A stretch of 64,000 nucleotides of DNA from Paludibacteraceae bacterium. GTDB taxonomy: Bacteria > Bacteroidota > Bacteroidia > Bacteroidales > Paludibacteraceae. The stretch's first letter is position 1; the number at the start of each line of letters is the position of its first letter. The translations under genes were made by a program, and so were the position numbers. This document shows positions 1 through 64,000 of this stretch, in pieces. The stretch covers positions 26,735 through 90,734 of the forward strand of contig JAKSNP010000009.1 in the NCBI GenBank assembly GCA_024399655.1. Reading direction: 5' to 3'. The notes under the pieces were generated by a model that saw only the letters and a program-made list of their open reading frames with translations, was not told where the DNA came from and did not search any database.

Positions 1-1116
1 ATCGGCAAAGTCACGCGTACGGGTGAAAAGATGCGGTTGAAATATACCGATCGCTTCACGTTGGGGGTATATCTTCCGTATGGATTCTATCGAGGCATTC
101 AATTCGGTCGGGTGGTGCGCATAGTCGTCAATATAGGCTATCTGCGGTGTGTTGAGATGAATATTGAACCTTCTGTAGACTCCGCGGAAAGATGCCAATC
201 CGGCTTTCAGTTCTTCGGCGCTTACTCCGTTCATTAGCGCTATGCTCATTGCGGCTACCGCGTTTTCTATGTTCACCCATACGGGAACCCCCAACTGCAT
301 ATCTCGAATGACGGTCGGCTTGGGGTAAGTGCTGTGGAAATCGAATCGAATGGCCCCGTCTTCCACGCGAATACGGTCAGCGTAGAAATCGGCCGGTTCA
401 CACCCCGAATAGGTGAGTGTGCGGCATGACGCTCCGTGCAATTCGAACCCTTTTTTCAGTACGATGGTATCGCTTACCAAAGAGGCGTAATGATCAAAAC
501 TCTCTTGATAGGCGGCTGCCGTGCCGTAGATGTCCAGATGGTCGGGCTCGATTGAAGTGATAACGGACATATAAGGAGTCAGCCTGTGAAAACTGCGGTC
601 GTATTCGTCGGCTTCCACCACCACCAGGTCGCTTTTGGGGTCCAGCAGCAGGTTGCTGCCGTAATTCTGACTGATGCCTCCTAAGAAGGCGTTCGTGCTT
701 ATCTTCGATTCATGCAGCAGATGAGCCAACAGGGTGGAAGTGGTGGTTTTGCCGTGGGTTCCTGCTACGCATAATGCACGCAGTTGTCGGGTCACCAGTC
801 CCAGCACTTCCGAGCGTTTGCGAATGTCGTAACCGTGCTCGCGAAGCCAACGATATATAGGCTGGTCTGCAGGAACGGCAGGAGTCAATACCACCAGGGT
901 TTCCTTCGGGTTCATTCGGGTGATATCTTCACCCACTTCGTCCGTGTATTGTATGCTTATCCCTTCCGTTTCCAAGGCTTTGGTCAGGGGCGACGGTGTA
1001 CGGTCGTAACCTGATACGCGCAAACCGCGCGTATGGAAATAACGCGCCAACGCGCTCATGCCTATACCGCCTATTCCTAAAAAATATAGAGTCTTTATGT
1101 CTTGGTCGTTTGCCAT
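1..1116 (-). CDS. murC: UDP-N-acetylmuramate--L-alanine ligase, 3' end cut by window edge
   Basis: Cytoplasmic ATP-dependent ligase that adds L-alanine to UDP-MurNAc, the first amino-acid step of peptidoglycan precursor synthesis. The minus-strand frame is open from the ATG at 1116 to the left edge, giving 372 codons without a stop. Visible are the N-terminal nucleotide-fold motif GIGGIGMS near residue 14, the Mur ligase P-loop GTHGKTTT near residue 116, EADEYDRSF near residue 165 and DDYAHHPTE near residue 344, all in family order. MurC proteins are usually about 450-480 residues, so roughly the last 80-100 residues lie outside the window. A good promoter lies about 85 nt upstream and nothing is cotranscribed from that side. 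Confident call. Confidence 0.97.
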   Translation of the reverse strand, partial: MANDQDIKTLYFLGIGGIGMSALARYFHTRGLRVSGYDRTPSPLTKALETEGISIQYTDEVGEDITRMNPKETLVVLTPAVPADQPIYRWLREHGYDIRKRSEVLGLVTRQLRALCVAGTHGKTTTSTLLAHLLHESKISTNAFLGGISQNYGSNLLLDPKSDLVVVEADEYDRSFHRLTPYMSVITSIEPDHLDIYGTAAAYQESFDHYASLVSDTIVLKKGFELHGASCRTLTYSGCEPADFYADRIRVEDGAIRFDFHSTYPKPTVIRDMQLGVPVWVNIENAVAAMSIALMNGVSAEELKAGLASFRGVYRRFNIHLNTPQIAYIDDYAHHPTELNASIESIRKIYPQREAIGIFQPHLFTRTRDFAD

Positions 1117-1198
1117 CTCTTTTCTTGGTTTTGACTTTGTGCTTTCTTTTGCCATCGGTGTTTTTCGGTATTCGAAGGCATATTATCCAAAAAGCCTG

Positions 1199-1230
1199 CA
1201 AAATTACGAAAAAAAAATGAGATATGCAAG
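1199..1230 (-). promoter_or_regulatory. Bacteroidetes-type promoter of murC
   Basis: Read on the minus strand: CTTG (one mismatch to TTTG), 20 nt, then TAATTTTG, matching the Bacteroidetes -33/-7 consensus. The murC ATG is about 85 nt downstream. The stretch after the -33 box resembles the one in the secA promoter. Confidence 0.6.
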
Positions 1231-1256
1231 AAAAAATCAAAAAAATAAACTAAAAA

Positions 1257-1288
1257 TTTGCGTATGTCAAAAAAATGCCGTACCTTTG
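1257..1288 (+). promoter_or_regulatory. Promoter of tRNA-Ala
   Basis: TTTG at 1257-1260, 20 nt, then TACCTTTG at 1281-1288: a perfect Bacteroidetes vegetative promoter. The tRNA begins 20 nt after the -7 box. Confidence 0.8.
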
Positions 1289-1308
1289 CAGCCGAATTTG
1301 AAAGAAAC

Positions 1309-1381
1309 GGGGTACTAGCTCATCTGGTAGAGCGCAACACTGGCAGTGTTGAGGTGAGGAGTTCGAGTCTCCTGTGCTCCA
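1309..1381 (+). tRNA. tRNA-Ala (anticodon GGC)
   Basis: A complete cloverleaf can be folded by eye: acceptor GGGGTAC with GTGCTCC, D stem GCTC/GAGC, anticodon stem CAACA/TGTTG around loop CTGGCAG, T stem AGGAG/CTCCT with TTCGAGT. The anticodon is GGC. The third acceptor pair is G:U (G3:U70), the hallmark identity element of alanine tRNA. CCA is not encoded. It has its own promoter and terminator, so it is a single-gene unit. Confidence 0.96.
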
Positions 1382-1408
1382 CTTCAACTTGGATTTTTTA
1401 GGAATCGA

Positions 1409-1445
1409 AAAGAGAAACGGCAGATGTCGTTTCTCTTTGTTTTTC
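1409..1445 (+). terminator. Rho-independent terminator after tRNA-Ala
   Basis: An 11-bp perfect stem, AAAGAGAAACG with CGTTTCTCTTT (1409-1419 and 1428-1438), with an 8-nt loop, followed by GTTTTT. It lies 28 nt after the tRNA. Confidence 0.8.
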
Positions 1446-1499
1446 CGTTGGCCATGATGTAGGATTGCAGCCTGAAGGACATGGGTTATTGACGGTTCG

Positions 1500-1533
1500 T
1501 TTATCTTACGTTTATGTTACGTTTAGCTCTCGA
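1500..1533 (+). repeat. Intergenic 11-bp tandem motif, copy 1 of 3
   Basis: TTTATCTTACG and TTTATGTTACG in tandem, followed by TTTAGCTCTCGA. The same module occurs at 13051-13084 (plus) and 37483-37520 (minus). This copy has two substitutions relative to the others. It lies in the spacer between tRNA-Ala and the 3' end of aroC. Confidence 0.8.
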
Positions 1534-1626
1534 TAAACGTACGGCTATTTTTGGACTTAAATTGATAGAACAAGAAGGGAGTTTTGTCTTATTTTTTGTT
1601 CTTATTTCTTGTTCTTGCTTTTGTTC

Positions 1627-2607
1627 TTATTTTTCGTTCTCGTCCGGGCTTTCGTCCTGGTTCTGGTGCTGGTTTTCGTTCATTAGGTCACATAAGGTTA
1701 AGGCTGCCATGGCTTCCACGACGGGAACGGCTCTAACCGCGATGCAGGCGTCGTGCCGGCCTCCGTACAGTTGGCGAATGGTGGCTGCCGGTTTGAATGC
1801 GCAACGGAATACTACCGGCAATCCGTTGCTGATGCCTCCTTCTATACCGCCGGATCGGGGACAAGGAACTTGTTCGGGGTGGTAGATTTCGCTGCCGCGC
1901 AGATGCATTTCGCCGAATCCTGTTCCGTATTCGAACCCTTTGCAACCGTTGATGCTGAGTATGGCATGGGCCAAAAGGCTTTGCAATTTGTCAAAAATCG
2001 GTTCTCCAACGCCGGCAGGCAGTCCGTTGATAGTGCAGGTTACTATTCCTCCGATGCTGTCACCGTCTTTCGTAACCTCTTCCAGCAGTCTTTTCATCCG
2101 TTCGGGGTCGGTCTCTACTCCCACTTGTGTCAGTCGGGCTTCGATAGTAATCCCTCGTTCGATTAACAGTTGCTTGGCTATAGCGCCTGCTGCCACTCTG
2201 GATGCGGTTTCACGTGCAGAAGCCCTTCCTCCGCCACGGTAATCCCGAATGCCGTATTTTTGCAGGTAGGTGAAGTCGGCATGTCCCGGCCGTAGCATAT
2301 GTTTGAGCACCTCGTAGTCCTCGCTTTTCTGTTGCGTGTTGCGCAGGATGAAAGCGATAGGCGTACCTAGCGAAATTCCGTCTTTCACTCCGCTGAGCCA
2401 CTCCACTTCGTCGGCTTCGATACGTGCTCTGGGCGATGTGGCGGTCTGTCCTTTTCCGGAACGCCGGTTGAGTTCGTCTCTTATGAGGTTCATGTCTATT
2501 TTTAATCCGGCCGGAACACCGTCCAATACGCCTCCCACGGCTATGCCGTGAGATTCGCCGAAAGATGTGAAGGTGAATCGTTCTCCAAAGGTGTTGTGAC
2601 TGTTCAT
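1627..2607 (-). CDS. aroC: Chorismate synthase
   Basis: Converts 5-enolpyruvylshikimate-3-phosphate to chorismate using reduced FMN, the last step of the shikimate pathway; aroA is about 6.5 kb away. The 326-residue product carries the family signatures: FGESHG near the N-terminus, RPGHAD in the middle, GGGRASARET, INGCKGFEYG, SGGIEGGISNG and a C-terminal GGRHDACIA. It is somewhat shorter than the usual 350-360 residues because of compact loops; no core motif is missing. The last 15 or so residues are a Q/N/D/E-rich tail whose codons merge into a T-rich simple-sequence stretch (about 1590-1645), so the exact C-terminus may vary between strains. Own promoter upstream, divergent from the next gene. 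Confidence 0.97.
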   Translation of the reverse strand: MNSHNTFGERFTFTSFGESHGIAVGGVLDGVPAGLKIDMNLIRDELNRRSGKGQTATSPRARIEADEVEWLSGVKDGISLGTPIAFILRNTQQKSEDYEVLKHMLRPGHADFTYLQKYGIRDYRGGGRASARETASRVAAGAIAKQLLIERGITIEARLTQVGVETDPERMKRLLEEVTKDGDSIGGIVTCTINGLPAGVGEPIFDKLQSLLAHAILSINGCKGFEYGTGFGEMHLRGSEIYHPEQVPCPRSGGIEGGISNGLPVVFRCAFKPAATIRQLYGGRHDACIAVRAVPVVEAMAALTLCDLMNENQHQNQDESPDENEK

Positions 2608-2635
2608 GCTGGTTTTTTTTTCTGCTTTCGTGCTG

Positions 2636-2667
2636 CAAAATTACGAAAAAAAAACGATTTATGCAAA
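2636..2667 (-). promoter_or_regulatory. Promoter of aroC (left half of a divergent pair)
   Basis: On the minus strand TTTG (complement of 2664-2667), 20 nt, then TAATTTTG (complement of 2636-2643). Its -33 box is only 4 bp from the -33 box of the opposing promoter. Confidence 0.75.
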
Positions 2668-2671
2668 TTTA

Positions 2672-2703
2672 TTTGCAAATATCAAAAAAAAATAGTAATT
2701 TTG
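2672..2703 (+). promoter_or_regulatory. Promoter of the 2720 gene (right half of a divergent pair)
   Basis: TTTG at 2672-2675, 20 nt, then TAATTTTG at 2696-2703, 16 nt before the ATG at 2720. The two -33 boxes are arms of a small palindrome, GCAAAT-TT-ATTTGC (2663-2676). Confidence 0.75.
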
Positions 2704-2719
2704 CAGCCTAAAAAGATTA

Positions 2720-3442
2720 ATGGCCCTTATGTTGCATCAAGCGTTTCGATATTTAGTTGTCCTGCTTTTGGTGACTTTGTCATCCTTGGCTTCGGCCAAG
2801 CCAGTCGGAATCTGGTGCGCTGGAGACGATTGGATCGCTGTTCCGGAAGATACGGCCGTGTCCCTGTCGTGGGTACAGCCTCTTGCGGATTCCGTCAGCG
2901 GCAATGCGACTTGGGTATATCTGGCGGAAAAGGGCGGCGGTATTCGTTCCTTGCTTTCGGGCGGACAATGGCAGCAGATTCTATCCGATGCGGGCAGAGG
3001 CGATATGTTGCTCCTTCAACTCGGCTCCAACGAACGTCGTGAGGATATGCCCGACAGTTATCTGCGTCCCGATAGTTTTGCGGTCGTTCTTTCTCAACTT
3101 CTGGTTGAGGCTGATAAGGCGAAGTTGTCGGTTGTGTTGTGTACGCCGGTGGCCGGACTCACTTCGTCGTATGCTGGCGTCCACTATCCTTGTTATGGCG
3201 CGTATGCGGACGTCATTCGTCGGGTGGCCGCTCAAAAACGGGTGCCTTTGCTGGATTTGGAAGAGGTTTCGTTCGGTTGGTTGCAGAATGCGGATGAGGA
3301 TCGGGTGTCCTCTTGTTTCCTGACGGATGACCGGTTCTACGGGCTGACTCCGGAAGGAGCGCGGCTGGTGGCCGATATGGCACGAAATTTGATATTGAAA
3401 AATAAAATAAAACAATTGGCTAAATACATTATTAAATCGTGA
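2720..3442 (+). CDS. Exported SGNH-hydrolase-like protein lacking the usual catalytic residues
   Basis: A 240-residue protein with a clear signal peptide (hydrophobic to about residue 25, ending SSLASA). The rest has the layout of an SGNH/GDSL esterase of the rhamnogalacturonan-acetylesterase type: a first block GIWCAGDDW where the nucleophile GDS would be, a central LLLQLGSN block resembling the G-x-N(D) block III, and a final TDDRFYGLTPEGA resembling D-x-x-H-L-s-x-x-GA. The nucleophilic serine and the terminal histidine both appear to be replaced, so an active esterase is doubtful; this is inference from motif comparison by eye. Its stop overlaps the GTG start of the next gene (GTGA), so the two are translationally coupled. 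No specific function assigned. Confidence 0.8.
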   Translation: MALMLHQAFRYLVVLLLVTLSSLASAKPVGIWCAGDDWIAVPEDTAVSLSWVQPLADSVSGNATWVYLAEKGGGIRSLLSGGQWQQILSDAGRGDMLLLQLGSNERREDMPDSYLRPDSFAVVLSQLLVEADKAKLSVVLCTPVAGLTSSYAGVHYPCYGAYADVIRRVAAQKRVPLLDLEEVSFGWLQNADEDRVSSCFLTDDRFYGLTPEGARLVADMARNLILKNKIKQLAKYIIKS

Positions 3443-4398
3443 AAAGAACATTAGTTTTGATAAGTTGGCTGTTGGTCGGTTTGACAACTGTGGCAGGTGA
3501 ACGGATAGAGAATGTTCCGTTTGGGGATTTTGAACAATGGGCAGTACGTTATATCAAAGAATCCAAATTGTTGGGTGGTAAAACCAAAGTCCTTTATGCG
3601 GTAGCCCCCGTTGATACCATAAGAGCGAATACCCCGTTTCAATACGGCAAACACAACAATCCCTGGTCGGTAAGCAATGCCTATGCCAAAGTGGGTGGTG
3701 TGGAAAAGGCCAGCGGAACCACTCGTCCGGAACGTCGTGGTAACGGTTGGTGCGCTCGTCTCGACTGCAAATTGGATAGTGTGGTGGCGATGAAAGTGAT
3801 TGATCTCAAGGTGCTGGTGGCAGGTACGCTCTTCACGGGACGTACCATTGAACCCGTCACCATGAAAGGCGCCAACGACCCTTATGGCGTGATCGATATG
3901 GGAGTTCCCTTCACCAAACATCCTAAGGCTCTGATGATAGATTACAAGGCCAGGGTGGAGAACAGCAACGAGATAGTATATGCGAAAGCCGTTTCCAAAC
4001 CGCGGAAGCGTGAAGGTCGAGATTGCGCCGAAATCTATATCTATTTCCAGCATCGTTGGGAGGATCCCGATGGCACCGTTCATGCATATCGTGTAGGAAC
4101 ATGCTACGAGCGAATATGGAACAGTGTTCCCGAATGGCGTAACAACCATCGAATTCCGATTCGCTGGGGCGATATCACCAAACAAGCCGATTATCATGAT
4201 TACGAAGGCCTCAATCAACACCTCTTCCGTACCACCAATTCACAAGGCAAATTGGTTCGCATCCAGGAAGAAGGATTCAGCGACGATGCCCCCACTCATA
4301 TGATTATGATGATTACCTCCGGCAGATATGAAGCGTTCGTGGGGCATGCCGGCAATACCTTGTGGGTGGATAATGTTAGATTTGTTTACGAGGACTGA
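3439..4398 (+). CDS. Exported PCMD-like protein (putative carbohydrate metabolism domain)
   Basis: A 319-residue protein starting at GTG (3439), overlapping the previous stop by 4 bp. Residues 1-20 form a signal peptide. After it come features I associate with the Bacteroidetes PCMD domain: an early FGDFEQW block, NPWSVSN, a central VAGTLFTGR, an F-T-K-x-P block before a YKARV strand, and a C-terminal IMMITSGRYEAFVG followed by LWVDNVRFVY, reminiscent of a carbohydrate-binding jelly roll. Substrate unknown. It sits between an SGNH-like exported protein and a membrane glycosyltransferase, which suggests a shared role in an envelope glycan. Family assignment is by recall of motifs, not by a search. 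Confidence 0.8.
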   Translation: MKRTLVLISWLLVGLTTVAGERIENVPFGDFEQWAVRYIKESKLLGGKTKVLYAVAPVDTIRANTPFQYGKHNNPWSVSNAYAKVGGVEKASGTTRPERRGNGWCARLDCKLDSVVAMKVIDLKVLVAGTLFTGRTIEPVTMKGANDPYGVIDMGVPFTKHPKALMIDYKARVENSNEIVYAKAVSKPRKREGRDCAEIYIYFQHRWEDPDGTVHAYRVGTCYERIWNSVPEWRNNHRIPIRWGDITKQADYHDYEGLNQHLFRTTNSQGKLVRIQEEGFSDDAPTHMIMMITSGRYEAFVGHAGNTLWVDNVRFVYED

Positions 4399-4404
4399 TT
4401 GGAA

Positions 4405-5601
4405 ATGAAACTGTTGTTGGAGCAAATATCGATATTGGATTGGTGCCTGCTGGTTGCATTGGGTATCTTGTTTGCATATGCTCTATATTTGTATATCCGC
4501 CATTTGGCAGCTGTGCCAAGGTCGGTAAAACCGTTGGCTGAAACTGATAGCGACCAGCCTCATATTGACACCGGTGACCAGCTGGATTTGTTCGGCAAAC
4601 CGGTTGACGGCGTTTCGGTAATTGTGGCGGCTCGCAACGAAGGCGAACGTCTGAAACAATATCTCTGCAACCTGATGGAGCAGGATTATCCGCTTTTTGA
4701 AGTGATTGTGGTAAACGACGGAAGTGAGGACCATACGCAGGAAGTGCTGGAAGATTATGCACGGCGTTATCGCAATCTTCGTATCACGTTTGTCCCTCAT
4801 GAGGCGCGAATCCGGAGTTCTAAGAAATTGGCACTTACCCTGGCTATCAAGGCGGCAAGATACGAGTATCTTCTTTTTACCAATGCCGACAGCCGTCCCG
4901 AGTCTCGCCGTTGGATAAGTGCGATGATGAGCGGTTTCGGTAAAAACAAGGATGCAGAAGTCGTGTTGGGCTATGGTGCTTATTTTGATCAGCCGCAAGG
5001 TGTTAACGATATCATCCGTTATGAAAACCTTTATCGCAACCTCCTGCATCTGGGACTTGCAGTTAACGGATATCCCTATCGGGGCGACGGGCGCAATTTG
5101 CTCTATCGCAAATCTACTTTTATGGACAATCGCGGATTCGCCGGCATGCTCGATTTGCGCGAAGGTGAGGATGACCTTTTCATCAATAAAGTGTCCACTC
5201 GTGAAAATACCGAAGTGGTATTGGCTCCGGAGGCGGTGACTTATACCATTCCCAAAATCACCTATAAGGAGTGGATCCAACAGAAACATCGTCATATGAC
5301 GGCCTGGCGCGGCTATCGTTCATCTACACGTTGGCTGGTAGGCGGCGAATTGGTGATGCGTTTGTTGTGGTATATCGTTTTGGTTCTCTGTTTTGTTTTG
5401 GGCAATGCTTTTACAGCCATGATGGCGCTTCTCGCTTTTGTGCTTCGCTTTGTCCTGCAAATCGTAGTGCTTGACTGTGCTGCTATCCGTTTGAAACAGA
5501 CGCCATTCGGATTGGATGTCATTTGGTATGACTTCGCTCTTACTCTGCTTGAATGTTGGTTGTGGATTACCTTGTCTCGCAAACGCAATGTGCATTGGTG
5601 A
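4405..5601 (+). CDS. Membrane-anchored family 2 glycosyltransferase
   Basis: One N-terminal membrane helix (about residues 10-30), then a GT-A domain: VSVIVAARNEGERL, VVNDGSEDHT (nucleotide-sugar binding D), TNADSRP (D-x-D-like), GEDDLFI and QKHRHMTAW, which stands where processive GT2 enzymes have Q-x-x-R-W. Two or three hydrophobic helices follow near the C-terminus. It probably transfers a sugar at the cytoplasmic face of the inner membrane; donor and acceptor are unknown. A TTG at 4399 would add two residues, but the ATG at 4405 is the more natural start. Third gene of a cluster beginning at 2720, 6 nt after the PCMD-like gene. Confidence 0.88.
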   Translation: MKLLLEQISILDWCLLVALGILFAYALYLYIRHLAAVPRSVKPLAETDSDQPHIDTGDQLDLFGKPVDGVSVIVAARNEGERLKQYLCNLMEQDYPLFEVIVVNDGSEDHTQEVLEDYARRYRNLRITFVPHEARIRSSKKLALTLAIKAARYEYLLFTNADSRPESRRWISAMMSGFGKNKDAEVVLGYGAYFDQPQGVNDIIRYENLYRNLLHLGLAVNGYPYRGDGRNLLYRKSTFMDNRGFAGMLDLREGEDDLFINKVSTRENTEVVLAPEAVTYTIPKITYKEWIQQKHRHMTAWRGYRSSTRWLVGGELVMRLLWYIVLVLCFVLGNAFTAMMALLAFVLRFVLQIVVLDCAAIRLKQTPFGLDVIWYDFALTLLECWLWITLSRKRNVHW

Positions 5602-5764
5602 TGTGAGAACGATGTCAGGCGGACGATGAAACGGAGTGTCGTTTGAGCAGAGGTGCTCCCGACAGTCGTCAAACAGATAATAAAGAAAAAGCAGATAGGA
5701 AAATCATATCCTCAATTTGAAATAAAATGCGACTCAATAAATATTTTGTATCCTTATAAATACT

Positions 5765-6073
5765 ATGGAAGAACAGAAACTCAACATTAATCTTACCCCT
5801 GACATGGCAGAGGGTACCTATGCAAATCTGGCAATCATCGCTCATTCTACTTCCGAATTTGTGATTGACTTCGTTCGAATGATGCCGGGACTGAAGCAGG
5901 CTAATGTCAAATCTCGTATTATTCTAACCCCGGAACACGCTAAAAAACTCCTTTTCGCACTCCAGGATAATTTGGCTAAATACGAACAGCAGTTCGGGAA
6001 AATCCAGATCAACGGTTCTCCCGCTCCAGGTAGTACGGTTCCCCCTATGTCTTTTGGAGGAGGTGAGGCATGA
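5765..6073 (+). CDS. DUF3467 family protein
   Basis: A small acidic cytoplasmic protein of 102 residues. The NLTPDMAEGTYANLAII start, the HSTSEFVIDF block, and the SRIILTPEHAKKLLFAL block are characteristic of DUF3467, a family common in Bacteroidetes and of unknown function. The stop overlaps the ATG of the nucleoside phosphorylase by 4 bp (ATGA), implying coupled translation. The 163-nt spacer upstream shows no promoter I could assign with confidence. Confidence 0.88.
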   Translation: MEEQKLNINLTPDMAEGTYANLAIIAHSTSEFVIDFVRMMPGLKQANVKSRIILTPEHAKKLLFALQDNLAKYEQQFGKIQINGSPAPGSTVPPMSFGGGEA

Positions 6074-6945
6074 AAACATTTCCTGCATCTCAACTGATTA
6101 TCAATCCCGACGGTAGTGCGTTCCATCTTCATCTCCGTCCCGAGTTCTTGGCCGACAAGATTATTCTGGTCGGCGATCAGGATCGTGTGGATATGGTAGC
6201 CACCTTGTTTGACGAGGGTAGCGTTGAATGCGATGTTCGCAGCCGCGAATTTCATACGATAACCGGACGCTATCAAGGCAAACGGATTACTTGTATTTCT
6301 ACCGGTATCGGAACTGACAACTGCGATATCGTCATGAACGAAATCGATGCGTTGGCCAATATTGATTTTTCTACCCGTACGGAACGTGAAGTGCCTCGTC
6401 ATCTAGAAATCGTACGTATCGGTACAACAGGTGCTATGCAGGAGGACATTCTGCTCGGTTCTTTCCTCGTAAGTCAGAAATCCATCGGTTTTGATGGCGT
6501 ATTGGCATTTTATAAAAACCGCGACAAAGTAAGCGATTTGGCATTTGAGCAGGCTTTGGTCGACTTTATTCATTATCCTGCCCAGGCAGCTCGTCCATAT
6601 GTGGTGAATGCCGATCCCGAATTGGTGGAACGGATTGCTCGAGATGATATGCAACGCGGATGTACGATTGCCGCCAACGGTTTTTATGGTCCTCAAGGTC
6701 GTGTGTTGCGTGTGGATTTGGCCGTGCCCGACATCAATGAACGGATATCCGAATTCCGTTATAACGGTCAACGCATCACCAACTACGAAATGGAAGGCAG
6801 TTGTATCGCGGGAATGAGTCTCCATATGGGACATAAAGCCATGACTGTTTGCTGCGTAATCGCGCAACGCAAAGCCGAAGCAGCCAACACGGACTACAAA
6901 CCCCGTATCCTTGAATTAATAAAAACGGTTCTTAACCGATTCTAA
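6070..6945 (+). CDS. Nucleoside phosphorylase (uridine phosphorylase-like)
   Basis: A 291-residue PNP/UDP-family enzyme that would cleave a nucleoside with phosphate to free base and (deoxy)ribose-1-phosphate. Seen: ILVGDQDRVDMVA near the N-terminus (phosphate-binding G-D-x-x-R), ISTGIGTDNCDIVMNE, RIGTTGAMQ (the R-x-G-T-x-G block), and NYEMEGSCIAGM carrying the ribose-binding E-M-E. In place of a compact hexameric-type sequence it has an insertion around residues 130-200, as in Bacteroidetes homologues annotated as uridine phosphorylase. Pyrimidine versus purine preference cannot be read by eye. Confidence 0.9.
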   Translation: MKTFPASQLIINPDGSAFHLHLRPEFLADKIILVGDQDRVDMVATLFDEGSVECDVRSREFHTITGRYQGKRITCISTGIGTDNCDIVMNEIDALANIDFSTRTEREVPRHLEIVRIGTTGAMQEDILLGSFLVSQKSIGFDGVLAFYKNRDKVSDLAFEQALVDFIHYPAQAARPYVVNADPELVERIARDDMQRGCTIAANGFYGPQGRVLRVDLAVPDINERISEFRYNGQRITNYEMEGSCIAGMSLHMGHKAMTVCCVIAQRKAEAANTDYKPRILELIKTVLNRF

Positions 6946-6974
6946 ATAACCAAACAATTAATAACTCAACTTCC

Positions 6975-8972
6975 ATGAAGAAAACTTTACTCATTATGGC
7001 ACTTGCTGTATTAAGTCTTGCTTCGTGCCAGAAAAAACAATCAGAGTCAGCAGAGTTTGTATACAATGTTGACAAGTTCTATGATCTGGAGATTCTCCGC
7101 TACAAAGTTCCCGGATGGGACGAACTCTCCTTGCAACAGAAACAACTCGTCTTCTATCTGAGTGAGGCTGCTTTGCAGGGCCGCGACATTCTTTATGATC
7201 AGAACGGGCGCTACAATTTGCGTATACGTCGCACATTGGAAGCTCTCTACACTAATTATCAGGGCGATAAGCAGTCCAACGAATTCCTTAAAATGGAAAA
7301 ATACCTCAAACGCGTATGGTTTGCAAATGGTATCTATCACCATTATTCCGAGGATAAATTCCATCCCGAGTTCTCGCAGGAATGGTTTGTAAAAGCTCTG
7401 GAGGAAACGGGAATCACTTACGATACCGCCATCCTTCCTGTAATGTTCGATCCGATGGTTCTTCCCCGTCGAATGGTTCAATCCGGTCGTGATCTCGTTC
7501 TGCAATCAGCAGGCAACTACTATGGAGAAGGTGTCACTCAGATTGAAGCCGAAGCCTGGTATGAGCAACATCGTGACACCAGTGCCGAACCTGTTTGGAA
7601 CGGTTTGAATAGTCGTCTGAGCAAAGACAAATTCGGACAACTGTACGAAAATGTATATCGTGTCGGCGGACTCTATGGACAAGCCCTCGAAAAGGTCAAC
7701 TACTGGTTGGAGAAAGCCATGACCGTGGCTGAAAACGAACAGCAGAAAGAAGTGATTCGCCTGCTCGTAGAACTCAACCGTACCGGTGACTTGGTTACCT
7801 TCAATAAATATTGTATCGCATGGGTTCAGGAACAGGAAGCTCGTGTTGACTTCGTTAACGGTTTCACCGAGACATATTCCGATCCTCTCGGTATTACTGG
7901 TACATGGGAATCGCTCGTCAATTTCAAAGATTTGGATGCATGCAAACGTACTCAGGCTATTTCCGACAATGCGCAATGGTTTGAGGATAACTCGCCTACC
8001 GACAAGAAGTTCAAGAAAGAGGAAGTGAAAGGCGTCAGCGCAAAAGTGATTACCGCTGCTATGTTGGCAGGTGATTGCTATCCCGCTACTCCTATCGGAA
8101 TCAACCTCCCCAATGCTAACTGGATTCGTCGTGAATATGGTTCCAAATCCGTGTCTATCGACAATTTGTCTCATGCTTATGCCGAAGCTGCTGTAGGCAA
8201 TGGATTCAACGAAGAATTCATGATATCCGATAATATTCGCAAACTGGCTGACCAATACGGCGTGCTCTGTTCAGATTTGCATACCGACTTGCATGAATGC
8301 GTAGGACATGGTAGCGGCAAAATGCTGCCCGGAGTTAGCAAAGACGCTCTTAAAGAATGCGCTTCCGTTATCGAGGAAACTCGTGCCGACCTCTTTGGCT
8401 TGTATTTCATGGCTGATGCCAAACTTGTTGAACTCGGTCTGCTCCCCAATGCAGAGGCTTACAAGGCTTTCTACTATCAACAGATGATGAACGGCTTGCT
8501 CACTCAACTCGTTCGTATCGAACCCGGTAAGAAAGTGACAGAAGCTCACATGCAGAACCGTCAATTGATTGCACAATGGGTTCTTCAACATTGTACCAAC
8601 AACGAAGTGGAAGTAATCAACCGAAGCGGTAAATTCTATGTTCGTATCAACGACTATGAAGGACTCCGTCAACTCTATGGACAACTTCTCCGCGAAATCC
8701 AACGTATCACTTCCGAAGGTGATTACGAGGCTGCTCGTGTTCTGGTGGATACTTATGCTGTTGAAGTAAATCGTGAATGGCACAATAATATCCTTACTCG
8801 TTACGAAGCTCTCAACCTGGCTCCTTACAAAGGATTTGTCAATCCTGTTATGATTCCCGTTTACGATCGTAAAGGTAATATGACGGATATCACGCTCGAC
8901 TTTACCGAGGGTTATGTTGAACAACACTTGCGTTATAGCCGTGATTATTCCAACCTGCCCGATATCAACTAA
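6975..8972 (+). CDS. Dipeptidyl peptidase III (M49 metallopeptidase), predicted lipoprotein
   Basis: Zinc aminodipeptidase releasing dipeptides from the N-terminus of oligopeptides. The M49 zinc motif HExxGH appears as HECVGH near residue 439, and the second motif EExRAD as EETRAD near residue 467. Length 665, close to the approximately 675 residues of Bacteroides DPP III. The first 18 residues are a lipoprotein signal with a lipobox ending LASC, so the enzyme should be anchored to a membrane rather than cytosolic as in eukaryotes. Start ATG 6975 lies 29 nt after the phosphorylase stop; a strong terminator follows at 8983. Function well supported; localisation inferred from the lipobox. Confidence 0.96.
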   Translation: MKKTLLIMALAVLSLASCQKKQSESAEFVYNVDKFYDLEILRYKVPGWDELSLQQKQLVFYLSEAALQGRDILYDQNGRYNLRIRRTLEALYTNYQGDKQSNEFLKMEKYLKRVWFANGIYHHYSEDKFHPEFSQEWFVKALEETGITYDTAILPVMFDPMVLPRRMVQSGRDLVLQSAGNYYGEGVTQIEAEAWYEQHRDTSAEPVWNGLNSRLSKDKFGQLYENVYRVGGLYGQALEKVNYWLEKAMTVAENEQQKEVIRLLVELNRTGDLVTFNKYCIAWVQEQEARVDFVNGFTETYSDPLGITGTWESLVNFKDLDACKRTQAISDNAQWFEDNSPTDKKFKKEEVKGVSAKVITAAMLAGDCYPATPIGINLPNANWIRREYGSKSVSIDNLSHAYAEAAVGNGFNEEFMISDNIRKLADQYGVLCSDLHTDLHECVGHGSGKMLPGVSKDALKECASVIEETRADLFGLYFMADAKLVELGLLPNAEAYKAFYYQQMMNGLLTQLVRIEPGKKVTEAHMQNRQLIAQWVLQHCTNNEVEVINRSGKFYVRINDYEGLRQLYGQLLREIQRITSEGDYEAARVLVDTYAVEVNREWHNNILTRYEALNLAPYKGFVNPVMIPVYDRKGNMTDITLDFTEGYVEQHLRYSRDYSNLPDIN

Positions 8973-8982
8973 ATCCGCTTTC

Positions 8983-9027
8983 GTTACCTGCCTTATCTTT
9001 CCGGATATCGGCAGGTAACTTTTTTTT
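8983..9027 (+). terminator. Rho-independent terminator after the DPP III gene
   Basis: Ten-bp perfect stem, GTTACCTGCC with GGCAGGTAAC (8983-8992 and 9010-9019), followed directly by eight T residues. Confidence 0.88.
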
Positions 9028-9077
9028 GTAAATCACTATAGTGATTTTATATTGTAACTTCTTTTTTACTGTATCGG

Positions 9078-10274
9078 GTGTATAAAGTAAGTTTACCGAT
9101 ATCAAAGTCGATAGCTCAGCGTATAATGCTGATTCAAGTTATGCACGGAGACCCCCTGATGGAGGTCTCCGATGCTATGCCCGAAGATATCCGTCTTCTT
9201 CATAGATCTTTATCGCAAATTTTATCCCTCCCCTCTACCGAATCGGTTGCCCATCCGTATCAGGTTGTTGAACAGCAAGATGATGAAAATCGGTTTCAAC
9301 TCTGTTGTGAAGGCTGCTCAAATATGTCTTCTGTCGGTAATGATTCTTCGGCATCGTCTCTTTCTTCCGTATCTCCGTGTCATATTTATTTGAATAATTC
9401 AGGTACGGCGATGCGTTTCCTAACTGCTTTTGCGGCACAACGAAAAGGATGCTCCGTCATTTTGGACGGATGTGATCGTTTACGTCAACGGCCGGTAGGT
9501 CAACTGGTTGACGTCTTGAAGTCGTTGGGAGCAGATATAAAATACATTGGGGAAACCGGATACCTTCCTTTGGCTATAAACGGAAAAACGCTTTCCCGTC
9601 GGCAAGTCACTTTAATACATCCTCAGTCTTCTCAATTCGTCAGCGCTTTGCTGTTGATAGGAGTGGAGGTGGCAACAGATAGTTTCTCTCCTTATATTAC
9701 TATGACGCGTGCGTGTATAGCGCGCGCGTATGAGAAAGCAACGAGACAGAATCCTACAGGTGATCAAAAATCCGTTGATTGGAATTTGCTTGAACCCGAT
9801 TGGTCTGCTGCCGCTTTTTGGTATGAATATGTGGCTATTCATGGGGAATCGGTTTTCTTTCCCGATCTATCTTCCGATTCTTTGCAGGGAGACAGGATAG
9901 TAGCTGATATCTTTCGTTTGTTAGGTGTTGTTACAGAGTATACTCCGAATGGGGTAGTTATTAGTCGCGATTCGTCTCGAGCCTTACCAAACTCCATAAA
10001 AGTAGATTTCTCGCTTTGCCCCGATTTGTATCCTGCAGTTGCTCTTGCATGTGAACGCTTGTCTGTTGAACTCGTGGCTCATGGAACGGATGTCCTGCAC
10101 CTGAAAGAAAGCGATCGCCTTCTCTCTGTCCGCCAACATACAGATGCTCATGACCATCGTATGTCTATGGCTTTATTGATGGCAGATTATCCGGTTGATG
10201 ATACTGCATGTATTGCAAAATCCTATCCGTCGTTTCTTTCCCAATATACCCGTTTGCATTCCAGAACCATATAA
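9078..10274 (+). CDS. aroA: 3-phosphoshikimate 1-carboxyvinyltransferase (EPSP synthase)
   Basis: Transfers the enolpyruvyl group of PEP to shikimate-3-phosphate, the step before AroC. The 398-residue sequence is divergent, as in other Bacteroidetes AroA proteins, but keeps LPISKSIAQR (S3P-binding Lys/Ser/Arg), LNNSGTAMRFLTAF (N-x-G-T-x-x-R), CDRLRQRPVGQLVDVL, HPQSSQFVSALLL and LKESDRL near residue 345. The start is a GTG at 9078 placed, as usual, a few residues before LPxSKS; no ATG fits. Lower GC than aroC. Ends at a bidirectional terminator shared with secG. Confidence 0.93.
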   Translation: MYKVSLPISKSIAQRIMLIQVMHGDPLMEVSDAMPEDIRLLHRSLSQILSLPSTESVAHPYQVVEQQDDENRFQLCCEGCSNMSSVGNDSSASSLSSVSPCHIYLNNSGTAMRFLTAFAAQRKGCSVILDGCDRLRQRPVGQLVDVLKSLGADIKYIGETGYLPLAINGKTLSRRQVTLIHPQSSQFVSALLLIGVEVATDSFSPYITMTRACIARAYEKATRQNPTGDQKSVDWNLLEPDWSAAAFWYEYVAIHGESVFFPDLSSDSLQGDRIVADIFRLLGVVTEYTPNGVVISRDSSRALPNSIKVDFSLCPDLYPAVALACERLSVELVAHGTDVLHLKESDRLLSVRQHTDAHDHRMSMALLMADYPVDDTACIAKSYPSFLSQYTRLHSRTI

Positions 10275-10295
10275 TGAAAGCCACTCTTTTACAAT

Positions 10296-10328
10296 AAAAA
10301 AAGTGATGCAAGATGCATCACTTTTTTT
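10296..10328. terminator. Bidirectional Rho-independent terminator between aroA and secG
   Basis: A7-GTGATGCA, loop AGA, TGCATCAC-T7: a perfect 15-bp inverted repeat with an A tract on one side and a T tract on the other, so it works for both convergent genes. Confidence 0.92.
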
Positions 10329-10370
10329 GTTCAAATTACTATAGTCAGCAGAAAGGCTCCTATAGTATGA

Positions 10371-10721
10371 TTATTCAGCGTCTTCAGCTGTTGCAGCAGC
10401 TTCGGTTGCGAAGTCTGCAGCAGGTTGTTGAGGAAGTTGGCTGGCAGCTTCGTCCACCTGTTCCATTATAGCACTTCCAACTTCAGATTGGCTTTGTTGG
10501 CCACGGTTGACACCTACAGCCAAAATGCTGAGAACAACAATGATACCAGCCAAAGTCCAACTGGCTTTCTCCAGAAAATCAGTGGTTTTGGGAGCACCCA
10601 TTACTTGGTTACCGCTTGCAAAACCGGCAGCAAGACCTCCTCCTTTGCTGTTCTGTACCAAAACGAGGAGAATCAGCAAGATAGCTACGATTACAATCAG
10701 AATAGTAAAAAACGTGTACAT
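10371..10721 (-). CDS. secG: Preprotein translocase subunit SecG
   Basis: Inner-membrane component of the SecYEG channel. The 116-residue protein has two transmembrane helices (about residues 3-20 and 55-72) separated by the diagnostic LVQNSKGGGLAAGF loop. The C-terminal 40 residues are an Ala/Gln/Glu-rich tail, common in Bacteroidetes SecG. It is the last gene in the direction of the sigma-54 activator and lptE but has its own promoter. Confidence 0.95.
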   Translation of the reverse strand: MYTFFTILIVIVAILLILLVLVQNSKGGGLAAGFASGNQVMGAPKTTDFLEKASWTLAGIIVVLSILAVGVNRGQQSQSEVGSAIMEQVDEAASQLPQQPAADFATEAAATAEDAE

Positions 10722-11022
10722 AATATTTGATGTTTTAATTTACGAGTTTTGTCCTTGTTAGAGGACTATGTTAGCAAATTAGCGTGCAAAGTTACAACAA
10801 AAAAACGAAACAAGCAAATTTTTGTGCAAATTGCATCGATAAAAATGCGAAAAAACTTATTTTAAGATAGTTTGGTGTGTTTTATGGGAGTGAAAATATC
10901 GGTAATTGCTCCATGATTCCGTAAGCTACAGTTCTGCTAAACGGTTTTCTTTGTCGGATTTTCGGTCAGCAAAAAGTTCGTGTTTTATTGGTGCTTTTGA
11001 CAGGTTGATAGCTGTTGATTTT
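10722..11022. other. 301-bp spacer between lptE and secG
   Basis: Contains the secG promoter (10787-10817) and otherwise no convincing gene. Related genomes often have an additional gene between lptE and secG, but I see no remnant of one here. Confidence 0.5.
10787..10817 (-). promoter_or_regulatory. Promoter of secG
   Basis: Minus strand: TTTG (complement of 10814-10817), 19 nt, TAACTTTG (complement of 10787-10794), about 66 nt before the secG ATG. Confidence 0.75.
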
Positions 11023-11544
11023 TTACCACTTGGCTACTGTGTCATTAAAGATGGCTTGACTTATTTCTTCAATCATTGTAGCGCATAATTCTTCTTGTAC
11101 ATCGGTTAGAAGTTTGGTTGCGTCGAAAGTCTGGTAGGCAGAATAGGTTCTTTCGAAACTGTCCTGGGGATTGACATTGCTGGTAAATCTAACCCTAACG
11201 GTAACGGTAAGTTTAGTTTCCGCAGCATAACTATCCGCGCTTACAGACATGGGAGTCAATGCGTAATTGATGATTTCGCCTTCCAACTCCAGGTCACCTC
11301 CTTTGCGAAGAATGGCCAGACGTGTTTGACGCGAGAAAAGATCGCGAATACCTTCGCTCAAATCGCTGCTGAGCTGGGGATATACAAGTGCCGCATTATT
11401 CGGGAAATCGGCGATAGAAATGCTTCTAGTGGTGGTGTAATCGATGCTGGCCCCGTTGCAACTGTATCTTATGGCGCAGGCCGAACATACCAACAGGATG
11501 CACAGGTAGAAGCAAATGGAACGGAAATTTCGTATTCGTAGCAT
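11023..11544 (-). CDS. lptE: LptE-like lipopolysaccharide assembly lipoprotein
   Basis: A 173-residue predicted outer-membrane lipoprotein: signal peptide with lipobox VCSAC around residue 22, then YSCNGASIDY and a region matching the LptE pattern (SISIADFPNNAALVYPQLSSDLSEGIRDLF, quoted in part; R-L-A-I-L-R; DLELEGEIINY). LptE plugs the LptD barrel that inserts lipopolysaccharide in the outer membrane. The position directly downstream of a sigma-54 activator and upstream of secG matches the conserved arrangement in Bacteroidales, which strengthens the call. Confidence 0.88.
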   Translation of the reverse strand: MLRIRNFRSICFYLCILLVCSACAIRYSCNGASIDYTTTRSISIADFPNNAALVYPQLSSDLSEGIRDLFSRQTRLAILRKGGDLELEGEIINYALTPMSVSADSYAAETKLTVTVRVRFTSNVNPQDSFERTYSAYQTFDATKLLTDVQEELCATMIEEISQAIFNDTVAKW

Positions 11545-11626
11545 ATTATTGAAATGTAGTGTGTTTTGAGTATGTCAGGATTCCGGTTAGGAAGATCGGT
11601 TTCGGAAAAAAATATGAAGCAGCCGG

Positions 11627-12844
11627 TTATTTCAGTCCGTAATCTTTAATCTTTCGGTATAAGGTCCGCTCGGAAGTTCCGAGTAGTAAAGCCGCTTTTT
11701 TACGATTGCCTTCGGAATCTTTCAAAGCCTTAGCAATGGCTTGTTTTTCAGCCTCTTCCATAGTGAGCGGTTTGGATTCGATGGGCAAATCTTCTTTCAC
11801 TTCTTGAACTTCGGTAGTTTCGGTAGAATAAGTGCCGGTGGTAGGATGCCTGTCGGAATCAGTCAAATCGATCACCGTAGTCCATTGCTCCTCTCTGTTG
11901 ATGTCTACCGGCGCAGCAGTATCAATGCTTAACCGTTTTTTGAGTTCAATGATATCTTTGCGCATATCAAAAAGCACCTTGTATAGCAGTTCCCGTTCGT
12001 CCATGAATCGGTCGCCGTGCTCTTTCATCCAATCGGCACGTGCCAATCCGGTTTCATTTTTTGGTAAGTGGTTAGCAAGAATCGTTCCCGTAATATTGGA
12101 CGTGTTTGCCGTTACCACCAGACTTTCTGCAAAATTCTTCAATTGACGTATGTTGCCGGGCCAATAATAATTGACGAGCATCATTTTAGCTTCGTCGTTG
12201 AGGGTCGGAGTCGGCTTGTGGTAAAGTGCGGCACAATCGATGGCAAACTTTCGGAAGAGCATGAGAATATCCTCTTTTCGTTCTCTCAAAGCGGGAATAT
12301 GAATTTCAATACCGTTGAGTCGGTAATACAGGTCCTCTCGGAATCGTCCTTCGCTAACCGCTTTTTGCAAATCAACATTAGTGGCGGCTACGATCCTTAC
12401 ATCCGTTTTCTGCACGACCGACGAACCCATTTTTACGAATTCGCCCGTTTCTAAAACGCGTAGCAGTTGTACCTGCGTTTCCAACGGCAGTTCTGCCACT
12501 TCGTCCAAAAAGAGCGTACCTCCATTGGCTTCCTCAAAGTAACCTTTTCGGTCGGAAGTGGCATCCGTATAGGCACCTTTTACATGACCGAATAATTCGC
12601 TGTTGATGGTGGATTGGGAGATGGCACCGCAATTGACAGGAAAATATTTATTGTGTTTTCTTTTGGATCTGCTATGTATTATTTTAGGGAAAACCTCTTT
12701 ACCGACACCGTTTTCTCCGGTGATGAGAATACACATGTCTGTGGCCGCTACCTGTGCAGCCAACTCAATATCACGCAAAAGTGCAGGGTCGTTACCGATG
12801 ATGTTGTAATTGTTCTTAATACTGATGATTTCTTCTCGTGTCAT
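11627..12844 (-). CDS. Sigma-54-dependent transcriptional activator (AAA+, no receiver domain)
   Basis: A 405-residue bacterial enhancer-binding protein. The AAA+ domain begins almost at the N-terminus, so no sensor domain is present. Seen: Walker A GENGVGKE (about residue 43), the L1-loop motif as GAYTDA in place of GAFTGA (about residue 91), Walker B GGTLFLDE (about residue 110), the FREDLYYRL block with R fingers, and YYWPGNIRQLKNF. Residues 275-360 form a linker; a FIS-type helix-turn-helix (RKKAALLLGTSERTLYRK) closes the protein. The glycine-to-aspartate change in the sigma-54-contacting loop is unusual. First gene of the activator-lptE unit. Confidence 0.92.
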   Translation of the reverse strand: MTREEIISIKNNYNIIGNDPALLRDIELAAQVAATDMCILITGENGVGKEVFPKIIHSRSKRKHNKYFPVNCGAISQSTINSELFGHVKGAYTDATSDRKGYFEEANGGTLFLDEVAELPLETQVQLLRVLETGEFVKMGSSVVQKTDVRIVAATNVDLQKAVSEGRFREDLYYRLNGIEIHIPALRERKEDILMLFRKFAIDCAALYHKPTPTLNDEAKMMLVNYYWPGNIRQLKNFAESLVVTANTSNITGTILANHLPKNETGLARADWMKEHGDRFMDERELLYKVLFDMRKDIIELKKRLSIDTAAPVDINREEQWTTVIDLTDSDRHPTTGTYSTETTEVQEVKEDLPIESKPLTMEEAEKQAIAKALKDSEGNRKKAALLLGTSERTLYRKIKDYGLK

Positions 12845-12864
12845 ATATCTGCCAATTTGTCATG

Positions 12865-12896
12865 CAAAATTACTACATTTTTTTTGAACTGCCAAA
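12865..12896 (-). promoter_or_regulatory. Promoter of the sigma-54 activator gene
   Basis: Minus strand: TTTG (complement of 12893-12896), 20 nt, TAATTTTG (complement of 12865-12872), 21 nt before the ATG at 12844. Confidence 0.75.
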
Positions 12897-13050
12897 TTTT
12901 TTTAAGAAAAAAATAAAAAATAGGAATTATATACCTGTCGTCCGTAAAAAATGATTATATTCAGATTGAATGTGAAGAGTATTGTATATCGAGCGAGAGT
13001 AGGCTCACAACTTGAGATGTAGAGGTGTATAAGAGTTCGGCGACGATAGG

Positions 13051-13084
13051 TTTATGTTACGTTTATGTTACGTTTAGGTCTCGA
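13051..13084 (+). repeat. Intergenic 11-bp tandem motif, copy 2 of 3
   Basis: Two exact tandem TTTATGTTACG units followed by TTTAGGTCTCGA. Matches 37483-37520 on the opposite strand and, with two substitutions, 1500-1533. Confidence 0.85.
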
Positions 13085-13145
13085 TAAAGACAGGACTGAA
13101 AAATGTAGCGGCAGGGGAGGGCTGGAGATGAAGAAACGAGATTGA

Positions 13146-13257
13146 TTGCAGAGATAGTTGCAGAGATAGTTGCAGAGATTGTTGCAGGGATTGTTGCAGG
13201 GATTGTTGCAGGGATTGTTGCAGAGATAGGTGTAGAGATTGATTGCAGAGATTGGTT
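13146..13257 (+). repeat. 12-bp tandem array
   Basis: Eight consecutive 12-bp units of TTGCAGAGATAG / TTGCAGGGATTG type (13146-13241), followed by degenerate units. Inner units are identical in small blocks (three TTGCAGGGATTG in a row), a sign of recent slippage or unequal exchange. There are no spacers, so it is not a CRISPR. Confidence 0.85.
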
Positions 13258-13324
13258 GTAAAGGGTGGTGTATAGGGTAGATGTTTTGTAAAAATGAACG
13301 GAATGAGATTTTTTTGTTTGAAAT

Positions 13325-13356
13325 CTTGCATAATCCAAAAAAAAAATGTAATTTTG
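13325..13356 (+). promoter_or_regulatory. Probable promoter of nadC
   Basis: CTTG (one mismatch) at 13325-13328, 20 nt, TAATTTTG at 13349-13356; the ATG is 64 nt further on. Confidence 0.55.
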
Positions 13357-13420
13357 CATGCTGAATATAAAATGTAAATTCGGTAAATTGGAAATAGACA
13401 ATAAAAACCCATAAAACGCT

Positions 13421-14290
13421 ATGGAAACACAAGCATTACGCGATCTGATAAAAATATGGTTTGATGAAGATATCCGTGAAGGTGATCATACCTCTTTATG
13501 CTGCATTCCGTCCACCCAGATCGGTTGCCAACAGCTGATTATCAAAGAAGACGGCATATTGGCCGGTGTGGAAGTCGCCAAAGAGGTGATTCGTTATTTT
13601 GATCCCGAATGCCGCATGGAACAGTTTCTAAAAGACGGCGATGCGGTAAAGAAAGGTGATATAGCGTTCCATGTATACGGCAAAGAACTGAGTCTTCTTC
13701 AGATCGAAAGGACGATGTTGAATATCATGCAACGGATGTCGGGTATCGCCACCACTACGCATCGCTATCAAAGTTTGATAGATGATACCGGTTGCCATGT
13801 GCTTGATACACGCAAAACGACTCCCGGTCTGCGATATCTGGAAAAAGAAGCCGTAGCGATAGGCGGTGGAATGAATCATCGTGTCGGCCTGTTTGATATG
13901 ATTCTTCTAAAGGACAATCATGTGGATTTTGCCGGCGGTATTGAGGCGGCATTGGTTCATGCCCGTGACTATTGTAAGGAGAAGGGGTTGATGCTGAAGA
14001 TAGAGATAGAGACCCGTAACGAAGACGAAATCCGGGAGGCGCTGGCCACGAATATCCCCGATCGCATCATGCTGGACAATTTTACTCCGGAGCGGACAGC
14101 CAAAGCGGTCGCTATGATTCGTGATTGGGAAAAGACTTCCGGCAGGAAAATGGAGATTGAGTCGTCCGGCGGTATCACTATCGATACATTGCGCTCTTAT
14201 GCCGTAACGGGTGTGGATTATGTAAGCGTTGGAGCGCTCACGCATAGCGTGAAAGGCTTGGATATGAGTTTTAAGGCGATGAAATCCTGA
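13421..14290 (+). CDS. nadC: Nicotinate-nucleotide pyrophosphorylase (carboxylating)
   Basis: Makes nicotinate mononucleotide from quinolinate and PRPP in de novo NAD synthesis. The 289-residue sequence has the standard EDIREGDHTS start, ERTMLNIMQRMSGIAT (phosphoribosyl-binding region), LDTRKTTPGLR, GGGMNHRVGLFDMILLKDNH and a C-terminal IESSGGIT. Length is typical. Start ATG 13421 follows a promoter in a long spacer. Confidence 0.97.
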   Translation: METQALRDLIKIWFDEDIREGDHTSLCCIPSTQIGCQQLIIKEDGILAGVEVAKEVIRYFDPECRMEQFLKDGDAVKKGDIAFHVYGKELSLLQIERTMLNIMQRMSGIATTTHRYQSLIDDTGCHVLDTRKTTPGLRYLEKEAVAIGGGMNHRVGLFDMILLKDNHVDFAGGIEAALVHARDYCKEKGLMLKIEIETRNEDEIREALATNIPDRIMLDNFTPERTAKAVAMIRDWEKTSGRKMEIESSGGITIDTLRSYAVTGVDYVSVGALTHSVKGLDMSFKAMKS

Positions 14291-14314
14291 TACTAACAAT
14301 AATAGTAAATAAGA

Positions 14315-14791
14315 ATGAAACACTACTTTTTGAAATGGATAAATTTGTGCCTTACAGGTGTGCTTGCTTGGTTGGGCTATTCTTGTGAACCTCATTTCGC
14401 ATGTGATTATGGCGTCCCTCTGAATGAAGTCCTTGTAAATGGCAAAGTTTGTGACGAGGAAGGAAATCCCATCGAAGGAATCGGCTTGAAAATCATCGGC
14501 GCGAATATAGAATCCGAAGCGGAATACGATTCGTGGTTATTAAAATTTAGTGAACCCGACGGATCATTTCAGGTGAAATCGAGTTTTGTAAAAGGGACCG
14601 ATGATTACACGGCTCAGTTGGTGGCTTTGGATGTGGATTCAGCCGATAACGGAGAATTTCTGCCGGATACCACCGAATTGAAGGATTTACAAAATCTGGA
14701 TTTCCGAGATGTGGATGCATGGGTCAGCCACGCTGAAGTGAATGATGTTAAAGTGGTGATGAAAAAAGTGACCGAAAATAATCAAGAATAA
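14315..14791 (+). CDS. Putative lipoprotein with a carboxypeptidase-regulatory-like strand pattern
   Basis: A 158-residue protein with a hydrophobic N-terminus and cysteine in LGYSC, plausibly a lipobox. The DYGVPLNEVLVNGKVCDEEGNPIEGI stretch (given in part) resembles the start of Bacteroidetes lipoproteins annotated as radical SAM-associated: a YGxP motif followed by a strand with G-x-V-x-D-E-x-G-x-P-I-x-G. No radical SAM gene is adjacent here, so that association is not supported locally. Function unknown. Confidence 0.75.
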   Translation: MKHYFLKWINLCLTGVLAWLGYSCEPHFACDYGVPLNEVLVNGKVCDEEGNPIEGIGLKIIGANIESEAEYDSWLLKFSEPDGSFQVKSSFVKGTDDYTAQLVALDVDSADNGEFLPDTTELKDLQNLDFRDVDAWVSHAEVNDVKVVMKKVTENNQE

Positions 14792-14797
14792 ACATAT

Positions 14798-16594
14798 ATG
14801 AAAGTAACAGAAAGATTAGCAGCGCTTCGCGCGTTGATGCAACAAAACGGATTGAATGCCTATATCGTTCCGGGTACGGATCCTCATGCCAGCGAGTATA
14901 TGGCTCCCCACTGGATGGAGATGTCGTGGATTACCGGTTTTCTCGGTGAAACGGGTACGGCAGTAGTAACTATGGAGCGCGCTTTCCTTTGGACCGATAG
15001 CCGCTATTACCTGCAGGCCGAATTCGAGTTGCAAGGTTCCACCGTGGAACTGATGCGCGAATCGGATATCGATTGCCCCACTATCCCGCAATGGCTGGTG
15101 GCCAATATGCAAGGTACCGTTGGCGTCAATCCCGAAATGTATAGCGTGAATGCCTACCAGGGATTGCGTAGCCAGTTGGAAGATGGTGGTCTTTGCTTGA
15201 AGTCGATCGATCTGATCCGCCCTATTTGGACGGAAAATCGTCCCGATATTCCGATGAATAAATTGCTGCCATATGACGAGAAATATGCAGGTGAGACCGT
15301 AGAAAACAAGATGAAACGTGTTCGTCAAGCCCTTCAGGAACATCGTGCGGATGCTGTTGTCATTGCCGAATTGGACGAAATAGGCTGGCTGCTCAATGTA
15401 CGTGGTACGGATGTTGATTATACCCCCTGCGTTATCGCTTATTGCGTGCTTGAACAAAATCGTTGCACGTTGTTCATTGATAACCGCAAATTGGATGAAT
15501 CCGGTCGTGCATGGCTTTGCAGTAAGGGTGTGGAAATATTGGGTTATGAGGACGTGTTCGCCTATCTCCGTAATATGGAAGCCAAAGGCGTCCTTTTTGA
15601 TGGCAATCGCGTAAACGAGGCCTTGTTTGAGGCAGTCAATCCTGCAATCAAACGAAAAGTGAATGCGACTCCCAGTCCGGTTCAAGTGATGATGAGTATA
15701 AAGAACGAGGTGGAGATAGCCGGTGAGCGTGAAGCTATGAAAGTGGATGCCGTAGCCTTGACCCGATTCTTCAAATGGCTGGAAGAAGAGGCATTGAAAA
15801 CTCCTCAAACCGAATTGACATTAGCCGCCAAATTACGTGAGTTCCGTGCCATGGGCAAGAATTTTACAGATGAAAGTTTCTGCACGATAGCCGGTTGGAA
15901 CGCCAATGGTGCTATCGTTCACTATCATGCCGTACCCGAAGAATGTGCCAAAATCGAAGGAAACGGAGTGTTGCTTCTTGACTCCGGAGGCCAATATCTG
16001 GATGGTACGACCGATATCACCCGTACTGTATGGGTAGGTGATCCTGAAGCCATCGATGAGCATGTTAAACATGACTTTACCCTGGTCCTGAAAGGACATA
16101 TCGCTTTGGCTCAGGCTCGATTCCCCAAAGGAACACGCGGTAACCAGTTGGACATTCTGGCTCACCAATATATGTGGCAGGAAGGCGTGACCTACGGACA
16201 CGGCACCGGTCACGGTGTTGGGCACTATATGGGTTGCCATGAGGGACCTGCCAATATACGTACCGACAACAATACCAACCCGATGAAAGAAGGGAATATA
16301 TTCTCTGATGAACCTGGAATCTATCGCGCCGGCGAATACGGAATACGTACAGAAAACCTGATTGTTACCGTTCCTGCTCAGAATTTGAGCGCTCGTACTA
16401 CGGGTGAGACCTACTACGAATTCGAAACAATTACACTTTGTTTCTATGATACCCGCCTGATGGATCGCAATATGATGACACAAGGCGAAATCGATTGGTT
16501 GAACGCATATCACAAGAAAGTATATGATCAGGTAAGTCCCCGATTGAACAAGGAAGAGGCTGCTTATCTGGCTGAAAAATGTAAAGCACTATGA
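14798..16594 (+). CDS. pepP: Xaa-Pro aminopeptidase (M24 family)
   Basis: A 598-residue metallopeptidase cleaving N-terminal residues before proline. Two creatinase-type N-terminal domains (about residues 1-310) precede a pita-bread catalytic domain with the dinuclear metal ligands: D in LLLDSGGQYLDGTTDITRT (two aspartates), H in GTGHGVGHYMG, E in DEPGIY and E in TENL. The three-domain, roughly 600-residue layout matches the eukaryote-like aminopeptidase P found in Bacteroidetes rather than the 440-residue E. coli PepP. The stop overlaps the argS start (ATGA). Confidence 0.93.
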   Translation: MKVTERLAALRALMQQNGLNAYIVPGTDPHASEYMAPHWMEMSWITGFLGETGTAVVTMERAFLWTDSRYYLQAEFELQGSTVELMRESDIDCPTIPQWLVANMQGTVGVNPEMYSVNAYQGLRSQLEDGGLCLKSIDLIRPIWTENRPDIPMNKLLPYDEKYAGETVENKMKRVRQALQEHRADAVVIAELDEIGWLLNVRGTDVDYTPCVIAYCVLEQNRCTLFIDNRKLDESGRAWLCSKGVEILGYEDVFAYLRNMEAKGVLFDGNRVNEALFEAVNPAIKRKVNATPSPVQVMMSIKNEVEIAGEREAMKVDAVALTRFFKWLEEEALKTPQTELTLAAKLREFRAMGKNFTDESFCTIAGWNANGAIVHYHAVPEECAKIEGNGVLLLDSGGQYLDGTTDITRTVWVGDPEAIDEHVKHDFTLVLKGHIALAQARFPKGTRGNQLDILAHQYMWQEGVTYGHGTGHGVGHYMGCHEGPANIRTDNNTNPMKEGNIFSDEPGIYRAGEYGIRTENLIVTVPAQNLSARTTGETYYEFETITLCFYDTRLMDRNMMTQGEIDWLNAYHKKVYDQVSPRLNKEEAAYLAEKCKAL

Positions 16595-18378
16595 GTTTAG
16601 AGCAATTGCTGACCGAGCAGGTTAAAACTGCTGTCAAAGAATTATACGGTTTGGATGCAACGGATCAAATGGTCCAGTTGCAAAAGACCCGTGCTGAATT
16701 TGAAGGAAATATCACCGTTGTTGTCTTCCCGTTTGTAAAGAGCGCCCGTAAAGCACCAGCTCAGGTGGCCGGTGAAATAGGTGAATTTATCGTTAATCGT
16801 CCAGAATCTGTTGTCTGCAAATACAATGCCGTACAAGGTTTCCTCAATCTGTGTATTGCTGATTCCTATTGGTTGAGCCAATTGCAAGCGATAGCGGATA
16901 CCGAAGATTACGGCCAATTACCCTCCAACGGTAAATTGATGATGGTGGAATACTCATCTCCAAATACCAATAAGCCTTTGCATTTGGGACATGTACGCAA
17001 CAATCTGTTGGGGTATTCCATCGCTCAAATTCAAGAAGCGAACGGTTGGAAAGTGGTGAAGACCAATATCGTGAACGACCGTGGCATCCATATATGCAAA
17101 TCCATGTTGGCATGGCTACGTTTTGGAGAAGGTGAGACTCCCGAATCAAGCGGTAAAAAAGGTGATCATCTGATTGGTGATTATTATGTCAAATTCGATA
17201 AGGAATACAAAAAAGAAATTGCCGCATTAATGGAAAAAGGCATGGATGAAGATACTGCCAAAAAAGAAGCTCCATTGATGAAAGAGGCGCAGGCTATGTT
17301 GCTGAAATGGGAACAAGGAGATAAGGAGGTACGTGACCTATGGGCAAAAATGAATAGCTGGGTATATGCCGGCTTTGACGAAACATATCGTCAAATGGGT
17401 GTATCATTCGACAAAATTTATTACGAGAGCAATACTTATCTGGAAGGAAAAGGTGAGGTGGAAAAAGGTTTGAAATCCGGTGCCTTCTATCGTCGTCCTG
17501 ATAATTCCGTTTGGGCCGACCTTACCAAAGACGGTTTGGATGAGAAACTGCTGCTCCGTACAGACGGCACCAGCGTATATATGACGCAAGATATAGGTAC
17601 TGCAAAATTGCGTTTCCAAGATTTTCCTATAGATAAAATGGTTTATGTCGTTGGCAACGAGCAGGAGTATCATTTCAAAGTGTTGAGTATTCTGTTGGAT
17701 CGTTTGGGATTTCCCTTCGGGAAAGAACTCGTTCATTTTTCTTATGGCATGGTAGAATTGCCAAACGGAAAAATGAAATCTCGCGAAGGAACAGTAGTGG
17801 ATGCCGATGATTTGATGGCGGCTATGATTCAGGATGCAAAAGAAATATCTAAGGACAAAGTGAATACGCTGCCCGATATTACAGAAGAGGAAGCTGATGA
17901 GATTGCGCGCAAAGTTGGATTAGGAGCTCTTAAGTACTTTATCCTGAAAGTGGATCCTCGTAAGAATATGCTTTTCAATCCTGCAGAGAGCATAGATTTC
18001 AATGGAAATACAGGACCGTTCATTCAATATACGTATGCGCGCATAATGAGCGTGTTGCGTAAAGCGGAAAGCCAATCTATGCGTACCGGATTTAAAAAGG
18101 ACGGAGTCCTTAATGATAAAGAGCTGGGCCTTATTCAGCGTATGACAGAATATCCAGCTGTTGTTAAACAAGCCGGTGACGAATTCTCGCCTGCTGTAAT
18201 TGCCAATTATGCTTATAGTTTGTGTCAAGATTTCAATTCGTTCTATCACGACTATAGCATATTAAACGAAGAAGACCCCGCAAAGCGAGGTCTCCGTATC
18301 GAAATTTCAGCTTGTGTAGCTAAGATTATTCAGCGGTCGATGTCTCTTCTGGGGATTGAGGTTCCTCAGCGGATGTAA
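16591..18378 (+). CDS. argS: Arginine--tRNA ligase
   Basis: Class I synthetase charging tRNA-Arg. Seen: N-terminal Add1 domain, SSPNTNKPLHLGH with the HIGH-type motif near residue 131, DWG-like NDRGIHI, and KMKSREG as the KMSKS-like loop near residue 393, then the all-helical anticodon-binding domain ending in VPQRM. The ATG overlaps the pepP stop. The last 53 bp of the gene also encode, on the other strand, the C-terminus of the EF-hand membrane protein. Confidence 0.97.
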   Translation: MSLEQLLTEQVKTAVKELYGLDATDQMVQLQKTRAEFEGNITVVVFPFVKSARKAPAQVAGEIGEFIVNRPESVVCKYNAVQGFLNLCIADSYWLSQLQAIADTEDYGQLPSNGKLMMVEYSSPNTNKPLHLGHVRNNLLGYSIAQIQEANGWKVVKTNIVNDRGIHICKSMLAWLRFGEGETPESSGKKGDHLIGDYYVKFDKEYKKEIAALMEKGMDEDTAKKEAPLMKEAQAMLLKWEQGDKEVRDLWAKMNSWVYAGFDETYRQMGVSFDKIYYESNTYLEGKGEVEKGLKSGAFYRRPDNSVWADLTKDGLDEKLLLRTDGTSVYMTQDIGTAKLRFQDFPIDKMVYVVGNEQEYHFKVLSILLDRLGFPFGKELVHFSYGMVELPNGKMKSREGTVVDADDLMAAMIQDAKEISKDKVNTLPDITEEEADEIARKVGLGALKYFILKVDPRKNMLFNPAESIDFNGNTGPFIQYTYARIMSVLRKAESQSMRTGFKKDGVLNDKELGLIQRMTEYPAVVKQAGDEFSPAVIANYAYSLCQDFNSFYHDYSILNEEDPAKRGLRIEISACVAKIIQRSMSLLGIEVPQRM

Positions 18379-20104
18379 CTTCTTCTTCCGCTGCAGTAGT
18401 TTCTTCCTCAACGGCTTCAGCAACTTCTTCTACTTGTTCAACAGGAGCTTCGCTCTTGGAACGGAAGGGAGATTGTTGAATACCCAGTTTGACCAATACA
18501 AATTCGACGATTGCCAAAGCAACCAGAATGGAAGCGATGGTGATCGTCCATTTTTTCCATTTGGGCATACCTTTTTTTGCGAAAGGATCGCTGAGTTTCA
18601 TCACAGGGAATTTAACTTGTTCAGTCAATGTGGCTCCAAACGGAACAGAAATGATCGAATCAGCGTTGATAGCCCAACCGTTGGCGTTGAGGATAGGAGC
18701 AAGATTGCGTTTGCGCAATTTGAGCCATGCCAACAACATGGAGGGTCCGGAAATCAGGAGCATGATGCCCACCAGGATGAGCAACAGTTTCCAACTTGGA
18801 GTTTGATGAATCCCTTCCGCCAGTTTTACCAAGAATTGACCAATAAAGCCAATCGCCATACCAATCGCTGCAAAGATACCAGCAAATTTTGCTATATCAA
18901 AGGCAGACTTCTTGGCTGCAGGTGCTGCAGCGGAATCTGCTGATGCATTAGCAATGCCGCTTTCTGCTTGAGCAGTCATATCAGCAAAGGCCTTGTCATT
19001 TTTCTCTGCGGCAGACTTGTTGATCAGTTCGGTGACCCATTTGGCGAATTTGCGATAAGGATCCCAGAAAGCTTGACGAATGGAAATCGGGTTATCTTCC
19101 ACTTTTGTAACAATTGCATCCCAATCGTTGCCTTGGCGATCATAGAAGATGGCATTCTTTCCAACCGTCAAATTGCGAATTTCACCCATGGTAACAGCTG
19201 CAACAATTTGCATAGATTGATTCAAAACACGATTCGTGCAGTCGCAATAGAGCAGGAACATACCACTTTGCGGGGCTTGTGCAGTCAATTTAGCCATATC
19301 ATTAGCGCGTATGCAGAGATGGCATGCGCGTTGGTCGATTACGAGCGTACCGCATTGGAAGATGGAGTTTCCATGAATTTTATAGAAGTTTTCAAAAGTT
19401 ACGTAGTTCTGCAAGAGTGTAATGAAGTCGCGATGAACAAGCAAGAGTTTGCGTAGAGGCTCCAATTCATCCTGTTTGGCTTTAAGAGCGGCTGCGTTGG
19501 CGTCAGCTGCGGCTTGAACAGCAGCTTCGTAAGCGGCGATTTTGTCTCCCATTTCGATAAATTCAGTTTCGCTCATTCCTGGTTTGACGGCATCTTCAGC
19601 AATAACGGCCAGTCCGAGTTTTTGCAGTTTCTCGAGTTGGAAGTAGGCAGCATATTCGTCTTTTTTTGCTTTGTATGCTTCGATTACATCAGCGGCATAG
19701 GGAGCATCCGGAGCAGCCTGCTCGTCAATGGTGATGGCAGCGATAGCCGCATCCAAGGCAGCGAGATTGGTTTCGGGAAGACGGTCCGCAATGGCGCGAA
19801 GGTCAGCATCAAGAATGTCTTCTTTGTTGATGCAGTCGGTCTTTTGGAAAAGAGTGTCCGGATTTTTGATTACCGAACACAGCCATTCAGCCGTACGGAT
19901 TACTTCAGTAATATGAAGTTGCCCGTCATGATCTGCGTCCATAAGAGATAGAGATTGTTCTGGAATTTCCAAGCCTTTGACGGGGCATGAAAGAACAGTC
20001 CACATTTTTTGATCCAGTTCGCCCAAATGACGGATGTCCTCACCCGACTGAATCTTTACGCGAGTAGCGCCACCCACGTTGGCGAATGTAAAATTGTAAG
20101 CCAT
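18326..20104 (-). CDS. Large membrane protein with an EF-hand loop, function unknown
   Basis: 592 residues. A canonical EF-hand calcium loop, DADHDGQLHITE, occupies residues 56-67 with D at 1, 3 and 5, G at 6, hydrophobic at 8 and E at 12. A helical Ala/Glu-rich region follows (about 110-215), then a Cys-containing segment (about 250-290; CGTLVIDQRACHLC, later CDC), and three predicted membrane helices near 406-433, 438-461 and 516-541. The last 45 residues are almost all Glu, Ala, Ser and Thr. The start MAYNFTFANVGG is well placed and no other ATG competes. I do not recognise an experimentally studied homologue. Converges with and overlaps argS by 53 bp. Confidence 0.85.
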   Translation of the reverse strand: MAYNFTFANVGGATRVKIQSGEDIRHLGELDQKMWTVLSCPVKGLEIPEQSLSLMDADHDGQLHITEVIRTAEWLCSVIKNPDTLFQKTDCINKEDILDADLRAIADRLPETNLAALDAAIAAITIDEQAAPDAPYAADVIEAYKAKKDEYAAYFQLEKLQKLGLAVIAEDAVKPGMSETEFIEMGDKIAAYEAAVQAAADANAAALKAKQDELEPLRKLLLVHRDFITLLQNYVTFENFYKIHGNSIFQCGTLVIDQRACHLCIRANDMAKLTAQAPQSGMFLLYCDCTNRVLNQSMQIVAAVTMGEIRNLTVGKNAIFYDRQGNDWDAIVTKVEDNPISIRQAFWDPYRKFAKWVTELINKSAAEKNDKAFADMTAQAESGIANASADSAAAPAAKKSAFDIAKFAGIFAAIGMAIGFIGQFLVKLAEGIHQTPSWKLLLILVGIMLLISGPSMLLAWLKLRKRNLAPILNANGWAINADSIISVPFGATLTEQVKFPVMKLSDPFAKKGMPKWKKWTITIASILVALAIVEFVLVKLGIQQSPFRSKSEAPVEQVEEVAEAVEEETTAAEEEVTSAEEPQSPEETSTAE

Positions 20105-20146
20105 AATTGTATTATTTTGGATAATTAAACATTCAATATATCATTT

Positions 20147-21409
20147 TCAATTTTTCTTGTGTGTCATGATATCAAGAATCAAGTCATCCGTTTGCGTCAT
20201 GCCATCGTGACCGATACGGGTCAGATTGTGGATGGTGCGGTCGATGTCTTCTTCCACGATACCTTCAATAGCATCAGCATGACTGTGTTGCATGGCTAAC
20301 GATGCAGAAAGAACGGCTGTAGCCACGCCGGAAGTCACTTTGAGTGCGCAACCCGGTTTTGCACCGTCGCAAATCATGCCGGATATGTTGGCAATCATGT
20401 TTTTGATGGCGTAGGTCATTTCTTCGTATCCGCCACCCATCAAATACGTGATACCGCAAGCGGAACCGGAACTGGCAACGACGCAACCGCAAAGCGCACT
20501 AAGCCGGCCGAGTGACTGCTTGATATAAATGGCCGTCAAATTGCTCAAGGTCAAAGCGCGGATGGTTTGCTCTTCTGTTGCATTATGCTCAAGCGCATAA
20601 ATATAAACGGGCACGGAGCAGCTGATACCTTGATTACCGCTGCCGGAATTGGACATCACTTGTACCATTGCTCCCGACATACGCGCATCACAAGCGCCAC
20701 AGGTATAAGAAAGGATGTGTGTAAAGGCGGTGTCACCGAATACGGAATTGACTTTACCGGAATGTAGCAAATTACCCAATCCGTGTCCGTAGCATCCGCG
20801 GAAAGATGTCTCAGCAGCGGCTTTGTTCATTTTTGCGCCATCCAAAAGGAAACGAATATCCTCCAACTCGGCGGTAACGGCATAATCAAAGACTTCACGG
20901 AGAGTCAGTTCGGCAAATTCAGGTTTCGCATTTTCTTGTCGTTGGGTTCCATTTTTGCATTCGTTATCTTCAAGGAAATGTGTATGACTGCCTTGAATGG
21001 TGGCTTCGGCGGTACGTCCGTCCGCTTCGACAACGGCATGAATATACAATACATCAGGCGCCTCCATATCGACCTGGATTGTAGCGGGAACGCGTTGCAT
21101 ATACTGTTTGGCATAGGCAACAGTTTGAGGATTGGTATCGCGTAAGACTTCCAGTTGGTATTCGCTTTTTCCGATGGTAGCTCCTAAAGCGATAGCAATC
21201 GGTAGGCCGACCATGCCGGTATTGGGAATACCGACTGCCATGGCGTTTTTGTAGATGTTCTTACTAAGGTGAACCGTAATAGCATCGGGTTCTTTACCTA
21301 AAATCTCTTTAGCTCGTGCGACGCATAAAGCGACAGCGACGGGTTCAGTACATCCGATAGCGGGAATTACTTCTTTGTGGAGAAGTGAAAGAATTTGAGA
21401 ATGTGTCAT
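20147..21409 (-). CDS. L-cysteine desulfidase / L-serine dehydratase-like iron-sulfur enzyme (UPF0597 type)
   Basis: About 420 residues. The start IGCTEPVAVAL, the central GACDARMSGAMVQVMSNSGSGNQG and the C-terminal GMICDGAKPGCALKV are typical of the CdsB/CyuA (YhaM) family, which contains a [4Fe-4S] cluster and releases sulfide and ammonia from cysteine or ammonia from serine. I place the start at 21409 (MTHSQ), where ATGA overlaps the stop of the upstream glycosyltransferase; a longer frame to 21460 exists but adds 17 residues not typical of the family. Substrate is not decided by the sequence. Its position downstream of polysaccharide genes looks accidental. Confidence 0.88.
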   Translation of the reverse strand: MTHSQILSLLHKEVIPAIGCTEPVAVALCVARAKEILGKEPDAITVHLSKNIYKNAMAVGIPNTGMVGLPIAIALGATIGKSEYQLEVLRDTNPQTVAYAKQYMQRVPATIQVDMEAPDVLYIHAVVEADGRTAEATIQGSHTHFLEDNECKNGTQRQENAKPEFAELTLREVFDYAVTAELEDIRFLLDGAKMNKAAAETSFRGCYGHGLGNLLHSGKVNSVFGDTAFTHILSYTCGACDARMSGAMVQVMSNSGSGNQGISCSVPVYIYALEHNATEEQTIRALTLSNLTAIYIKQSLGRLSALCGCVVASSGSACGITYLMGGGYEEMTYAIKNMIANISGMICDGAKPGCALKVTSGVATAVLSASLAMQHSHADAIEGIVEEDIDRTIHNLTRIGHDGMTQTDDLILDIMTHKKN

Positions 21410-23232
21410 ATATTTAGAAAATGAAATTTTAGTCGTAGTATGGTATATGCTTTGAGCCATAAAGGAGCTTCCGTCCGTTTGATGGTATCAAATAAAATCT
21501 GTTGTGCCTTGTGATTGTATTTGGACGTGGTAGATTGGGGATTCAAGAGATATCGATAGCCTGTATAATGAATGAGTCGGACTTTCGAATGATTCTTGAT
21601 CAGTAAATTCCAGATGCGTAGAGAAAAAATAACATCCTCATAAATCATACCCTTCGGGAATTGGATATCCTGTATTGCTTCTCTTTTATAGATACGCATG
21701 CATGGTGACGTAAAAATGAAACGATGCCGTGGTACTTTTTGTTCCACTATTTCTCCTTTCAAAGTTATGCGTTGGTATCCGCATTGTGCCATCATATTAT
21801 TTCCAATGGCATTGATCAAAGTGGCTATGTAATCCGATTCTATGGTATCGTCCGCATCCACAAAAACTATATATTCTCCTTTTGCGTGTCTGTATCCTAA
21901 GTTTCGGGCGGATGCTTGCCCTTGATTGGATTGTGAAAGATATAGAATGCGTGTGTCCACTTCTGCGAATGTTCGGATGATATTTCCACTTTGGTCTGTA
22001 CTGCCATCATCCACCATAATAATTTGCAAATTAGAATAGGTTTGATGGGTGAGAGAGGAAATACACCCAGCCAAATAATCTTGCGTGTTATATACCGGTA
22101 CAATGATAGAAACCAAAGGTCGGTCGGCAGGCAGAAGTGATTGCATCAATATTTCCGTATTTCCGCATTGTCGTGTACGATCGAATTGCTCTTTGTTTAT
22201 TACCTGTTGACGGGTAAATCCTTTTTGCTGCCACTCTCTATATTTTGATATAATAAATTCTTGTATTTCATTTGGCTTGTCGGTAGCAATTCCTGCATTT
22301 GTTTTGCGGATCGTTTCAGCCAAAACACCACCGTCATCCGGAATACAAAGGATTGGTTTTTCGCATCCTAAAGCTTCATAAAATTTAGTAGTCATCATTC
22401 CTTTGGCATGAGAAGATGTCAGCACAATCATAATAGAGGAGCGGCGAATTTCATCTCCTACACGGTCGAAAGGAAGTAATCGATAGTCGGGTAAATGAAG
22501 ATTCAGATATATATCGGGTGTCGAGAGAGTGTCGAGAGCGAGTCGAACGGGAGATATATCTTGAAATTCATATATTTTGCCTATATAAGTAACTAAGAAT
22601 TGGTCGGTAGTTATATCTTGTGGATAGAATTGCTTAGGATCAAATCCATTAAAGATGAGATGAACATGGGGATTGAACTGCCGCAAAAAATCCACATGCC
22701 AAGGTGAAACAGTAGTAATCAGATCTGCTTTTCTTAGAATACGATTGCGGCGGCAGATATTGATATTCCGATACCAATTGCGTATAGGGCGCAAATACCA
22801 TTGACGATGGTGTTGATATTGGGCATCAGGTACTTGTTCATCCAAATCCCTTATATCCACCATTAATGGAATGTGTCGTGATTTGGCTATTTCATAAGCC
22901 GCTCTTAGCGGGAAGGTGGAGAAGGTAGTGCAATATACCAAGTCAAAATATTGATGACAAATGCTTTGTTGAACCCGTCTTGAAAATTGTCGATTGCGCC
23001 AATCCGTTAGAAGTGACCAAATGGATTTGCATGCCCAATCGATTTTGTTCTTATAAATGCTCCATTGGTGAATCGGGTAGGAATGAGAAAATTCCAGATC
23101 TTCAATCTGTTCCGTATATACTTCTATGGAATATCCTTTCTGCAAGAGATAGTCGCAGAGGAATCGTAACCGTGGTGCATACGACGGTTTTCCTATAGGA
23201 TCAGTTAATATGAGTATATGCGGTTGTTTCAT
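21406..23232 (-). CDS. Two-domain glycosyltransferase: GT-B (family 4/1-like) fused to GT-A (family 2)
   Basis: 608 residues with two different glycosyltransferase folds. Residues 1-370 look like a GT4-type GT-B enzyme: ILILTDPIGKPSYAPRLRFL at the N-terminus, TTVSPWHVDFL, FNGFDPKQF, TYIGKIYEF, and the nucleotide-binding FYEALGCEKPILCI. Residues about 378-608 form a GT2 domain: VSIIVPVYNTQDYL, VDDGSTDQS, SARNLGYRHAKGEYIVFVDADD with its D-x-D, and YEDVIFSLRIW. A single chain could add two sugars successively. Cytoplasmic, no membrane helix. It overlaps both neighbours by 4 bp, placing it in the middle of a polysaccharide operon. Confidence 0.88.
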   Translation of the reverse strand: MKQPHILILTDPIGKPSYAPRLRFLCDYLLQKGYSIEVYTEQIEDLEFSHSYPIHQWSIYKNKIDWACKSIWSLLTDWRNRQFSRRVQQSICHQYFDLVYCTTFSTFPLRAAYEIAKSRHIPLMVDIRDLDEQVPDAQYQHHRQWYLRPIRNWYRNINICRRNRILRKADLITTVSPWHVDFLRQFNPHVHLIFNGFDPKQFYPQDITTDQFLVTYIGKIYEFQDISPVRLALDTLSTPDIYLNLHLPDYRLLPFDRVGDEIRRSSIMIVLTSSHAKGMMTTKFYEALGCEKPILCIPDDGGVLAETIRKTNAGIATDKPNEIQEFIISKYREWQQKGFTRQQVINKEQFDRTRQCGNTEILMQSLLPADRPLVSIIVPVYNTQDYLAGCISSLTHQTYSNLQIIMVDDGSTDQSGNIIRTFAEVDTRILYLSQSNQGQASARNLGYRHAKGEYIVFVDADDTIESDYIATLINAIGNNMMAQCGYQRITLKGEIVEQKVPRHRFIFTSPCMRIYKREAIQDIQFPKGMIYEDVIFSLRIWNLLIKNHSKVRLIHYTGYRYLLNPQSTTSKYNHKAQQILFDTIKRTEAPLWLKAYTILRLKFHFLNI

Positions 23233-24380
23233 ATATATTGAAGAATACGAGGGTACAACGTTTGATGATATGTTGTAGAGTTGATGTTCGAATTATGCCA
23301 AAGCAATACGATTTCTCCTTTATATTTGCGTATGGTATCAATAACATGACAACTTACTTCAAAAGCCTGATCGATATCCAAATTCATATAATTGAAATTG
23401 CTCAATGTCACATCCATCAAAGATAGAGGATGTAGTGTAAGATTGGTCAATTCATACGATTCCGGATCAATCCAACGAACTGGTCTACAAGTTTGCAAAC
23501 GAAATCCGACTTTATCAGCAAATCCCATCGTGTAATCGTCGGTAATACCGATGTCAATCAGTCGACGCATTTGCGGAATTGAACAGTTAAGGTAGTGAGC
23601 ACGATGTAATTTATAGGAAGTATGTTCTGGCAGTTGACCGTAATAACTGGAGTGTAAACCTAATTGTGCACCACTTTCTATTAATAAATTTTCTGTTTTC
23701 AAATAATCTTTTTTGCAAAGATTGTATTGCGGATAATCAAACCCTTTACCTTTGGTATCTTTGATGAAGTAAATAGTCTGACAGCCGTTGTTCTGCCGAG
23801 CACAAAGTTTATCTTGTTCGATAAGCCAATCGAATGTATAAGCAGGGTCGTTGGATAAATGACGCCAAGAGGCTATTACCTTATTCCATTCTCCTCGCAT
23901 CAATCCTCCTAAACCACCACGTATATGGCGGTAATGTTCAATTGTATCCACGTCATGAGTCAAACAGATTTTGTGTTTGTAGGCTGAAGGAACTTCACTT
24001 CCCAACGCTTGAAGCAATGCGATACTATAGATATCCACTAATGGCGTTTCTAGTTGACTGTTTTGACCTATAAACGAGAAGACTGCTGAAAAACGGCCGT
24101 GTTCATCTCGTCTTTTATTGATCAACTCTTCTGCACGAGAAATGAAAAAGAATGAGTTGTAAATGATGTCAGTATCAAAAACGATAGTGTTTCCTTCAGT
24201 ATGCATCACGGGCAGACTCCAATCAGGAACGACAAGCTCTTTGCCCAAGTGATTGTTGGGAATAATGACCGCTTTATACTGCTGCCATAAACGACGATTT
24301 GCAGTATAACCTACCAGCGGCAGCAACTCGTGTTGTCCGTATAGTAAGAATTCGGTAATATAGGCAATTATTTCATTCAC
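23229..24380 (-). CDS. Polysaccharide deacetylase-like protein
   Basis: 383 residues. After an N-terminal domain of about 140 residues comes ICLTHDVDTIEHY, with the T-H-D-V-D metal motif of carbohydrate esterase 4-like proteins from surface-polysaccharide loci, then GLHSSYYG and LHRAHYLNCS (arginine/histidine motif) and a final IVLLWHNSN. Predicted to deacetylate or otherwise hydrolyse a glycan; several such proteins are of unproven activity. Overlaps the following glycosyltransferase gene by 4 bp. Confidence 0.8.
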   Translation of the reverse strand: MNEIIAYITEFLLYGQHELLPLVGYTANRRLWQQYKAVIIPNNHLGKELVVPDWSLPVMHTEGNTIVFDTDIIYNSFFFISRAEELINKRRDEHGRFSAVFSFIGQNSQLETPLVDIYSIALLQALGSEVPSAYKHKICLTHDVDTIEHYRHIRGGLGGLMRGEWNKVIASWRHLSNDPAYTFDWLIEQDKLCARQNNGCQTIYFIKDTKGKGFDYPQYNLCKKDYLKTENLLIESGAQLGLHSSYYGQLPEHTSYKLHRAHYLNCSIPQMRRLIDIGITDDYTMGFADKVGFRLQTCRPVRWIDPESYELTNLTLHPLSLMDVTLSNFNYMNLDIDQAFEVSCHVIDTIRKYKGEIVLLWHNSNINSTTYHQTLYPRILQYI

Positions 24381-24405
24381 TATCGCGATAATTCAGGTGG
24401 AGATA

Positions 24406-26184
24406 TTATTCACTCAGTAGTTCCCACTCGTACATTTTTTGTTCTATTTCGTGTTTTATGCGTTCATAACGTTGAAAATTGTCAGGTGTTTGATTGACTG
24501 CCTCGCTTAACAAGGATTCTATTTGCTTTTGTTCATCTTCCAAGTGAGCAATGGCAGTTTCCACCTCTGCTATTTGTTTTTCTTTTTTGCGTCGTGCTGC
24601 AGCCTCGGCTTTTTGTTGCTCATAGGATAATTTAGCAGTAGACGCATTTTCTTTTATAGAATTTTCAGATGGATTATTGTCTTTCTTTTCCAGTTCATGA
24701 AGCGAAGACATTTTTTTTGAGCGGAGGAAATCATAAATTCCCCCCAGATGCTCACGAACTTTCCCTCCTCCAAATTCATATACTTTTTCCACTAATCCGT
24801 CTAGAAAATCACGGTCGTGGCTAACACAAATAACAGTCCCGTCAAAATCTTTGAGTGCAGCTTTCAGTACATCTTTAGAGGGCATATCCAGGTGATTGGT
24901 CGGTTCGTCCAAAATAAGCAGATTGCAAGGCGACAAAAGCAGCCTGATCATGGCCAGACGACTGCGTTCGCCTCCAGATAGAACCTTGACTTTTTTGTCG
25001 GAAGCTTCTCCTCCAAACATAAATGCACCTAAAATGTCGCGAATTTTTAGTCGTATATCACCCGTCGCAACATAATCGATTGTCTCAAAAACTGTTTTGC
25101 TTTCATCCAAAAGGCTGGCCTCATTTTGAGCGAAATAACCGATTTTGACATTATGACCTATTTTAAGCGTGCCCAAATAATCCAATTGGTCCATAATACA
25201 TCTTACCAAAGTGGTTTTGCCTTCGCCATTCCGTCCTACAAACGCCACTTTTTCTCCGCGACGGATAGTAAAGGTTACTCCGGAAATGACAGGATGATCA
25301 GCTCCGTTATAGGTTTTGGCCAAGTCCTCAATGATAACCGGAAAATCACCACTGCGTGGAGCTGGAGGAAATTTGAGATTGAGACGGGAATTGTCTTCCA
25401 GATCCACTTCCAATCTTTCCAAACGGTCCAATTGTTTTATTCTGCTTTGTACCTGAACCGCTTTTGTCGCTTTGTATCTGAATCGTTCGATAAAAGCCTC
25501 GGTATCTTCAATCATTTTTTGCTGATTGAGATATGCTCTTACTTGTTGCTCGTGTCGTTCCTGCCGTAATTTGCGGAATTCGGTATAAGATACATTGTAA
25601 TCATATATATGTCCTAACGAGATTTCAATGGTTCGTGTGGTAACATGGTCCAAAAATGCTCGATCGTGGCTGACTAACAATACTGCCGATGAACTTTGTG
25701 CTAAAAATTCTTCAAGCCATTGAATTGATTCGATGTCCAAGTGGTTGGTCGGCTCATCTAGCAAAAGCAGGTCGGGATGTGATAGAAGTATTTTTGCCAA
25801 TTCTATTCGCATCCGCCATCCTCCGGAAAATTCGGAACAGGAACGGTCCATATCCTTACGCTCGAATCCCAATCCGATCAATGTACGGTCTGCTTCCGCT
25901 TTGAATCGTGCATCTTGATTATCTCCAAGTACTTCATTAATCAATGTTTTACCGTCTTTGTGCAACATCACTTGAGGCAGATAACCTATTTTTAAGTCTG
26001 CGTCTCGTGAGATGGTACCGGAGGTCGGTTGCATTTCACCTGCAATCAGACGAAGCATAGTGGTTTTGCCGGCACCGTTTTTGCCGACTATAGCGATACG
26101 TTCTTTTTTGTTAATCAAAAACGATATATCTTCCAATACCGTTTGTGACAGGAATTCTATGGATAGATGATCAATGCTGAGCAT
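24406..26184 (-). CDS. ABC-F family ATPase
   Basis: A soluble protein of about 592 residues with two ABC domains and no membrane segments. Each has Walker A (GKNGAGKTT; GRNGEGKTT), signature (SGGWRMRIELAKILL; SGGERSRLAMIRLLL) and Walker B with LLLLDEPTNHLD / LLILDEPTNHLD. A linker of about 80 charged residues separates them, and a coiled-coil C-terminal tail rich in Lys/Glu follows, as in Uup. ABC-F proteins act on ribosomes (EttA, Uup, YheS type); which subgroup is not clear by eye. The start at 26184 (MLSIDH) is preferred over an ATG 12 nt upstream. It overlaps the 3' end of the WecA-like gene. Confidence 0.92.
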   Translation of the reverse strand: MLSIDHLSIEFLSQTVLEDISFLINKKERIAIVGKNGAGKTTMLRLIAGEMQPTSGTISRDADLKIGYLPQVMLHKDGKTLINEVLGDNQDARFKAEADRTLIGLGFERKDMDRSCSEFSGGWRMRIELAKILLSHPDLLLLDEPTNHLDIESIQWLEEFLAQSSSAVLLVSHDRAFLDHVTTRTIEISLGHIYDYNVSYTEFRKLRQERHEQQVRAYLNQQKMIEDTEAFIERFRYKATKAVQVQSRIKQLDRLERLEVDLEDNSRLNLKFPPAPRSGDFPVIIEDLAKTYNGADHPVISGVTFTIRRGEKVAFVGRNGEGKTTLVRCIMDQLDYLGTLKIGHNVKIGYFAQNEASLLDESKTVFETIDYVATGDIRLKIRDILGAFMFGGEASDKKVKVLSGGERSRLAMIRLLLSPCNLLILDEPTNHLDMPSKDVLKAALKDFDGTVICVSHDRDFLDGLVEKVYEFGGGKVREHLGGIYDFLRSKKMSSLHELEKKDNNPSENSIKENASTAKLSYEQQKAEAAARRKKEKQIAEVETAIAHLEDEQKQIESLLSEAVNQTPDNFQRYERIKHEIEQKMYEWELLSE

Positions 26185-27241
26185 TTTTATGGTCAATTAT
26201 TCGCCAAAGGATGACGGTTAGAATGGAACAAGTAAGGAAATTGATACAAACCAGCAATAAAATATTCCAGTTTCTTCCCAGTATACCCATACCAATCATC
26301 AAAATCGATACACTGAGCAATACACATGTAGTCTGGATGTGATTGAGACCGGTGCGGAGTAGTAAATGATGAATGTGGTTTTTATCCGGTTGAAATGGAG
26401 ATTTGTGATTCTTGATTCGTGTAATCATCACACGAATGGTGTCGAATATAGGAATAGAAAGAATGCAAATAGCCACTGCAGGTGCTGCATTGATCTGGAA
26501 TTTCTCCGGAACTGAATGGTAGGCGTTGATTTCGCAAAAATGGAATACGAACGCCGTTAACATGTATCCTAATAGCAAACTGCCAGAATCGCCCATGAAG
26601 ATTTTGTTGCGACTTCCACCGAATACATTGTAGCAGAAAAATACAGCCAGAGCACCTACTAGACAAATTCCCAAAATAGACCATGCCGTATCACTTACCA
26701 AATGGAAATAGGTGGCGAAAAATGCGCAATATAACATGCCTAATCCGGAAGCTAATCCGTCAACTCCGTCAATTAAATTGATGGCGTTGATAATTGACGC
26801 CAATACAAAAAATGACAACAGATAGGATGCAATCGGGTTCATTTCGTATATGCCTAAAAAACCATGAAGATGAGTAAGGCGAATATCTGCAAATCCAATT
26901 AGAGCGATACCTGCCAATAATTCGCAAATCAATTTACTCAAAGGAGAAAGAATCAAGATGTCGTCAATAAAACCGACAATCATAATGGCGAATACACCAA
27001 TGAGTAGAAATTGTGACTGTTGAAGCGTGTTAAACTCAAAAATCAAATAAGTAAGTAAGAAGGAAATGCAAATATCCAAACCTCCAATATTTGGAATCGC
27101 ACCAGTATGGCACATGCGTTTGTTGGGTCGCACTACAAAATCTTTTTTCTTAGCAATGCGAATAACAATCGGCATTAAAGCCGCTCCTAAAAGGAAGGCA
27201 ATCAATCCGATGAGATAGGTATGTTGTAAAAAGAAATTCAT
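26171..27241 (-). CDS. Undecaprenyl-phosphate sugar-1-phosphate transferase (WecA/TagO-like)
   Basis: Polytopic inner-membrane enzyme (356 residues, about ten helices) that starts lipid-linked glycan synthesis by moving a HexNAc-1-phosphate from a UDP-sugar to undecaprenyl phosphate. Seen: IPNIGGL, GFIDD (Mg/substrate aspartates), NLIDGVDGLA, FMGDSGSLLLGY and the cytoplasmic DKNHIHHLLL motif distinguishing WecA-type enzymes. Follows the CapD-like dehydratase with a TAATG stop-start overlap, consistent with one pathway making and then using a UDP-sugar. Confidence 0.92.
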   Translation of the reverse strand: MNFFLQHTYLIGLIAFLLGAALMPIVIRIAKKKDFVVRPNKRMCHTGAIPNIGGLDICISFLLTYLIFEFNTLQQSQFLLIGVFAIMIVGFIDDILILSPLSKLICELLAGIALIGFADIRLTHLHGFLGIYEMNPIASYLLSFFVLASIINAINLIDGVDGLASGLGMLYCAFFATYFHLVSDTAWSILGICLVGALAVFFCYNVFGGSRNKIFMGDSGSLLLGYMLTAFVFHFCEINAYHSVPEKFQINAAPAVAICILSIPIFDTIRVMITRIKNHKSPFQPDKNHIHHLLLRTGLNHIQTTCVLLSVSILMIGMGILGRNWNILLLVCINFLTCSILTVILWRIIDHKNAQH

Positions 27242-29184
27242 TATTTGTCGAGTTGTTGGTATATTGAGTTGTTGCTGATAAATTCAGGAACAAGTTGTTT
27301 CATAAGTTTAACCGTAAGAAACGGCTGGTTGTGAAAACTGGTTTCAATCAGCTGATTGATTTTTTCGTTTGCCGTGATATAATCAACTTCTCTTACTCGT
27401 GCCTTCATGATTTTTTCGTTACGCGTAGGTATAGTTGTTTCTTTTTGATTGAGAAGTTCTTCGTATAATTTTTCTCCAGGCCGTAGTCCTGTGAACACAA
27501 TCGGAATATCGACATCGGGCGTGAACCCCGCCAAGCGAATCATGTTTTTAGCCAAGTTGAGAATTTTGACAGGTTGTCCCATATCAAAAACAAAAATTTC
27601 TCCTCCATCTCCTAAAGTGGCAGCTTCAAGCACTAAACAGCAAGCCTCGGGAATCGTCATGAAATAACGGATAATCTCGGGATGCGTAACCGTTACCGGT
27701 CCTCCGGCAGCAATTTGTTTCTTGAAATACGGAATCACACTTCCGTTTGACCCCAGGACATTACCGAAACGGGTCGTGATAAATCGCGTGCAGTCGGCAT
27801 CTTGTTGGTGGAGATGACGGAAAAGGGATTGCACATACATCTCGGCAATGCGTTTGGAGCATCCCATGATATTGGTAGGATTGACTGCTTTGTCGGTAGA
27901 AATCATTACAAAGCGTTGTGCTCGGTATTTAACGGCCATATCAGCCATGTTCTTAGTTCCTAATACATTGGCGTGAATAGCCTCATTGGGATGATCTTCC
28001 ATCAGAGGAACATGTTTGTAGGCAGCAGCATGGAAGACGATATCCGGTTGGTATTCATTGAATATTTCTTCAATGCGCTCGCGTTCTCTTACATTGCCGA
28101 TAAGCGGAATCAAACGAGCATCGGGATATTGATGCCTTAATTCAAGCGTCAAATCATGCAAGGGAGATTCGGCTTGTTCCACTAAAATGACGGCTTTGGG
28201 CCGGAAAGTGATTACTTGTCTGACTAATTCGCTGCCAATACTTCCGGCAGCTCCTGTTACCAAAATGATTTTATCGTTAAGGGTGCGATTGACATTTTCC
28301 GTATCAATCTTAATAGTGGGGCGTTCCAGCAGATCTTCAATCTGGATTGCATCGATTCGTCCGATTTTTTCACGATCTGCATCCGCACTGAACTCGGTGA
28401 AGGTAGGAGTACTCAATACTTTGATGTTGTTTTCCAAAAAAACGGATACATCTTTGCTTGGGTTAATCTCCCGTAATTTGAGCGGGGAAATAATCACATG
28501 TTCCACATGATTGGCTTTCATCCAAGAGAAAAGATGCTCGTTAAGCGGGAATACATGAAGGCCGATCAATCGATATTTGCGTCCGTTCTGTTCGTTGGTA
28601 ATAAAACCTACGGGGTGATATGGTGTGTTGCCGGAAGAAATAAGCATCTTTGCGATGGCTAAACCGGCGGATTGAGTGCCATAGATGAGTACTTTGGGAC
28701 CGGCGACTGAGGCTTGTCGGATGGTCTCGTAAATCGTTTTGATACCTACACGCAAACAGAAGAGAAGCAGAAAAGCGACAAAGATATAGATAATCAAAAC
28801 GGTGTTGAGCATGAGCCGATTGGATGTGCAACCAGTCCAAATTACATTAAAAATCAAGAGTGACGAGCCTGTTACGAAAACGGCGAGCAATGATTTGATT
28901 GTATCAACAAATGTGGAATATCGTAAGATTCCGGCGTATGTATGGAAAAGCCAAAAACATGAAATCTGCACAATCATAACCACTATATATTGCTCCCAAA
29001 TAGGCATTTGCATCGCTTCGGGATGGTAAACAAATAATCCGTTCCCAATCCAGATGCTGAACCAAAATGCTAAAGTGCATAATACCAGATCTAATATCAG
29101 TACGCTCCACCTCGGCAAATATCGCATAGACGATAAATGGGAGAATATGTCAGATTGACGTAATATTTGTAAATCGTATTTCAT
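27241..29184 (-). CDS. CapD/WbpM-like membrane UDP-sugar 4,6-dehydratase/epimerase
   Basis: About 647 residues: four N-terminal membrane helices, a CoA-binding-like Rossmann segment, then an extended SDR domain with VTGAAGSIGSELVRQV (NAD binding), HAAAYKHVPLMEDHPNEA, and TDKAVNPTNIMG, in which the SDR tyrosine position is replaced as in WbpM/FlaA1-type dehydratases. Probably converts UDP-GlcNAc to a 4-keto-6-deoxy sugar for surface glycan. A frame with an earlier start at 29253 would run into uvrA; MKYDLQ at 29184, 11 nt after the uvrA stop, is preferred. Confidence 0.9.
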   Translation of the reverse strand: MKYDLQILRQSDIFSHLSSMRYLPRWSVLILDLVLCTLAFWFSIWIGNGLFVYHPEAMQMPIWEQYIVVMIVQISCFWLFHTYAGILRYSTFVDTIKSLLAVFVTGSSLLIFNVIWTGCTSNRLMLNTVLIIYIFVAFLLLFCLRVGIKTIYETIRQASVAGPKVLIYGTQSAGLAIAKMLISSGNTPYHPVGFITNEQNGRKYRLIGLHVFPLNEHLFSWMKANHVEHVIISPLKLREINPSKDVSVFLENNIKVLSTPTFTEFSADADREKIGRIDAIQIEDLLERPTIKIDTENVNRTLNDKIILVTGAAGSIGSELVRQVITFRPKAVILVEQAESPLHDLTLELRHQYPDARLIPLIGNVRERERIEEIFNEYQPDIVFHAAAYKHVPLMEDHPNEAIHANVLGTKNMADMAVKYRAQRFVMISTDKAVNPTNIMGCSKRIAEMYVQSLFRHLHQQDADCTRFITTRFGNVLGSNGSVIPYFKKQIAAGGPVTVTHPEIIRYFMTIPEACCLVLEAATLGDGGEIFVFDMGQPVKILNLAKNMIRLAGFTPDVDIPIVFTGLRPGEKLYEELLNQKETTIPTRNEKIMKARVREVDYITANEKINQLIETSFHNQPFLTVKLMKQLVPEFISNNSIYQQLDK

Positions 29185-29195
29185 AACCTGTCGGA

Positions 29196-31943
29196 TTACA
29201 AAAATTGGTCTTTTAATTCGCTTAATGCTTTTCCTGTATAACTTTTGGCACATGCCATCACTTCTTCGGGTGTTCCTTCCACCACGATTTCTCCTCCTTT
29301 GTCTCCACCTTCAGGACCTAAATCAATCACATGATCAGCGGCCAGAATAACACTGGGATTGTGCTCGATGATGATGACGGTATGCCCGTGGCTGATCAAT
29401 TGATTCATGGCTCGTAACAATACGATGACATCTTTATGATGTAAGCCGGTGGTAGGTTCGTCAAAAAGGAATAATGTAGGCTTGGTGTTGTCATCGGCAA
29501 GGAAGGATGCCAATTTGACGCGCTGACTTTCACCTCCTGACAACGTACTGCTGCTTTGTCCCATTTTTACATACCCGATACCAACCTGCTGCAAAGGCAG
29601 AAGACGTTTAACAATCTTGGTGCATTCTGGGTCTTGGCTGAAGAACTCGATGGCCTGGTTGATTGTCATGTCCAAAATATCGTAGATGTTCTTGCCACGA
29701 TAATGTACCTCCAGAATGTCCGGTTTGAATCGTTTGCCGTGACAATGTTCGCATTCCAATACCAAATCGGCCATGAATTGCATCTCGATGGTTCGAGTCC
29801 CTTCTCCTTGACATTCTTCACATCTTCCTCCGGGAGTGTTGAATGAAAAATGTGCTGGAGTAAAATTCATTTGTTTGCTTAATTGCTGGTTAGCGAACAA
29901 TTTACGAATCTCGTCATATGCTTTCAGATAAGTTACCGGATTTGAACGCGATGAACGACTTAATGGATTTTGGTCAACGAATTCCACATCGTGAATCAGG
30001 TGAAAAGAGCCCTGCATATGACTGAAATCACCCGTATGATCTGCTGTCCCGCCATAGTATTTCTTTAGAGCGGGATATAGTACATGACTGATAAGTGATG
30101 ATTTGCCGCTTCCGCTCACACCCGTTACAACGGTCATTACATTGAGTGGAAAACGAACATTGATGTTCTTCAGGTTGTTTTCCGTAGCACCGAGAATTTC
30201 AATATAGTTGTTCCACTTTCGACGCGAAACGGGAATGTTGTAGGTGAATTTTTCCAAACGAGGTTTGCCCGTGTAGGTGATTTGTCCTCCGTTTCGGCCT
30301 GCTTCCGGTCCCAGTTCTATAATGTAATCAGCTGCTTTCTGAATTTCATCATCATGCTCCACCACCACTATCGTGTTGTTAAGATCTCGAAGCTGCTGCA
30401 TTACACGTATCAGGCGTTGTGTGTCTCGAGCGTGAAGTCCGATACTCGGTTCATCCAATACGTATAACGAACCTACCAGACTGCTTCCTAACGATTTGGC
30501 CAAATTGATGCGTTGACTTTCTCCTCCCGATAATGTGCAAGTCATGCGATTGAGGGTCAGATAACTCAAACCTACATCTTGCATAAATTGAAGACGGCTG
30601 TTGATTTCATGCAACAATTGTTTTGCTGCAATCTGTTCGTTAGCCGTTAGCGTAAGGTGAGCGAACCATTCTTGAAGGCTGCCGATTGACATCTTTGCCA
30701 AATCGCAAATGGATTTCTCGTTGATGAGGACATAGCCCGCTTCTTTGCGTAATCTCAGCCCTTGACATTCTGAGCATACGGTTCTTCCTTTGTATCTGGC
30801 CAGCAAAACGCGATATTGAATTTTTGCATATTGCTTGTCTTCCAGTTCCTTGAAAAAATCGTTCAATCCTTTGAAATATCGGTTCCCTGTCCAAATCAAT
30901 TGCTTTTGTTCTGATGTTAGTTGATAGAACGGGGTATGAATCGGAAAATTGAATTCTTGTGCGCTATAGATGAGAGCATCATTCCATTCGCCCATCTTTT
31001 CTCCATGCCAACATGCGATAGCGCCGTCGTAAATGGATTTTGATTTGTCCGGTACAACCAGATCGGGATCGATGCCGGTTACCAATCCGTAGCCTCCGCA
31101 ATTCGGACATGCGCCTATTGGACTGTTGAAATCGAATAGATGTTCTTGGGGCTCGATGAATGAAATACCGTCCGCTTCAAATTTTTGTGAGAAAGTCCAA
31201 CTCTGAGCATCTTGTCCCAAGGTTTGCAATATGCAACTTCCATGTCCTTCATAAAAGGCGGTCTGAACGGAATCGGCAAAACGATTGGCTGTCGCTTGTT
31301 GCTTGTCGGCAATGACACGGTCAACGAGCAGATATCGGTTGATTGTTTGCGGATCGTTTATTTCATCAATCTGGTGTATTTCGCCGTTGTCCAAGATTCG
31401 GGAAAAACCTTCACTTTTCCAAATGCGTAATTGATCTTGTAACGAACGGTCGTCGGGCAGATTGATCGGAACCAATAGCATTACTTTGCTTCCCTCTGGC
31501 ATCAGCATCAAGGTGTCCACTACATCTTTGATGCTATGTCTTTTCACTTCTTTCCCGCTCACGGGCGAGCATGTGCGGCCTACGCGCGCGTACAAAAGTT
31601 TCAGATAGTCGTATATTTCGGTTACAGTCCCTACCGTTGAACGGGGATTGCGGGCCAATACTTTCTGTTCAATAGCGATGGCGGGAGGAATACCATCTAT
31701 CTTGTCAACATCAGGTTTCTGCATCCTGCCCAGGAATTGGCGGGCGTATGCGCTCAGGCTTTCCACATATCGTCTTTGTCCTTCGGCATAGAGCGTATCG
31801 AAGGCCAGCGATGATTTACCGCTGCCGCTTACACCTGTTACCACTACCAATTGGTTGCGTGGAATATCGACGGATACGTTTTTCAGGTTGTGAGTCCGTG
31901 CTCCGTGAATCTGTATGTTGCTTTCGCTTGTGTCTTGTTTCAA
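29196..31943 (-). CDS. uvrA: UvrABC excision repair ATPase subunit A
   Basis: Damage-recognition ATPase of nucleotide excision repair. 915 residues with two ABC modules: [20 protein letters not shown] and [17 protein letters not shown] (Walker A), two TLSGGESQR signatures, and zinc-finger cysteines CPNCGGYG and CEECQGEG / CEHCHGKRF. Slightly shorter than the usual 940-950. The lower-strand neighbours are surface-glycan genes, with which it shares only direction. Start ATG 31943 lies 9 nt after the stop of the HU-fusion gene. Confidence 0.98.
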
Positions 31944-31952
31944 AATTCTTGT

Positions 31953-33305
31953 TTACTTGAGATATTCTTGCGCTAATTGTTTTACCAAAGCCAAATTGTC
32001 AGGATTGTCGAGGTCCATCCATTCTTCCGGCAATTTAGGAATGCGAATCTCTGTTCCCACGGGGATAATACTTGGTGAGGTGAGATGATCGCGATTGGCT
32101 TCATAGATGAAAACCCAAAGGTCTTTCTTACCGTAGTATCTATATGCCATCCAAGCCAAACGACTGTCGGCATGCATGTCTTCTGTTGCCAGAAATTCGG
32201 TGTATTCGCGAACGGTAGGAATACCGTGCACTTCCTCTTCAATAATCGTGGAATCGTTGACTTCTGTAACCGAATCATTCTTCAACGGCATTATGGCCGT
32301 ATCCAAAGGTACCGATATGGTGTCGGTGGGAACTTCTACTATCGTGGGTCTTCCTGTTTTTTCGCGAATGATATCAATCCATTTCATCATCTTGTGCTGC
32401 ATGAATAGAATTCCGATTCCTAAAAGAATGCAGAAAATGATGAATGTGATCAAGGCTGTCAACCATAGGCGTTTGGGCTTCCCTTTTTTGATGGTGGCTT
32501 TGTCCAAAGGTTGGAGTACTTCTTCCGGCTTTGCAGATTTGAATTCTTCAACGGGATGTTTGTCGTCTTGCTCGTCTGTATTCTGTTCTTTTACTATCTC
32601 TTGCTCGTCTTCTTCTGTTACCTGAACTTCCGTTTCTTCATTCTGCGATTCCGTTGAAGAAACGGGATCGGTTGCGTCTTCATTGTCCCGCTCTTCTTCG
32701 GGTTCTGTTTCGTATGTCGGATCTTCGTCTTTTTCAATTTCGGCATCCGGAGAATTGACCTCTATAGGAGTGTCTTCCAACTCTTGGTCGACTCTCGCCT
32801 GAATATCGGAATTACCTTCCTCAGTCTCTCCCTCTTTCTCCGTTTCTTGTCGTTTTTCTTCTGTGGGCGGGGCAATTGGGGTGGCCTGTTCTTCTTCATG
32901 CTCGTCTTTCTGCTCTGTTAAAACAGCTTTAGGCCCTTGTCCCAATTCTCCTAAAATATCTATGATTTCTTCCGCTTGTGCGCCTAATTTTTGAATAGGA
33001 TCGCTATCCGGCATTAAGTGTGGCGTATCTGTCTCGTTAATGCTGTCCTTCATCGCATTTGACGGATCGAAGGTCAAACGCTTGTATCCTTCGATAATGA
33101 TGGCTTCGCCGGTATTTACATCCACGCTTTTGCGAGGTGCAATATCTTGTATGCGAAATGTTCCTAATTCGTTAAGATGTATCTGCTCTCCCCTTTGAAG
33201 TGCTTCTTTCATACAATCCAGCCATGCCTTCATCAGGCGGTCTGTATCTTTCTGGGTAAGACCCGACCGTTTGGCAGTTTCCTGGCGCAAAGCGCTCCAA
33301 TTCAT
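31953..33305 (-). CDS. HU-like DNA-binding domain fused to acidic linker, membrane helix and LysM-like periplasmic tail
   Basis: 450 residues from MNWSALRQ. Residues 1-90 look like an HU/IHF-type domain: SGLTQKDTDRLMKAWLDCM, NELGTFRIQDIAPRKSVDVNTGE, and a conserved R-L-T-F-D-P-S end. Residues about 100-265 are extremely rich in Glu, Asp, Gln and Thr. One membrane helix (about 278-302, flanked inside by KKGKPKR) follows, then a periplasmic part ending in a LysM-like segment (WMAYRYYGKKDLWVFIYEAN, later IPVGTEIRIPKLP). The order predicts a protein linking DNA to the envelope. The start at 33305 gives an ATGA overlap with rimO; a start at 33317 is also possible. Confidence 0.87.
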   Translation of the reverse strand: MNWSALRQETAKRSGLTQKDTDRLMKAWLDCMKEALQRGEQIHLNELGTFRIQDIAPRKSVDVNTGEAIIIEGYKRLTFDPSNAMKDSINETDTPHLMPDSDPIQKLGAQAEEIIDILGELGQGPKAVLTEQKDEHEEEQATPIAPPTEEKRQETEKEGETEEGNSDIQARVDQELEDTPIEVNSPDAEIEKDEDPTYETEPEEERDNEDATDPVSSTESQNEETEVQVTEEDEQEIVKEQNTDEQDDKHPVEEFKSAKPEEVLQPLDKATIKKGKPKRLWLTALITFIIFCILLGIGILFMQHKMMKWIDIIREKTGRPTIVEVPTDTISVPLDTAIMPLKNDSVTEVNDSTIIEEEVHGIPTVREYTEFLATEDMHADSRLAWMAYRYYGKKDLWVFIYEANRDHLTSPSIIPVGTEIRIPKLPEEWMDLDNPDNLALVKQLAQEYLK

Positions 33306-34633
33306 TTTCTGTTCCATATTGTTCCGTATAAATCGAATTCTTCGGCTCGTTCTATTTTTACTTCATAGAAGTGACCGTTTCTTATGTTTATGCCTTTGTC
33401 ATAGGCTTCTTGGCGGTTGATCAAAATTTCACAATCCACTTCCGGAGAATCCTGTTCGCTTCGCCCGATGAAGTAGTCGCCTTCTGCCCGGTCGATAATC
33501 ACGCGTATTACCTGCCCGATTTTTTTCTGCATCAATTCGGAAGAAATCTCTTGCTGGATGGCCATAAGCCGTTCCAGACGTTTTTGCTTTATTTCTTCGG
33601 GAATGTCGTCTTTATAATGCTTTGCGGCAAAAGTCCCTTCCTCTTCCGAATAGGCAAATGCACCCATTCGATCGAATCGCATGGCTTTGACCCACTCGCA
33701 GAGGGCGTCAAAATCATCTTCGGTTTCGCCGGGATGTCCTACCATCAATGTCGTCCGCAAACATATTCCGGGTACTTTCGCGCGTATATGTTGTATGAGG
33801 GCGTCTTGTTCTGCTTGGGTGATATGCCGTTTCATTAACGACAACATATGGTCGGTACAATGTTGAAGCGCGATATCAAGATACTTGCATACATTGTCAT
33901 GCCGTGACATTACATCTAGCAGTTCGTCCGGAAAATCGGTGGGGTAGGTGTAGTGCAAACGAATCCATTCTATGCCCTCGATTCCCGCCATCCGTTCTAC
34001 CAGTTCCGGCAAACAATGCCGTCCGTACAGGTCCAACCCGTAGGATGACAGGTCCTGTGCGATTACATTAATCTCTTTCACGCCTTTGTCACGCATCCAT
34101 TCCGCTTCATGCAATATGTCTTCCATTTTGCGTGAAGTGTGATGCCCCGTTATCAATGGAATGGCGCAATAAGAACACATCCGATTGCATCCTTCGCTGA
34201 TTTTGAGATAAGCGTAATGCTTGGGCGTTGTGATATGGCGTTGTATGGTCGATTCTTTCGAAACGGCGGCTTGTGACGCTTTTATCAGTTGATCGGCCAG
34301 CAAATCGAAATCGAACTTGCCGAACCATTCGTCCACTTCTGGTATCTCTGCGGGCAAAATATCCTTGTAACGCTCGCTTAGGCAACCGAATACATACAAA
34401 TGCTTCAATTTGCCTTCCGATTTGCGTTGGGCGAATTGCAGAATGGTATTGATACTTTCTTCCTTGGCGTCGCCGATAAATCCACAGGTGTTGATGATTA
34501 CAATAGGGGCAGTGGCACGCTTTGAATCGTGCGTGCATTTGAAACCGGCAGCTTCCAATCTGCCCATCAGTCGTTCGCTGTCCACCAGATTCTTTGAACA
34601 GCCGAGGGTCAATATGTCAATTCGCGAGTTCAC
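33302..34633 (-). CDS. rimO: Ribosomal protein S12 methylthiotransferase
   Basis: Radical SAM enzyme adding a methylthio group to Asp in ribosomal protein S12. The N-terminal LGCSKNLVDSERLMG with further cysteines at ITCG-like NTCGF and FGCL binds the auxiliary cluster; GCNRMCSYCAIP is the radical-SAM C-x3-C-x2-C motif; a C-terminal TRAM-like domain follows. The LGCSKN start separates it from MiaB. 443 residues, typical. Overlaps the 3' end of recQ by 17 bp and the HU-fusion gene by 4 bp. Confidence 0.96.
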   Translation of the reverse strand: MNSRIDILTLGCSKNLVDSERLMGRLEAAGFKCTHDSKRATAPIVIINTCGFIGDAKEESINTILQFAQRKSEGKLKHLYVFGCLSERYKDILPAEIPEVDEWFGKFDFDLLADQLIKASQAAVSKESTIQRHITTPKHYAYLKISEGCNRMCSYCAIPLITGHHTSRKMEDILHEAEWMRDKGVKEINVIAQDLSSYGLDLYGRHCLPELVERMAGIEGIEWIRLHYTYPTDFPDELLDVMSRHDNVCKYLDIALQHCTDHMLSLMKRHITQAEQDALIQHIRAKVPGICLRTTLMVGHPGETEDDFDALCEWVKAMRFDRMGAFAYSEEEGTFAAKHYKDDIPEEIKQKRLERLMAIQQEISSELMQKKIGQVIRVIIDRAEGDYFIGRSEQDSPEVDCEILINRQEAYDKGINIRNGHFYEVKIERAEEFDLYGTIWNRK

Positions 34634-36800
34634 TGAGGAATTTGATTCTTACCAATCTTACATGCAGTTCGTCGTAATAATCTTCGCCCAATTCCTGCAT
34701 GGCAATTTTTATGTTGTCGTTTTCTGCGGTACGGAAATAATCGTATATGTCCTCCAATTCGTCAGGCTCGATGATTTCCTTGATAAAATAGTTGATGTTG
34801 AGCTTCGTTCCGGAATAGACGATGGCTTCTATTTCTTCCAGCATTTCGTCCATACTCAATCCTTTCGATTCGGCGAGGTCGTCAAGGGCCACGCGACGGT
34901 CGATGGCCTGAATGATGCTGATTTTGCGGGAAGAGTCTTTCGGTACGGTACGTACGCGTAAATCATCCGGACGGATAATGTCGTTTTCTTCTACGTATTC
35001 TTTGATTACTCTCAGGAATTCGTCGCCATAGCGTTTCGCTTTACCGGCACCTACACCCGGGATGTTTTGCAACTCCTCAACGGTGATAGGATAACTGGTA
35101 GCCATCGCTTCCAAACTGGGGTCTTGGAAAATCACGAAAGGCGGTACGTCCATCTGTTTCGACAATTTTTTGCGTATGTCTTTCAATATGGAGTACAAGA
35201 CTTCGTCGGCTGCGGCCGAACCGGCCAAATTGGCTTCTATTTCTTCCTCTTCTTCCTCGTCATGAACTTCTATCGGAACTTCGAACGAAACGGGGCGCTT
35301 GATGAATTTTCGACCCTCTGCCGTCACTTTCAAGTCGCCGTATGACTCGATGTCCTTCTTCAAATAGCCGGAAAGCAGGGCTTGACGCATGATGGCTTGC
35401 AAGATGCTTTCCTCTGTCTCTTCGCCGGCTCCGAACGAATCCAATTCGGTATGCTTGTAACTCAATACGGCTGCCGTTTCATTTCCGTGTATGATGTCGA
35501 TGATATGCTCTGCTTTGAATTTTTCCCCCAATTGAACTATTGTTTCCAATATGGTTCCAAGCAGTTCGCGCTCATCTATCATGTGGTATTGCTTCTTGCA
35601 GTTGTCGCAATGACCGCAGTTCTCGGACGTGTATTCCTCTCCGAAATAATGCAACAGCAATTTGCGACGGCAGATGGGAGATTCGGCATATCCTTGTGTC
35701 TCACGAAGCAGTTGATTGGCAATCTCCTGCTCCGCTACCGGTTTCCCGTATTGGAATCTTCTCAGACGCTCGATATCTTTGGGACTGTAGAAACAGATGC
35801 ATTGTCCTTCTCCGCCGTCGCGGCCGGCTCGACCGGTTTCCTGATAATAGCCTTCCAATGATTTGGGAATGTCGTAGTGGATGACGAACCGTACATCCGG
35901 CTTGTCTATGCCCATGCCGAAGGCGATAGTGGCTACAATCACCTGACATTTCTCCATCAGGAATGCGTCCTGATTGGCTGTACGGGTCGGAGCGTCCATT
36001 CCTGCATGGTAGGCGAGAGCGGAAATCCCGTTCACACGCAATACTTCCGCCAGATCCTCCACTTCCTTGCGGCTCAAACAGTAGATGATACCCGATTTCC
36101 CGTCCATCTTACGGATGTATTTGATCAGGTCCTTGTCCACATCTTCGGTCTTCTGCCTTACTTCATAATATAGGTTCGGACGGTTGAAACTCGATTTGAA
36201 CACTTTGGCGTCAAGCATTCCGAGGTTCTTTTGGATATCATGTTGCACTTTCGGGGTGGCTGTGGCGGTCAACGCGATGATAGGGGCTCTGCCGATACGT
36301 TCAGTCATGCTGTGAATGTGACGGTATTCGGGACGGAAATCGTGTCCCCATTCGGAAATACAATGGGCTTCGTCAACTGCATAGAACGAAATTTTTACCC
36401 CCTGCAGAAAGTCGATGTTTTCTGGTTTGTTCAGCGATTCGGGTGCTAAATACAGCAACTTGGTCTTACCGCTTAGTACATCTTCTTTTACGGCTGCGAT
36501 TTCAGGGCGGCTCAATGAGGAATTGATGAAGTGGGCTATGCCGTCTTCTTCCGAATAGTTGCGCATGGCGTCCACCTGGTTCTTCATTAATGCGATGAGG
36601 GGACTGATGACGATGGCCATCCCGTCCATAAGCAACGACGGTAACTGATAACACAAACTCTTGCCTCCTCCCGTCGGCATCAGGACGAATGCGTCATGGC
36701 CGTCCATTACATTATTTATAATCGCTTCTTGATTCCCTTTAAATGAGTCAAATCCGAAATTGTGCTGCAAAGCGGCTACTAATTCTGTGTGCCTGTCCAT
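34617..36800 (-). CDS. recQ: ATP-dependent DNA helicase RecQ
   Basis: 3'-5' helicase in recombination and repair. 727 residues: Walker A MPTGGGKSLCYQLP (about residue 40), DEAHCISEWGHDFRPEY (about 142), ATIAFGMGIDKPDVR and QETGRAGRDG (motifs V-VI), a zinc-binding CGHCDNCKK in the RQC domain near residue 400, an HRDC domain near 540-620, and an extra C-terminal segment of about 100 residues, common in Bacteroidetes RecQ. It heads the minus-strand block and has its own promoter in the spacer to its right. Confidence 0.97.
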   Translation of the reverse strand: MDRHTELVAALQHNFGFDSFKGNQEAIINNVMDGHDAFVLMPTGGGKSLCYQLPSLLMDGMAIVISPLIALMKNQVDAMRNYSEEDGIAHFINSSLSRPEIAAVKEDVLSGKTKLLYLAPESLNKPENIDFLQGVKISFYAVDEAHCISEWGHDFRPEYRHIHSMTERIGRAPIIALTATATPKVQHDIQKNLGMLDAKVFKSSFNRPNLYYEVRQKTEDVDKDLIKYIRKMDGKSGIIYCLSRKEVEDLAEVLRVNGISALAYHAGMDAPTRTANQDAFLMEKCQVIVATIAFGMGIDKPDVRFVIHYDIPKSLEGYYQETGRAGRDGGEGQCICFYSPKDIERLRRFQYGKPVAEQEIANQLLRETQGYAESPICRRKLLLHYFGEEYTSENCGHCDNCKKQYHMIDERELLGTILETIVQLGEKFKAEHIIDIIHGNETAAVLSYKHTELDSFGAGEETEESILQAIMRQALLSGYLKKDIESYGDLKVTAEGRKFIKRPVSFEVPIEVHDEEEEEEIEANLAGSAAADEVLYSILKDIRKKLSKQMDVPPFVIFQDPSLEAMATSYPITVEELQNIPGVGAGKAKRYGDEFLRVIKEYVEENDIIRPDDLRVRTVPKDSSRKISIIQAIDRRVALDDLAESKGLSMDEMLEEIEAIVYSGTKLNINYFIKEIIEPDELEDIYDYFRTAENDNIKIAMQELGEDYYDELHVRLVRIKFLSELAN

Positions 36801-36878
36801 TATAATATTGGCTGTAATTCTTTTGTTTTAATGTGCGTTCGTTTTGTGTGCGTTCGCTGTGTTTATGTAATTTTAGTG

Positions 36879-36910
36879 CAAAGGTAGTGAAAAAAAATGA
36901 TATAACCAAA
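36879..36910 (-). promoter_or_regulatory. Promoter of recQ
   Basis: Minus strand: TTTG (complement of 36907-36910), 20 nt, TACCTTTG (complement of 36879-36886); the recQ ATG is about 79 nt downstream. Confidence 0.78.
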
Positions 36911-37126
36911 CTTTTTCGCTAAAAAATATATATTTTTTGTCCGATTTGTCGAAAATGCCTTTTGTTTGACACTTTTCTTTTCTGCCTTATGCTCGCTACA
37001 ATAGCCTGTGTTTTTACTTGTTTGGGACTGTCTTTTTTTATGTTCATGATTTTGCATTTGCTGTTTGTGTTTCTGTACTTCTGCGAACGGATGAACTGTT
37101 CTTTGGAAGTCGTTGGATGCGAATAT

Positions 37127-37213
37127 GGTTAACGGACAAGTTAATGAACGGGTTAACGGACAAGTTAACGAAGGGGTTAACGAACAGGGTTAACGAACAG
37201 GGTTAACGAACAG
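37127..37213 (+). repeat. Tandem array built on GTTAAC
   Basis: Seven units, six with the palindrome GTTAAC and one with GTTAAT. First two 24-bp double units (GGTTAACGGACAA + GTTAAtGAACG type), then three identical 13-bp GGGTTAACGAACA units. The change of period within one array suggests stepwise expansion. Confidence 0.85.
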
Positions 37214-37364
37214 ATTATGTTGACAATGAATGGTCTTCTTTTGCTCGAATCTATGATAAGGACTGTATGTGATTTTATTGGTGCGATTATTTTTGTTTTT
37301 TATGCTGAATTTATGTTTCTTAAGATACTGTAAATGTGCCGATATCAGGTTTTGTATCTTTACA

Positions 37365-37413
37365 AATCTCCGCCAATCTCCGCCAATTTCCGCTAATTTC
37401 CGCTAATTTCCGC
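37365..37413 (+). repeat. 10-bp tandem array
   Basis: Two AATCTCCGCC units, two AATTTCCGCT units and a final AATTTCCGC, contiguous. Confidence 0.85.
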
Positions 37414-37482
37414 AATTATATTGTTCCCGAATCTCTCTGCCGTTTTTTTTTGGTGGGGGTGCATTTTTTACCCATATCTTTT

Positions 37483-37520
37483 TCGAGACCTAAACGTAAC
37501 ATAAACGTAACATAAACGTA
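37483..37520 (-). repeat. Intergenic 11-bp tandem motif, copy 3 of 3
   Basis: Read on the minus strand: TACG, two exact TTTATGTTACG units, then TTTAGGTCTCGA; identical to copy 2 over 34 nt. Confidence 0.85.
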
Positions 37521-37777
37521 GGGTGACCGGTGGGTTAAGGACTTTTGTATGTCAGACTGTAGTCGTGAAAAATAGGTGGATGGTCAATCTGTTTTTGTTG
37601 CATGATGGGCGAAATGGAAGTTGTATTTTTTTTATGCTCCTTCTGCTTGTTGTAATGTTAAATAAGTTGAAAAAATAATATAATCTTGTATGTGGTCTTG
37701 GTGGACTCTTCCGAAAGATTGATTCCTTGTGTCTTTCTCGCACACGCGATAAAAAAATGTAAAAAAGTGTTCGAAAA

Positions 37778-37809
37778 TTTGCATATCTCATAAAAAAGTA
37801 GTAACTTTG
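37778..37809 (+). promoter_or_regulatory. Promoter of secA
   Basis: TTTG at 37778-37781, 20 nt, TAACTTTG at 37802-37809; the secA ATG is 73 nt further on, leaving a leader in which I see no clear SecM-like arrest peptide or hairpin. Confidence 0.8.
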
Positions 37810-37882
37810 CGGCCTAATTTGGGATAACATGTTTGAGTCCCTTGAAATTACTCCTTTTGTAAATTGAAAAATGTATTAGAAT

Positions 37883-40800
37883 ATGGATTTTATTGGATTG
37901 ATTAGCAAGTTGTTCGGCAACAAAGCCCAACGCGATATGCGCGAAATTCAACCGTATGTGGATGCCATCAAAAACGAGTATGTGAATATTGATCGTCTGT
38001 CCAACGATGAGCTGCGTCAACGGAGCATGCAATTGATGGAGCGCATCCAACAGCGAGTCGCTGACAAAAAAGAACGTATCGTTACCCTCAAACAGGGAAT
38101 TGAAGATCTCGAAATAGATCAACGCGAAAAAGTTTATAATGAGGTTGATAAACTGGAAAAAGCGATCAAGGAGGATTATAAGGATATCCTCTTGGAAGTC
38201 CTTCCTGAGGCTTTTGCTATTGTCAAATCCACCGCTCGTCGTTTCGCTGAAAACGAAACGGTACGCGTTACGGCTACTCAGCGTGATCGTGATCTGGCGG
38301 CTGATCCTCGTTATGATTTCGTGGAAATCGAAGGAAACGAAGCTGTCTATTACAACCATTGGACAGCCGGCGGAAACGAGATTACATGGGATATGATTCA
38401 TTACGATGTGCAGCTCTTCGGCGGCGTCGTCCTGCATCAGGGCAAAATTTCGGAAATGGCCACAGGTGAAGGTAAAACCCTTGTCGCCACACTTCCTGTG
38501 TTTTTGAACGCTTTGACGCATGAAGGTGTCCATGTGGTCACCGTCAATGATTATCTGGCTAAACGTGACTCCGAATGGATGGGCCCGCTATATATGTTCC
38601 ACGGACTGACCGTCGATTGTATCGATAAATATAAACCTAATAGCGAAGAACGCCGGCGTGCTTATGCCTCTGATATTACATTCGGAACCAATAACGAATT
38701 CGGTTTCGACTATCTGCGTGACAATATGGCCATCTCGCCTCTCGACTTGGTACAACGAGGACATAATTTCGCTATCGTGGATGAGGTGGACTCCGTTTTG
38801 ATTGATGATGCCCGTACGCCTCTGATTATTTCAGGCCCCGTTCCCAAAGGCGAAGATCAGATGTTTGATGAGTATAAACATCGTGTGGAGTTGCTGGTCC
38901 GTACTCAAACTTCGCTCACTACCAAACTTCTGGTGGAGGCCAAAACGAAAATGCCGAGCGAGGATCCTAAAGTCCGCGAAGAAGGCGAATTGGCTCTTTT
39001 CCGTTCGTTCAAGGGAATGCCAAAATCCAAGGCGCTCATCAAATACCTCAGCGAACCCGGAGTGAAAGTGCGCTTGCAGAAAACCGAGGAATTCTACCTC
39101 CAGGAAAACGAAAAGAATATGCATGTCGCCACCGACGAACTCTATTTCGTTATTGACGAGAAAAACAAATCTATCGAATTGACCGATAAGGGTATCGATA
39201 CGCTTACGGGAAATACGGATGACCCCAACTTCTTTGTCCTTCCCGATGTGGGCAGCGAAATCGCTGATCTCGAAAAAGAGCAACTCTCTCCCGAAGAGAA
39301 ACAACAACGGAAAGACGATATCTATTCCAATTATTCCGTCAAATCCGAACGCGTACACACTGTTCATCAACTGCTCAAGGCCTATACGCTCTTCGAGAAG
39401 GATGTCGACTATATCATTGACAACAACGAAGTCAAAATCGTGGACGAGCAGACCGGCCGTATCATGGAGGGACGTCGTTGGTCCGATGGATTGCATCAGG
39501 CCGTAGAAGCCAAGGAGAATGTGAAAGTGGAAGGCGCTACACAAACCTTTGCCACGATTACCTTGCAAAACTACTTCCGTATGTACAACAAATTGTCCGG
39601 TATGACCGGTACGGCTGAAACGGAAGCGGGTGAGTTCTGGAATATCTACAAACTCGATGTGGTGGTTATCCCGACCAACAAACCCGTGGCTCGTGAGGAT
39701 ATGAACGATCGCATCTATCGTACCAAACGTGAAAAATACAACGCCGTTATCGCTGAGATTGAAAACCTCGTGCAACAGGGGCGTCCGGTTCTGGTTGGTA
39801 CCACTAGCGTCGATATTTCGGAAAAACTCAGCAAAATGCTCAGCATGCGCAATATCCCACACAATGTGTTGAACGCAAAACTCCACCAGCGCGAGGCTGA
39901 AATCGTTGCTGAAGCAGGTCGACGCGGTGTCGTTACAATCGCCACCAACATGGCCGGTCGTGGTACCGATATCAAACTGACACCCGAAGTGAAAGAGGCC
40001 GGTGGTCTGGCTATCTTGGGTACCGAACGTCACGAATCCCGTCGCGTGGACCGTCAGTTGCGCGGTCGTGCCGGTCGTCAAGGCGATCCCGGTTCGTCTG
40101 TGTTCTTTATCTCACTTGAGGACGACCTGATGCGTATGTTCGGTTCCGAACGTATCGCAGGAATTATGGATAAGATGGGCTTCCAGGAAGGAGAAATGAT
40201 CGAACACAAGATGATTTCTGCCAATATCGAAAAAGCTCAGAAAAAAGTGGAGGAGAATAACTTCGGCATTCGTAAACGCTTGATCGAATACGACGATGTG
40301 ATGAACCAGCAGCGTAATGTGATTTATGCGAAACGTCATCACGCTCTTATGGGTGAACGCATTGGGGTGGATATCACCAATATGATTTACGACACAGCTG
40401 AAAGTATCGTGGCTGATGCTCGAGGCGGTATGGATTACGAGGAACTCCAATTCCAGGTAATGCAGACTTTCGCTATTGAAATGCCTTTCGACGAAAACGA
40501 ATTCCGTACTTCCAAGGAGGATAAACTGAGCGAGACATTGGCTGTCGGCGCTATCGAAAGTTTCAAACGACGTATGGACAAACTGATGCAGACGGCTAAC
40601 CCGGTTATCCAACATGTGTTTGCTGAGAAGGGACAGATGTACGAGAATATTCTTATCCCCATTTCCGACGGTAAGAAAGTCTATAATATCGCGGTCAACC
40701 TTCGCCGTGCGGCTGAAACGGATTGCAAAGAGGTGGTGAAAGAATTCGAAAAACGCATGATACTCTTTGTTATCGATGACGAATGGAAAGAGCATCTGCG

Positions 40801-41218
40801 TAAACTCGACGACCTTAAACAGTCAGTCCAAAACGCAAGTTATGAGCAGAAGGACCCCCTGCTTATCTACAAACTCGAATCGTTCAATATCTTCCGCCAA
40901 ATGCTTGATTCCTTCAACCGTCGCGCAATCGCTATTCTGCTGCGCGGACAGATTCATCAGCAACCGGCACAAAATCTGCAACAGGCTGCTGCTGAACGTC
41001 GTATGGATATGAGCAAATACCGCACTCAGAAAGATTCTGTTCAGCGTGCTGCCCAAGCCAGCGGAATGGCTCAGGCTGCTGGAAGGGATACGCGCGAGCA
41101 ACAACGACCCGAACCTATTCATGTGGAGAAAAAACCGCGGCCAAACGATCCGTGTCCTTGCGGAAGCGGTAAAAAATATAAGGTCTGTCACGGCCGTCTC
41201 GGCGCTGACGCATTATAA
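37883..41218 (+). CDS. secA: Preprotein translocase ATPase SecA
   Basis: Motor ATPase that pushes unfolded proteins through SecYEG. 1111 residues, the long form usual in Bacteroidetes, with an extra N-terminal stretch of about 90 residues and insertions relative to the 901-residue E. coli protein. Seen: [14 protein letters not shown] (Walker A), [20 protein letters not shown] (DEAD-like motif and preprotein-binding border), [26 protein letters not shown], and the C-terminal zinc-binding [14 protein letters not shown] used for SecB/ribosome contact. Stand-alone promoter upstream; lgt follows after 118 nt. Confidence 0.98.
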
Positions 41219-41336
41219 CTGCCCTGATGCAAGAACGTCCTTTTGATGCTGCATGGATGGACTTGATTCTTGCCAATATGTTCGCTTCTCTTGAAGTGTG
41301 GCTAATGCGGCTTTGTTGAATTAACAATCAGTTTGA

Positions 41337-42338
41337 ATGATGATACTTGATTTTATCACGTGGAATGTTGATCCTGTAATCTTCAATCTTGGCCCCCTTT
41401 CTGTTCGGTGGTATGGCTTGTGTTGGGCTATAGGCATATATTTGTGCTATTTGGTGCAGGTGCAACTCTATAAGCACGAAAATTGCCCGGCTGATTGGGC
41501 GGACAAAATATTTATTTGGATGGCCTTAGGGGTCATCATTGGAGCTCGCATAGGACATTGTTGGTTCTACGAGTGGTATGACGTCACCAATCCTGCTTAT
41601 GCCAATTTCTGTCGGCTCGTCAATATATCTACCGACCCCGTACAGATATTCGGTTGGACTATTAATTATCGCAATCCCTATATCGAACATCCTTTGCAAC
41701 TTATTAAAATATGGGAAGGAGGCTTGTCAAGCCATGGCGGCGGAATAGGTCTGTTTATTGCGGCTTGGCTGCTCAACCGCAAGCATTTCTCCAAACAGCC
41801 TCAGTTCCATACTTCGATGATTTGGATTCTCGACCGTCTCTGTCTGGGCGTTTGCATTACCGCTACATTGATTCGTTTCGGTAACCTGATGAACTCGGAA
41901 ATATATGGCGGCCCCACCGATATGCCTTGGGGATTCATTTTTGTACGTGACGGACAGACCGTTCCTTGTCATCCTACGCAAATATACGAAATGCTCTATT
42001 GCCTTGTGGCTTTGCCTGTCACTTGGTTGATGTATTGGAAGGGAAAAGCGTATCGAAGAGAAGGCCTGTTGATTGGTACATTCCTTCTGATTGTCTTCGT
42101 CACCCGTTTCGCACTTGAATTTATCAAACTCGATCAGTCGGATTTCGAGGCGGGACATATTTTGAATATGGGGCAATGGCTTAGCCTTCCGTTTATTGCG
42201 ATTGCCGTCTATTTGATCTTACGCGCTTTCCGACGCCCTCTCAATCCGGATACTGCCGTTGAACTGTCCAAAGAAACGGCGCAATCTGTTATTGACGCTT
42301 CGGCTAAAACGAATGAAAAGCGTAAGAGCCGTCGCTAA
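41337..42338 (+). CDS. lgt: Prolipoprotein diacylglyceryl transferase
   Basis: Seven-helix inner-membrane enzyme that transfers diacylglycerol to the lipobox cysteine, the first step in maturing the many lipoproteins of this window. The signature around residue 180, RFGNLMNSEIYGGPTD (R-x-G-N-x-x-N-x-E), is clear, as are LSVRWYGLCWAIG near the N-terminus and GGLSSHGGGIG. 333 residues, ending in a charged tail. Start ATG 41337 followed by another ATG. Confidence 0.96.
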   Translation: MMILDFITWNVDPVIFNLGPLSVRWYGLCWAIGIYLCYLVQVQLYKHENCPADWADKIFIWMALGVIIGARIGHCWFYEWYDVTNPAYANFCRLVNISTDPVQIFGWTINYRNPYIEHPLQLIKIWEGGLSSHGGGIGLFIAAWLLNRKHFSKQPQFHTSMIWILDRLCLGVCITATLIRFGNLMNSEIYGGPTDMPWGFIFVRDGQTVPCHPTQIYEMLYCLVALPVTWLMYWKGKAYRREGLLIGTFLLIVFVTRFALEFIKLDQSDFEAGHILNMGQWLSLPFIAIAVYLILRAFRRPLNPDTAVELSKETAQSVIDASAKTNEKRKSRR

Positions 42339-42397
42339 ATTCATTTTGCTTGCATGCGTTTTGTGAGCATCGTATTTATTTAATTCGCATTATTCGT

Positions 42398-43243
42398 ATG
42401 ACTATCGCTTTATTCGGCAATGCGCTGAAAGTAAATATAAAACAGGAAATCGACCATATTTTGGAGTTTATGCAACTCCGTGGGGTCAATGTTATTTTAT
42501 CTCAGGAACTGCGTCAGGAATTTTCTCTGCGTGATTATATTCAATTCGGAGAGGAAACGGATGAACCGATTGATTTTGCTCTTTCTATCGGCGGTGACGG
42601 CACTTTCCTTACTACTGCTGCTTTGGTCGGACGGCAGAATATTCCTATTTTAGGAATCAACTTCGGACATTTGGGCTTTTTGGCTGAAGTGGAAACCAAA
42701 AACTTGGATTGTATCCTGGATCAATTGATTCGAGGACAGTATACGATTGAGCAACGCTCTCTGTTGGCTGTCAGAAGCGGAGCCGGAGGTAATCTGTCTA
42801 TGCCGTTCGCTCTTAACGAAGTGGCGGTGATGAAATACGGCTTGAGTAGTATGATCGCCTTGGAAGCCAGAGTCAATGGCGAATTGCTGCAACGTTACGA
42901 AGCGGATGGCCTGGTGATTGCTACACCTACCGGAAGTACTGCTTATAATATGTCTATCGGTGGACCTCTTATGGTGCCGCAGGCAAGAGGTATAATCCTC
43001 TCTCCTATCGCTTCACATAGCTTGAATGTGCGTCCTATCGTTATTCCGGATGATTGGAAAATTGATTTGAGCGTACAAAGCCGTAATGGCTCGTATATCG
43101 TGAGTATAGATGGCCGTAGCCAGATTTTGAACGACTCTGTCCAATTGCATGTGGAAAAAGCCGATTATACTGTCAAAGTGGTACAGGTTGGCGAAAACTC
43201 GTTTATTGAAACGCTCAAAACTAAATTGTCGTGGGGAAACTGA
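42398..43243 (+). CDS. nadK: NAD kinase
   Basis: Phosphorylates NAD to NADP. The SIGGDGTFLTTA motif (GGDG near residue 65), GINFGHLGFLAEV, NEVAVMK, and DGLVIATPTGSTAYNMSIGGPL are diagnostic. 282 residues from the ATG at 42398 (MTIALFGN); an upstream in-frame ATG at 42350 would add 16 residues unlike the family. The stop is separated by 2 nt from the fmt start. Confidence 0.95.
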   Translation: MTIALFGNALKVNIKQEIDHILEFMQLRGVNVILSQELRQEFSLRDYIQFGEETDEPIDFALSIGGDGTFLTTAALVGRQNIPILGINFGHLGFLAEVETKNLDCILDQLIRGQYTIEQRSLLAVRSGAGGNLSMPFALNEVAVMKYGLSSMIALEARVNGELLQRYEADGLVIATPTGSTAYNMSIGGPLMVPQARGIILSPIASHSLNVRPIVIPDDWKIDLSVQSRNGSYIVSIDGRSQILNDSVQLHVEKADYTVKVVQVGENSFIETLKTKLSWGN

Positions 43244-43245
43244 TT

Positions 43246-44154
43246 ATGTGCAATTATCCTGATTTGCGAATCGTTTATATGGGAACGCCTGAGTTTGCTG
43301 TGGCTGGACTCAGAGCTTTGGTAGAAGGTGGCTACAACGTGGTTGCGGTCGTCACTATGCCAGATAAACCTGCCGGAAGAGGACATCAAGTCCAATTCTC
43401 GGCTGTAAAACAATATGCTTTGAGCGTTAATCTGCCTGTCTTGCAACCGGAAAAACTGAAAGACGAAACTTTCCTCGATCAGTTGCGCTCCTTTAATGCG
43501 GATTTGCAGATTGTCACGGCGTTTCGAATGTTACCGGAAGTGGTATGGAATATGCCTCGTTTGGGTACTTTCAATCTGCATGCTTCGCTACTGCCGGATT
43601 ATCGCGGTGCGGCACCTATTAATTGGGCTGTCATTAACGGAGATAAAAAGACTGGATGTTCTACTTTTATGTTAAAACATGAAATAGATACGGGCAATAT
43701 TATTTTGCAGGAAAGTTTGTCGATAGACGACGATGAGGATGTCGGTTCTGTACACGATAGATTGATGGAGCAGGGAATAGGACTTACACTTCGTACTGTA
43801 GATTTGATAGCCGAATGTGATGCACACGGGAAGAAACTTCCTACAATTCCGCAGGTGGAATCCACTGTTATGCGTCAGGCACCCAAAATATTCAAGGAAA
43901 CCTGTCAGATAGATTTTTCGCAAACAGCTTTGCAGGTCAAAAATTTTGTACGAGGACTTAGTCCCTATCCTGCAGCTTGGTGCAATTTGGACATTGCGGG
44001 CAGGCATTTTGATAATATAAAGGTATATCGGGTGGAATTAGGTGAGGGACTGATTACGGTTGCGTGTGCTGACGGCCCGATTCATATTCTGGAATTGCAA
44101 ATCCCGGGTAAGAAACGAATGGACGCCAAATCCTTGCTCAACGGCCTGCATTGA
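43246..44154 (+). CDS. fmt: Methionyl-tRNA formyltransferase
   Basis: Formylates initiator Met-tRNA with 10-formyl-THF. The VYMGTPEFAV start, the catalytic region FNLHASLLPDYRGAAPINWAVING (H-x-S-L-L-P, partial quote) and the GL-SPYPAAW element near residue 245 identify it. 302 residues from the ATG at 43246; an ATG at 43231 would overlap nadK. Compact C-terminal OB-like domain. Confidence 0.95.
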   Translation: MCNYPDLRIVYMGTPEFAVAGLRALVEGGYNVVAVVTMPDKPAGRGHQVQFSAVKQYALSVNLPVLQPEKLKDETFLDQLRSFNADLQIVTAFRMLPEVVWNMPRLGTFNLHASLLPDYRGAAPINWAVINGDKKTGCSTFMLKHEIDTGNIILQESLSIDDDEDVGSVHDRLMEQGIGLTLRTVDLIAECDAHGKKLPTIPQVESTVMRQAPKIFKETCQIDFSQTALQVKNFVRGLSPYPAAWCNLDIAGRHFDNIKVYRVELGEGLITVACADGPIHILELQIPGKKRMDAKSLLNGLH

Positions 44155-44244
44155 AAAATGAATGCGTTGTAGATGAATATATTGAGATACAAAATATTAT
44201 CAGGTTGTTTATAAGAATTGCGATATGCAATTGCAAAGGTTAGA

Positions 44245-44796
44245 ATGGATTGTATCAGTTTAATTGATAAATATTATAGTGATAATCAACCCCTGCGGGA
44301 TTTGCTGATTAGGCATAGTGAACAGGTTCGTGATCGGGCTTTATTGGTCGTGGATGCTCACCCTCAATGGGTCAATCAACACTTGGTCGACCGTCAATTT
44401 GTGGCGGAAGCTGCCATGCTTCATGATATAGGTATATATTTGTGTGATGCGCCTCGTATCTGGTGTACTGGTCCGCATCGTTATATTGAACATGGATACT
44501 TGGGAGCGGAATTGCTTCGTCAAGAAGGACTGCCAAAGCATGCTTTGGTAGCTGAACGACATACTGGAAGCGGTATATTGATGGAACAGATCATACGTGA
44601 AGAAATACCGGTTCCTCCCAGAGATTATTGCCCGCAAAGCCTTGAGGAAAAAATTATTTGTTATGCGGATAAATTCTATTCCAAAGGACATCCGGATTGT
44701 GAATTGTCGGTCGCTAAAGTGCGTGAAAATATCTGGCGATATGGGCACGATAGCGTTTTGAGATGGAATGCTTTGGTTGACTTGATGGAAAATTGA
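44245..44796 (+). CDS. HD-domain phosphohydrolase-like protein
   Basis: About 183 residues. RHSEQVRDRAL, AAMLHDIGIYLCD and ERHTGSG followed by KIICYADKFYSKG give the H...HD...D metal ligands of an HD domain, probably acting on a nucleotide or RNA 2',3'-phosphate; target unknown. I place the start at the ATG 44245 (MDCISLIDKYY); a TTG at 44218 would extend it by nine residues. Lies alone between fmt and pdxJ. Confidence 0.82.
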   Translation: MDCISLIDKYYSDNQPLRDLLIRHSEQVRDRALLVVDAHPQWVNQHLVDRQFVAEAAMLHDIGIYLCDAPRIWCTGPHRYIEHGYLGAELLRQEGLPKHALVAERHTGSGILMEQIIREEIPVPPRDYCPQSLEEKIICYADKFYSKGHPDCELSVAKVRENIWRYGHDSVLRWNALVDLMEN

Positions 44797-45103
44797 TACC
44801 ATCCATTTTGCCAGGTCTTGTATCGAATATGCTTACATCTGTTGCGCAATATTTTAATATTTTATAGAGCTAAGGTGTTTCGTTTGGTGCGGGGAGTAAT
44901 CTAAGCCCCCAAGGACTGTTGATATTGGGATGTGGATGCATTCTGTTCTTTCTTTTCAATGGATTAGAATGATACCTTGAGTTGTTAAATGGGGAACAAT
45001 TTTATATGATAGTCAACAATCTGTCATTTTTATTAAAAATGCAGAGGAAAATTTGTTTGTTTCGAAAAAAAGTTGTATCTTTGCACCCGATTTCAAAACT
45101 ACT
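44797..45103. other. 307-bp spacer upstream of pdxJ
   Basis: AT-rich. Contains the pdxJ promoter at its right end; no other gene, terminator or structured RNA is evident to me. Confidence 0.5.
45052..45083 (+). promoter_or_regulatory. Promoter of pdxJ
   Basis: TTTG at 45052-45055, 20 nt, TATCTTTG at 45076-45083, 20 nt before the ATG. This position also excludes the longer frame that starts at 45053, upstream of the -7 box. Confidence 0.8.
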
Positions 45104-45829
45104 ATGACTAGACTTAGTGTAAATATCAATAAAGTGGCTACTTTGCGCAACGCACGTGGCGGCAATCTGCCTGATGTGGAGCAGTTTGCTAAGGATTGTG
45201 AGCGCTTTGGCGCACAGGGAATTACGGTTCATCCTCGTCCGGATGAGCGCCATATCCGTAGGCCGGATGTGTATGCCTTGCGAAATTTGATAACTACCGA
45301 ATTCAATATAGAAGGCAATCCTCAGCCCGCATTTGTTGACTTGGTTTGCGAAGTACGTCCCACGCAGGTTACCTTGGTTCCGGATGCTGAAGATCAGTTG
45401 ACCAGCAATCACGGTTGGGATACAAAGCAACATCTGGCTAAATTGACGGCTTTGATTCAGCGTTTCCGCCGTGAGGGTATTCGTGTTTCCGTATTTGTCA
45501 ATGCGGATCCGGAGATGGTGGAATATGCCAAGCGCGCCGGCGCAGATCGCGTGGAACTTTATACGGGGCCTTTTGCCGAGCTGTACGACCGCGATGCTGC
45601 GGCTGCTATCGAGATGATTCGGCCTGCTGCCGAAAAAGCACACGAAATAGGAATCGGACTAAATGCAGGGCATGACCTGAATTTGAGAAATCTTCAAGCT
45701 TTGATTACGGAATTCCCTTGGATAGACGAAGTCAGCATAGGGCATGCGTTGATTGCTGATGCGCTTTATTTGGGAATAGAAGAAACAATCCGTAGATATC
45801 GTGCTTGTTGCATCCCGGCTGTTGATTGA
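45104..45829 (+). CDS. pdxJ: Pyridoxine 5'-phosphate synthase
   Basis: Condenses 1-deoxyxylulose-5-phosphate with 3-amino-2-oxopropyl phosphate to pyridoxine phosphate. A TIM barrel of 241 residues: [18 protein letters not shown] at the start, [37 protein letters not shown] and a C-terminal [14 protein letters not shown], all family-diagnostic. The true start is the ATG at 45104, supported by the promoter immediately upstream. Confidence 0.97.
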
Positions 45830-45952
45830 CTGCGTTCGTGTTTCTATAAATATCTGTCCCCTTTTTGATAAATCGAATCGATTATCAGGGTAATACAGAC
45901 GAATGATGAAAATAAACTGGAATAATCATTTATAGTAATTTTTTTACAGAAT

Positions 45953-46645
45953 ATGTTTTTGCAAATTGACACTGCTTCACTGGTGGCTCAACAAATGGCC
46001 CAGATGGAAGAACCCGTTCAGGAATCAATCAATCTTTGGACAATGGCCCAATATGGTGGTTGGATTATGATTGTGCTTGCACTGCTTTTGGCGTGGGCAT
46101 GCTACATATTTATTGAACGTCTTGTCACGCTTCGTAATGCGCTGCGTGAGGATAAAAACTTTATGAATCGTATCAAGGATTTTATCCATGAGGGCAAGAT
46201 TGACTCTGCTGTCAATCTTTGTGATGTTACTAACACCCCGTCTGCAAGAATGGTGGAAAAAGGTATCAGCCGTATTGGCCGCCCGATGCAGGATGTGCAA
46301 GTCGCTATCGAAAATGTCGGCAATCTGGAAGTGGGCAAGTTGGAAAAAGGTTTGGTAATTATGGCCACAATTGCTGCAGGTGCTCCTATGCTCGGCTTCT
46401 TGGGGACTGTACTCGGTATGGTTCAGACTTTCTTCAATATGGCTCATAGCGCAAGCGGTGTCATTGAAATGGGTGCGTTGAGCGAGGGTATGTATCAGGC
46501 AATGGTTACTACTATAGGCGGTTTGATTGTCGGTATCTTGGCTATGTTTGCTTACAACTTCCTGGTGTCTCGTATCGATAGCGTTGTTGCTCAGTTGGAA
46601 GGCCGTACACTTGAATTTATGGACTTGCTGAACGAACCTGCATAA
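45953..46645 (+). CDS. TolQ/ExbB-type proton channel protein
   Basis: 230 residues with three membrane helices (about 30-50, 135-155, 170-200). The conserved IATIAAGAPMLGFLGTVLGMVQTF and ALVTTIGGLIVGI-like regions (the latter as MVTTIGGLIVGI) are typical of the MotA/TolQ/ExbB channel. Works with the ExbD/TolR protein encoded next to convert proton motive force to energy for an outer-membrane TonB or Tol system. First gene of a three-gene unit. Confidence 0.93.
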   Translation: MFLQIDTASLVAQQMAQMEEPVQESINLWTMAQYGGWIMIVLALLLAWACYIFIERLVTLRNALREDKNFMNRIKDFIHEGKIDSAVNLCDVTNTPSARMVEKGISRIGRPMQDVQVAIENVGNLEVGKLEKGLVIMATIAAGAPMLGFLGTVLGMVQTFFNMAHSASGVIEMGALSEGMYQAMVTTIGGLIVGILAMFAYNFLVSRIDSVVAQLEGRTLEFMDLLNEPA

Positions 46646-46667
46646 TCATCCTAAATTTTGAAAATCT

Positions 46668-47075
46668 ATGGCTCTTAAGAGACGGAATAGAGTAGAGGCA
46701 ACATTTGCTATGTCAAGTATGACCGACTTGATATTCTTGCTTTTGTTGTTCTTCGTGATGGCCAGCACGATGTCATCACCTAATGACATTAAAATCAATC
46801 TCCCGCAGGCGCGTGCAACAACAAATACCAAAAATGTAGTTGCAAAGGTGTTTATTGATAACTTGGGATTCTATAGCGTAGCTTTGGGAAATACCAAACC
46901 CGTGGCTATTGAAAGTGAGGACCTGGAGATGTATCTGAGTAGCGTGCAAGAGCAGGATTCCACTATGTTCATCGCTCTTCATGCAGATGAGGATATTGCG
47001 TATAAAGAAGTGGTTCGAGTGTTGGATATCGCTAACGAACACAATATGAAATTGGTAATTGCTACCAAGAAATAA
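46668..47075 (+). CDS. ExbD/TolR-type protein
   Basis: 135 residues: a short basic cytoplasmic segment, one membrane helix starting with SSMTDLIFLLLLFFVMAST, in which the Asp of TDLIF is the conserved proton-carrying residue, and a periplasmic domain ending in I-A-T-K-K. Stands 22 nt after the TolQ/ExbB gene. Confidence 0.94.
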   Translation: MALKRRNRVEATFAMSSMTDLIFLLLLFFVMASTMSSPNDIKINLPQARATTNTKNVVAKVFIDNLGFYSVALGNTKPVAIESEDLEMYLSSVQEQDSTMFIALHADEDIAYKEVVRVLDIANEHNMKLVIATKK

Positions 47076-47111
47076 AGCGATTGTTCTTACCCAATCTTAA
47101 ACAATGCAATT

Positions 47112-47930
47112 TTGAAACAACTGAATTCCAATATTATCGCATCTTTCGGCACGGTGTTGGTCATGGCGCTTGCCATACTGCTGCTCTTCTTGCTGTCCAT
47201 GAGTTTTGACACTCCTAAGGAAGATGAAGGACTGATGGTTAGTTTTGGCTATAGTGATATAGGTGGAGGGCAGGAGGATGGCCAAATGCAACCGGAGTCT
47301 GAACCTCTTACTACCGTAGTCCCTACTTCGTCCGCTCCTTCCCAACAGGACTTGATGACTCAAGATAACGAACAGTCGTTGGCCCTGCAACGTCAGCAGG
47401 AAGAGAAACGCCGTCAGCAACAGGCATTGGCGGAACAACGCCGCAAAGAACGCGAGGAAAAACAGCGGATCGAAGCAGAACGCAGAGCCGAAGAAGCTCG
47501 AATCGCTGCTGAAAATGCAAAGAAACAACAGGCAATCGATAATGCCAATAAGTTTGGAAACCTGTTTGGACAAACCAACAATCCTGAAGGAAGTGGAGGA
47601 TCGGGTAATTCTGCTTCGTCAGATGCTAAAGGTAATCCCCTTGGTTCAGGAGTGTCTGGCGGTAACTCATGGAGCCTAAATGGTCGTTCGTTGATCGGAG
47701 CTTTGCCAAAACCGCAAGGGTCGTTTGAACGAGAGGGGACTGTGGTAGTGGCAATTACGGTGGATGCCAATGGCAATGTGGTAAGCGCTACGGTTACTTC
47801 GGGTACGGATATTTCTGACTATGCAACGCAACAGATGGCTATTAATGCGGCTAAACAAGCCAAATTTAATATCGTGGATCGCCCTGATAAAACATTGGGG
47901 AAAATTACCTACCACTTCAAATTCAAATAA
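47112..47930 (+). CDS. TonB/TolA-like energy transducer
   Basis: 272 residues: one N-terminal membrane helix (about 8-30), a Gln/Arg/Glu-rich alpha-helical stalk (about 88-150) like the TolA stalk, a Gly/Ser/Asn linker, and a C-terminal TonB-like domain (GTVVVAITVDANGNVVSATV; about residues 205-272). With the two preceding genes it forms a complete TolQ-TolR-TolA or ExbB-ExbD-TonB module. The start is a TTG at 47112; the upstream ATG at 47104 is out of frame. Confidence 0.88.
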   Translation: MKQLNSNIIASFGTVLVMALAILLLFLLSMSFDTPKEDEGLMVSFGYSDIGGGQEDGQMQPESEPLTTVVPTSSAPSQQDLMTQDNEQSLALQRQQEEKRRQQQALAEQRRKEREEKQRIEAERRAEEARIAAENAKKQQAIDNANKFGNLFGQTNNPEGSGGSGNSASSDAKGNPLGSGVSGGNSWSLNGRSLIGALPKPQGSFEREGTVVVAITVDANGNVVSATVTSGTDISDYATQQMAINAAKQAKFNIVDRPDKTLGKITYHFKFK

Positions 47931-47969
47931 GACAACCTGATAATTATTCGTTTGATAATTAGTACAATT

Positions 47970-48497
47970 ATGAATTACTTGTTTTTAGACAACGGTTTTG
48001 AGGAAATTGAGGCAATCACAACGTTAGACTTGCTCCGTCGAGCCGATATCGCAGTTACTACGGTCAGCCTTACCGGAAAGGATATGGTTTTGGGCGCACA
48101 TAATATTGCGGTGGAAGTTGATGGCAAATTCGAAGATATGGATTTTTCTGATGCCGAGACATTGATCCTTCCTGGAGGAGCTACTCACATGGAACAACAC
48201 GCTGCGTTCTGTGATTTGCTCATTCAACACAATACTGCTAACCGCCTGATTGCTGCTATTTGTGCAGCTCCGGCTGTCCTCGGCAAATTGGGCATACTCA
48301 AAGGAAAACAGGCTACATGTTATCCGGGCTATGAGAAAGCTCTGGGGGAGAGCCATCTGGGAGGCTTGGTCGTCGAATCTAAAAATATCATCTCAGCCAA
48401 AGGACCTGGATTGGCATCTGATTTTGCTTTCTGCTTGATTGAACATCTGGCGGGTAGCGAGGTGGCTGATCGTGTCTACGATACGGCTCAATACTGA
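47970..48497 (+). CDS. DJ-1/PfpI family protein (YajL-like)
   Basis: 175 residues. LFLDNGFEEIEAI at the start carries the conserved Glu; ILPGG and AAICAAPAVL show the nucleophile-elbow cysteine; KGPGLASDFAF matches the C-terminal motif. Family members include chaperone/deglycase-like YajL and ThiJ; the physiological role is debated. Start ATG 47970. Confidence 0.92.
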   Translation: MNYLFLDNGFEEIEAITTLDLLRRADIAVTTVSLTGKDMVLGAHNIAVEVDGKFEDMDFSDAETLILPGGATHMEQHAAFCDLLIQHNTANRLIAAICAAPAVLGKLGILKGKQATCYPGYEKALGESHLGGLVVESKNIISAKGPGLASDFAFCLIEHLAGSEVADRVYDTAQY

Positions 48498-48559
48498 TTT
48501 TTCCGCAATCAATTTATTAATTAATATATTAGTCACTCTAACAACAATCTCATTCAATT

Positions 48560-49687
48560 ATGAAAAAAATAGTACTTCTTCTTGCAAGTGCAATGATGCT
48601 GATGCCTTTGATGGCTCAGGAAACTGAAAAAAAAGAATCTCCTTGGAAGTGCACAGGCCTTCTTGGTCTGAATGCCAGTGCTACCGGTCTTTGGAACTGG
48701 GCTGCCGGTGGTAATAATAATATAACCGGTGTCGCATTCGGAAAAGTTCGTCTGTTGTATGCTGAAAACAATTTGAGTTGGGAAACAAATCTGGATTTGG
48801 AATATGGTCTTACTTTCGTTGATCAAACTTACGACAAACTGCAAAAATCAAGCGACCATATTATTTTCAATACCAAATTCGGTTGGGCTTTCGCTCCTAA
48901 ATGGTATCTGACCGTAAATGCCGGTTTCGAATCGCAATTCGCTCATGGTCTTACTTATCCTGGCGACGGCACTCCTAATGAGATTATTTCTAAATGGTTG
49001 GCTCCTTCCTATACCGATATATCTGTCGGTATTGATTGGAAACCCAACGATATCTTCTCCGTTTATATCTCTCCGATTGCCGGACGAATCACCACGGCTT
49101 GCGTTTCTGATAAAGTGAACGATAAATTTGCAGAACAATATGCTTTGGAAGACGGTGGCCTGCGTCAGGTGCTCCAAGAAAAATATGGTACTTGGAAATA
49201 CGAAGAGGATAAAGCCAGCGACGCTTTTGCTAAGAAATTTACCAATGCTCGCGCTGAACTCGGTCTTACCTTGAAAGGTGCCATCAACTACAAATATAAA
49301 GATCTTACCTTGATGACCTCTCTCAAACTATTCACTCCATATGCTTGGGATAAAACGAAGTTGTATGACTATACTGTTGATGGAACCACTACCACTTATT
49401 CCGAAGCTCAAATGGAAAGCCACGGTTTCGATATCAAAGATGCTGTCTACAAAGGATTCCGCGACAACAACCGCCGTTTCGGCAATTTTGACGTTGATTG
49501 GGATGTCGCTATTTCTTACCAATTCCTCAAATGCTTGAACGTTACGCTGTCCACCAGCTTGAAATACTACAATGGCGTAATGATTGATAAAGTATTTGAC
49601 AAGGGGCTTCCTACCGAATATACTCATGCTGCTGAACGCGTTCAGTTTAAGGGCGTTCTCGGCCTTGGCGTCGGTTATAGCTTCTAA
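48560..49687 (+). CDS. DUF3078 family outer-membrane beta-barrel protein
   Basis: 375 residues with a signal peptide (cleavage after LMAQ-like MPLMAQ) and alternating aromatic/hydrophobic strands. The WKCTGLLGLNASATGLWNWAAGG region (short excerpt) followed by NNLSWETNLDLEYGL matches DUF3078, Bacteroidetes outer-membrane proteins of unknown substrate. The last residues, GLGVGYSF, end in Phe as expected of a barrel. Confidence 0.9.
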   Translation: MKKIVLLLASAMMLMPLMAQETEKKESPWKCTGLLGLNASATGLWNWAAGGNNNITGVAFGKVRLLYAENNLSWETNLDLEYGLTFVDQTYDKLQKSSDHIIFNTKFGWAFAPKWYLTVNAGFESQFAHGLTYPGDGTPNEIISKWLAPSYTDISVGIDWKPNDIFSVYISPIAGRITTACVSDKVNDKFAEQYALEDGGLRQVLQEKYGTWKYEEDKASDAFAKKFTNARAELGLTLKGAINYKYKDLTLMTSLKLFTPYAWDKTKLYDYTVDGTTTTYSEAQMESHGFDIKDAVYKGFRDNNRRFGNFDVDWDVAISYQFLKCLNVTLSTSLKYYNGVMIDKVFDKGLPTEYTHAAERVQFKGVLGLGVGYSF

Positions 49688-49696
49688 TATGCCTTT

Positions 49697-49981
49697 ATGG
49701 AAAGCCTGGAGCAACTTCATAGAAATGTTCATTTGCTGCTTGAGCGATATCAGCAATTACGTGAGGAAAATCAATTGTTGATTGATGATAATCGCAGGCA
49801 GCATAATGAATTATTGGAAGCAAATGCTGAAATTGTGCGTTTGCGGCATGAGTTGCGTGACCTTCAAACTGCTCACAATATCTTGGCTGACCAAAAAACA
49901 GAGACGCGTGAGCAAGCGCGTCTTTATCTCACACAAATAATCAATCAGGTGGATTCCGCCATAGATGCTCTGCGCTCGTGA
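49697..49981 (+). CDS. Small coiled-coil protein upstream of zapA
   Basis: 94 residues, almost entirely a predicted coiled coil with heptads over about residues 5-65 (LLLERYQQLREENQLL, then RLRHELRDL). It resembles ZapB-like septal coiled-coil proteins in size and composition, and its stop overlaps the zapA start (GTGA), supporting a cell-division role; that function is inferred from context. Confidence 0.8.
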   Translation: MESLEQLHRNVHLLLERYQQLREENQLLIDDNRRQHNELLEANAEIVRLRHELRDLQTAHNILADQKTETREQARLYLTQIINQVDSAIDALRS

Positions 49982-50265
49982 CTCCTGACGGTAAACAACA
50001 TATTACTCTCCAACTCGATGCACATCGCATTGAATTTAGTATCGCTCCGCAATCCGAGATTTTCTATCGCAATGCGGGTAATGACTTGAACCAACGATAT
50101 AAGTATTTCCAAACTAAATATCCCAATCAGTCTGCTGAGAATATTTGGGTGTTTGTGGCTTTGGAACAAGCATTAAGATTCCAAATGGAGAAACAGAGCA
50201 ATGCGCTCGAACCGATTGATCAACAACTGAAAGAACTTAATCAACTGATCGAAGAACAAATATGA
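49978..50265 (+). CDS. zapA: Cell division protein ZapA
   Basis: 95 residues starting at GTG. A short beta segment ([14 protein letters not shown]) is followed by an R-N-A-G block and a C-terminal coiled coil containing [15 protein letters not shown], in line with the ZapA pattern of a globular head and helical tail that bundles FtsZ. The family is poorly conserved, so the assignment leans on size, heads-and-tail layout and the conserved zapA-rny neighbourhood. Overlaps both neighbours. Confidence 0.82.
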
Positions 50266-51785
50266 TACTTGCAATTATTGTTGGACTGGTTGCTCTTCTC
50301 CTCGGTGCAGGCTTGTGCTATCTTTTCTTTAAGTATAGCGCAGTCGGTATTTTGAAGAAGGCCGAAGAGGAAGCCGAAGTCATCAAGAAAAATAAAATGG
50401 TTGAGGCCAAGGAAAAATTTATTGCTCTCAAACTCGAACATGACAACCAATTACGCCAGGATGAACAACGTCGTCAGCAACAGGAACAACGCCTGCAGCA
50501 ACGTGAACAACAACTCAACCAGCGTCAAGGTGATTTGCAAAGAGCCCAAAATGAATTGAACCAAGAGCGTCAACAGGTAGATCAACGACAACAGGCGCTC
50601 GAATACAAACAACAGGAAATCGACAAACTCCATAAACAGGCTCAACAGCAATTGGAATCTCTTAGTGGCATGTCTGCTGAAGAAGCTAAAAAACAATTGG
50701 TGGAGACTATGAAAGACGAGGCTAAAACGGCTGCAATGGCTTACATTAATGAAACCATGGATGAAGCGCGACTCAATGCTAACCGTGAGGCCAAAAAAAT
50801 CATTATTCAAACTATCCAGCGTGTAGCTAGTGAAACTACTGCTGAAAATGCCGTAAGTGTATTCCATATTGATAACGACGAAGTGAAAGGCCGTATTATT
50901 GGACGTGAAGGTCGTAATATCCGTGCGCTGGAAGCTGCCACTGGCGTTGAAATCGTAGTGGATGACACGCCCGAAGCCATCACTCTTTCCGGCTATGATC
51001 CTATCCGTCGTGAGATCGCACGACTCTCTCTCCACCAATTGGTTCAAGACGGTCGTATCCATCCTGCACGTATTGAGGAAATTGTCGCTAAGGTAACCAA
51101 ACAGGTTGAGGACGAAATTATTGAAACTGGTAAACGTACCACTATTGACCTTGGTGTTCATGGCCTGCATCCTGAATTGATTCGCTTGATCGGTCGAATG
51201 AAATATCGTTCGTCCTATGGCCAAAACCTTTTGCAACACGCTCGTGAAACAGCTAACCTTTGCGCGGTTATGGCATCGGAATTAGGTCTTAATCCTAAGA
51301 AAGCCCGTCGTGCCGGTTTGCTACACGATATAGGTAAGGTGGCTGAAAATGAAGAAGAATTGCCACACGCAGAATTGGGTGGAAAGATTTGTGAAAAATA
51401 TGGTGAAAAACCGGATATCTGTAATGCGGTGGCAGCTCACCACGATGAATGTGAAATGGAAACCCTTATCGCTCCCATCGTGCAAGCTTGTGATGCCATC
51501 TCCGGTGCTCGTCCGGGTGCTCGTCGTGAAATCGTAGAAACCTATGTAAAGCGTCTTAACGACTTGGAGAACATGGCCATGTCATTCCCTGGTGTAATTA
51601 AAACCTATGCGCTTCAGGCAGGCCGCGAACTTCGTGTCATCGTAGGTGCCGACAAAATTAGCGATAAGGATACCGAGTTACTCAGTTTTGACTTGGCCAA
51701 ACGCATCCAGGATGAAATGACTTATCCCGGACAAGTGAAAGTTACTGTGATTCGAGAAACGCGTGCTATCAATTACGCGAAGTAG
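50262..51785 (+). CDS. rny: Ribonuclease Y
   Basis: Membrane-anchored endoribonuclease initiating mRNA decay. 507 residues: N-terminal helix (about 1-22), a long Gln/Arg-rich coiled coil (about 45-140), a KH domain with [21 protein letters not shown], and an HD domain with [14 protein letters not shown]. The start overlaps zapA by 4 bp. Convergent with the U32 peptidase genes; its terminator hairpin lies inside the U32 tail frame. Confidence 0.97.
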
Positions 51786-51942
51786 AATCCGTTTGATAAA
51801 TGCGCATTTCGCATCGTTCGCAATCAAATACGATGCGCATAAGCGTTCCATTTTTGAGCCGCAAATATTGCGGCTCTTTTTTTATCGGATTGGTCTTGCG
51901 GCAATGCCCCATTTCATTCAAAATGCAATAGCGGCAAGTCAT
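51769..51942 (-). pseudogene. Detached C-terminal Cys-rich module of the U32 peptidase, separate 57-codon frame
   Basis: The frame MTCRYCILNEMGHC...FDCERCEMRIY has a C-x2-C/C and C-x2-C pattern I know as the in-frame C-terminal end of Bacteroidetes U32 proteins (usually PLMxCxxCxRyxxGxC ... FDCxxCxM). Here it lies in the -1 frame relative to the 481-codon U32 gene, with an ATG that shares its A with the U32 stop (TGATG), so re-initiation could make it as a 57-residue protein. Residues P-L directly before its M are also encoded in this frame, a trace of the ancestral fusion. Either a split gene in two coupled pieces or a frameshifted remnant. Overlaps rny by 17 bp. Confidence 0.6.
51856..51883 (+). 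terminator. Rho-independent terminator of rny
   Basis: GAGCCGCAA, loop ATA, TTGCGGCTC, then seven T residues: a perfect 9-bp stem. It lies within the opposite-strand frame of the U32 tail, encoding K-K-E-P-Q-Y-L-R-L there. Confidence 0.88.
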
Positions 51943-53387
51943 CAAAGGTCTTGTGTCAGTTGTCGTCTCCATTGATTTAATTTACTGATGGGTATGAAAT
52001 AGGGAGCTGATTCAATAGTGATATTCCTTACTGTGTATGGAGTATCTCCTAATTTGCATAGTTGTTCTTTAATCGTTTCTATCGCTCTCTCGGGATGGCG
52101 CGATATTTCCTTTTCGGAAGCAAATTCTGCTTCGTTATCACCGATGCGAAGCATGAATCCGGTAGCCGTTTCTGTAAATATTATATCTACTGGAATGCGT
52201 CTTTCCGAATGAAGGGTTTTGGTATATACCGTATCTAAATTACGATAAATTGGTGTGCCAATCTCAATATGTATAGGCTGATTGGTGGTGATTATATTGC
52301 CTTCAACTCGATTGATAGCAAAGCCTTGGTCTTCGTAACATAAACCGTCGCCATTGTGTAATACAATGTTGGGATTGAGTCGTATTTCCCCTTGGCGCTC
52401 ATTGATGGAATGTTCCCAAATGCCAATGAATTCTCCGGTGGATTTCGGACTCTTCCAGTTGGCCATAGGTCGGGTTCTTCCATGTAAAAAATAATCGGTA
52501 GCGCCTCGATGGAATGTTTTTTCTGGGGACGGCTCAAAATCGGTATGAACGATGCAATGGATATCTTTTGTGAGTTCATCTAATTTCTTTCGATAGTAGG
52601 CTACTACATTGGTCACATAGTCTTTGTCTTTTAGCCGTCCTTCGATCTTGAAAGTGCTTACTCCTGCATCAATCATTTCTTTTAGATATAGACTCCTGTC
52701 CATGTCTTGCAGACTGAGCAGATAGCGTTGATGAATAGGCTTTCCTGAATCATCGCATATCTCGTGCATATCTTCATCCAAAAGGTCATATTGCATGCGG
52801 CACATTTGTGCGCAACACCCCCTGTTGGCAGAGCGGTTCAGTATTACTTCCGACATATAGCATCTTCCCGAGTATGATACGCATAAGGCTCCGTGTACGA
52901 AGGCTTCCAATTCGATACTATCGCCTACGGCTTCATGTATCGACTTGATTTCTTCAATGGTCAGTTCTCGTGCTAAAACCACACGTTTGAACCCCAAATC
53001 TCTGAGTCTGATGATATGCTTAATACGGCGATTGTCACATTGTGTTGAAGCGTGCAAGCGGATAGGGGGTAAATCCTCTTCTAACAGACGTAAATCCTGG
53101 ATGATAAGCGCATCTACGCCTATCTGGTATAACTCTGCTGCCATTTGGGCCGCTTCTTTCCGTTCTTCAGCAGTCATCAGGGTATTTAATGTCACCAGCA
53201 CTTCTACACCATATTTATGGGCGTAGTTCACCAGTTCTTTTAAATCTTCTATACTGTTTCCGGCAGCTTGTCTGGCACCAAATTTAGGGGGACCTATATA
53301 CACAGCATCGGCACCGGCCTGAATAGCGGCGATGCCTACTTCTTTGTCTCTAGCTGGAGCTAATATGGTTAATCGCGAAGTTGACAC
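51942..53387 (-). CDS. U32 family peptidase/hydroxylase-like protein, shortened at the C-terminus
   Basis: 481 residues. The TIM-barrel U32 core is intact: ILAPARDKEVGIAAIQAGADAVYIGP, VHGALCVSYSGRCYMSE, NRGCCAQMCRMQYDL with iron-sulfur-type cysteines, and FKIEGRLKDKDYV. Some U32 proteins are peptidases, while others (YhbU/YegQ, RlhA, TrhP) act in RNA or ubiquinone hydroxylation; the NRGxCxQxCR motif favours the latter. It ends at WRRQLTQDL, where related proteins continue through a further domain and a Cys-rich end (see 51769-51942). Its start overlaps the SpoU gene by 19 bp. Confidence 0.9.
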   Translation of the reverse strand: MSTSRLTILAPARDKEVGIAAIQAGADAVYIGPPKFGARQAAGNSIEDLKELVNYAHKYGVEVLVTLNTLMTAEERKEAAQMAAELYQIGVDALIIQDLRLLEEDLPPIRLHASTQCDNRRIKHIIRLRDLGFKRVVLARELTIEEIKSIHEAVGDSIELEAFVHGALCVSYSGRCYMSEVILNRSANRGCCAQMCRMQYDLLDEDMHEICDDSGKPIHQRYLLSLQDMDRSLYLKEMIDAGVSTFKIEGRLKDKDYVTNVVAYYRKKLDELTKDIHCIVHTDFEPSPEKTFHRGATDYFLHGRTRPMANWKSPKSTGEFIGIWEHSINERQGEIRLNPNIVLHNGDGLCYEDQGFAINRVEGNIITTNQPIHIEIGTPIYRNLDTVYTKTLHSERRIPVDIIFTETATGFMLRIGDNEAEFASEKEISRHPERAIETIKEQLCKLGDTPYTVRNITIESAPYFIPISKLNQWRRQLTQDL

Positions 53388-53896
53388 GATAATTGATACA
53401 TTACGATTCCTGCGGTTACGCTGACATTCAGCGAGTGTTTGGTTCCGTATTGCGGTATCTCAATACATCCGTCAGCAGCGTCCACGATTTCTTGTTGTAC
53501 ACCGAACACTTCATGCCCGAGTATAATGGCATATTTCCCTTTGGGCAGTTCTACCTCATCCAGTTTTATGGAATCGTGCGCTTGTTCGATGGCATATACG
53601 ATATATCCTTGTTCGTGCAGTTCTTTTACTGCCTCCATAGTTTCTGATTTATAGATCCAGTCTACGGTCTCTTCAGCTCCCAATGCTGTTTTGTGTATTT
53701 CTTGATTTGGAGGACAGCAACAAATCCCGCATAGATATATTTTCTCCAGCCTGAATGCATCTGCCGTACGGAATACGGCACCGATATTATGCTGGCTCCG
53801 TATGTTGTCTAACACTACCACCAACTGAAGTTTTTCCGCATTTTTATACTCTTCTTTGTTCAGTCGGTGCATTTCGGGAATAGTCAGTTTCTTCAT
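53369..53896 (-). CDS. SpoU/TrmH family RNA 2'-O-methyltransferase
   Basis: 175 residues. The SPOUT trefoil-knot motifs are visible: LDNIRSQHNIGAVFRTADAF (motif 1, with N and R), AIILGHEVFGV (motif 2) and IPQYGTKHSLNVSVTAGI (motif 3). Methylates a ribose in rRNA or tRNA using SAM; the target cannot be told by eye. ATGA overlap with the upstream hypothetical gene. Confidence 0.93.
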   Translation of the reverse strand: MKKLTIPEMHRLNKEEYKNAEKLQLVVVLDNIRSQHNIGAVFRTADAFRLEKIYLCGICCCPPNQEIHKTALGAEETVDWIYKSETMEAVKELHEQGYIVYAIEQAHDSIKLDEVELPKGKYAIILGHEVFGVQQEIVDAADGCIEIPQYGTKHSLNVSVTAGIVMYQLSCQLRD

Positions 53897-54414
53897 TCTA
53901 AGGTCAACTCTTTTTCTTTTTCCAATGCCTTCTCTAATTCTTCCTGTTTTTTCTTCAGAATGCGGTATAAATGTGCTTCCTCATTGTAATAACCGTCCCA
54001 ATATTGAATGTCGGGCATCCATATCCAACGATTATTCGGACCTTGTATTGGCAAACGGCAGGTTTTTAGGTTGTCATTGATTTCCATCAGCATCCGATAT
54101 GTATCCATCCTGGTCTTGGTTTCTTTCAGGTCCTTGGTATTGGTGTTGTGTTCAATTAAATATTTTCCGTAATCAAGGGTCTCGTTCCAATGCTTTCGGA
54201 TGAAATTTTTGGCGGATGTAGATGCTTCGTATGTTGACAAAGCTAACGAGGCGGAATCCATGGCTTCCAGGTATTGCCCGTTTTTCCACAGTTTCGTCGC
54301 GTGATTCATTATCCTGACACTATTTTGATTGGCTTCTTTTTCTTCTTCTGTTTCGGTGGCGAATGCGTTGAGGCCACATAAGCAAATAGTTGCTATTAAA
54401 ATCCACTTTTTCAT
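53893..54414 (-). CDS. Exported hypothetical protein
   Basis: 173 residues with a signal peptide (LIATICLCGLNAFA) and a mostly helical, charged mature part ending in a Lys/Glu-rich coiled coil. No family recognised. Coupled by 4-bp overlaps to rimM upstream and the SpoU gene downstream, so it is a real translated gene. Confidence 0.75.
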   Translation of the reverse strand: MKKWILIATICLCGLNAFATETEEEKEANQNSVRIMNHATKLWKNGQYLEAMDSASLALSTYEASTSAKNFIRKHWNETLDYGKYLIEHNTNTKDLKETKTRMDTYRMLMEINDNLKTCRLPIQGPNNRWIWMPDIQYWDGYYNEEAHLYRILKKKQEELEKALEKEKELTLE

Positions 54415-54911
54415 ATATCTTCAGGGAGATTTAGAGTTATTGTTTGTGTATTTTCGCTCAATTCTATAATTAAGTCTTCGTGCAAAGGAACGAGCCGTCC
54501 GTCTTCTAAAATACCGAGTATGTTGATGGTGCTTTCATCCACTTCGCTTATTTTTCCGATGTTTTTGTTGCCGCAAATCACAGCCCATCCCACTAAATCC
54601 TGCCAGGTCAATCCTGTAGCGTCCTCGTCCTCTATGATATCTTTTCGCAACATATAAGCTTTGTGATTAATTAATGGCAGAACTTTATCTTCGCTATCTA
54701 TGCCTTTCAATGTGAAGATAAGTGAATCAGCTCCTTTCCCGCGCCAATTCGTTACGCGGAACGGAACAAAAAGCCCGTCTATTTCAGTAATTAGGAATTC
54801 AGCTTCGGCATTATCCCAATATTCGTTGTTCATTCGGCATTGAATATCGCCTTGTTTTCCATGAGTGCGAGCCAATAAACCTATTTCTAATATCTCGTTG
54901 TTGGTGATCAT
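54411..54911 (-). CDS. rimM: Ribosome maturation factor RimM
   Basis: 166 residues. An N-terminal beta-barrel begins IGLLARTHGKQGDIQC (family I-G-x-I-x-x-x-H-G-x-x-G), followed by a C-terminal PRC-barrel portion with LVGWAVI and EDGRLVPLHEDLIIEL. It assists 30S head assembly by binding S19. Length is usual (about 170). Followed by its 4-bp overlap with the hypothetical gene. Confidence 0.93.
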   Translation of the reverse strand: MITNNEILEIGLLARTHGKQGDIQCRMNNEYWDNAEAEFLITEIDGLFVPFRVTNWRGKGADSLIFTLKGIDSEDKVLPLINHKAYMLRKDIIEDEDATGLTWQDLVGWAVICGNKNIGKISEVDESTINILGILEDGRLVPLHEDLIIELSENTQTITLNLPEDI

Positions 54912-54912
54912 T

Positions 54913-55365
54913 TTAGTTCCTAATTATCAGGTGCCCGCCTCCATAGGAGCACGAATAGGGTTTCAAAGCGTATCGGCTGATGCCTTTTTCAGGTACGGCA
55001 AATCCGTAACTGAGATCATAACTTTCGCCGCATTTCGGGCAGATGGCTTTTAATCCGTCTATTTCCACTACTGTATCTCGATTCAGACATACAGGGCAGC
55101 ACAAATCAAATGCATGATACGCATGATCCATCCCGCATACCACCACGATGCCCGCATAGCCTACGTATTCATGTACGAATCTGGGCTCGTTAAACACTAT
55201 CGTTTGATAGCCGTTGTCTAACATGAAATGCGGATATTCGGCGGCTAGATTCAAATCGATGCTTACGGGGAAATTAGGTACGGGATTCTTTTGATAGTTC
55301 TCGCACGAACTGCAAAGCATCATTGCCGCCAGCCATATTGCGGTTTTGATTCTCACTAATAGCAC
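54913..55365 (-). CDS. Lipoprotein with Rieske-like cysteine pattern
   Basis: 150 residues with a lipobox (MMLCSSC). The mature part has DLCCPVC and CPKCGESYDL around a VEIDGLKAI strand, followed by a GISRYALKPY tail. The spacing resembles Rieske-fold proteins, but the histidine ligands of a 2Fe-2S Rieske centre are absent, so a structural zinc site is likelier. Common in Bacteroidales next to rimM; function unknown. Confidence 0.78.
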   Translation of the reverse strand: MLLVRIKTAIWLAAMMLCSSCENYQKNPVPNFPVSIDLNLAAEYPHFMLDNGYQTIVFNEPRFVHEYVGYAGIVVVCGMDHAYHAFDLCCPVCLNRDTVVEIDGLKAICPKCGESYDLSYGFAVPEKGISRYALKPYSCSYGGGHLIIRN

Positions 55366-55835
55366 TTGTTTAACGTTACGTCAAAAATCAATGTCGAATA
55401 AGGTGGAATATAATTGGCCAATCCTTCTGCTCCGCTGCCTTTTTCTTTATACGCCAGTTCGTAGGGAACATACAAGATATAACGTCCGGATACATACATC
55501 TTTTTCAATCCTTCGGCAAATCCTTCTGTGAGGGAGGATACCGCCATTTTGGTGTTTTCTCCGCTCGAGAATTCATAACCGTTGATCAGTTTGCCGGTGT
55601 AGGTCACTTCTACCGTCTTTAAATCATCGGGGTGAGCACCCGCTTGATTCATACCTTGACGGATAATCTTGTATTGTAAACCGGATTCCGACACTATAAC
55701 GCCTTCTTCCAATTTGTTCTGCTCCATAAAGGCTATGTTTTCGGCTTTCCAATCCAGCCATTTGTCTTCTTTACAGCCGCACATCGCCATCACTAGGGCG
55801 ATAATTATCCATGCTTTCTGTTTCATGAGTTTCAT
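55356..55835 (-). CDS. FKBP-type peptidyl-prolyl isomerase lipoprotein
   Basis: About 159 residues. Signal peptide with lipobox AMCGC, then an FKBP domain: LQYKIIRQG, TVEVTYTGKLINGYEFSSG, GFAEGLKKM, YVPYELAYKEKGSG and a final IFDVTL. Isomerises X-Pro bonds in the periplasm or at the outer membrane. The start may be 55835 or 55826 (MKQKAW); an even earlier ATG at 55871 overlaps the EnvC-like gene. Confidence 0.9.
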   Translation of the reverse strand: MKLMKQKAWIIIALVMAMCGCKEDKWLDWKAENIAFMEQNKLEEGVIVSESGLQYKIIRQGMNQAGAHPDDLKTVEVTYTGKLINGYEFSSGENTKMAVSSLTEGFAEGLKKMYVSGRYILYVPYELAYKEKGSGAEGLANYIPPYSTLIFDVTLNKCY

Positions 55836-55842
55836 CTTTTTA

Positions 55843-57006
55843 TTATTTGGCCAACCAAGGCGTAGGATCAAGCAATGTACGGTCTTGGTATATTTGGAAA
55901 TACAATTCTGTTTTGTTATCTTCGTCAGGATCGCTGTATATGGTTCCCAAGGTTTGTTTGGCCTTTACTTTGTCGCCTTGTTTTACGGATAAAGTTTTCA
56001 GGTTCGAATATACAGTTCGGTAATTACCGTGCTGTATGATTACGGCATATGTATTGCCCAATACTATGCAACTGCTCACTTCGCCTTCATATACGGCGCG
56101 TGCCGAACTGCCGGCAGTCGTTTGGAGGTATATGCCTTTGTTGTTGATAGTTACATGTTCATACACGGGGTGTTGATGTTGCCCGAAACTGCCGCTTATA
56201 TAGCCTTTTTCTACGGGCCATGGCAATCGTCCTTTGTTTTGTTCGAAGCCGCCGGCTATCAATTGTTGCTCTTTGGTCAGAGTGGTGGTAGTGGCTTGTT
56301 TGCGGATGATGTCGTCGATTTTCTTGTTCAGTTCGTCTGCTTTTTTCTGCTGTTTTTTCAGTTTGGCCGTCAGGTTTTTCTCTTTTTTCTTCAGTTCGTC
56401 CAGCATTTTCTGTTGCTTCCGTTCGTCACGTGCCAGATTGTCTTTCTCGCGATTTTGCTCTTTAAGAGCCGTTTGGCGTTCGTCAAGGCGTTCGCAGAGA
56501 AGGTTGTTCTGTATGTCTATTTCGGCCTGTGTGTGTTCAATTTCGCGTACTTGTTGTTTGCGATATTGGGTGAATTGACGCATGTAGCGGATTCGGCGTA
56601 ATAGTTGCTGGAAGTTGGTCGAACTTATCAGGAAGAGCAGGGGGGATGACATACGGTCTGCATAGTGCGTCTTTCTTACCAAGGTCGCGTAATCAGCTTT
56701 CAACTGTTTCAATTGGGCTTGCAATTCGGAACGACGGGCGCTCAAATCCTGCATTTCCCCGTCCAAAGCCGTTATCTCCTGATTGATTCCGGCAATTAGA
56801 CGTTTGCGGTCTTTGATACTTTTGTTCAGCAGATTGAGCTTGTTGTTGGTGGCCTTTTCGCTTTGTTTTGTTTCCGAAATCATTTTTTGCGTTTCGGCCA
56901 GTTCTTTCTTTATCTGTTCCTGCTGGGCTTGAAGCTCTTTTACGGTCTGTGCATTACAGCAGAGAGGTAGCAATATTAATAATGCGCTGTATATTAATCT
57001 TTTCAT
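55843..57006 (-). CDS. EnvC-like murein hydrolase activator (degenerate LytM/M23 domain)
   Basis: 387 residues: signal peptide (to about 20), a long coiled coil (about 22-245) with the KELQAQQEQIKKEL heptads, then a C-terminal LytM-like domain (about 265-387) with ISGSFGQHQHPVYEHV and VIIQHGNYRTVYSNL. The usual Zn ligands (H-x3-D and H-x-H) are not all present: NKGIYL stands where H-x-G-I-D would be, and YFQIY has no H-x-H. It should therefore activate an amidase, like E. coli EnvC, and not cut peptidoglycan itself. Its first 53 bp overlap the DUF4292 gene. Confidence 0.9.
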   Translation of the reverse strand: MKRLIYSALLILLPLCCNAQTVKELQAQQEQIKKELAETQKMISETKQSEKATNNKLNLLNKSIKDRKRLIAGINQEITALDGEMQDLSARRSELQAQLKQLKADYATLVRKTHYADRMSSPLLFLISSTNFQQLLRRIRYMRQFTQYRKQQVREIEHTQAEIDIQNNLLCERLDERQTALKEQNREKDNLARDERKQQKMLDELKKKEKNLTAKLKKQQKKADELNKKIDDIIRKQATTTTLTKEQQLIAGGFEQNKGRLPWPVEKGYISGSFGQHQHPVYEHVTINNKGIYLQTTAGSSARAVYEGEVSSCIVLGNTYAVIIQHGNYRTVYSNLKTLSVKQGDKVKAKQTLGTIYSDPDEDNKTELYFQIYQDRTLLDPTPWLAK

Positions 57007-57478
57007 AATTGCTTATGTTTTGCTGACGGGCTACTATTGGTTGGTCGAATTTGGCCTCCGGCATTTCCAGATGGATGGTGATATCGTGTCCTTCCCATTT
57101 TAGATTGATATCGTCTTTGCTTTCTTGAAACACCAATGCCTCGGCTTTCTTGAACTCATCCCATTCTTCTTGAGCATATTGACGATTCAGCTTGATAATA
57201 CCGGTCAATTGGGTGGGCGTGGCTTCCAGACGGGCCATCTCGGTGCCGAATAGAGGCATAGCGATGGAGGCTACGATTAGGGTGTCCCTTACGGCTTCTA
57301 CCGAGCATTTTACCGTATACGTCTTGCCGTCCAGCGTGATGGCGGCTTTGGCTTGTGAGCAGCTTACGGTTTTGGGTAGAGGCTGTGTTTCCTCTATCTT
57401 GGGTTGAATCGCTTTCTGTTTTACGCCGCAACCGGCCAACAGCAGGAAAACGAAGGTTAATAATAAAGTCTTTTTCAT
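56954..57478 (-). CDS. DUF4292-like lipoprotein
   Basis: 174 residues with lipobox LLAGC. The VSCSQAKAAITLDGKTYTVKCSV pattern (in part), followed by MPLFGTEMARLEATP, fits the DUF4292 family of outer-membrane-associated proteins of unknown function that lie between a TPR gene and an EnvC-like gene in Bacteroidetes. It seems shorter than most members I recall, and its 3' end overlaps the EnvC-like gene by 53 bp. Confidence 0.78.
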   Translation of the reverse strand: MKKTLLLTFVFLLLAGCGVKQKAIQPKIEETQPLPKTVSCSQAKAAITLDGKTYTVKCSVEAVRDTLIVASIAMPLFGTEMARLEATPTQLTGIIKLNRQYAQEEWDEFKKAEALVFQESKDDINLKWEGHDITIHLEMPEAKFDQPIVARQQNISNYEKINIQRIINIATSLL

Positions 57479-58332
57479 TTATGATTTATTGTTTTATAAT
57501 GTTTCAATAGGGTAGGAGGTACATCGCTTCCGTTATATTGTTCAATGGCTTTCTGTATGTAGAAAGCGGCAAGTTCTTTCTCGCCTCTCAAATATAGAAT
57601 CCAAGCGTAAGTGTCCAAAAACGTGGCGTTGTTGCGGTCTTGTTGCAGGGCTTTCCTGCTCAGTTCCTCGGCCAGTTGCAGGTTCCCGTGGCGGTTGCTC
57701 AGCATGTAGGCGTAGTTGTTCAATACGATGGCGTTGTTCGGATCTAAGGACAAAAGAGCTTCGTATGCTTTCCCCAACCGTTTGGTGCTGGCTTTGATGG
57801 TTTCCAATATCTGTATCTGAAAATAGCGGAACTGCAGATTTTCGGGATCATACATCAGGTAGTGGTCAATGTCGTTGGCGGCCGCATTGTATTTTTTCAT
57901 CATCACATGGATGCGGTAACGGGTCATCGCGCTATATACATCGTAGCCGTTGATCTTGTCCAACTCTTTCTGCAATTTCATCGCCTCTTTCAGTCTGCCC
58001 GTCATCAGATCGGCTTTCAGCAAATTGCCTTTGATATAGGTGTTCCCTTTTTCCAACTTGTTGGCTCGGCGGTAAAAGTAAACCGCGCGTTCTGTTTCTC
58101 TCGAGCCGTCGTACAAAATTCCAAGATACAGATTCGTCATCGCGTCTTCCGGATTCAAAAGATAACAGAAACGGAACATCTGATACGCTTCGCCGAAATC
58201 CTCCGCCTGAAACAGTCTTATCGCTTCATAATAGTAATAATCGAACCGCTGCTGTTGTTCTACGGTCAGTTTGGCGTTCAGGTTCATCACACCCAACACC
58301 AGTCCGATCAATATGATAAGTTTCCGTTTCAT
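57475..58332 (-). CDS. Exported TPR-repeat protein
   Basis: 285 residues. A signal peptide (to about 20) precedes tandem tetratricopeptide repeats, recognisable as DAMTNLYLGILYDGSRETE, ALLSLDPNNAIVLNNYAYML and RKALQQDRNNATFLDTYAWI. The final repeat (LDTYAWILYLRGE) is typical. A protein-interaction scaffold in the periplasm, coupled to the DUF4292 gene by a 4-bp overlap. Confidence 0.9.
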   Translation of the reverse strand: MKRKLIILIGLVLGVMNLNAKLTVEQQQRFDYYYYEAIRLFQAEDFGEAYQMFRFCYLLNPEDAMTNLYLGILYDGSRETERAVYFYRRANKLEKGNTYIKGNLLKADLMTGRLKEAMKLQKELDKINGYDVYSAMTRYRIHVMMKKYNAAANDIDHYLMYDPENLQFRYFQIQILETIKASTKRLGKAYEALLSLDPNNAIVLNNYAYMLSNRHGNLQLAEELSRKALQQDRNNATFLDTYAWILYLRGEKELAAFYIQKAIEQYNGSDVPPTLLKHYKTINHK

Positions 58333-58482
58333 TTTTCTGTTCTTGCCCCGTATGTTAAGGACGCTAATCTTTTTTTATCTTTCCAAGCCGGCTCTCGTTA
58401 GAGATACGTCTCCGAAGGGTCAGTATAGGATGAGTATAGGATTGTTGATGCTAATCTTGGTTAATTAGTTTAATTTTTCGAT

Positions 58483-58917
58483 TTATTTCGTGCCGCTGCT
58501 GCCGAATCCGCCGGCTCCGCGTTCCGTTTCGTTCAGAATATCCACCTCTTTTATTTCGGCCTGTTCCACGCGGGCAATCACCATTTGCGCTATCCGTTCG
58601 GCCGGTTCTATGATTTGTTCTTCATTACTCAGATTCACCAATATCACGCCTATTTCGCCGCGATAATCGGCATCGATGGTGCCGGGGGTGTTCAATACGG
58701 TCAATCCGCGTTTCAGCGCCAGACCGCTTCGGGGTCTGATCTGGGCTTCATATCCTTCCGGAAGTTCCATATACAAACCGGTCGGAATCAACTTCCTTTC
58801 CATCGGAGCTAAACGGACGGGGGCTGACAGGTTGCATCTGATGTCCATTCCGGCTGCGCCCGAACTTTCATATTTGGGTAAGGCGTTATCGCTCTTGTTG
58901 ATGATTCTTATTTCCAT
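58483..58917 (-). CDS. dut: dUTP diphosphatase
   Basis: Hydrolyses dUTP to dUMP, supplying thymidylate synthesis and keeping uracil out of DNA. 144 residues with all five trimeric-dUTPase motifs: [36 protein letters not shown] and the C-terminal [11 protein letters not shown]. Typical length. Confidence 0.98.
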
Positions 58918-59038
58918 AATTGCTGCGTTTTTTTGTTGTATGTCCGGTGCTTTTGTTCGAGAGTCGGCCGAAACTCGCCCGACAGTCTCTTTGAATCCTT
59001 CTCTTGTTCTTTCCTCGCCGTTTCAGTCCTTTTCCGGC

Positions 59039-59947
59039 TTAGAATCGTTTTTCCACCAGTACTCTCAATCCGTCTTCCACGATGCGGATTCTTACATCTT
59101 TTTCCATTTCTACGGGGTCGCCGTCAATATGGAACGGAGCTGCTTTCTCACGGATAAGCATGATGTCGCGGGCATGTACCGTATGCATGAACAGACTTTT
59201 GTCTATCGATTTGGTAAAGAGTCCCAAGGCGATACTCGGAGCGCCCAACAATGCGGCCGAATTCATCAGGCATATATCCATCAGTCCGTCTTGAAGACTG
59301 GCTTTGGGTGCGATATGTGCTTCATAGCCCCATTGACTCGAATTGGCGAAAGTAACCAAAAAAGCTTTCTGTTCGATCACGCTCTTCACTCCTTCGCTTT
59401 TCGTGTCTTCGTCGTTCACTTCTATCCGGTAGGTTTGAGGATGATAAGTCACCAGGTCCGTCACTATCTTCTCCAGGTACGTCTTCAGCCCTCTGGTACC
59501 CGCTTTTGCGAACTGCTCTGCTATCAACGCGTCAAATCCCGTGCCACATGTCGAAACGAAAAGACGGTCGTTGGCCAAACCGTAGTCGATTGATATGGGC
59601 TCCGAATGGTTCAGCATCTCTATGGCGCGATTGACGCGTAACGGGATATTCAGGTGACGGGCCAAGCCGTTCCCGCTGCCCATCGGCAGAATGCCTAAAG
59701 CCGTTTGGGTGTCGCGCAAGCCGCGGACAACTTCGTTGATCGTGCCGTCGCCGCCTACGGCCACTACGGCGTCAAAACCCATTTTGGCGTATTGACGGGC
59801 CAATTCGGTCGCATGACCCGGATGTTCCGTGAAAATGATATTCGTCAGCCATTGCTTGCTGTCGATGCATTTTTCTATCAGTTTCGGCAGTTTTTTCTTG
59901 TTGATGGTGCCGGCTATCGGATTGATGATAAAGGCTATATTTTTCAT
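59039..59947 (-). CDS. Diacylglycerol/lipid kinase family protein
   Basis: About 302 residues of the DAGK-catalytic family (YegS/DgkB type): INPIAGTINKKKL, VVAVGGDGTINEVVRGL (GGDG), GILPMGSGNGLARHL, a GTGFDALIAEQ block and LMDICLMNSA. Phosphorylates a membrane lipid alcohol such as diacylglycerol. I prefer the ATG at 59947 (MKNIAFI); one at 59956 would add three residues. Promoter immediately upstream, divergent from the next gene. Confidence 0.9.
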   Translation of the reverse strand: MKNIAFIINPIAGTINKKKLPKLIEKCIDSKQWLTNIIFTEHPGHATELARQYAKMGFDAVVAVGGDGTINEVVRGLRDTQTALGILPMGSGNGLARHLNIPLRVNRAIEMLNHSEPISIDYGLANDRLFVSTCGTGFDALIAEQFAKAGTRGLKTYLEKIVTDLVTYHPQTYRIEVNDEDTKSEGVKSVIEQKAFLVTFANSSQWGYEAHIAPKASLQDGLMDICLMNSAALLGAPSIALGLFTKSIDKSLFMHTVHARDIMLIREKAAPFHIDGDPVEMEKDVRIRIVEDGLRVLVEKRF

Positions 59948-59975
59948 ATGGGACACTATTTCGTATTTCAGCCTG

Positions 59976-60007
59976 CAAAGTTACAAAAAAAAATGCACAT
60001 ATACAAA
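59976..60007 (-). promoter_or_regulatory. Promoter of the lipid kinase gene (left of divergent pair)
   Basis: Minus strand: TTTG (complement of 60004-60007), 20 nt, TAACTTTG (complement of 59976-59983). The -33 box is 5 bp from that of the opposing promoter. Confidence 0.78.
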
Positions 60008-60012
60008 AAATA

Positions 60013-60044
60013 TTTGTATATATCGAAAAAAAAATGTACCTTTG
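60013..60044 (+). promoter_or_regulatory. Promoter of the DUF4301 gene (right of divergent pair)
   Basis: TTTG at 60013-60016, 20 nt, TACCTTTG at 60037-60044, 18 nt before the ATG at 60063. Confidence 0.8.
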
Positions 60045-60062
60045 TCGCAAATTTAAGTTTTT

Positions 60063-61394
60063 ATGGCTGTTTTTAATGACAAGGACATCGCTCAACTGAG
60101 CGAACACGGCATCTCGCTTGAGATGGCCGAAAAGCAGATGGACTGCTTCCGTAACGGTTTCCCGCAGTTGGATATTGTAGCTCCCGCTTCCACTTCCAAC
60201 GGCATACTCGTGCTCACCAAAGATGAACAGGAAATGTGCCTCCAGATGTGGCAGGAATACGTCAAAGAAGGACACGAAATCGAGAAATTCGTTCCCGCCA
60301 GCGGAGCGGCTACCCGTATGTTCAAGGATTTGTTCGCCTATATCGATAGCGGAGTGGAGACTGAACCCGTATCGCTTTTCCTTTCCAATAAGGAGAAATT
60401 CGCTTTCGGACCTGCTTTGGATGGCAAGGAAGGCGCTGAGGCCGTTCGCGGCTTGCTCTATGATATGCACTATGGCTCGCTGCCTAAAGGATTGTTGCTC
60501 TTCCATTCGTATCGCGACGGAGCAAGAACGGCAGCTCAGGAACAGCTGGCAGAAGCCGCACTTACTGGAGCTTGCAAGGTCCATTTCACCGTCAGCCCCG
60601 AGCATCTTCCGTTTTTCCGGCATCATATAGCCGATTCCCTGCCTTATTTCGAGAAAAAATACGGCGTCCGTTTCGATGTCTCCTTCTCTTGCCAGCATCC
60701 CGATACCGATACGCTGGCCGCCAATCCCGATGCCACGCCTTTCCGTACTGAAGACGGACGCTTGCTCTTCCGTCCCGGAGGACACGGTGCACTCATCTCC
60801 AATCTCAACGAGCAGCAGGCTGATGTCGTCTTTATCAAGAATATCGACAATGTCGTGCCCGATCGGCTCAAAAAGGATACCGTCCGTTGGAAACAGATTC
60901 TGGGAGGGGTTCTCGTGGCGGAACAGCAACGGGTTTTCGCTCGTTTGCAGGCGCCTGAACTCTCAGAGGAGGAACGCGCTTTGTTGATGCGCCCGATTCG
61001 TGTTTGCGGCGTCGTCAAAAATACGGGTGAACCTGGTGGAGGACCGTTTATGGTTAGAGATGCCGACGGACGGATTTTCGGGCAGATTCTTGAATCCGGA
61101 CAGATTGCCGATCCGCAACTCATGAAACGGTCCACGCACTTCAATCCCGTGGATTTGGTCTGTGCATTCCGTATGCCCGATGGTAAAAACTATAACCTGC
61201 TCGACTTTGTCGATCCCGACACCGGCTTTATCTCCCATAAGTCGAGCAACGGAAAAGAACTGCTCGCTTTGGAGTTGCCCGGATTATGGAACGGTGCTAT
61301 GAGCAAATGGAATACGCTATTCGTTCAGGTTCCGGGTTCCACCTTCAATCCTGTCAAAACGGTTAACGACCTTCTGCGTATCGAGCATCAGTAA
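60063..61394 (+). CDS. DUF4301 family protein
   Basis: 443 residues. FVPASGAATRMFKDL near residue 78 resembles the nucleotide-binding G-x-G-T-R loop of sugar-phosphate pyrophosphorylases, and VCGVVKNTGEPGGGPFMV and STHFNPVDLVC later in the chain are further conserved DUF4301 blocks. The family is restricted largely to Bacteroidetes and of unknown activity; a nucleotidyltransferase-like role is only a suggestion. Own divergent promoter. The strong codon bias and GC resemble secA and other well-expressed genes here. Confidence 0.85.
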   Translation: MAVFNDKDIAQLSEHGISLEMAEKQMDCFRNGFPQLDIVAPASTSNGILVLTKDEQEMCLQMWQEYVKEGHEIEKFVPASGAATRMFKDLFAYIDSGVETEPVSLFLSNKEKFAFGPALDGKEGAEAVRGLLYDMHYGSLPKGLLLFHSYRDGARTAAQEQLAEAALTGACKVHFTVSPEHLPFFRHHIADSLPYFEKKYGVRFDVSFSCQHPDTDTLAANPDATPFRTEDGRLLFRPGGHGALISNLNEQQADVVFIKNIDNVVPDRLKKDTVRWKQILGGVLVAEQQRVFARLQAPELSEEERALLMRPIRVCGVVKNTGEPGGGPFMVRDADGRIFGQILESGQIADPQLMKRSTHFNPVDLVCAFRMPDGKNYNLLDFVDPDTGFISHKSSNGKELLALELPGLWNGAMSKWNTLFVQVPGSTFNPVKTVNDLLRIEHQ

Positions 61395-61461
61395 TTTTCC
61401 CGTTATCCTGCTGCGATATATATTATCCTAATTTGTTTTTTTCATCCCGGTTATATCTGAT

Positions 61462-61959
61462 ATGAACCACAAGAATATAGAAATCGAACGTAAATACAAA
61501 GTCCTCGACGATTCGTTCAAGCGTTTGGCCACCGAGCATCATCATTTGCGTCAGGGGTATCTCAGTCTCAATGACAGGAACAGTATTCGTGTCCGTATTG
61601 CTGACGACGAAGCGTTTCTTACTGTCAAATCCGCCCCGCAATCTAACGGTTTCGCGCATTTCGAATGGGAAAGACCTCTTTCCGTTGAAGAGGCTGAAAA
61701 CTTGTTTCCTTTGGTCGTTTCCGGATGTATCGACAAAGTGCGTTGGATTGTTCCTATGGAAGATGGTTTGATTTGTGAGGTGGACGAATTTTTAGGTGAC
61801 AATCAAGGACTTTTGATGGCGGAAGTGGAATTGGAGTCTGAAGACCAGTTGTTTGTCAAACCTGCTTTTTTAGGTGAAGAGGTCACCTTCAATCGTCATT
61901 ATTATAATTCCTATCTCAGTCTTCATCCCTATACCACCTGGCCTCTATCCGATAAATAA
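61462..61959 (+). CDS. CYTH domain protein (triphosphate-tunnel metalloenzyme)
   Basis: 165 residues beginning with IEIERKYKV, the E-x-E-x-K motif of CYTH proteins, then RQGYLS, SIRVRI and a C-terminal LLMAEVELESED and TFNRHYYNSYLS. Family members hydrolyse inorganic triphosphate or similar phosphoanhydrides; class IV adenylate cyclases share the fold. Substrate unknown. 67 nt after the DUF4301 gene, possibly cotranscribed. Confidence 0.92.
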   Translation: MNHKNIEIERKYKVLDDSFKRLATEHHHLRQGYLSLNDRNSIRVRIADDEAFLTVKSAPQSNGFAHFEWERPLSVEEAENLFPLVVSGCIDKVRWIVPMEDGLICEVDEFLGDNQGLLMAEVELESEDQLFVKPAFLGEEVTFNRHYYNSYLSLHPYTTWPLSDK

Positions 61960-62024
61960 GTTCAATTCCTTTAACCATAAAAATACTCTCTTTGCAAATA
62001 ATTTTGCATTTTTTTTCGAAAATA

Positions 62025-62056
62025 TTTGGTCAGTCCAAAAAAAAGCAGTACCTTTG
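62025..62056 (+). promoter_or_regulatory. Promoter of the tRNA-Gln/tRNA-Ser pair
   Basis: TTTG at 62025-62028, 20 nt, TACCTTTG at 62049-62056; tRNA-Gln starts 24 nt later. The nearby tRNA-Ser has no promoter of its own that I can see. Confidence 0.8.
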
Positions 62057-62079
62057 CACCCGCTTTTAAGGAAAAGTTT

Positions 62080-62150
62080 TGCCTAATGGTGTAATGGTAG
62101 CACTACAGATTCTGGTTCTGTCTGTCTGGGTTCGAGTCCTGGTTAGGCAA
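62080..62150 (+). tRNA. tRNA-Gln (anticodon CTG)
   Basis: Cloverleaf by eye: acceptor TGCCTAA with TTAGGCA (7 perfect pairs), D arm GTGT/GCAC, anticodon stem ACAGA/TCTGT with loop TTCTGGT (anticodon CTG), T arm CTGGG/CCTGG with TTCGAGT. Discriminator A, followed by CA; full CCA is not encoded. Confidence 0.93.
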
Positions 62151-62174
62151 CAAAGTTTAAAGTTTGACAAACGA

Positions 62175-62247
<73 letters not shown>

Positions 62248-62264
<17 letters not shown>

Positions 62265-62456
62265 GAATCTTAAAATTTGATAGTTTGGACGAGAAATTCA
62301 AACTACAAATTTCAAAATTCAAAAATTATCTAAAGAGGTGTAAATCAAGTACTTACGCCTCTTTTCTTTTTGCCTTTTTTCGCGCTTTTTGGTGTATTTT
62401 GGAGCCTTTTCGGTTAGGTAGAAAAAGCCCCAATCTTAATAAAAATACAACAATTG
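62248..62456 (+). repeat. Left 209-bp inverted repeat (contains tRNA-Ser 3' end)
   Basis: Starts within the T arm of tRNA-Ser and ends at the palindrome CAATTG. It contains repeated TTTCAAA/TTCAAA motifs (62297-62325) and the AT-rich sequence expected of recombinase arm sites. Its reverse complement is 63752-63960. Confidence 0.95.
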
Positions 62457-62497
62457 AGCGACTTTCGAGCGACTGAAAAGAAAAATGGCGAGCGACT
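62456..62497 (+). repeat. Three phased GAGCGACT direct repeats upstream of the integrase gene
   Basis: GAGCGACT at 62456-62463, 62467-62474 and 62490-62497, start-to-start distances 11 and 23 bp, i.e. about one and two helical turns. The last two continue as GACTGAA. A partial copy, AGCGACT, is at 62582-62588 just before the ATG at 62592. Candidate operator or arm-type binding sites. Confidence 0.7.
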
Positions 62498-62555
62498 GAA
62501 TTTGGATTTGTAATAGACTGATGTTCAATACTTTAGATGCTTCAAATAGTCGGAA

Positions 62556-63749
62556 GTGAATTTAAGTTTAACTACAAAAGAAGCGACTATTATGTATCTA
62601 AATTTCATGTGTAGAGCGTCAAAAAGGCGAAAAGATGGTTTATGCCCGCTGGAATTGTCCGTTAGAGTGGGCGAACAAAGAAAAATTATTACTCTTGGCA
62701 GAAATATTAATCCTGCTGACTTCAATTCCAAAAGGCAAAGAGTTCGTAGAGATGAAGAATCGAACAAATTCATAGAGGCAGTCACATCGCGTTTTCGTGC
62801 GACTGAATCTGAAATGTTGGCCAGAAACATACCAATGACGGTAGATAATGTAATTGATATTTTCTATAATGGCATTCAAGAAGCAAGTGTATCTCTCCTA
62901 ACTCTATTTGACAAGCACAACGTCGAGTCCAAAGCAAAAGCTGATCATGGTATAATAGCAAAGGACACTTACCGCAGATATCTTGTCACCCGAAAGTACC
63001 TCAAAAAGTTTATGACAACCAAACTCAAAATTAAGGACATCTTGGTAAAAGATATCACGCCTGCCTTTGTCGAACAATTTTATGTCTATCTCAATGGCTA
63101 TATGGACAGGAACACAGCTAACCATAAGATGAAACAGCTGAAGAAGATCCTTAAGATTGCCCAGGAAGAAGGATATCTACATTCCATGCCGTTTAAAGTC
63201 AAGTTGGTCAATGAAACCTTGCAGTATGAACCATTAACCGTTGAAGAGATTCGTTCTATCAGACAAAAGGAATTTCCTACTGACCGACTGACTCAAGTTC
63301 GCGATGTCTTTGTGTTTGCTTGTTACACCGGTCTTGCATTTACAGATTTATCTACTTTAACTAAGAAGGATCTGCACGTTGATGAGAATGGTAAGGAATG
63401 GATTATTAAGGCCAGACAAAAGACTAAAGTGGTGTCACATATTCCATTATTACCAGTTGCAAAAGAGATATGGGAACAATATCGTTATCGTCTGCCTATG
63501 CTATCTAACCAAAAGTACAATAGTTACCTAAAAGAAATTGCAGATAGTTGTGGTATCAAGAAAGAACTGCATAGTCACTTAGCGCGCCATACATTCGCCA
63601 CTATCCTTTTGAATAGCGGCGTTGACATGGTCTCAGTCAGTAAGATCCTTGGACATTCTACAAGCAGAATCACCGAAAAGACATATGCGCAAATGATGCC
63701 GGGAACAATTATGGACCGCGTTACTGCGGTGGCCGACCAACTGGTCTAA
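62556..63749 (+). CDS. Tyrosine recombinase/integrase (IntDOT-like Bacteroidetes group)
   Basis: 397 residues from a GTG at 62556, or 385 from an ATG at 62592, which sits right at the first strand (MYLNFMCRASKRRKDG). Order: N-terminal Arm-DNA-binding domain (about 10-85), SAM-like core-binding domain (about 105-205), catalytic domain (about 225-390). Catalytic residues seen: HLARH (H-x-x-R, about residue 342), LGHST (H, about 365), and Tyr in EKTYAQM (about 376). Box I reads CYTGLAFTDL, with no Arg after TGL, as in IntDOT relatives. The stop lies 2 bp before the right inverted repeat. Codon usage and AT content differ from the neighbouring core genes, in line with acquisition. Confidence 0.93.
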   Translation: MNLSLTTKEATIMYLNFMCRASKRRKDGLCPLELSVRVGEQRKIITLGRNINPADFNSKRQRVRRDEESNKFIEAVTSRFRATESEMLARNIPMTVDNVIDIFYNGIQEASVSLLTLFDKHNVESKAKADHGIIAKDTYRRYLVTRKYLKKFMTTKLKIKDILVKDITPAFVEQFYVYLNGYMDRNTANHKMKQLKKILKIAQEEGYLHSMPFKVKLVNETLQYEPLTVEEIRSIRQKEFPTDRLTQVRDVFVFACYTGLAFTDLSTLTKKDLHVDENGKEWIIKARQKTKVVSHIPLLPVAKEIWEQYRYRLPMLSNQKYNSYLKEIADSCGIKKELHSHLARHTFATILLNSGVDMVSVSKILGHSTSRITEKTYAQMMPGTIMDRVTAVADQLV

Positions 63750-63751
63750 CA

Positions 63752-63960
63752 CAATTGTTGTATTTTTATTAAGATTGGGGCTTTTTCTACCTAACCGAAA
63801 AGGCTCCAAAATACACCAAAAAGCGCGAAAAAAGGCAAAAAGAAAAGAGGCGTAAGTACTTGATTTACACCTCTTTAGATAATTTTTGAATTTTGAAATT
63901 TGTAGTTTGAATTTCTCGTCCAAACTATCAAATTTTAAGATTCTGGCGGAGAAAGGGGGA
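63752..63960 (-). repeat. Right 209-bp inverted repeat
   Basis: Perfect reverse complement of 62248-62456. It carries a second copy of the last bases of tRNA-Ser, but the tRNA body is missing beyond 63960, so this end is a partial attachment-site copy and not a second tRNA. Confidence 0.95.
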
Positions 63961-64000
63961 CCTATACTCTAGTTGTTGTCATTCCTTTCTAATCCGCTTA

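Follow-up and report, generated by a model that had tools for sequence, protein, structure and literature searches.

The integrase gene near the right edge of the analysed DNA, a 64,000-nucleotide stretch of a Paludibacteraceae genome (hereafter the window), probably belongs to the integrase end of an integrative element that lies in a tRNA-Ser gene and carries its attachment site twice, mirrored around the integrase gene (int). Integrative elements are usually assumed to have a single attP. The evidence comprises the structure of the repeat beside the tRNA, the recurrence of the layout with other repeat sequences at tmRNA genes, the agreement of the two arms within each genome, and a far junction on another contig bordered by the same DNA as the right arm.

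An integrase gene between mirrored repeats

The perfect 209-bp inverted repeat that a sequence-only reading had described around the integrase gene was confirmed. Its arms are 209 nt each, 100% complementary and spaced 1295 nt apart (Table 1); a separate exact-match script returned the same 209, and chance is not the source of an exact match of this length. The left arm begins within the final 17 bases of the tRNA-Ser gene, and the sequence common to this arm and the far junction is 15 bp long (TCCCCCTTTCTCCGC). The element is inserted at the 3' end of tRNA-Ser, and attL restores this end. The same reading had taken the repeats for sites of the attachment type whose core is the end of the tRNA gene, and this view is supported. 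The 15-bp core is also found at attR on a second contig of the assembly (C4).

Table 1. Features of the tRNA-Ser locus in window coordinates; the labels attL, attR and attP follow the reading proposed here.
Feature	Position	Strand	Remark
tRNA-Gln(CTG), neighbour	62080..62151	+	ARAGORN
tRNA-Ser(GCT)	62175..62264	+	ARAGORN
Left arm of inverted repeat (core + element arm; attL)	62248..62456	+	
Core at attL, 15 bp	62248..62262	+	common to attL, attR and second attP
Terminator-like hairpin, left arm; mirrored in right arm	62332..62364	+	-14.1 kcal/mol, z -6.1
Three copies of GAGCGACT between left arm and int	62456..62500	+	by eye
Tyrosine recombinase (integrase), 385 aa	62592..63749	+	Pfam; PHROGs integrase
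Right arm, exact mirror of left	63752..63960	-	
Inverted core of second attP	63946..63960	-	
X, outer half of second attP	63961..64000	-	recurs beside core at contig C4 end (attR)

The terminator-like hairpin of the left arm was equalled by none of 200 shuffles, and strong hairpins (z -6.1 to -6.9) were present in all four arms tested. The copies of GAGCGACT are possible integrase or regulator sites, and short direct repeats between the left arm and int, outside the inverted repeat, were seen by eye not only in the window but also in two relatives described below (L030 and G809). Within the arm, at 62270-62340, the stretch GGACGAGAAATTCAAACT and its neighbours resemble short matches in 48 of 178 genomes of the genus, this one included, and may form part of a genus-wide interspersed repeat. 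Such a repeat was also considered as the origin of the whole inverted repeat and rejected: some 30-50 bp recur in the 48 genomes, the full 209 bp only here.

The integrase likely starts at the ATG at 62592, judging from agreement with the start of a homologue, and its stop codon ends at 63749. Its Pfam domains (Arm-DNA-bind_5, Phage_int_SAM_5 and the catalytic Phage_integrase) give it a likeness to IntDOT, the CTnDOT/IntDOT type of Bacteroidales. In IntDOT, the catalytic Arg I is replaced; the Arg I region, judged by eye, has the residues TGLAFTDL in the window integrase and TGMAYRDM in that of L030.

Recurrence of the layout and identity of the arms

A scan of public genomes returned two loci with one full-length relative, 46% identical, in Bacteroidales bacterium UBA3834 (locus L030; genome G745). 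This integrase lies behind a tmRNA gene, and the inverted repeat enclosing it begins in the tmRNA 3' end and is unrelated to the window repeat. Of its 223 nt, which include a single mismatch close to the outer end, 220 nt match exactly. Searching 190 genomes of the G745 family (1e-70) yielded four matches besides G745 itself. The integrases of G809, G855 and G753 are 46-47% identical to that of the window, and all three are located at tmRNA genes: G809 has an exact repeat of 215 nt, G855 a truncated repeat of 94 nt with one mismatch, its right arm being without core and X, and G753 (47% identical) has no repeat. The integrase of G902 is 35% identical and also has no repeat. The repeat-integrase-repeat layout, proposed from the sequence alone as something to look for at related loci, is therefore found again at tmRNA in G745 and G809 and, truncated, in G855. 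The group of five integrases comprises three with a complete repeat, one with a truncated repeat and one with none, and a second attP is not needed in all of its members, because G753 is without the repeat.

Among 11 integrases at 34-39% identity, none had an exact inverted repeat of at least 20 bp spanning int, the flank before int being short in two of these loci (138 bp in L036 and 758 bp in L035); a tRNA or tmRNA is present in 7 of the 11. Further cases were sought with profile or protein searches, at strict thresholds and in genome draws that may overlap. These covered 101 relatives (1e-60), 393 genomes of the order and 358 of the family (both 1e-75) and, on the G745 side, the family sample above together with 393 genomes of the order (1e-90) and 314 of the phylum (1e-80). 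Under these searches, mirrored repeats were found only in the window genome, G745, G809 and G855, most of the genomes compared being fragmented. Five named records with integrases 34-36% identical showed no repeat, and every match in phage and plasmid records was below 60% identity. Among 81 IMG/VR loci, of which 61 have flanks of 500 bp or more in both directions, a single exact spanning repeat of at least 25 bp was detected, the 38-bp repeat of locus L111, which was judged to be due to chance.

The arms themselves carry a record of shared change. Across the 94 nt of inner arm available on both sides in G745 and G855, eight sites differ between the genomes, and at 8/8 of these the left and right arms are the same within each genome; at a ninth site, the two arms of G855 differ from each other. 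The whole left arms of the two genomes are 89% identical (188/211), and their int genes are also 89% identical (1020/1146), while the G809 arm is 73-78% identical to those of G745 and G855. The repeat thus predates the G745/G855 split and has been homogenised since. From the pattern of sites, conversion or exchange between the arms would suffice for this homogenisation and recombination at the core alone would not, in line with the earlier suggestion that continuing conversion may account for the identity.

The far junction and the proposed arrangement

The right edge of the window is the end of contig C14 (90734 bases), 40 bp beyond the right arm, in a genome assembly of 1.41 Mb that is 75% complete and consists of 14 contigs. 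The last 55 bases of C14, formed by the inverted 15-bp core and the 40 bp of X, equal the last 55 bases of C4 (55/55), and a search with 29 bases of X, allowing up to two mismatches, located them at these two ends and nowhere else; X is absent from all remaining contig ends of the genome. Read from its end inwards, C4 passes from X' through the core into other DNA. In eight relatives from the genus, tRNA-Ser is likewise followed by other DNA, and the sequence past the core on C4 aligns with that 3' of tRNA-Ser in one of them, G089, with a score of 30.5 that none of 2000 shuffles reached, the next-best of the eight scoring 13.5. On account of this alignment, the C4 end is read as the far junction, attR. 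It counts against this assignment that the regulator gene adjoining the junction on C4 had no match near tRNA-Ser in any of the eight relatives. The gene upstream of the window tRNA pair had such a match in two of them (upstream in G089, on the other side in G116); therefore, the genus does not keep a constant order of genes at this tRNA.

If X forms the outer half of an attachment site, the sequence past the right arm would be expected to turn up again at an attR in G745 and G809 as well. This was predicted beforehand, and a second X'-core end was found in both (2/2). Contigs C17 and C35 of G745 begin with identical 25 bases and contigs C145 and C46 of G809 with identical 55 bases, each pair diverging directly after the core, one contig into the arm and the other into other DNA. 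The 11 pattern matches in G745, G809 and G855 consist of these four paired ends, one G745 tmRNA and six matches without X; an exact pattern search of IMG/VR with the X of the window and of G809 gave none. In 3/3 complete cases, then, the sequence past the right arm is present at the end of one further contig, where the same tRNA or tmRNA fragment joins it to other DNA, and a direct copy of the tDNA fragment is present at the far junction on C4 and likewise on C17 of G745 and C145 of G809.

Two observations concern the surroundings of these ends. On C4, from about position 28397 (L005:8398-8550), a degenerate copy in head-to-head arrangement, at a distance of 1.1 kb from attR, combines a core'-X-like stretch (one gapless 45-bp local alignment) with an overlapping core-arm-like stretch; it could be either an old attachment relic or an interspersed repeat, and no integrase remnant was found there. 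On C17 of G745, the first long gene past the attR-type end is a GmrSD-type restriction gene (L062:366-2453).

Since the right repeat continues past the tRNA fragment into sequence that is also found beside attR on another contig, it looks like a whole second attP. The chromosomal order would be tRNA-core-arm-int-arm'-core'-X-body-X'-core-chromosome, in which integration would have divided one attP between attL and attR while the other stayed intact. It weighs against this order that the element's ends are on separate contigs with no contig linking them, and that the body was not recovered. Once excised, the element would form a circle divided by two inverted whole attP sites (X'-core-arm) into an int part and a body part. 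Excision would occur through the integrase recombining attL with attR, and with both of these present the element need not be 'locked' and unable to excise, as had been envisaged earlier. Recombination between the inverted cores would turn either int or the body around while leaving the junction sequences unchanged, integration could take place through either attP, and the arm hairpins may stop transcription on both sides of int. This order would explain why 3/3 contigs with a complete repeat break off 249-265 bp past the stop codon of int and why the G855 contig runs on; 0/12 relatives without the repeat end so close, the distance behind int being at least 553 bp in the fetched loci.

The position of the right repeat only 40 bp from a contig end, shared by the two other complete cases, which also lie at contig ends, would suit a fold-back error of assembly. 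However, other genomes show the same layout with unrelated repeat sequences, and the end of C14 resembles other ends of the assembly, which also share words of 53 to 55 bases, a feature that we infer to be the mark of a word-based assembler at repeat borders. An assembly error is largely refuted by the G855 contig (C35, 26531 bases), in which the junction of int with arm' lies inside continuous sequence that runs 13 kb past int, through a type I restriction-modification operon (Pfam) and on into what we take, from their translations, to be ribosomal-protein and ileS genes. The two G855 arms differ at one site, and the int-to-arm' junction resembles that of L030, with an identical inner border of the repeat. 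A fold-back is thus highly improbable, and the right repeat, flagged in the sequence-only reading as a possible assembly error, is genuine. The same contig, in retaining a right arm without core, could favour an origin of this arm mainly as a copied terminator or regulatory end of int, with an accidental function as second attP, as could the hairpins found in every arm tested. Yet what G855 retains belongs to the inner arm and does not contain the hairpin, and the 3/3 complete copies include core and X, far beyond the needs of a terminator, so that this origin has little to recommend it.

A different question is whether int flips. Inverted repeats enclosing a segment with its own recombinase are present, as in an invertible cassette, and identical inverted cores under one tyrosine recombinase are expected to give inversion; the earlier proposal was that the integrase could flip its own gene as an orientation switch. 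On a reading of this kind in which the body too occurs in both orientations, X would be seen twice without being a repeat. The short direct repeats, present only on the int 5' side, give such a flip a consequence at the attL border: as they lie outside the inverted repeat, it would place them beside the second attP instead of attL, which could be a reason why the orientation of int matters. The gene is nevertheless found in one orientation, directed away from the tRNA or tmRNA, in 4/4 genomes with the repeat, and 3/3 contigs with a complete repeat cross both arms. If the body were mixed, the core is where contigs would be expected to break, yet all three continue into the same X. The contigs crossing both arms suggest a single prevailing orientation of int, as this stretch would probably assemble poorly if the two orientations were both frequent. 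Flipping as a switch is possible but is considered unlikely.

Further observations were made on the same assemblies. At the contig ends of the window genome (L192-L217), C5, C11, C12 and C13 have one word in common and C1, C2 and C12 another, a pattern expected from both termini of an insertion sequence present in several copies. The type I operon of G855 (L060:3245-10304) lies directly behind the truncated right arm, has its hsdM and hsdS separated by a YhcG-type (DUF1016) gene, and may be cargo of the element; no attR core was found behind this operon or the neighbouring genes. Repeats in its hsdS resemble the tmRNA core with two mismatches, perhaps by chance.

Relation to known systems

Two mirrored attP sites under concerted evolution suggest that the second site is used, be it for integration in either orientation, isomerisation, or amplification of the circle. 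The literature searched gave no account of attP copies in inverted orientation on either side of an integrase gene, which speaks only weakly for the layout being undescribed. CTnDOT has a single attachment site. The window element departs from the CTnDOT/IntDOT type in its mirrored attP copies around int, its likeness to that type being judged from the integrase end; no transfer genes were seen, as the body was not recovered.

Short-read assemblies break just past the second attP in such elements. Genomic islands of the Islander type that target tDNA (PMC4383910) resemble the window element in having int beside a tDNA with a restored 3' end and a displaced fragment at the far junction; what sets the window apart is one more fragment, in inverted orientation, together with a complete attP behind int. 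The Islander filter discards fragments opposite to the tDNA (PMC4383910). Elements of this kind are likely to be overlooked, owing to the assembly breaks together with the dropping of opposite-orientation tDNA fragments by a standard island finder (PMC4383910).

Invertible loci of Bacteroidales share with the window a recombinase gene that adjoins inverted repeats (PMC8375218). Those loci flip promoters or surface operons, whereas here the repeats are tRNA or tmRNA attachment sites that enclose the integrase. A closer resemblance in layout is offered by the yeast 2-micron plasmid, which has 599-bp inverted repeats holding FRT sites and undergoes Flp-driven isomerisation and amplification (PMC3147054, PMC6594588). 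Both systems would combine a circle with two inverted target-site repeats and a recombinase gene. The 2-micron plasmid is eukaryotic and non-integrative and the circle proposed here is inferred, making this an analogy of layout, not a membership. By that analogy, the circle might behave in a 2-micron-like manner before re-integration via either attP, with the integrase reversing a replication fork and amplifying the element, or with int and body isomerising, although we consider this doubtful. Of the two sites that such a circle would carry, one is seen whole in the window element and the other as attL plus attR.
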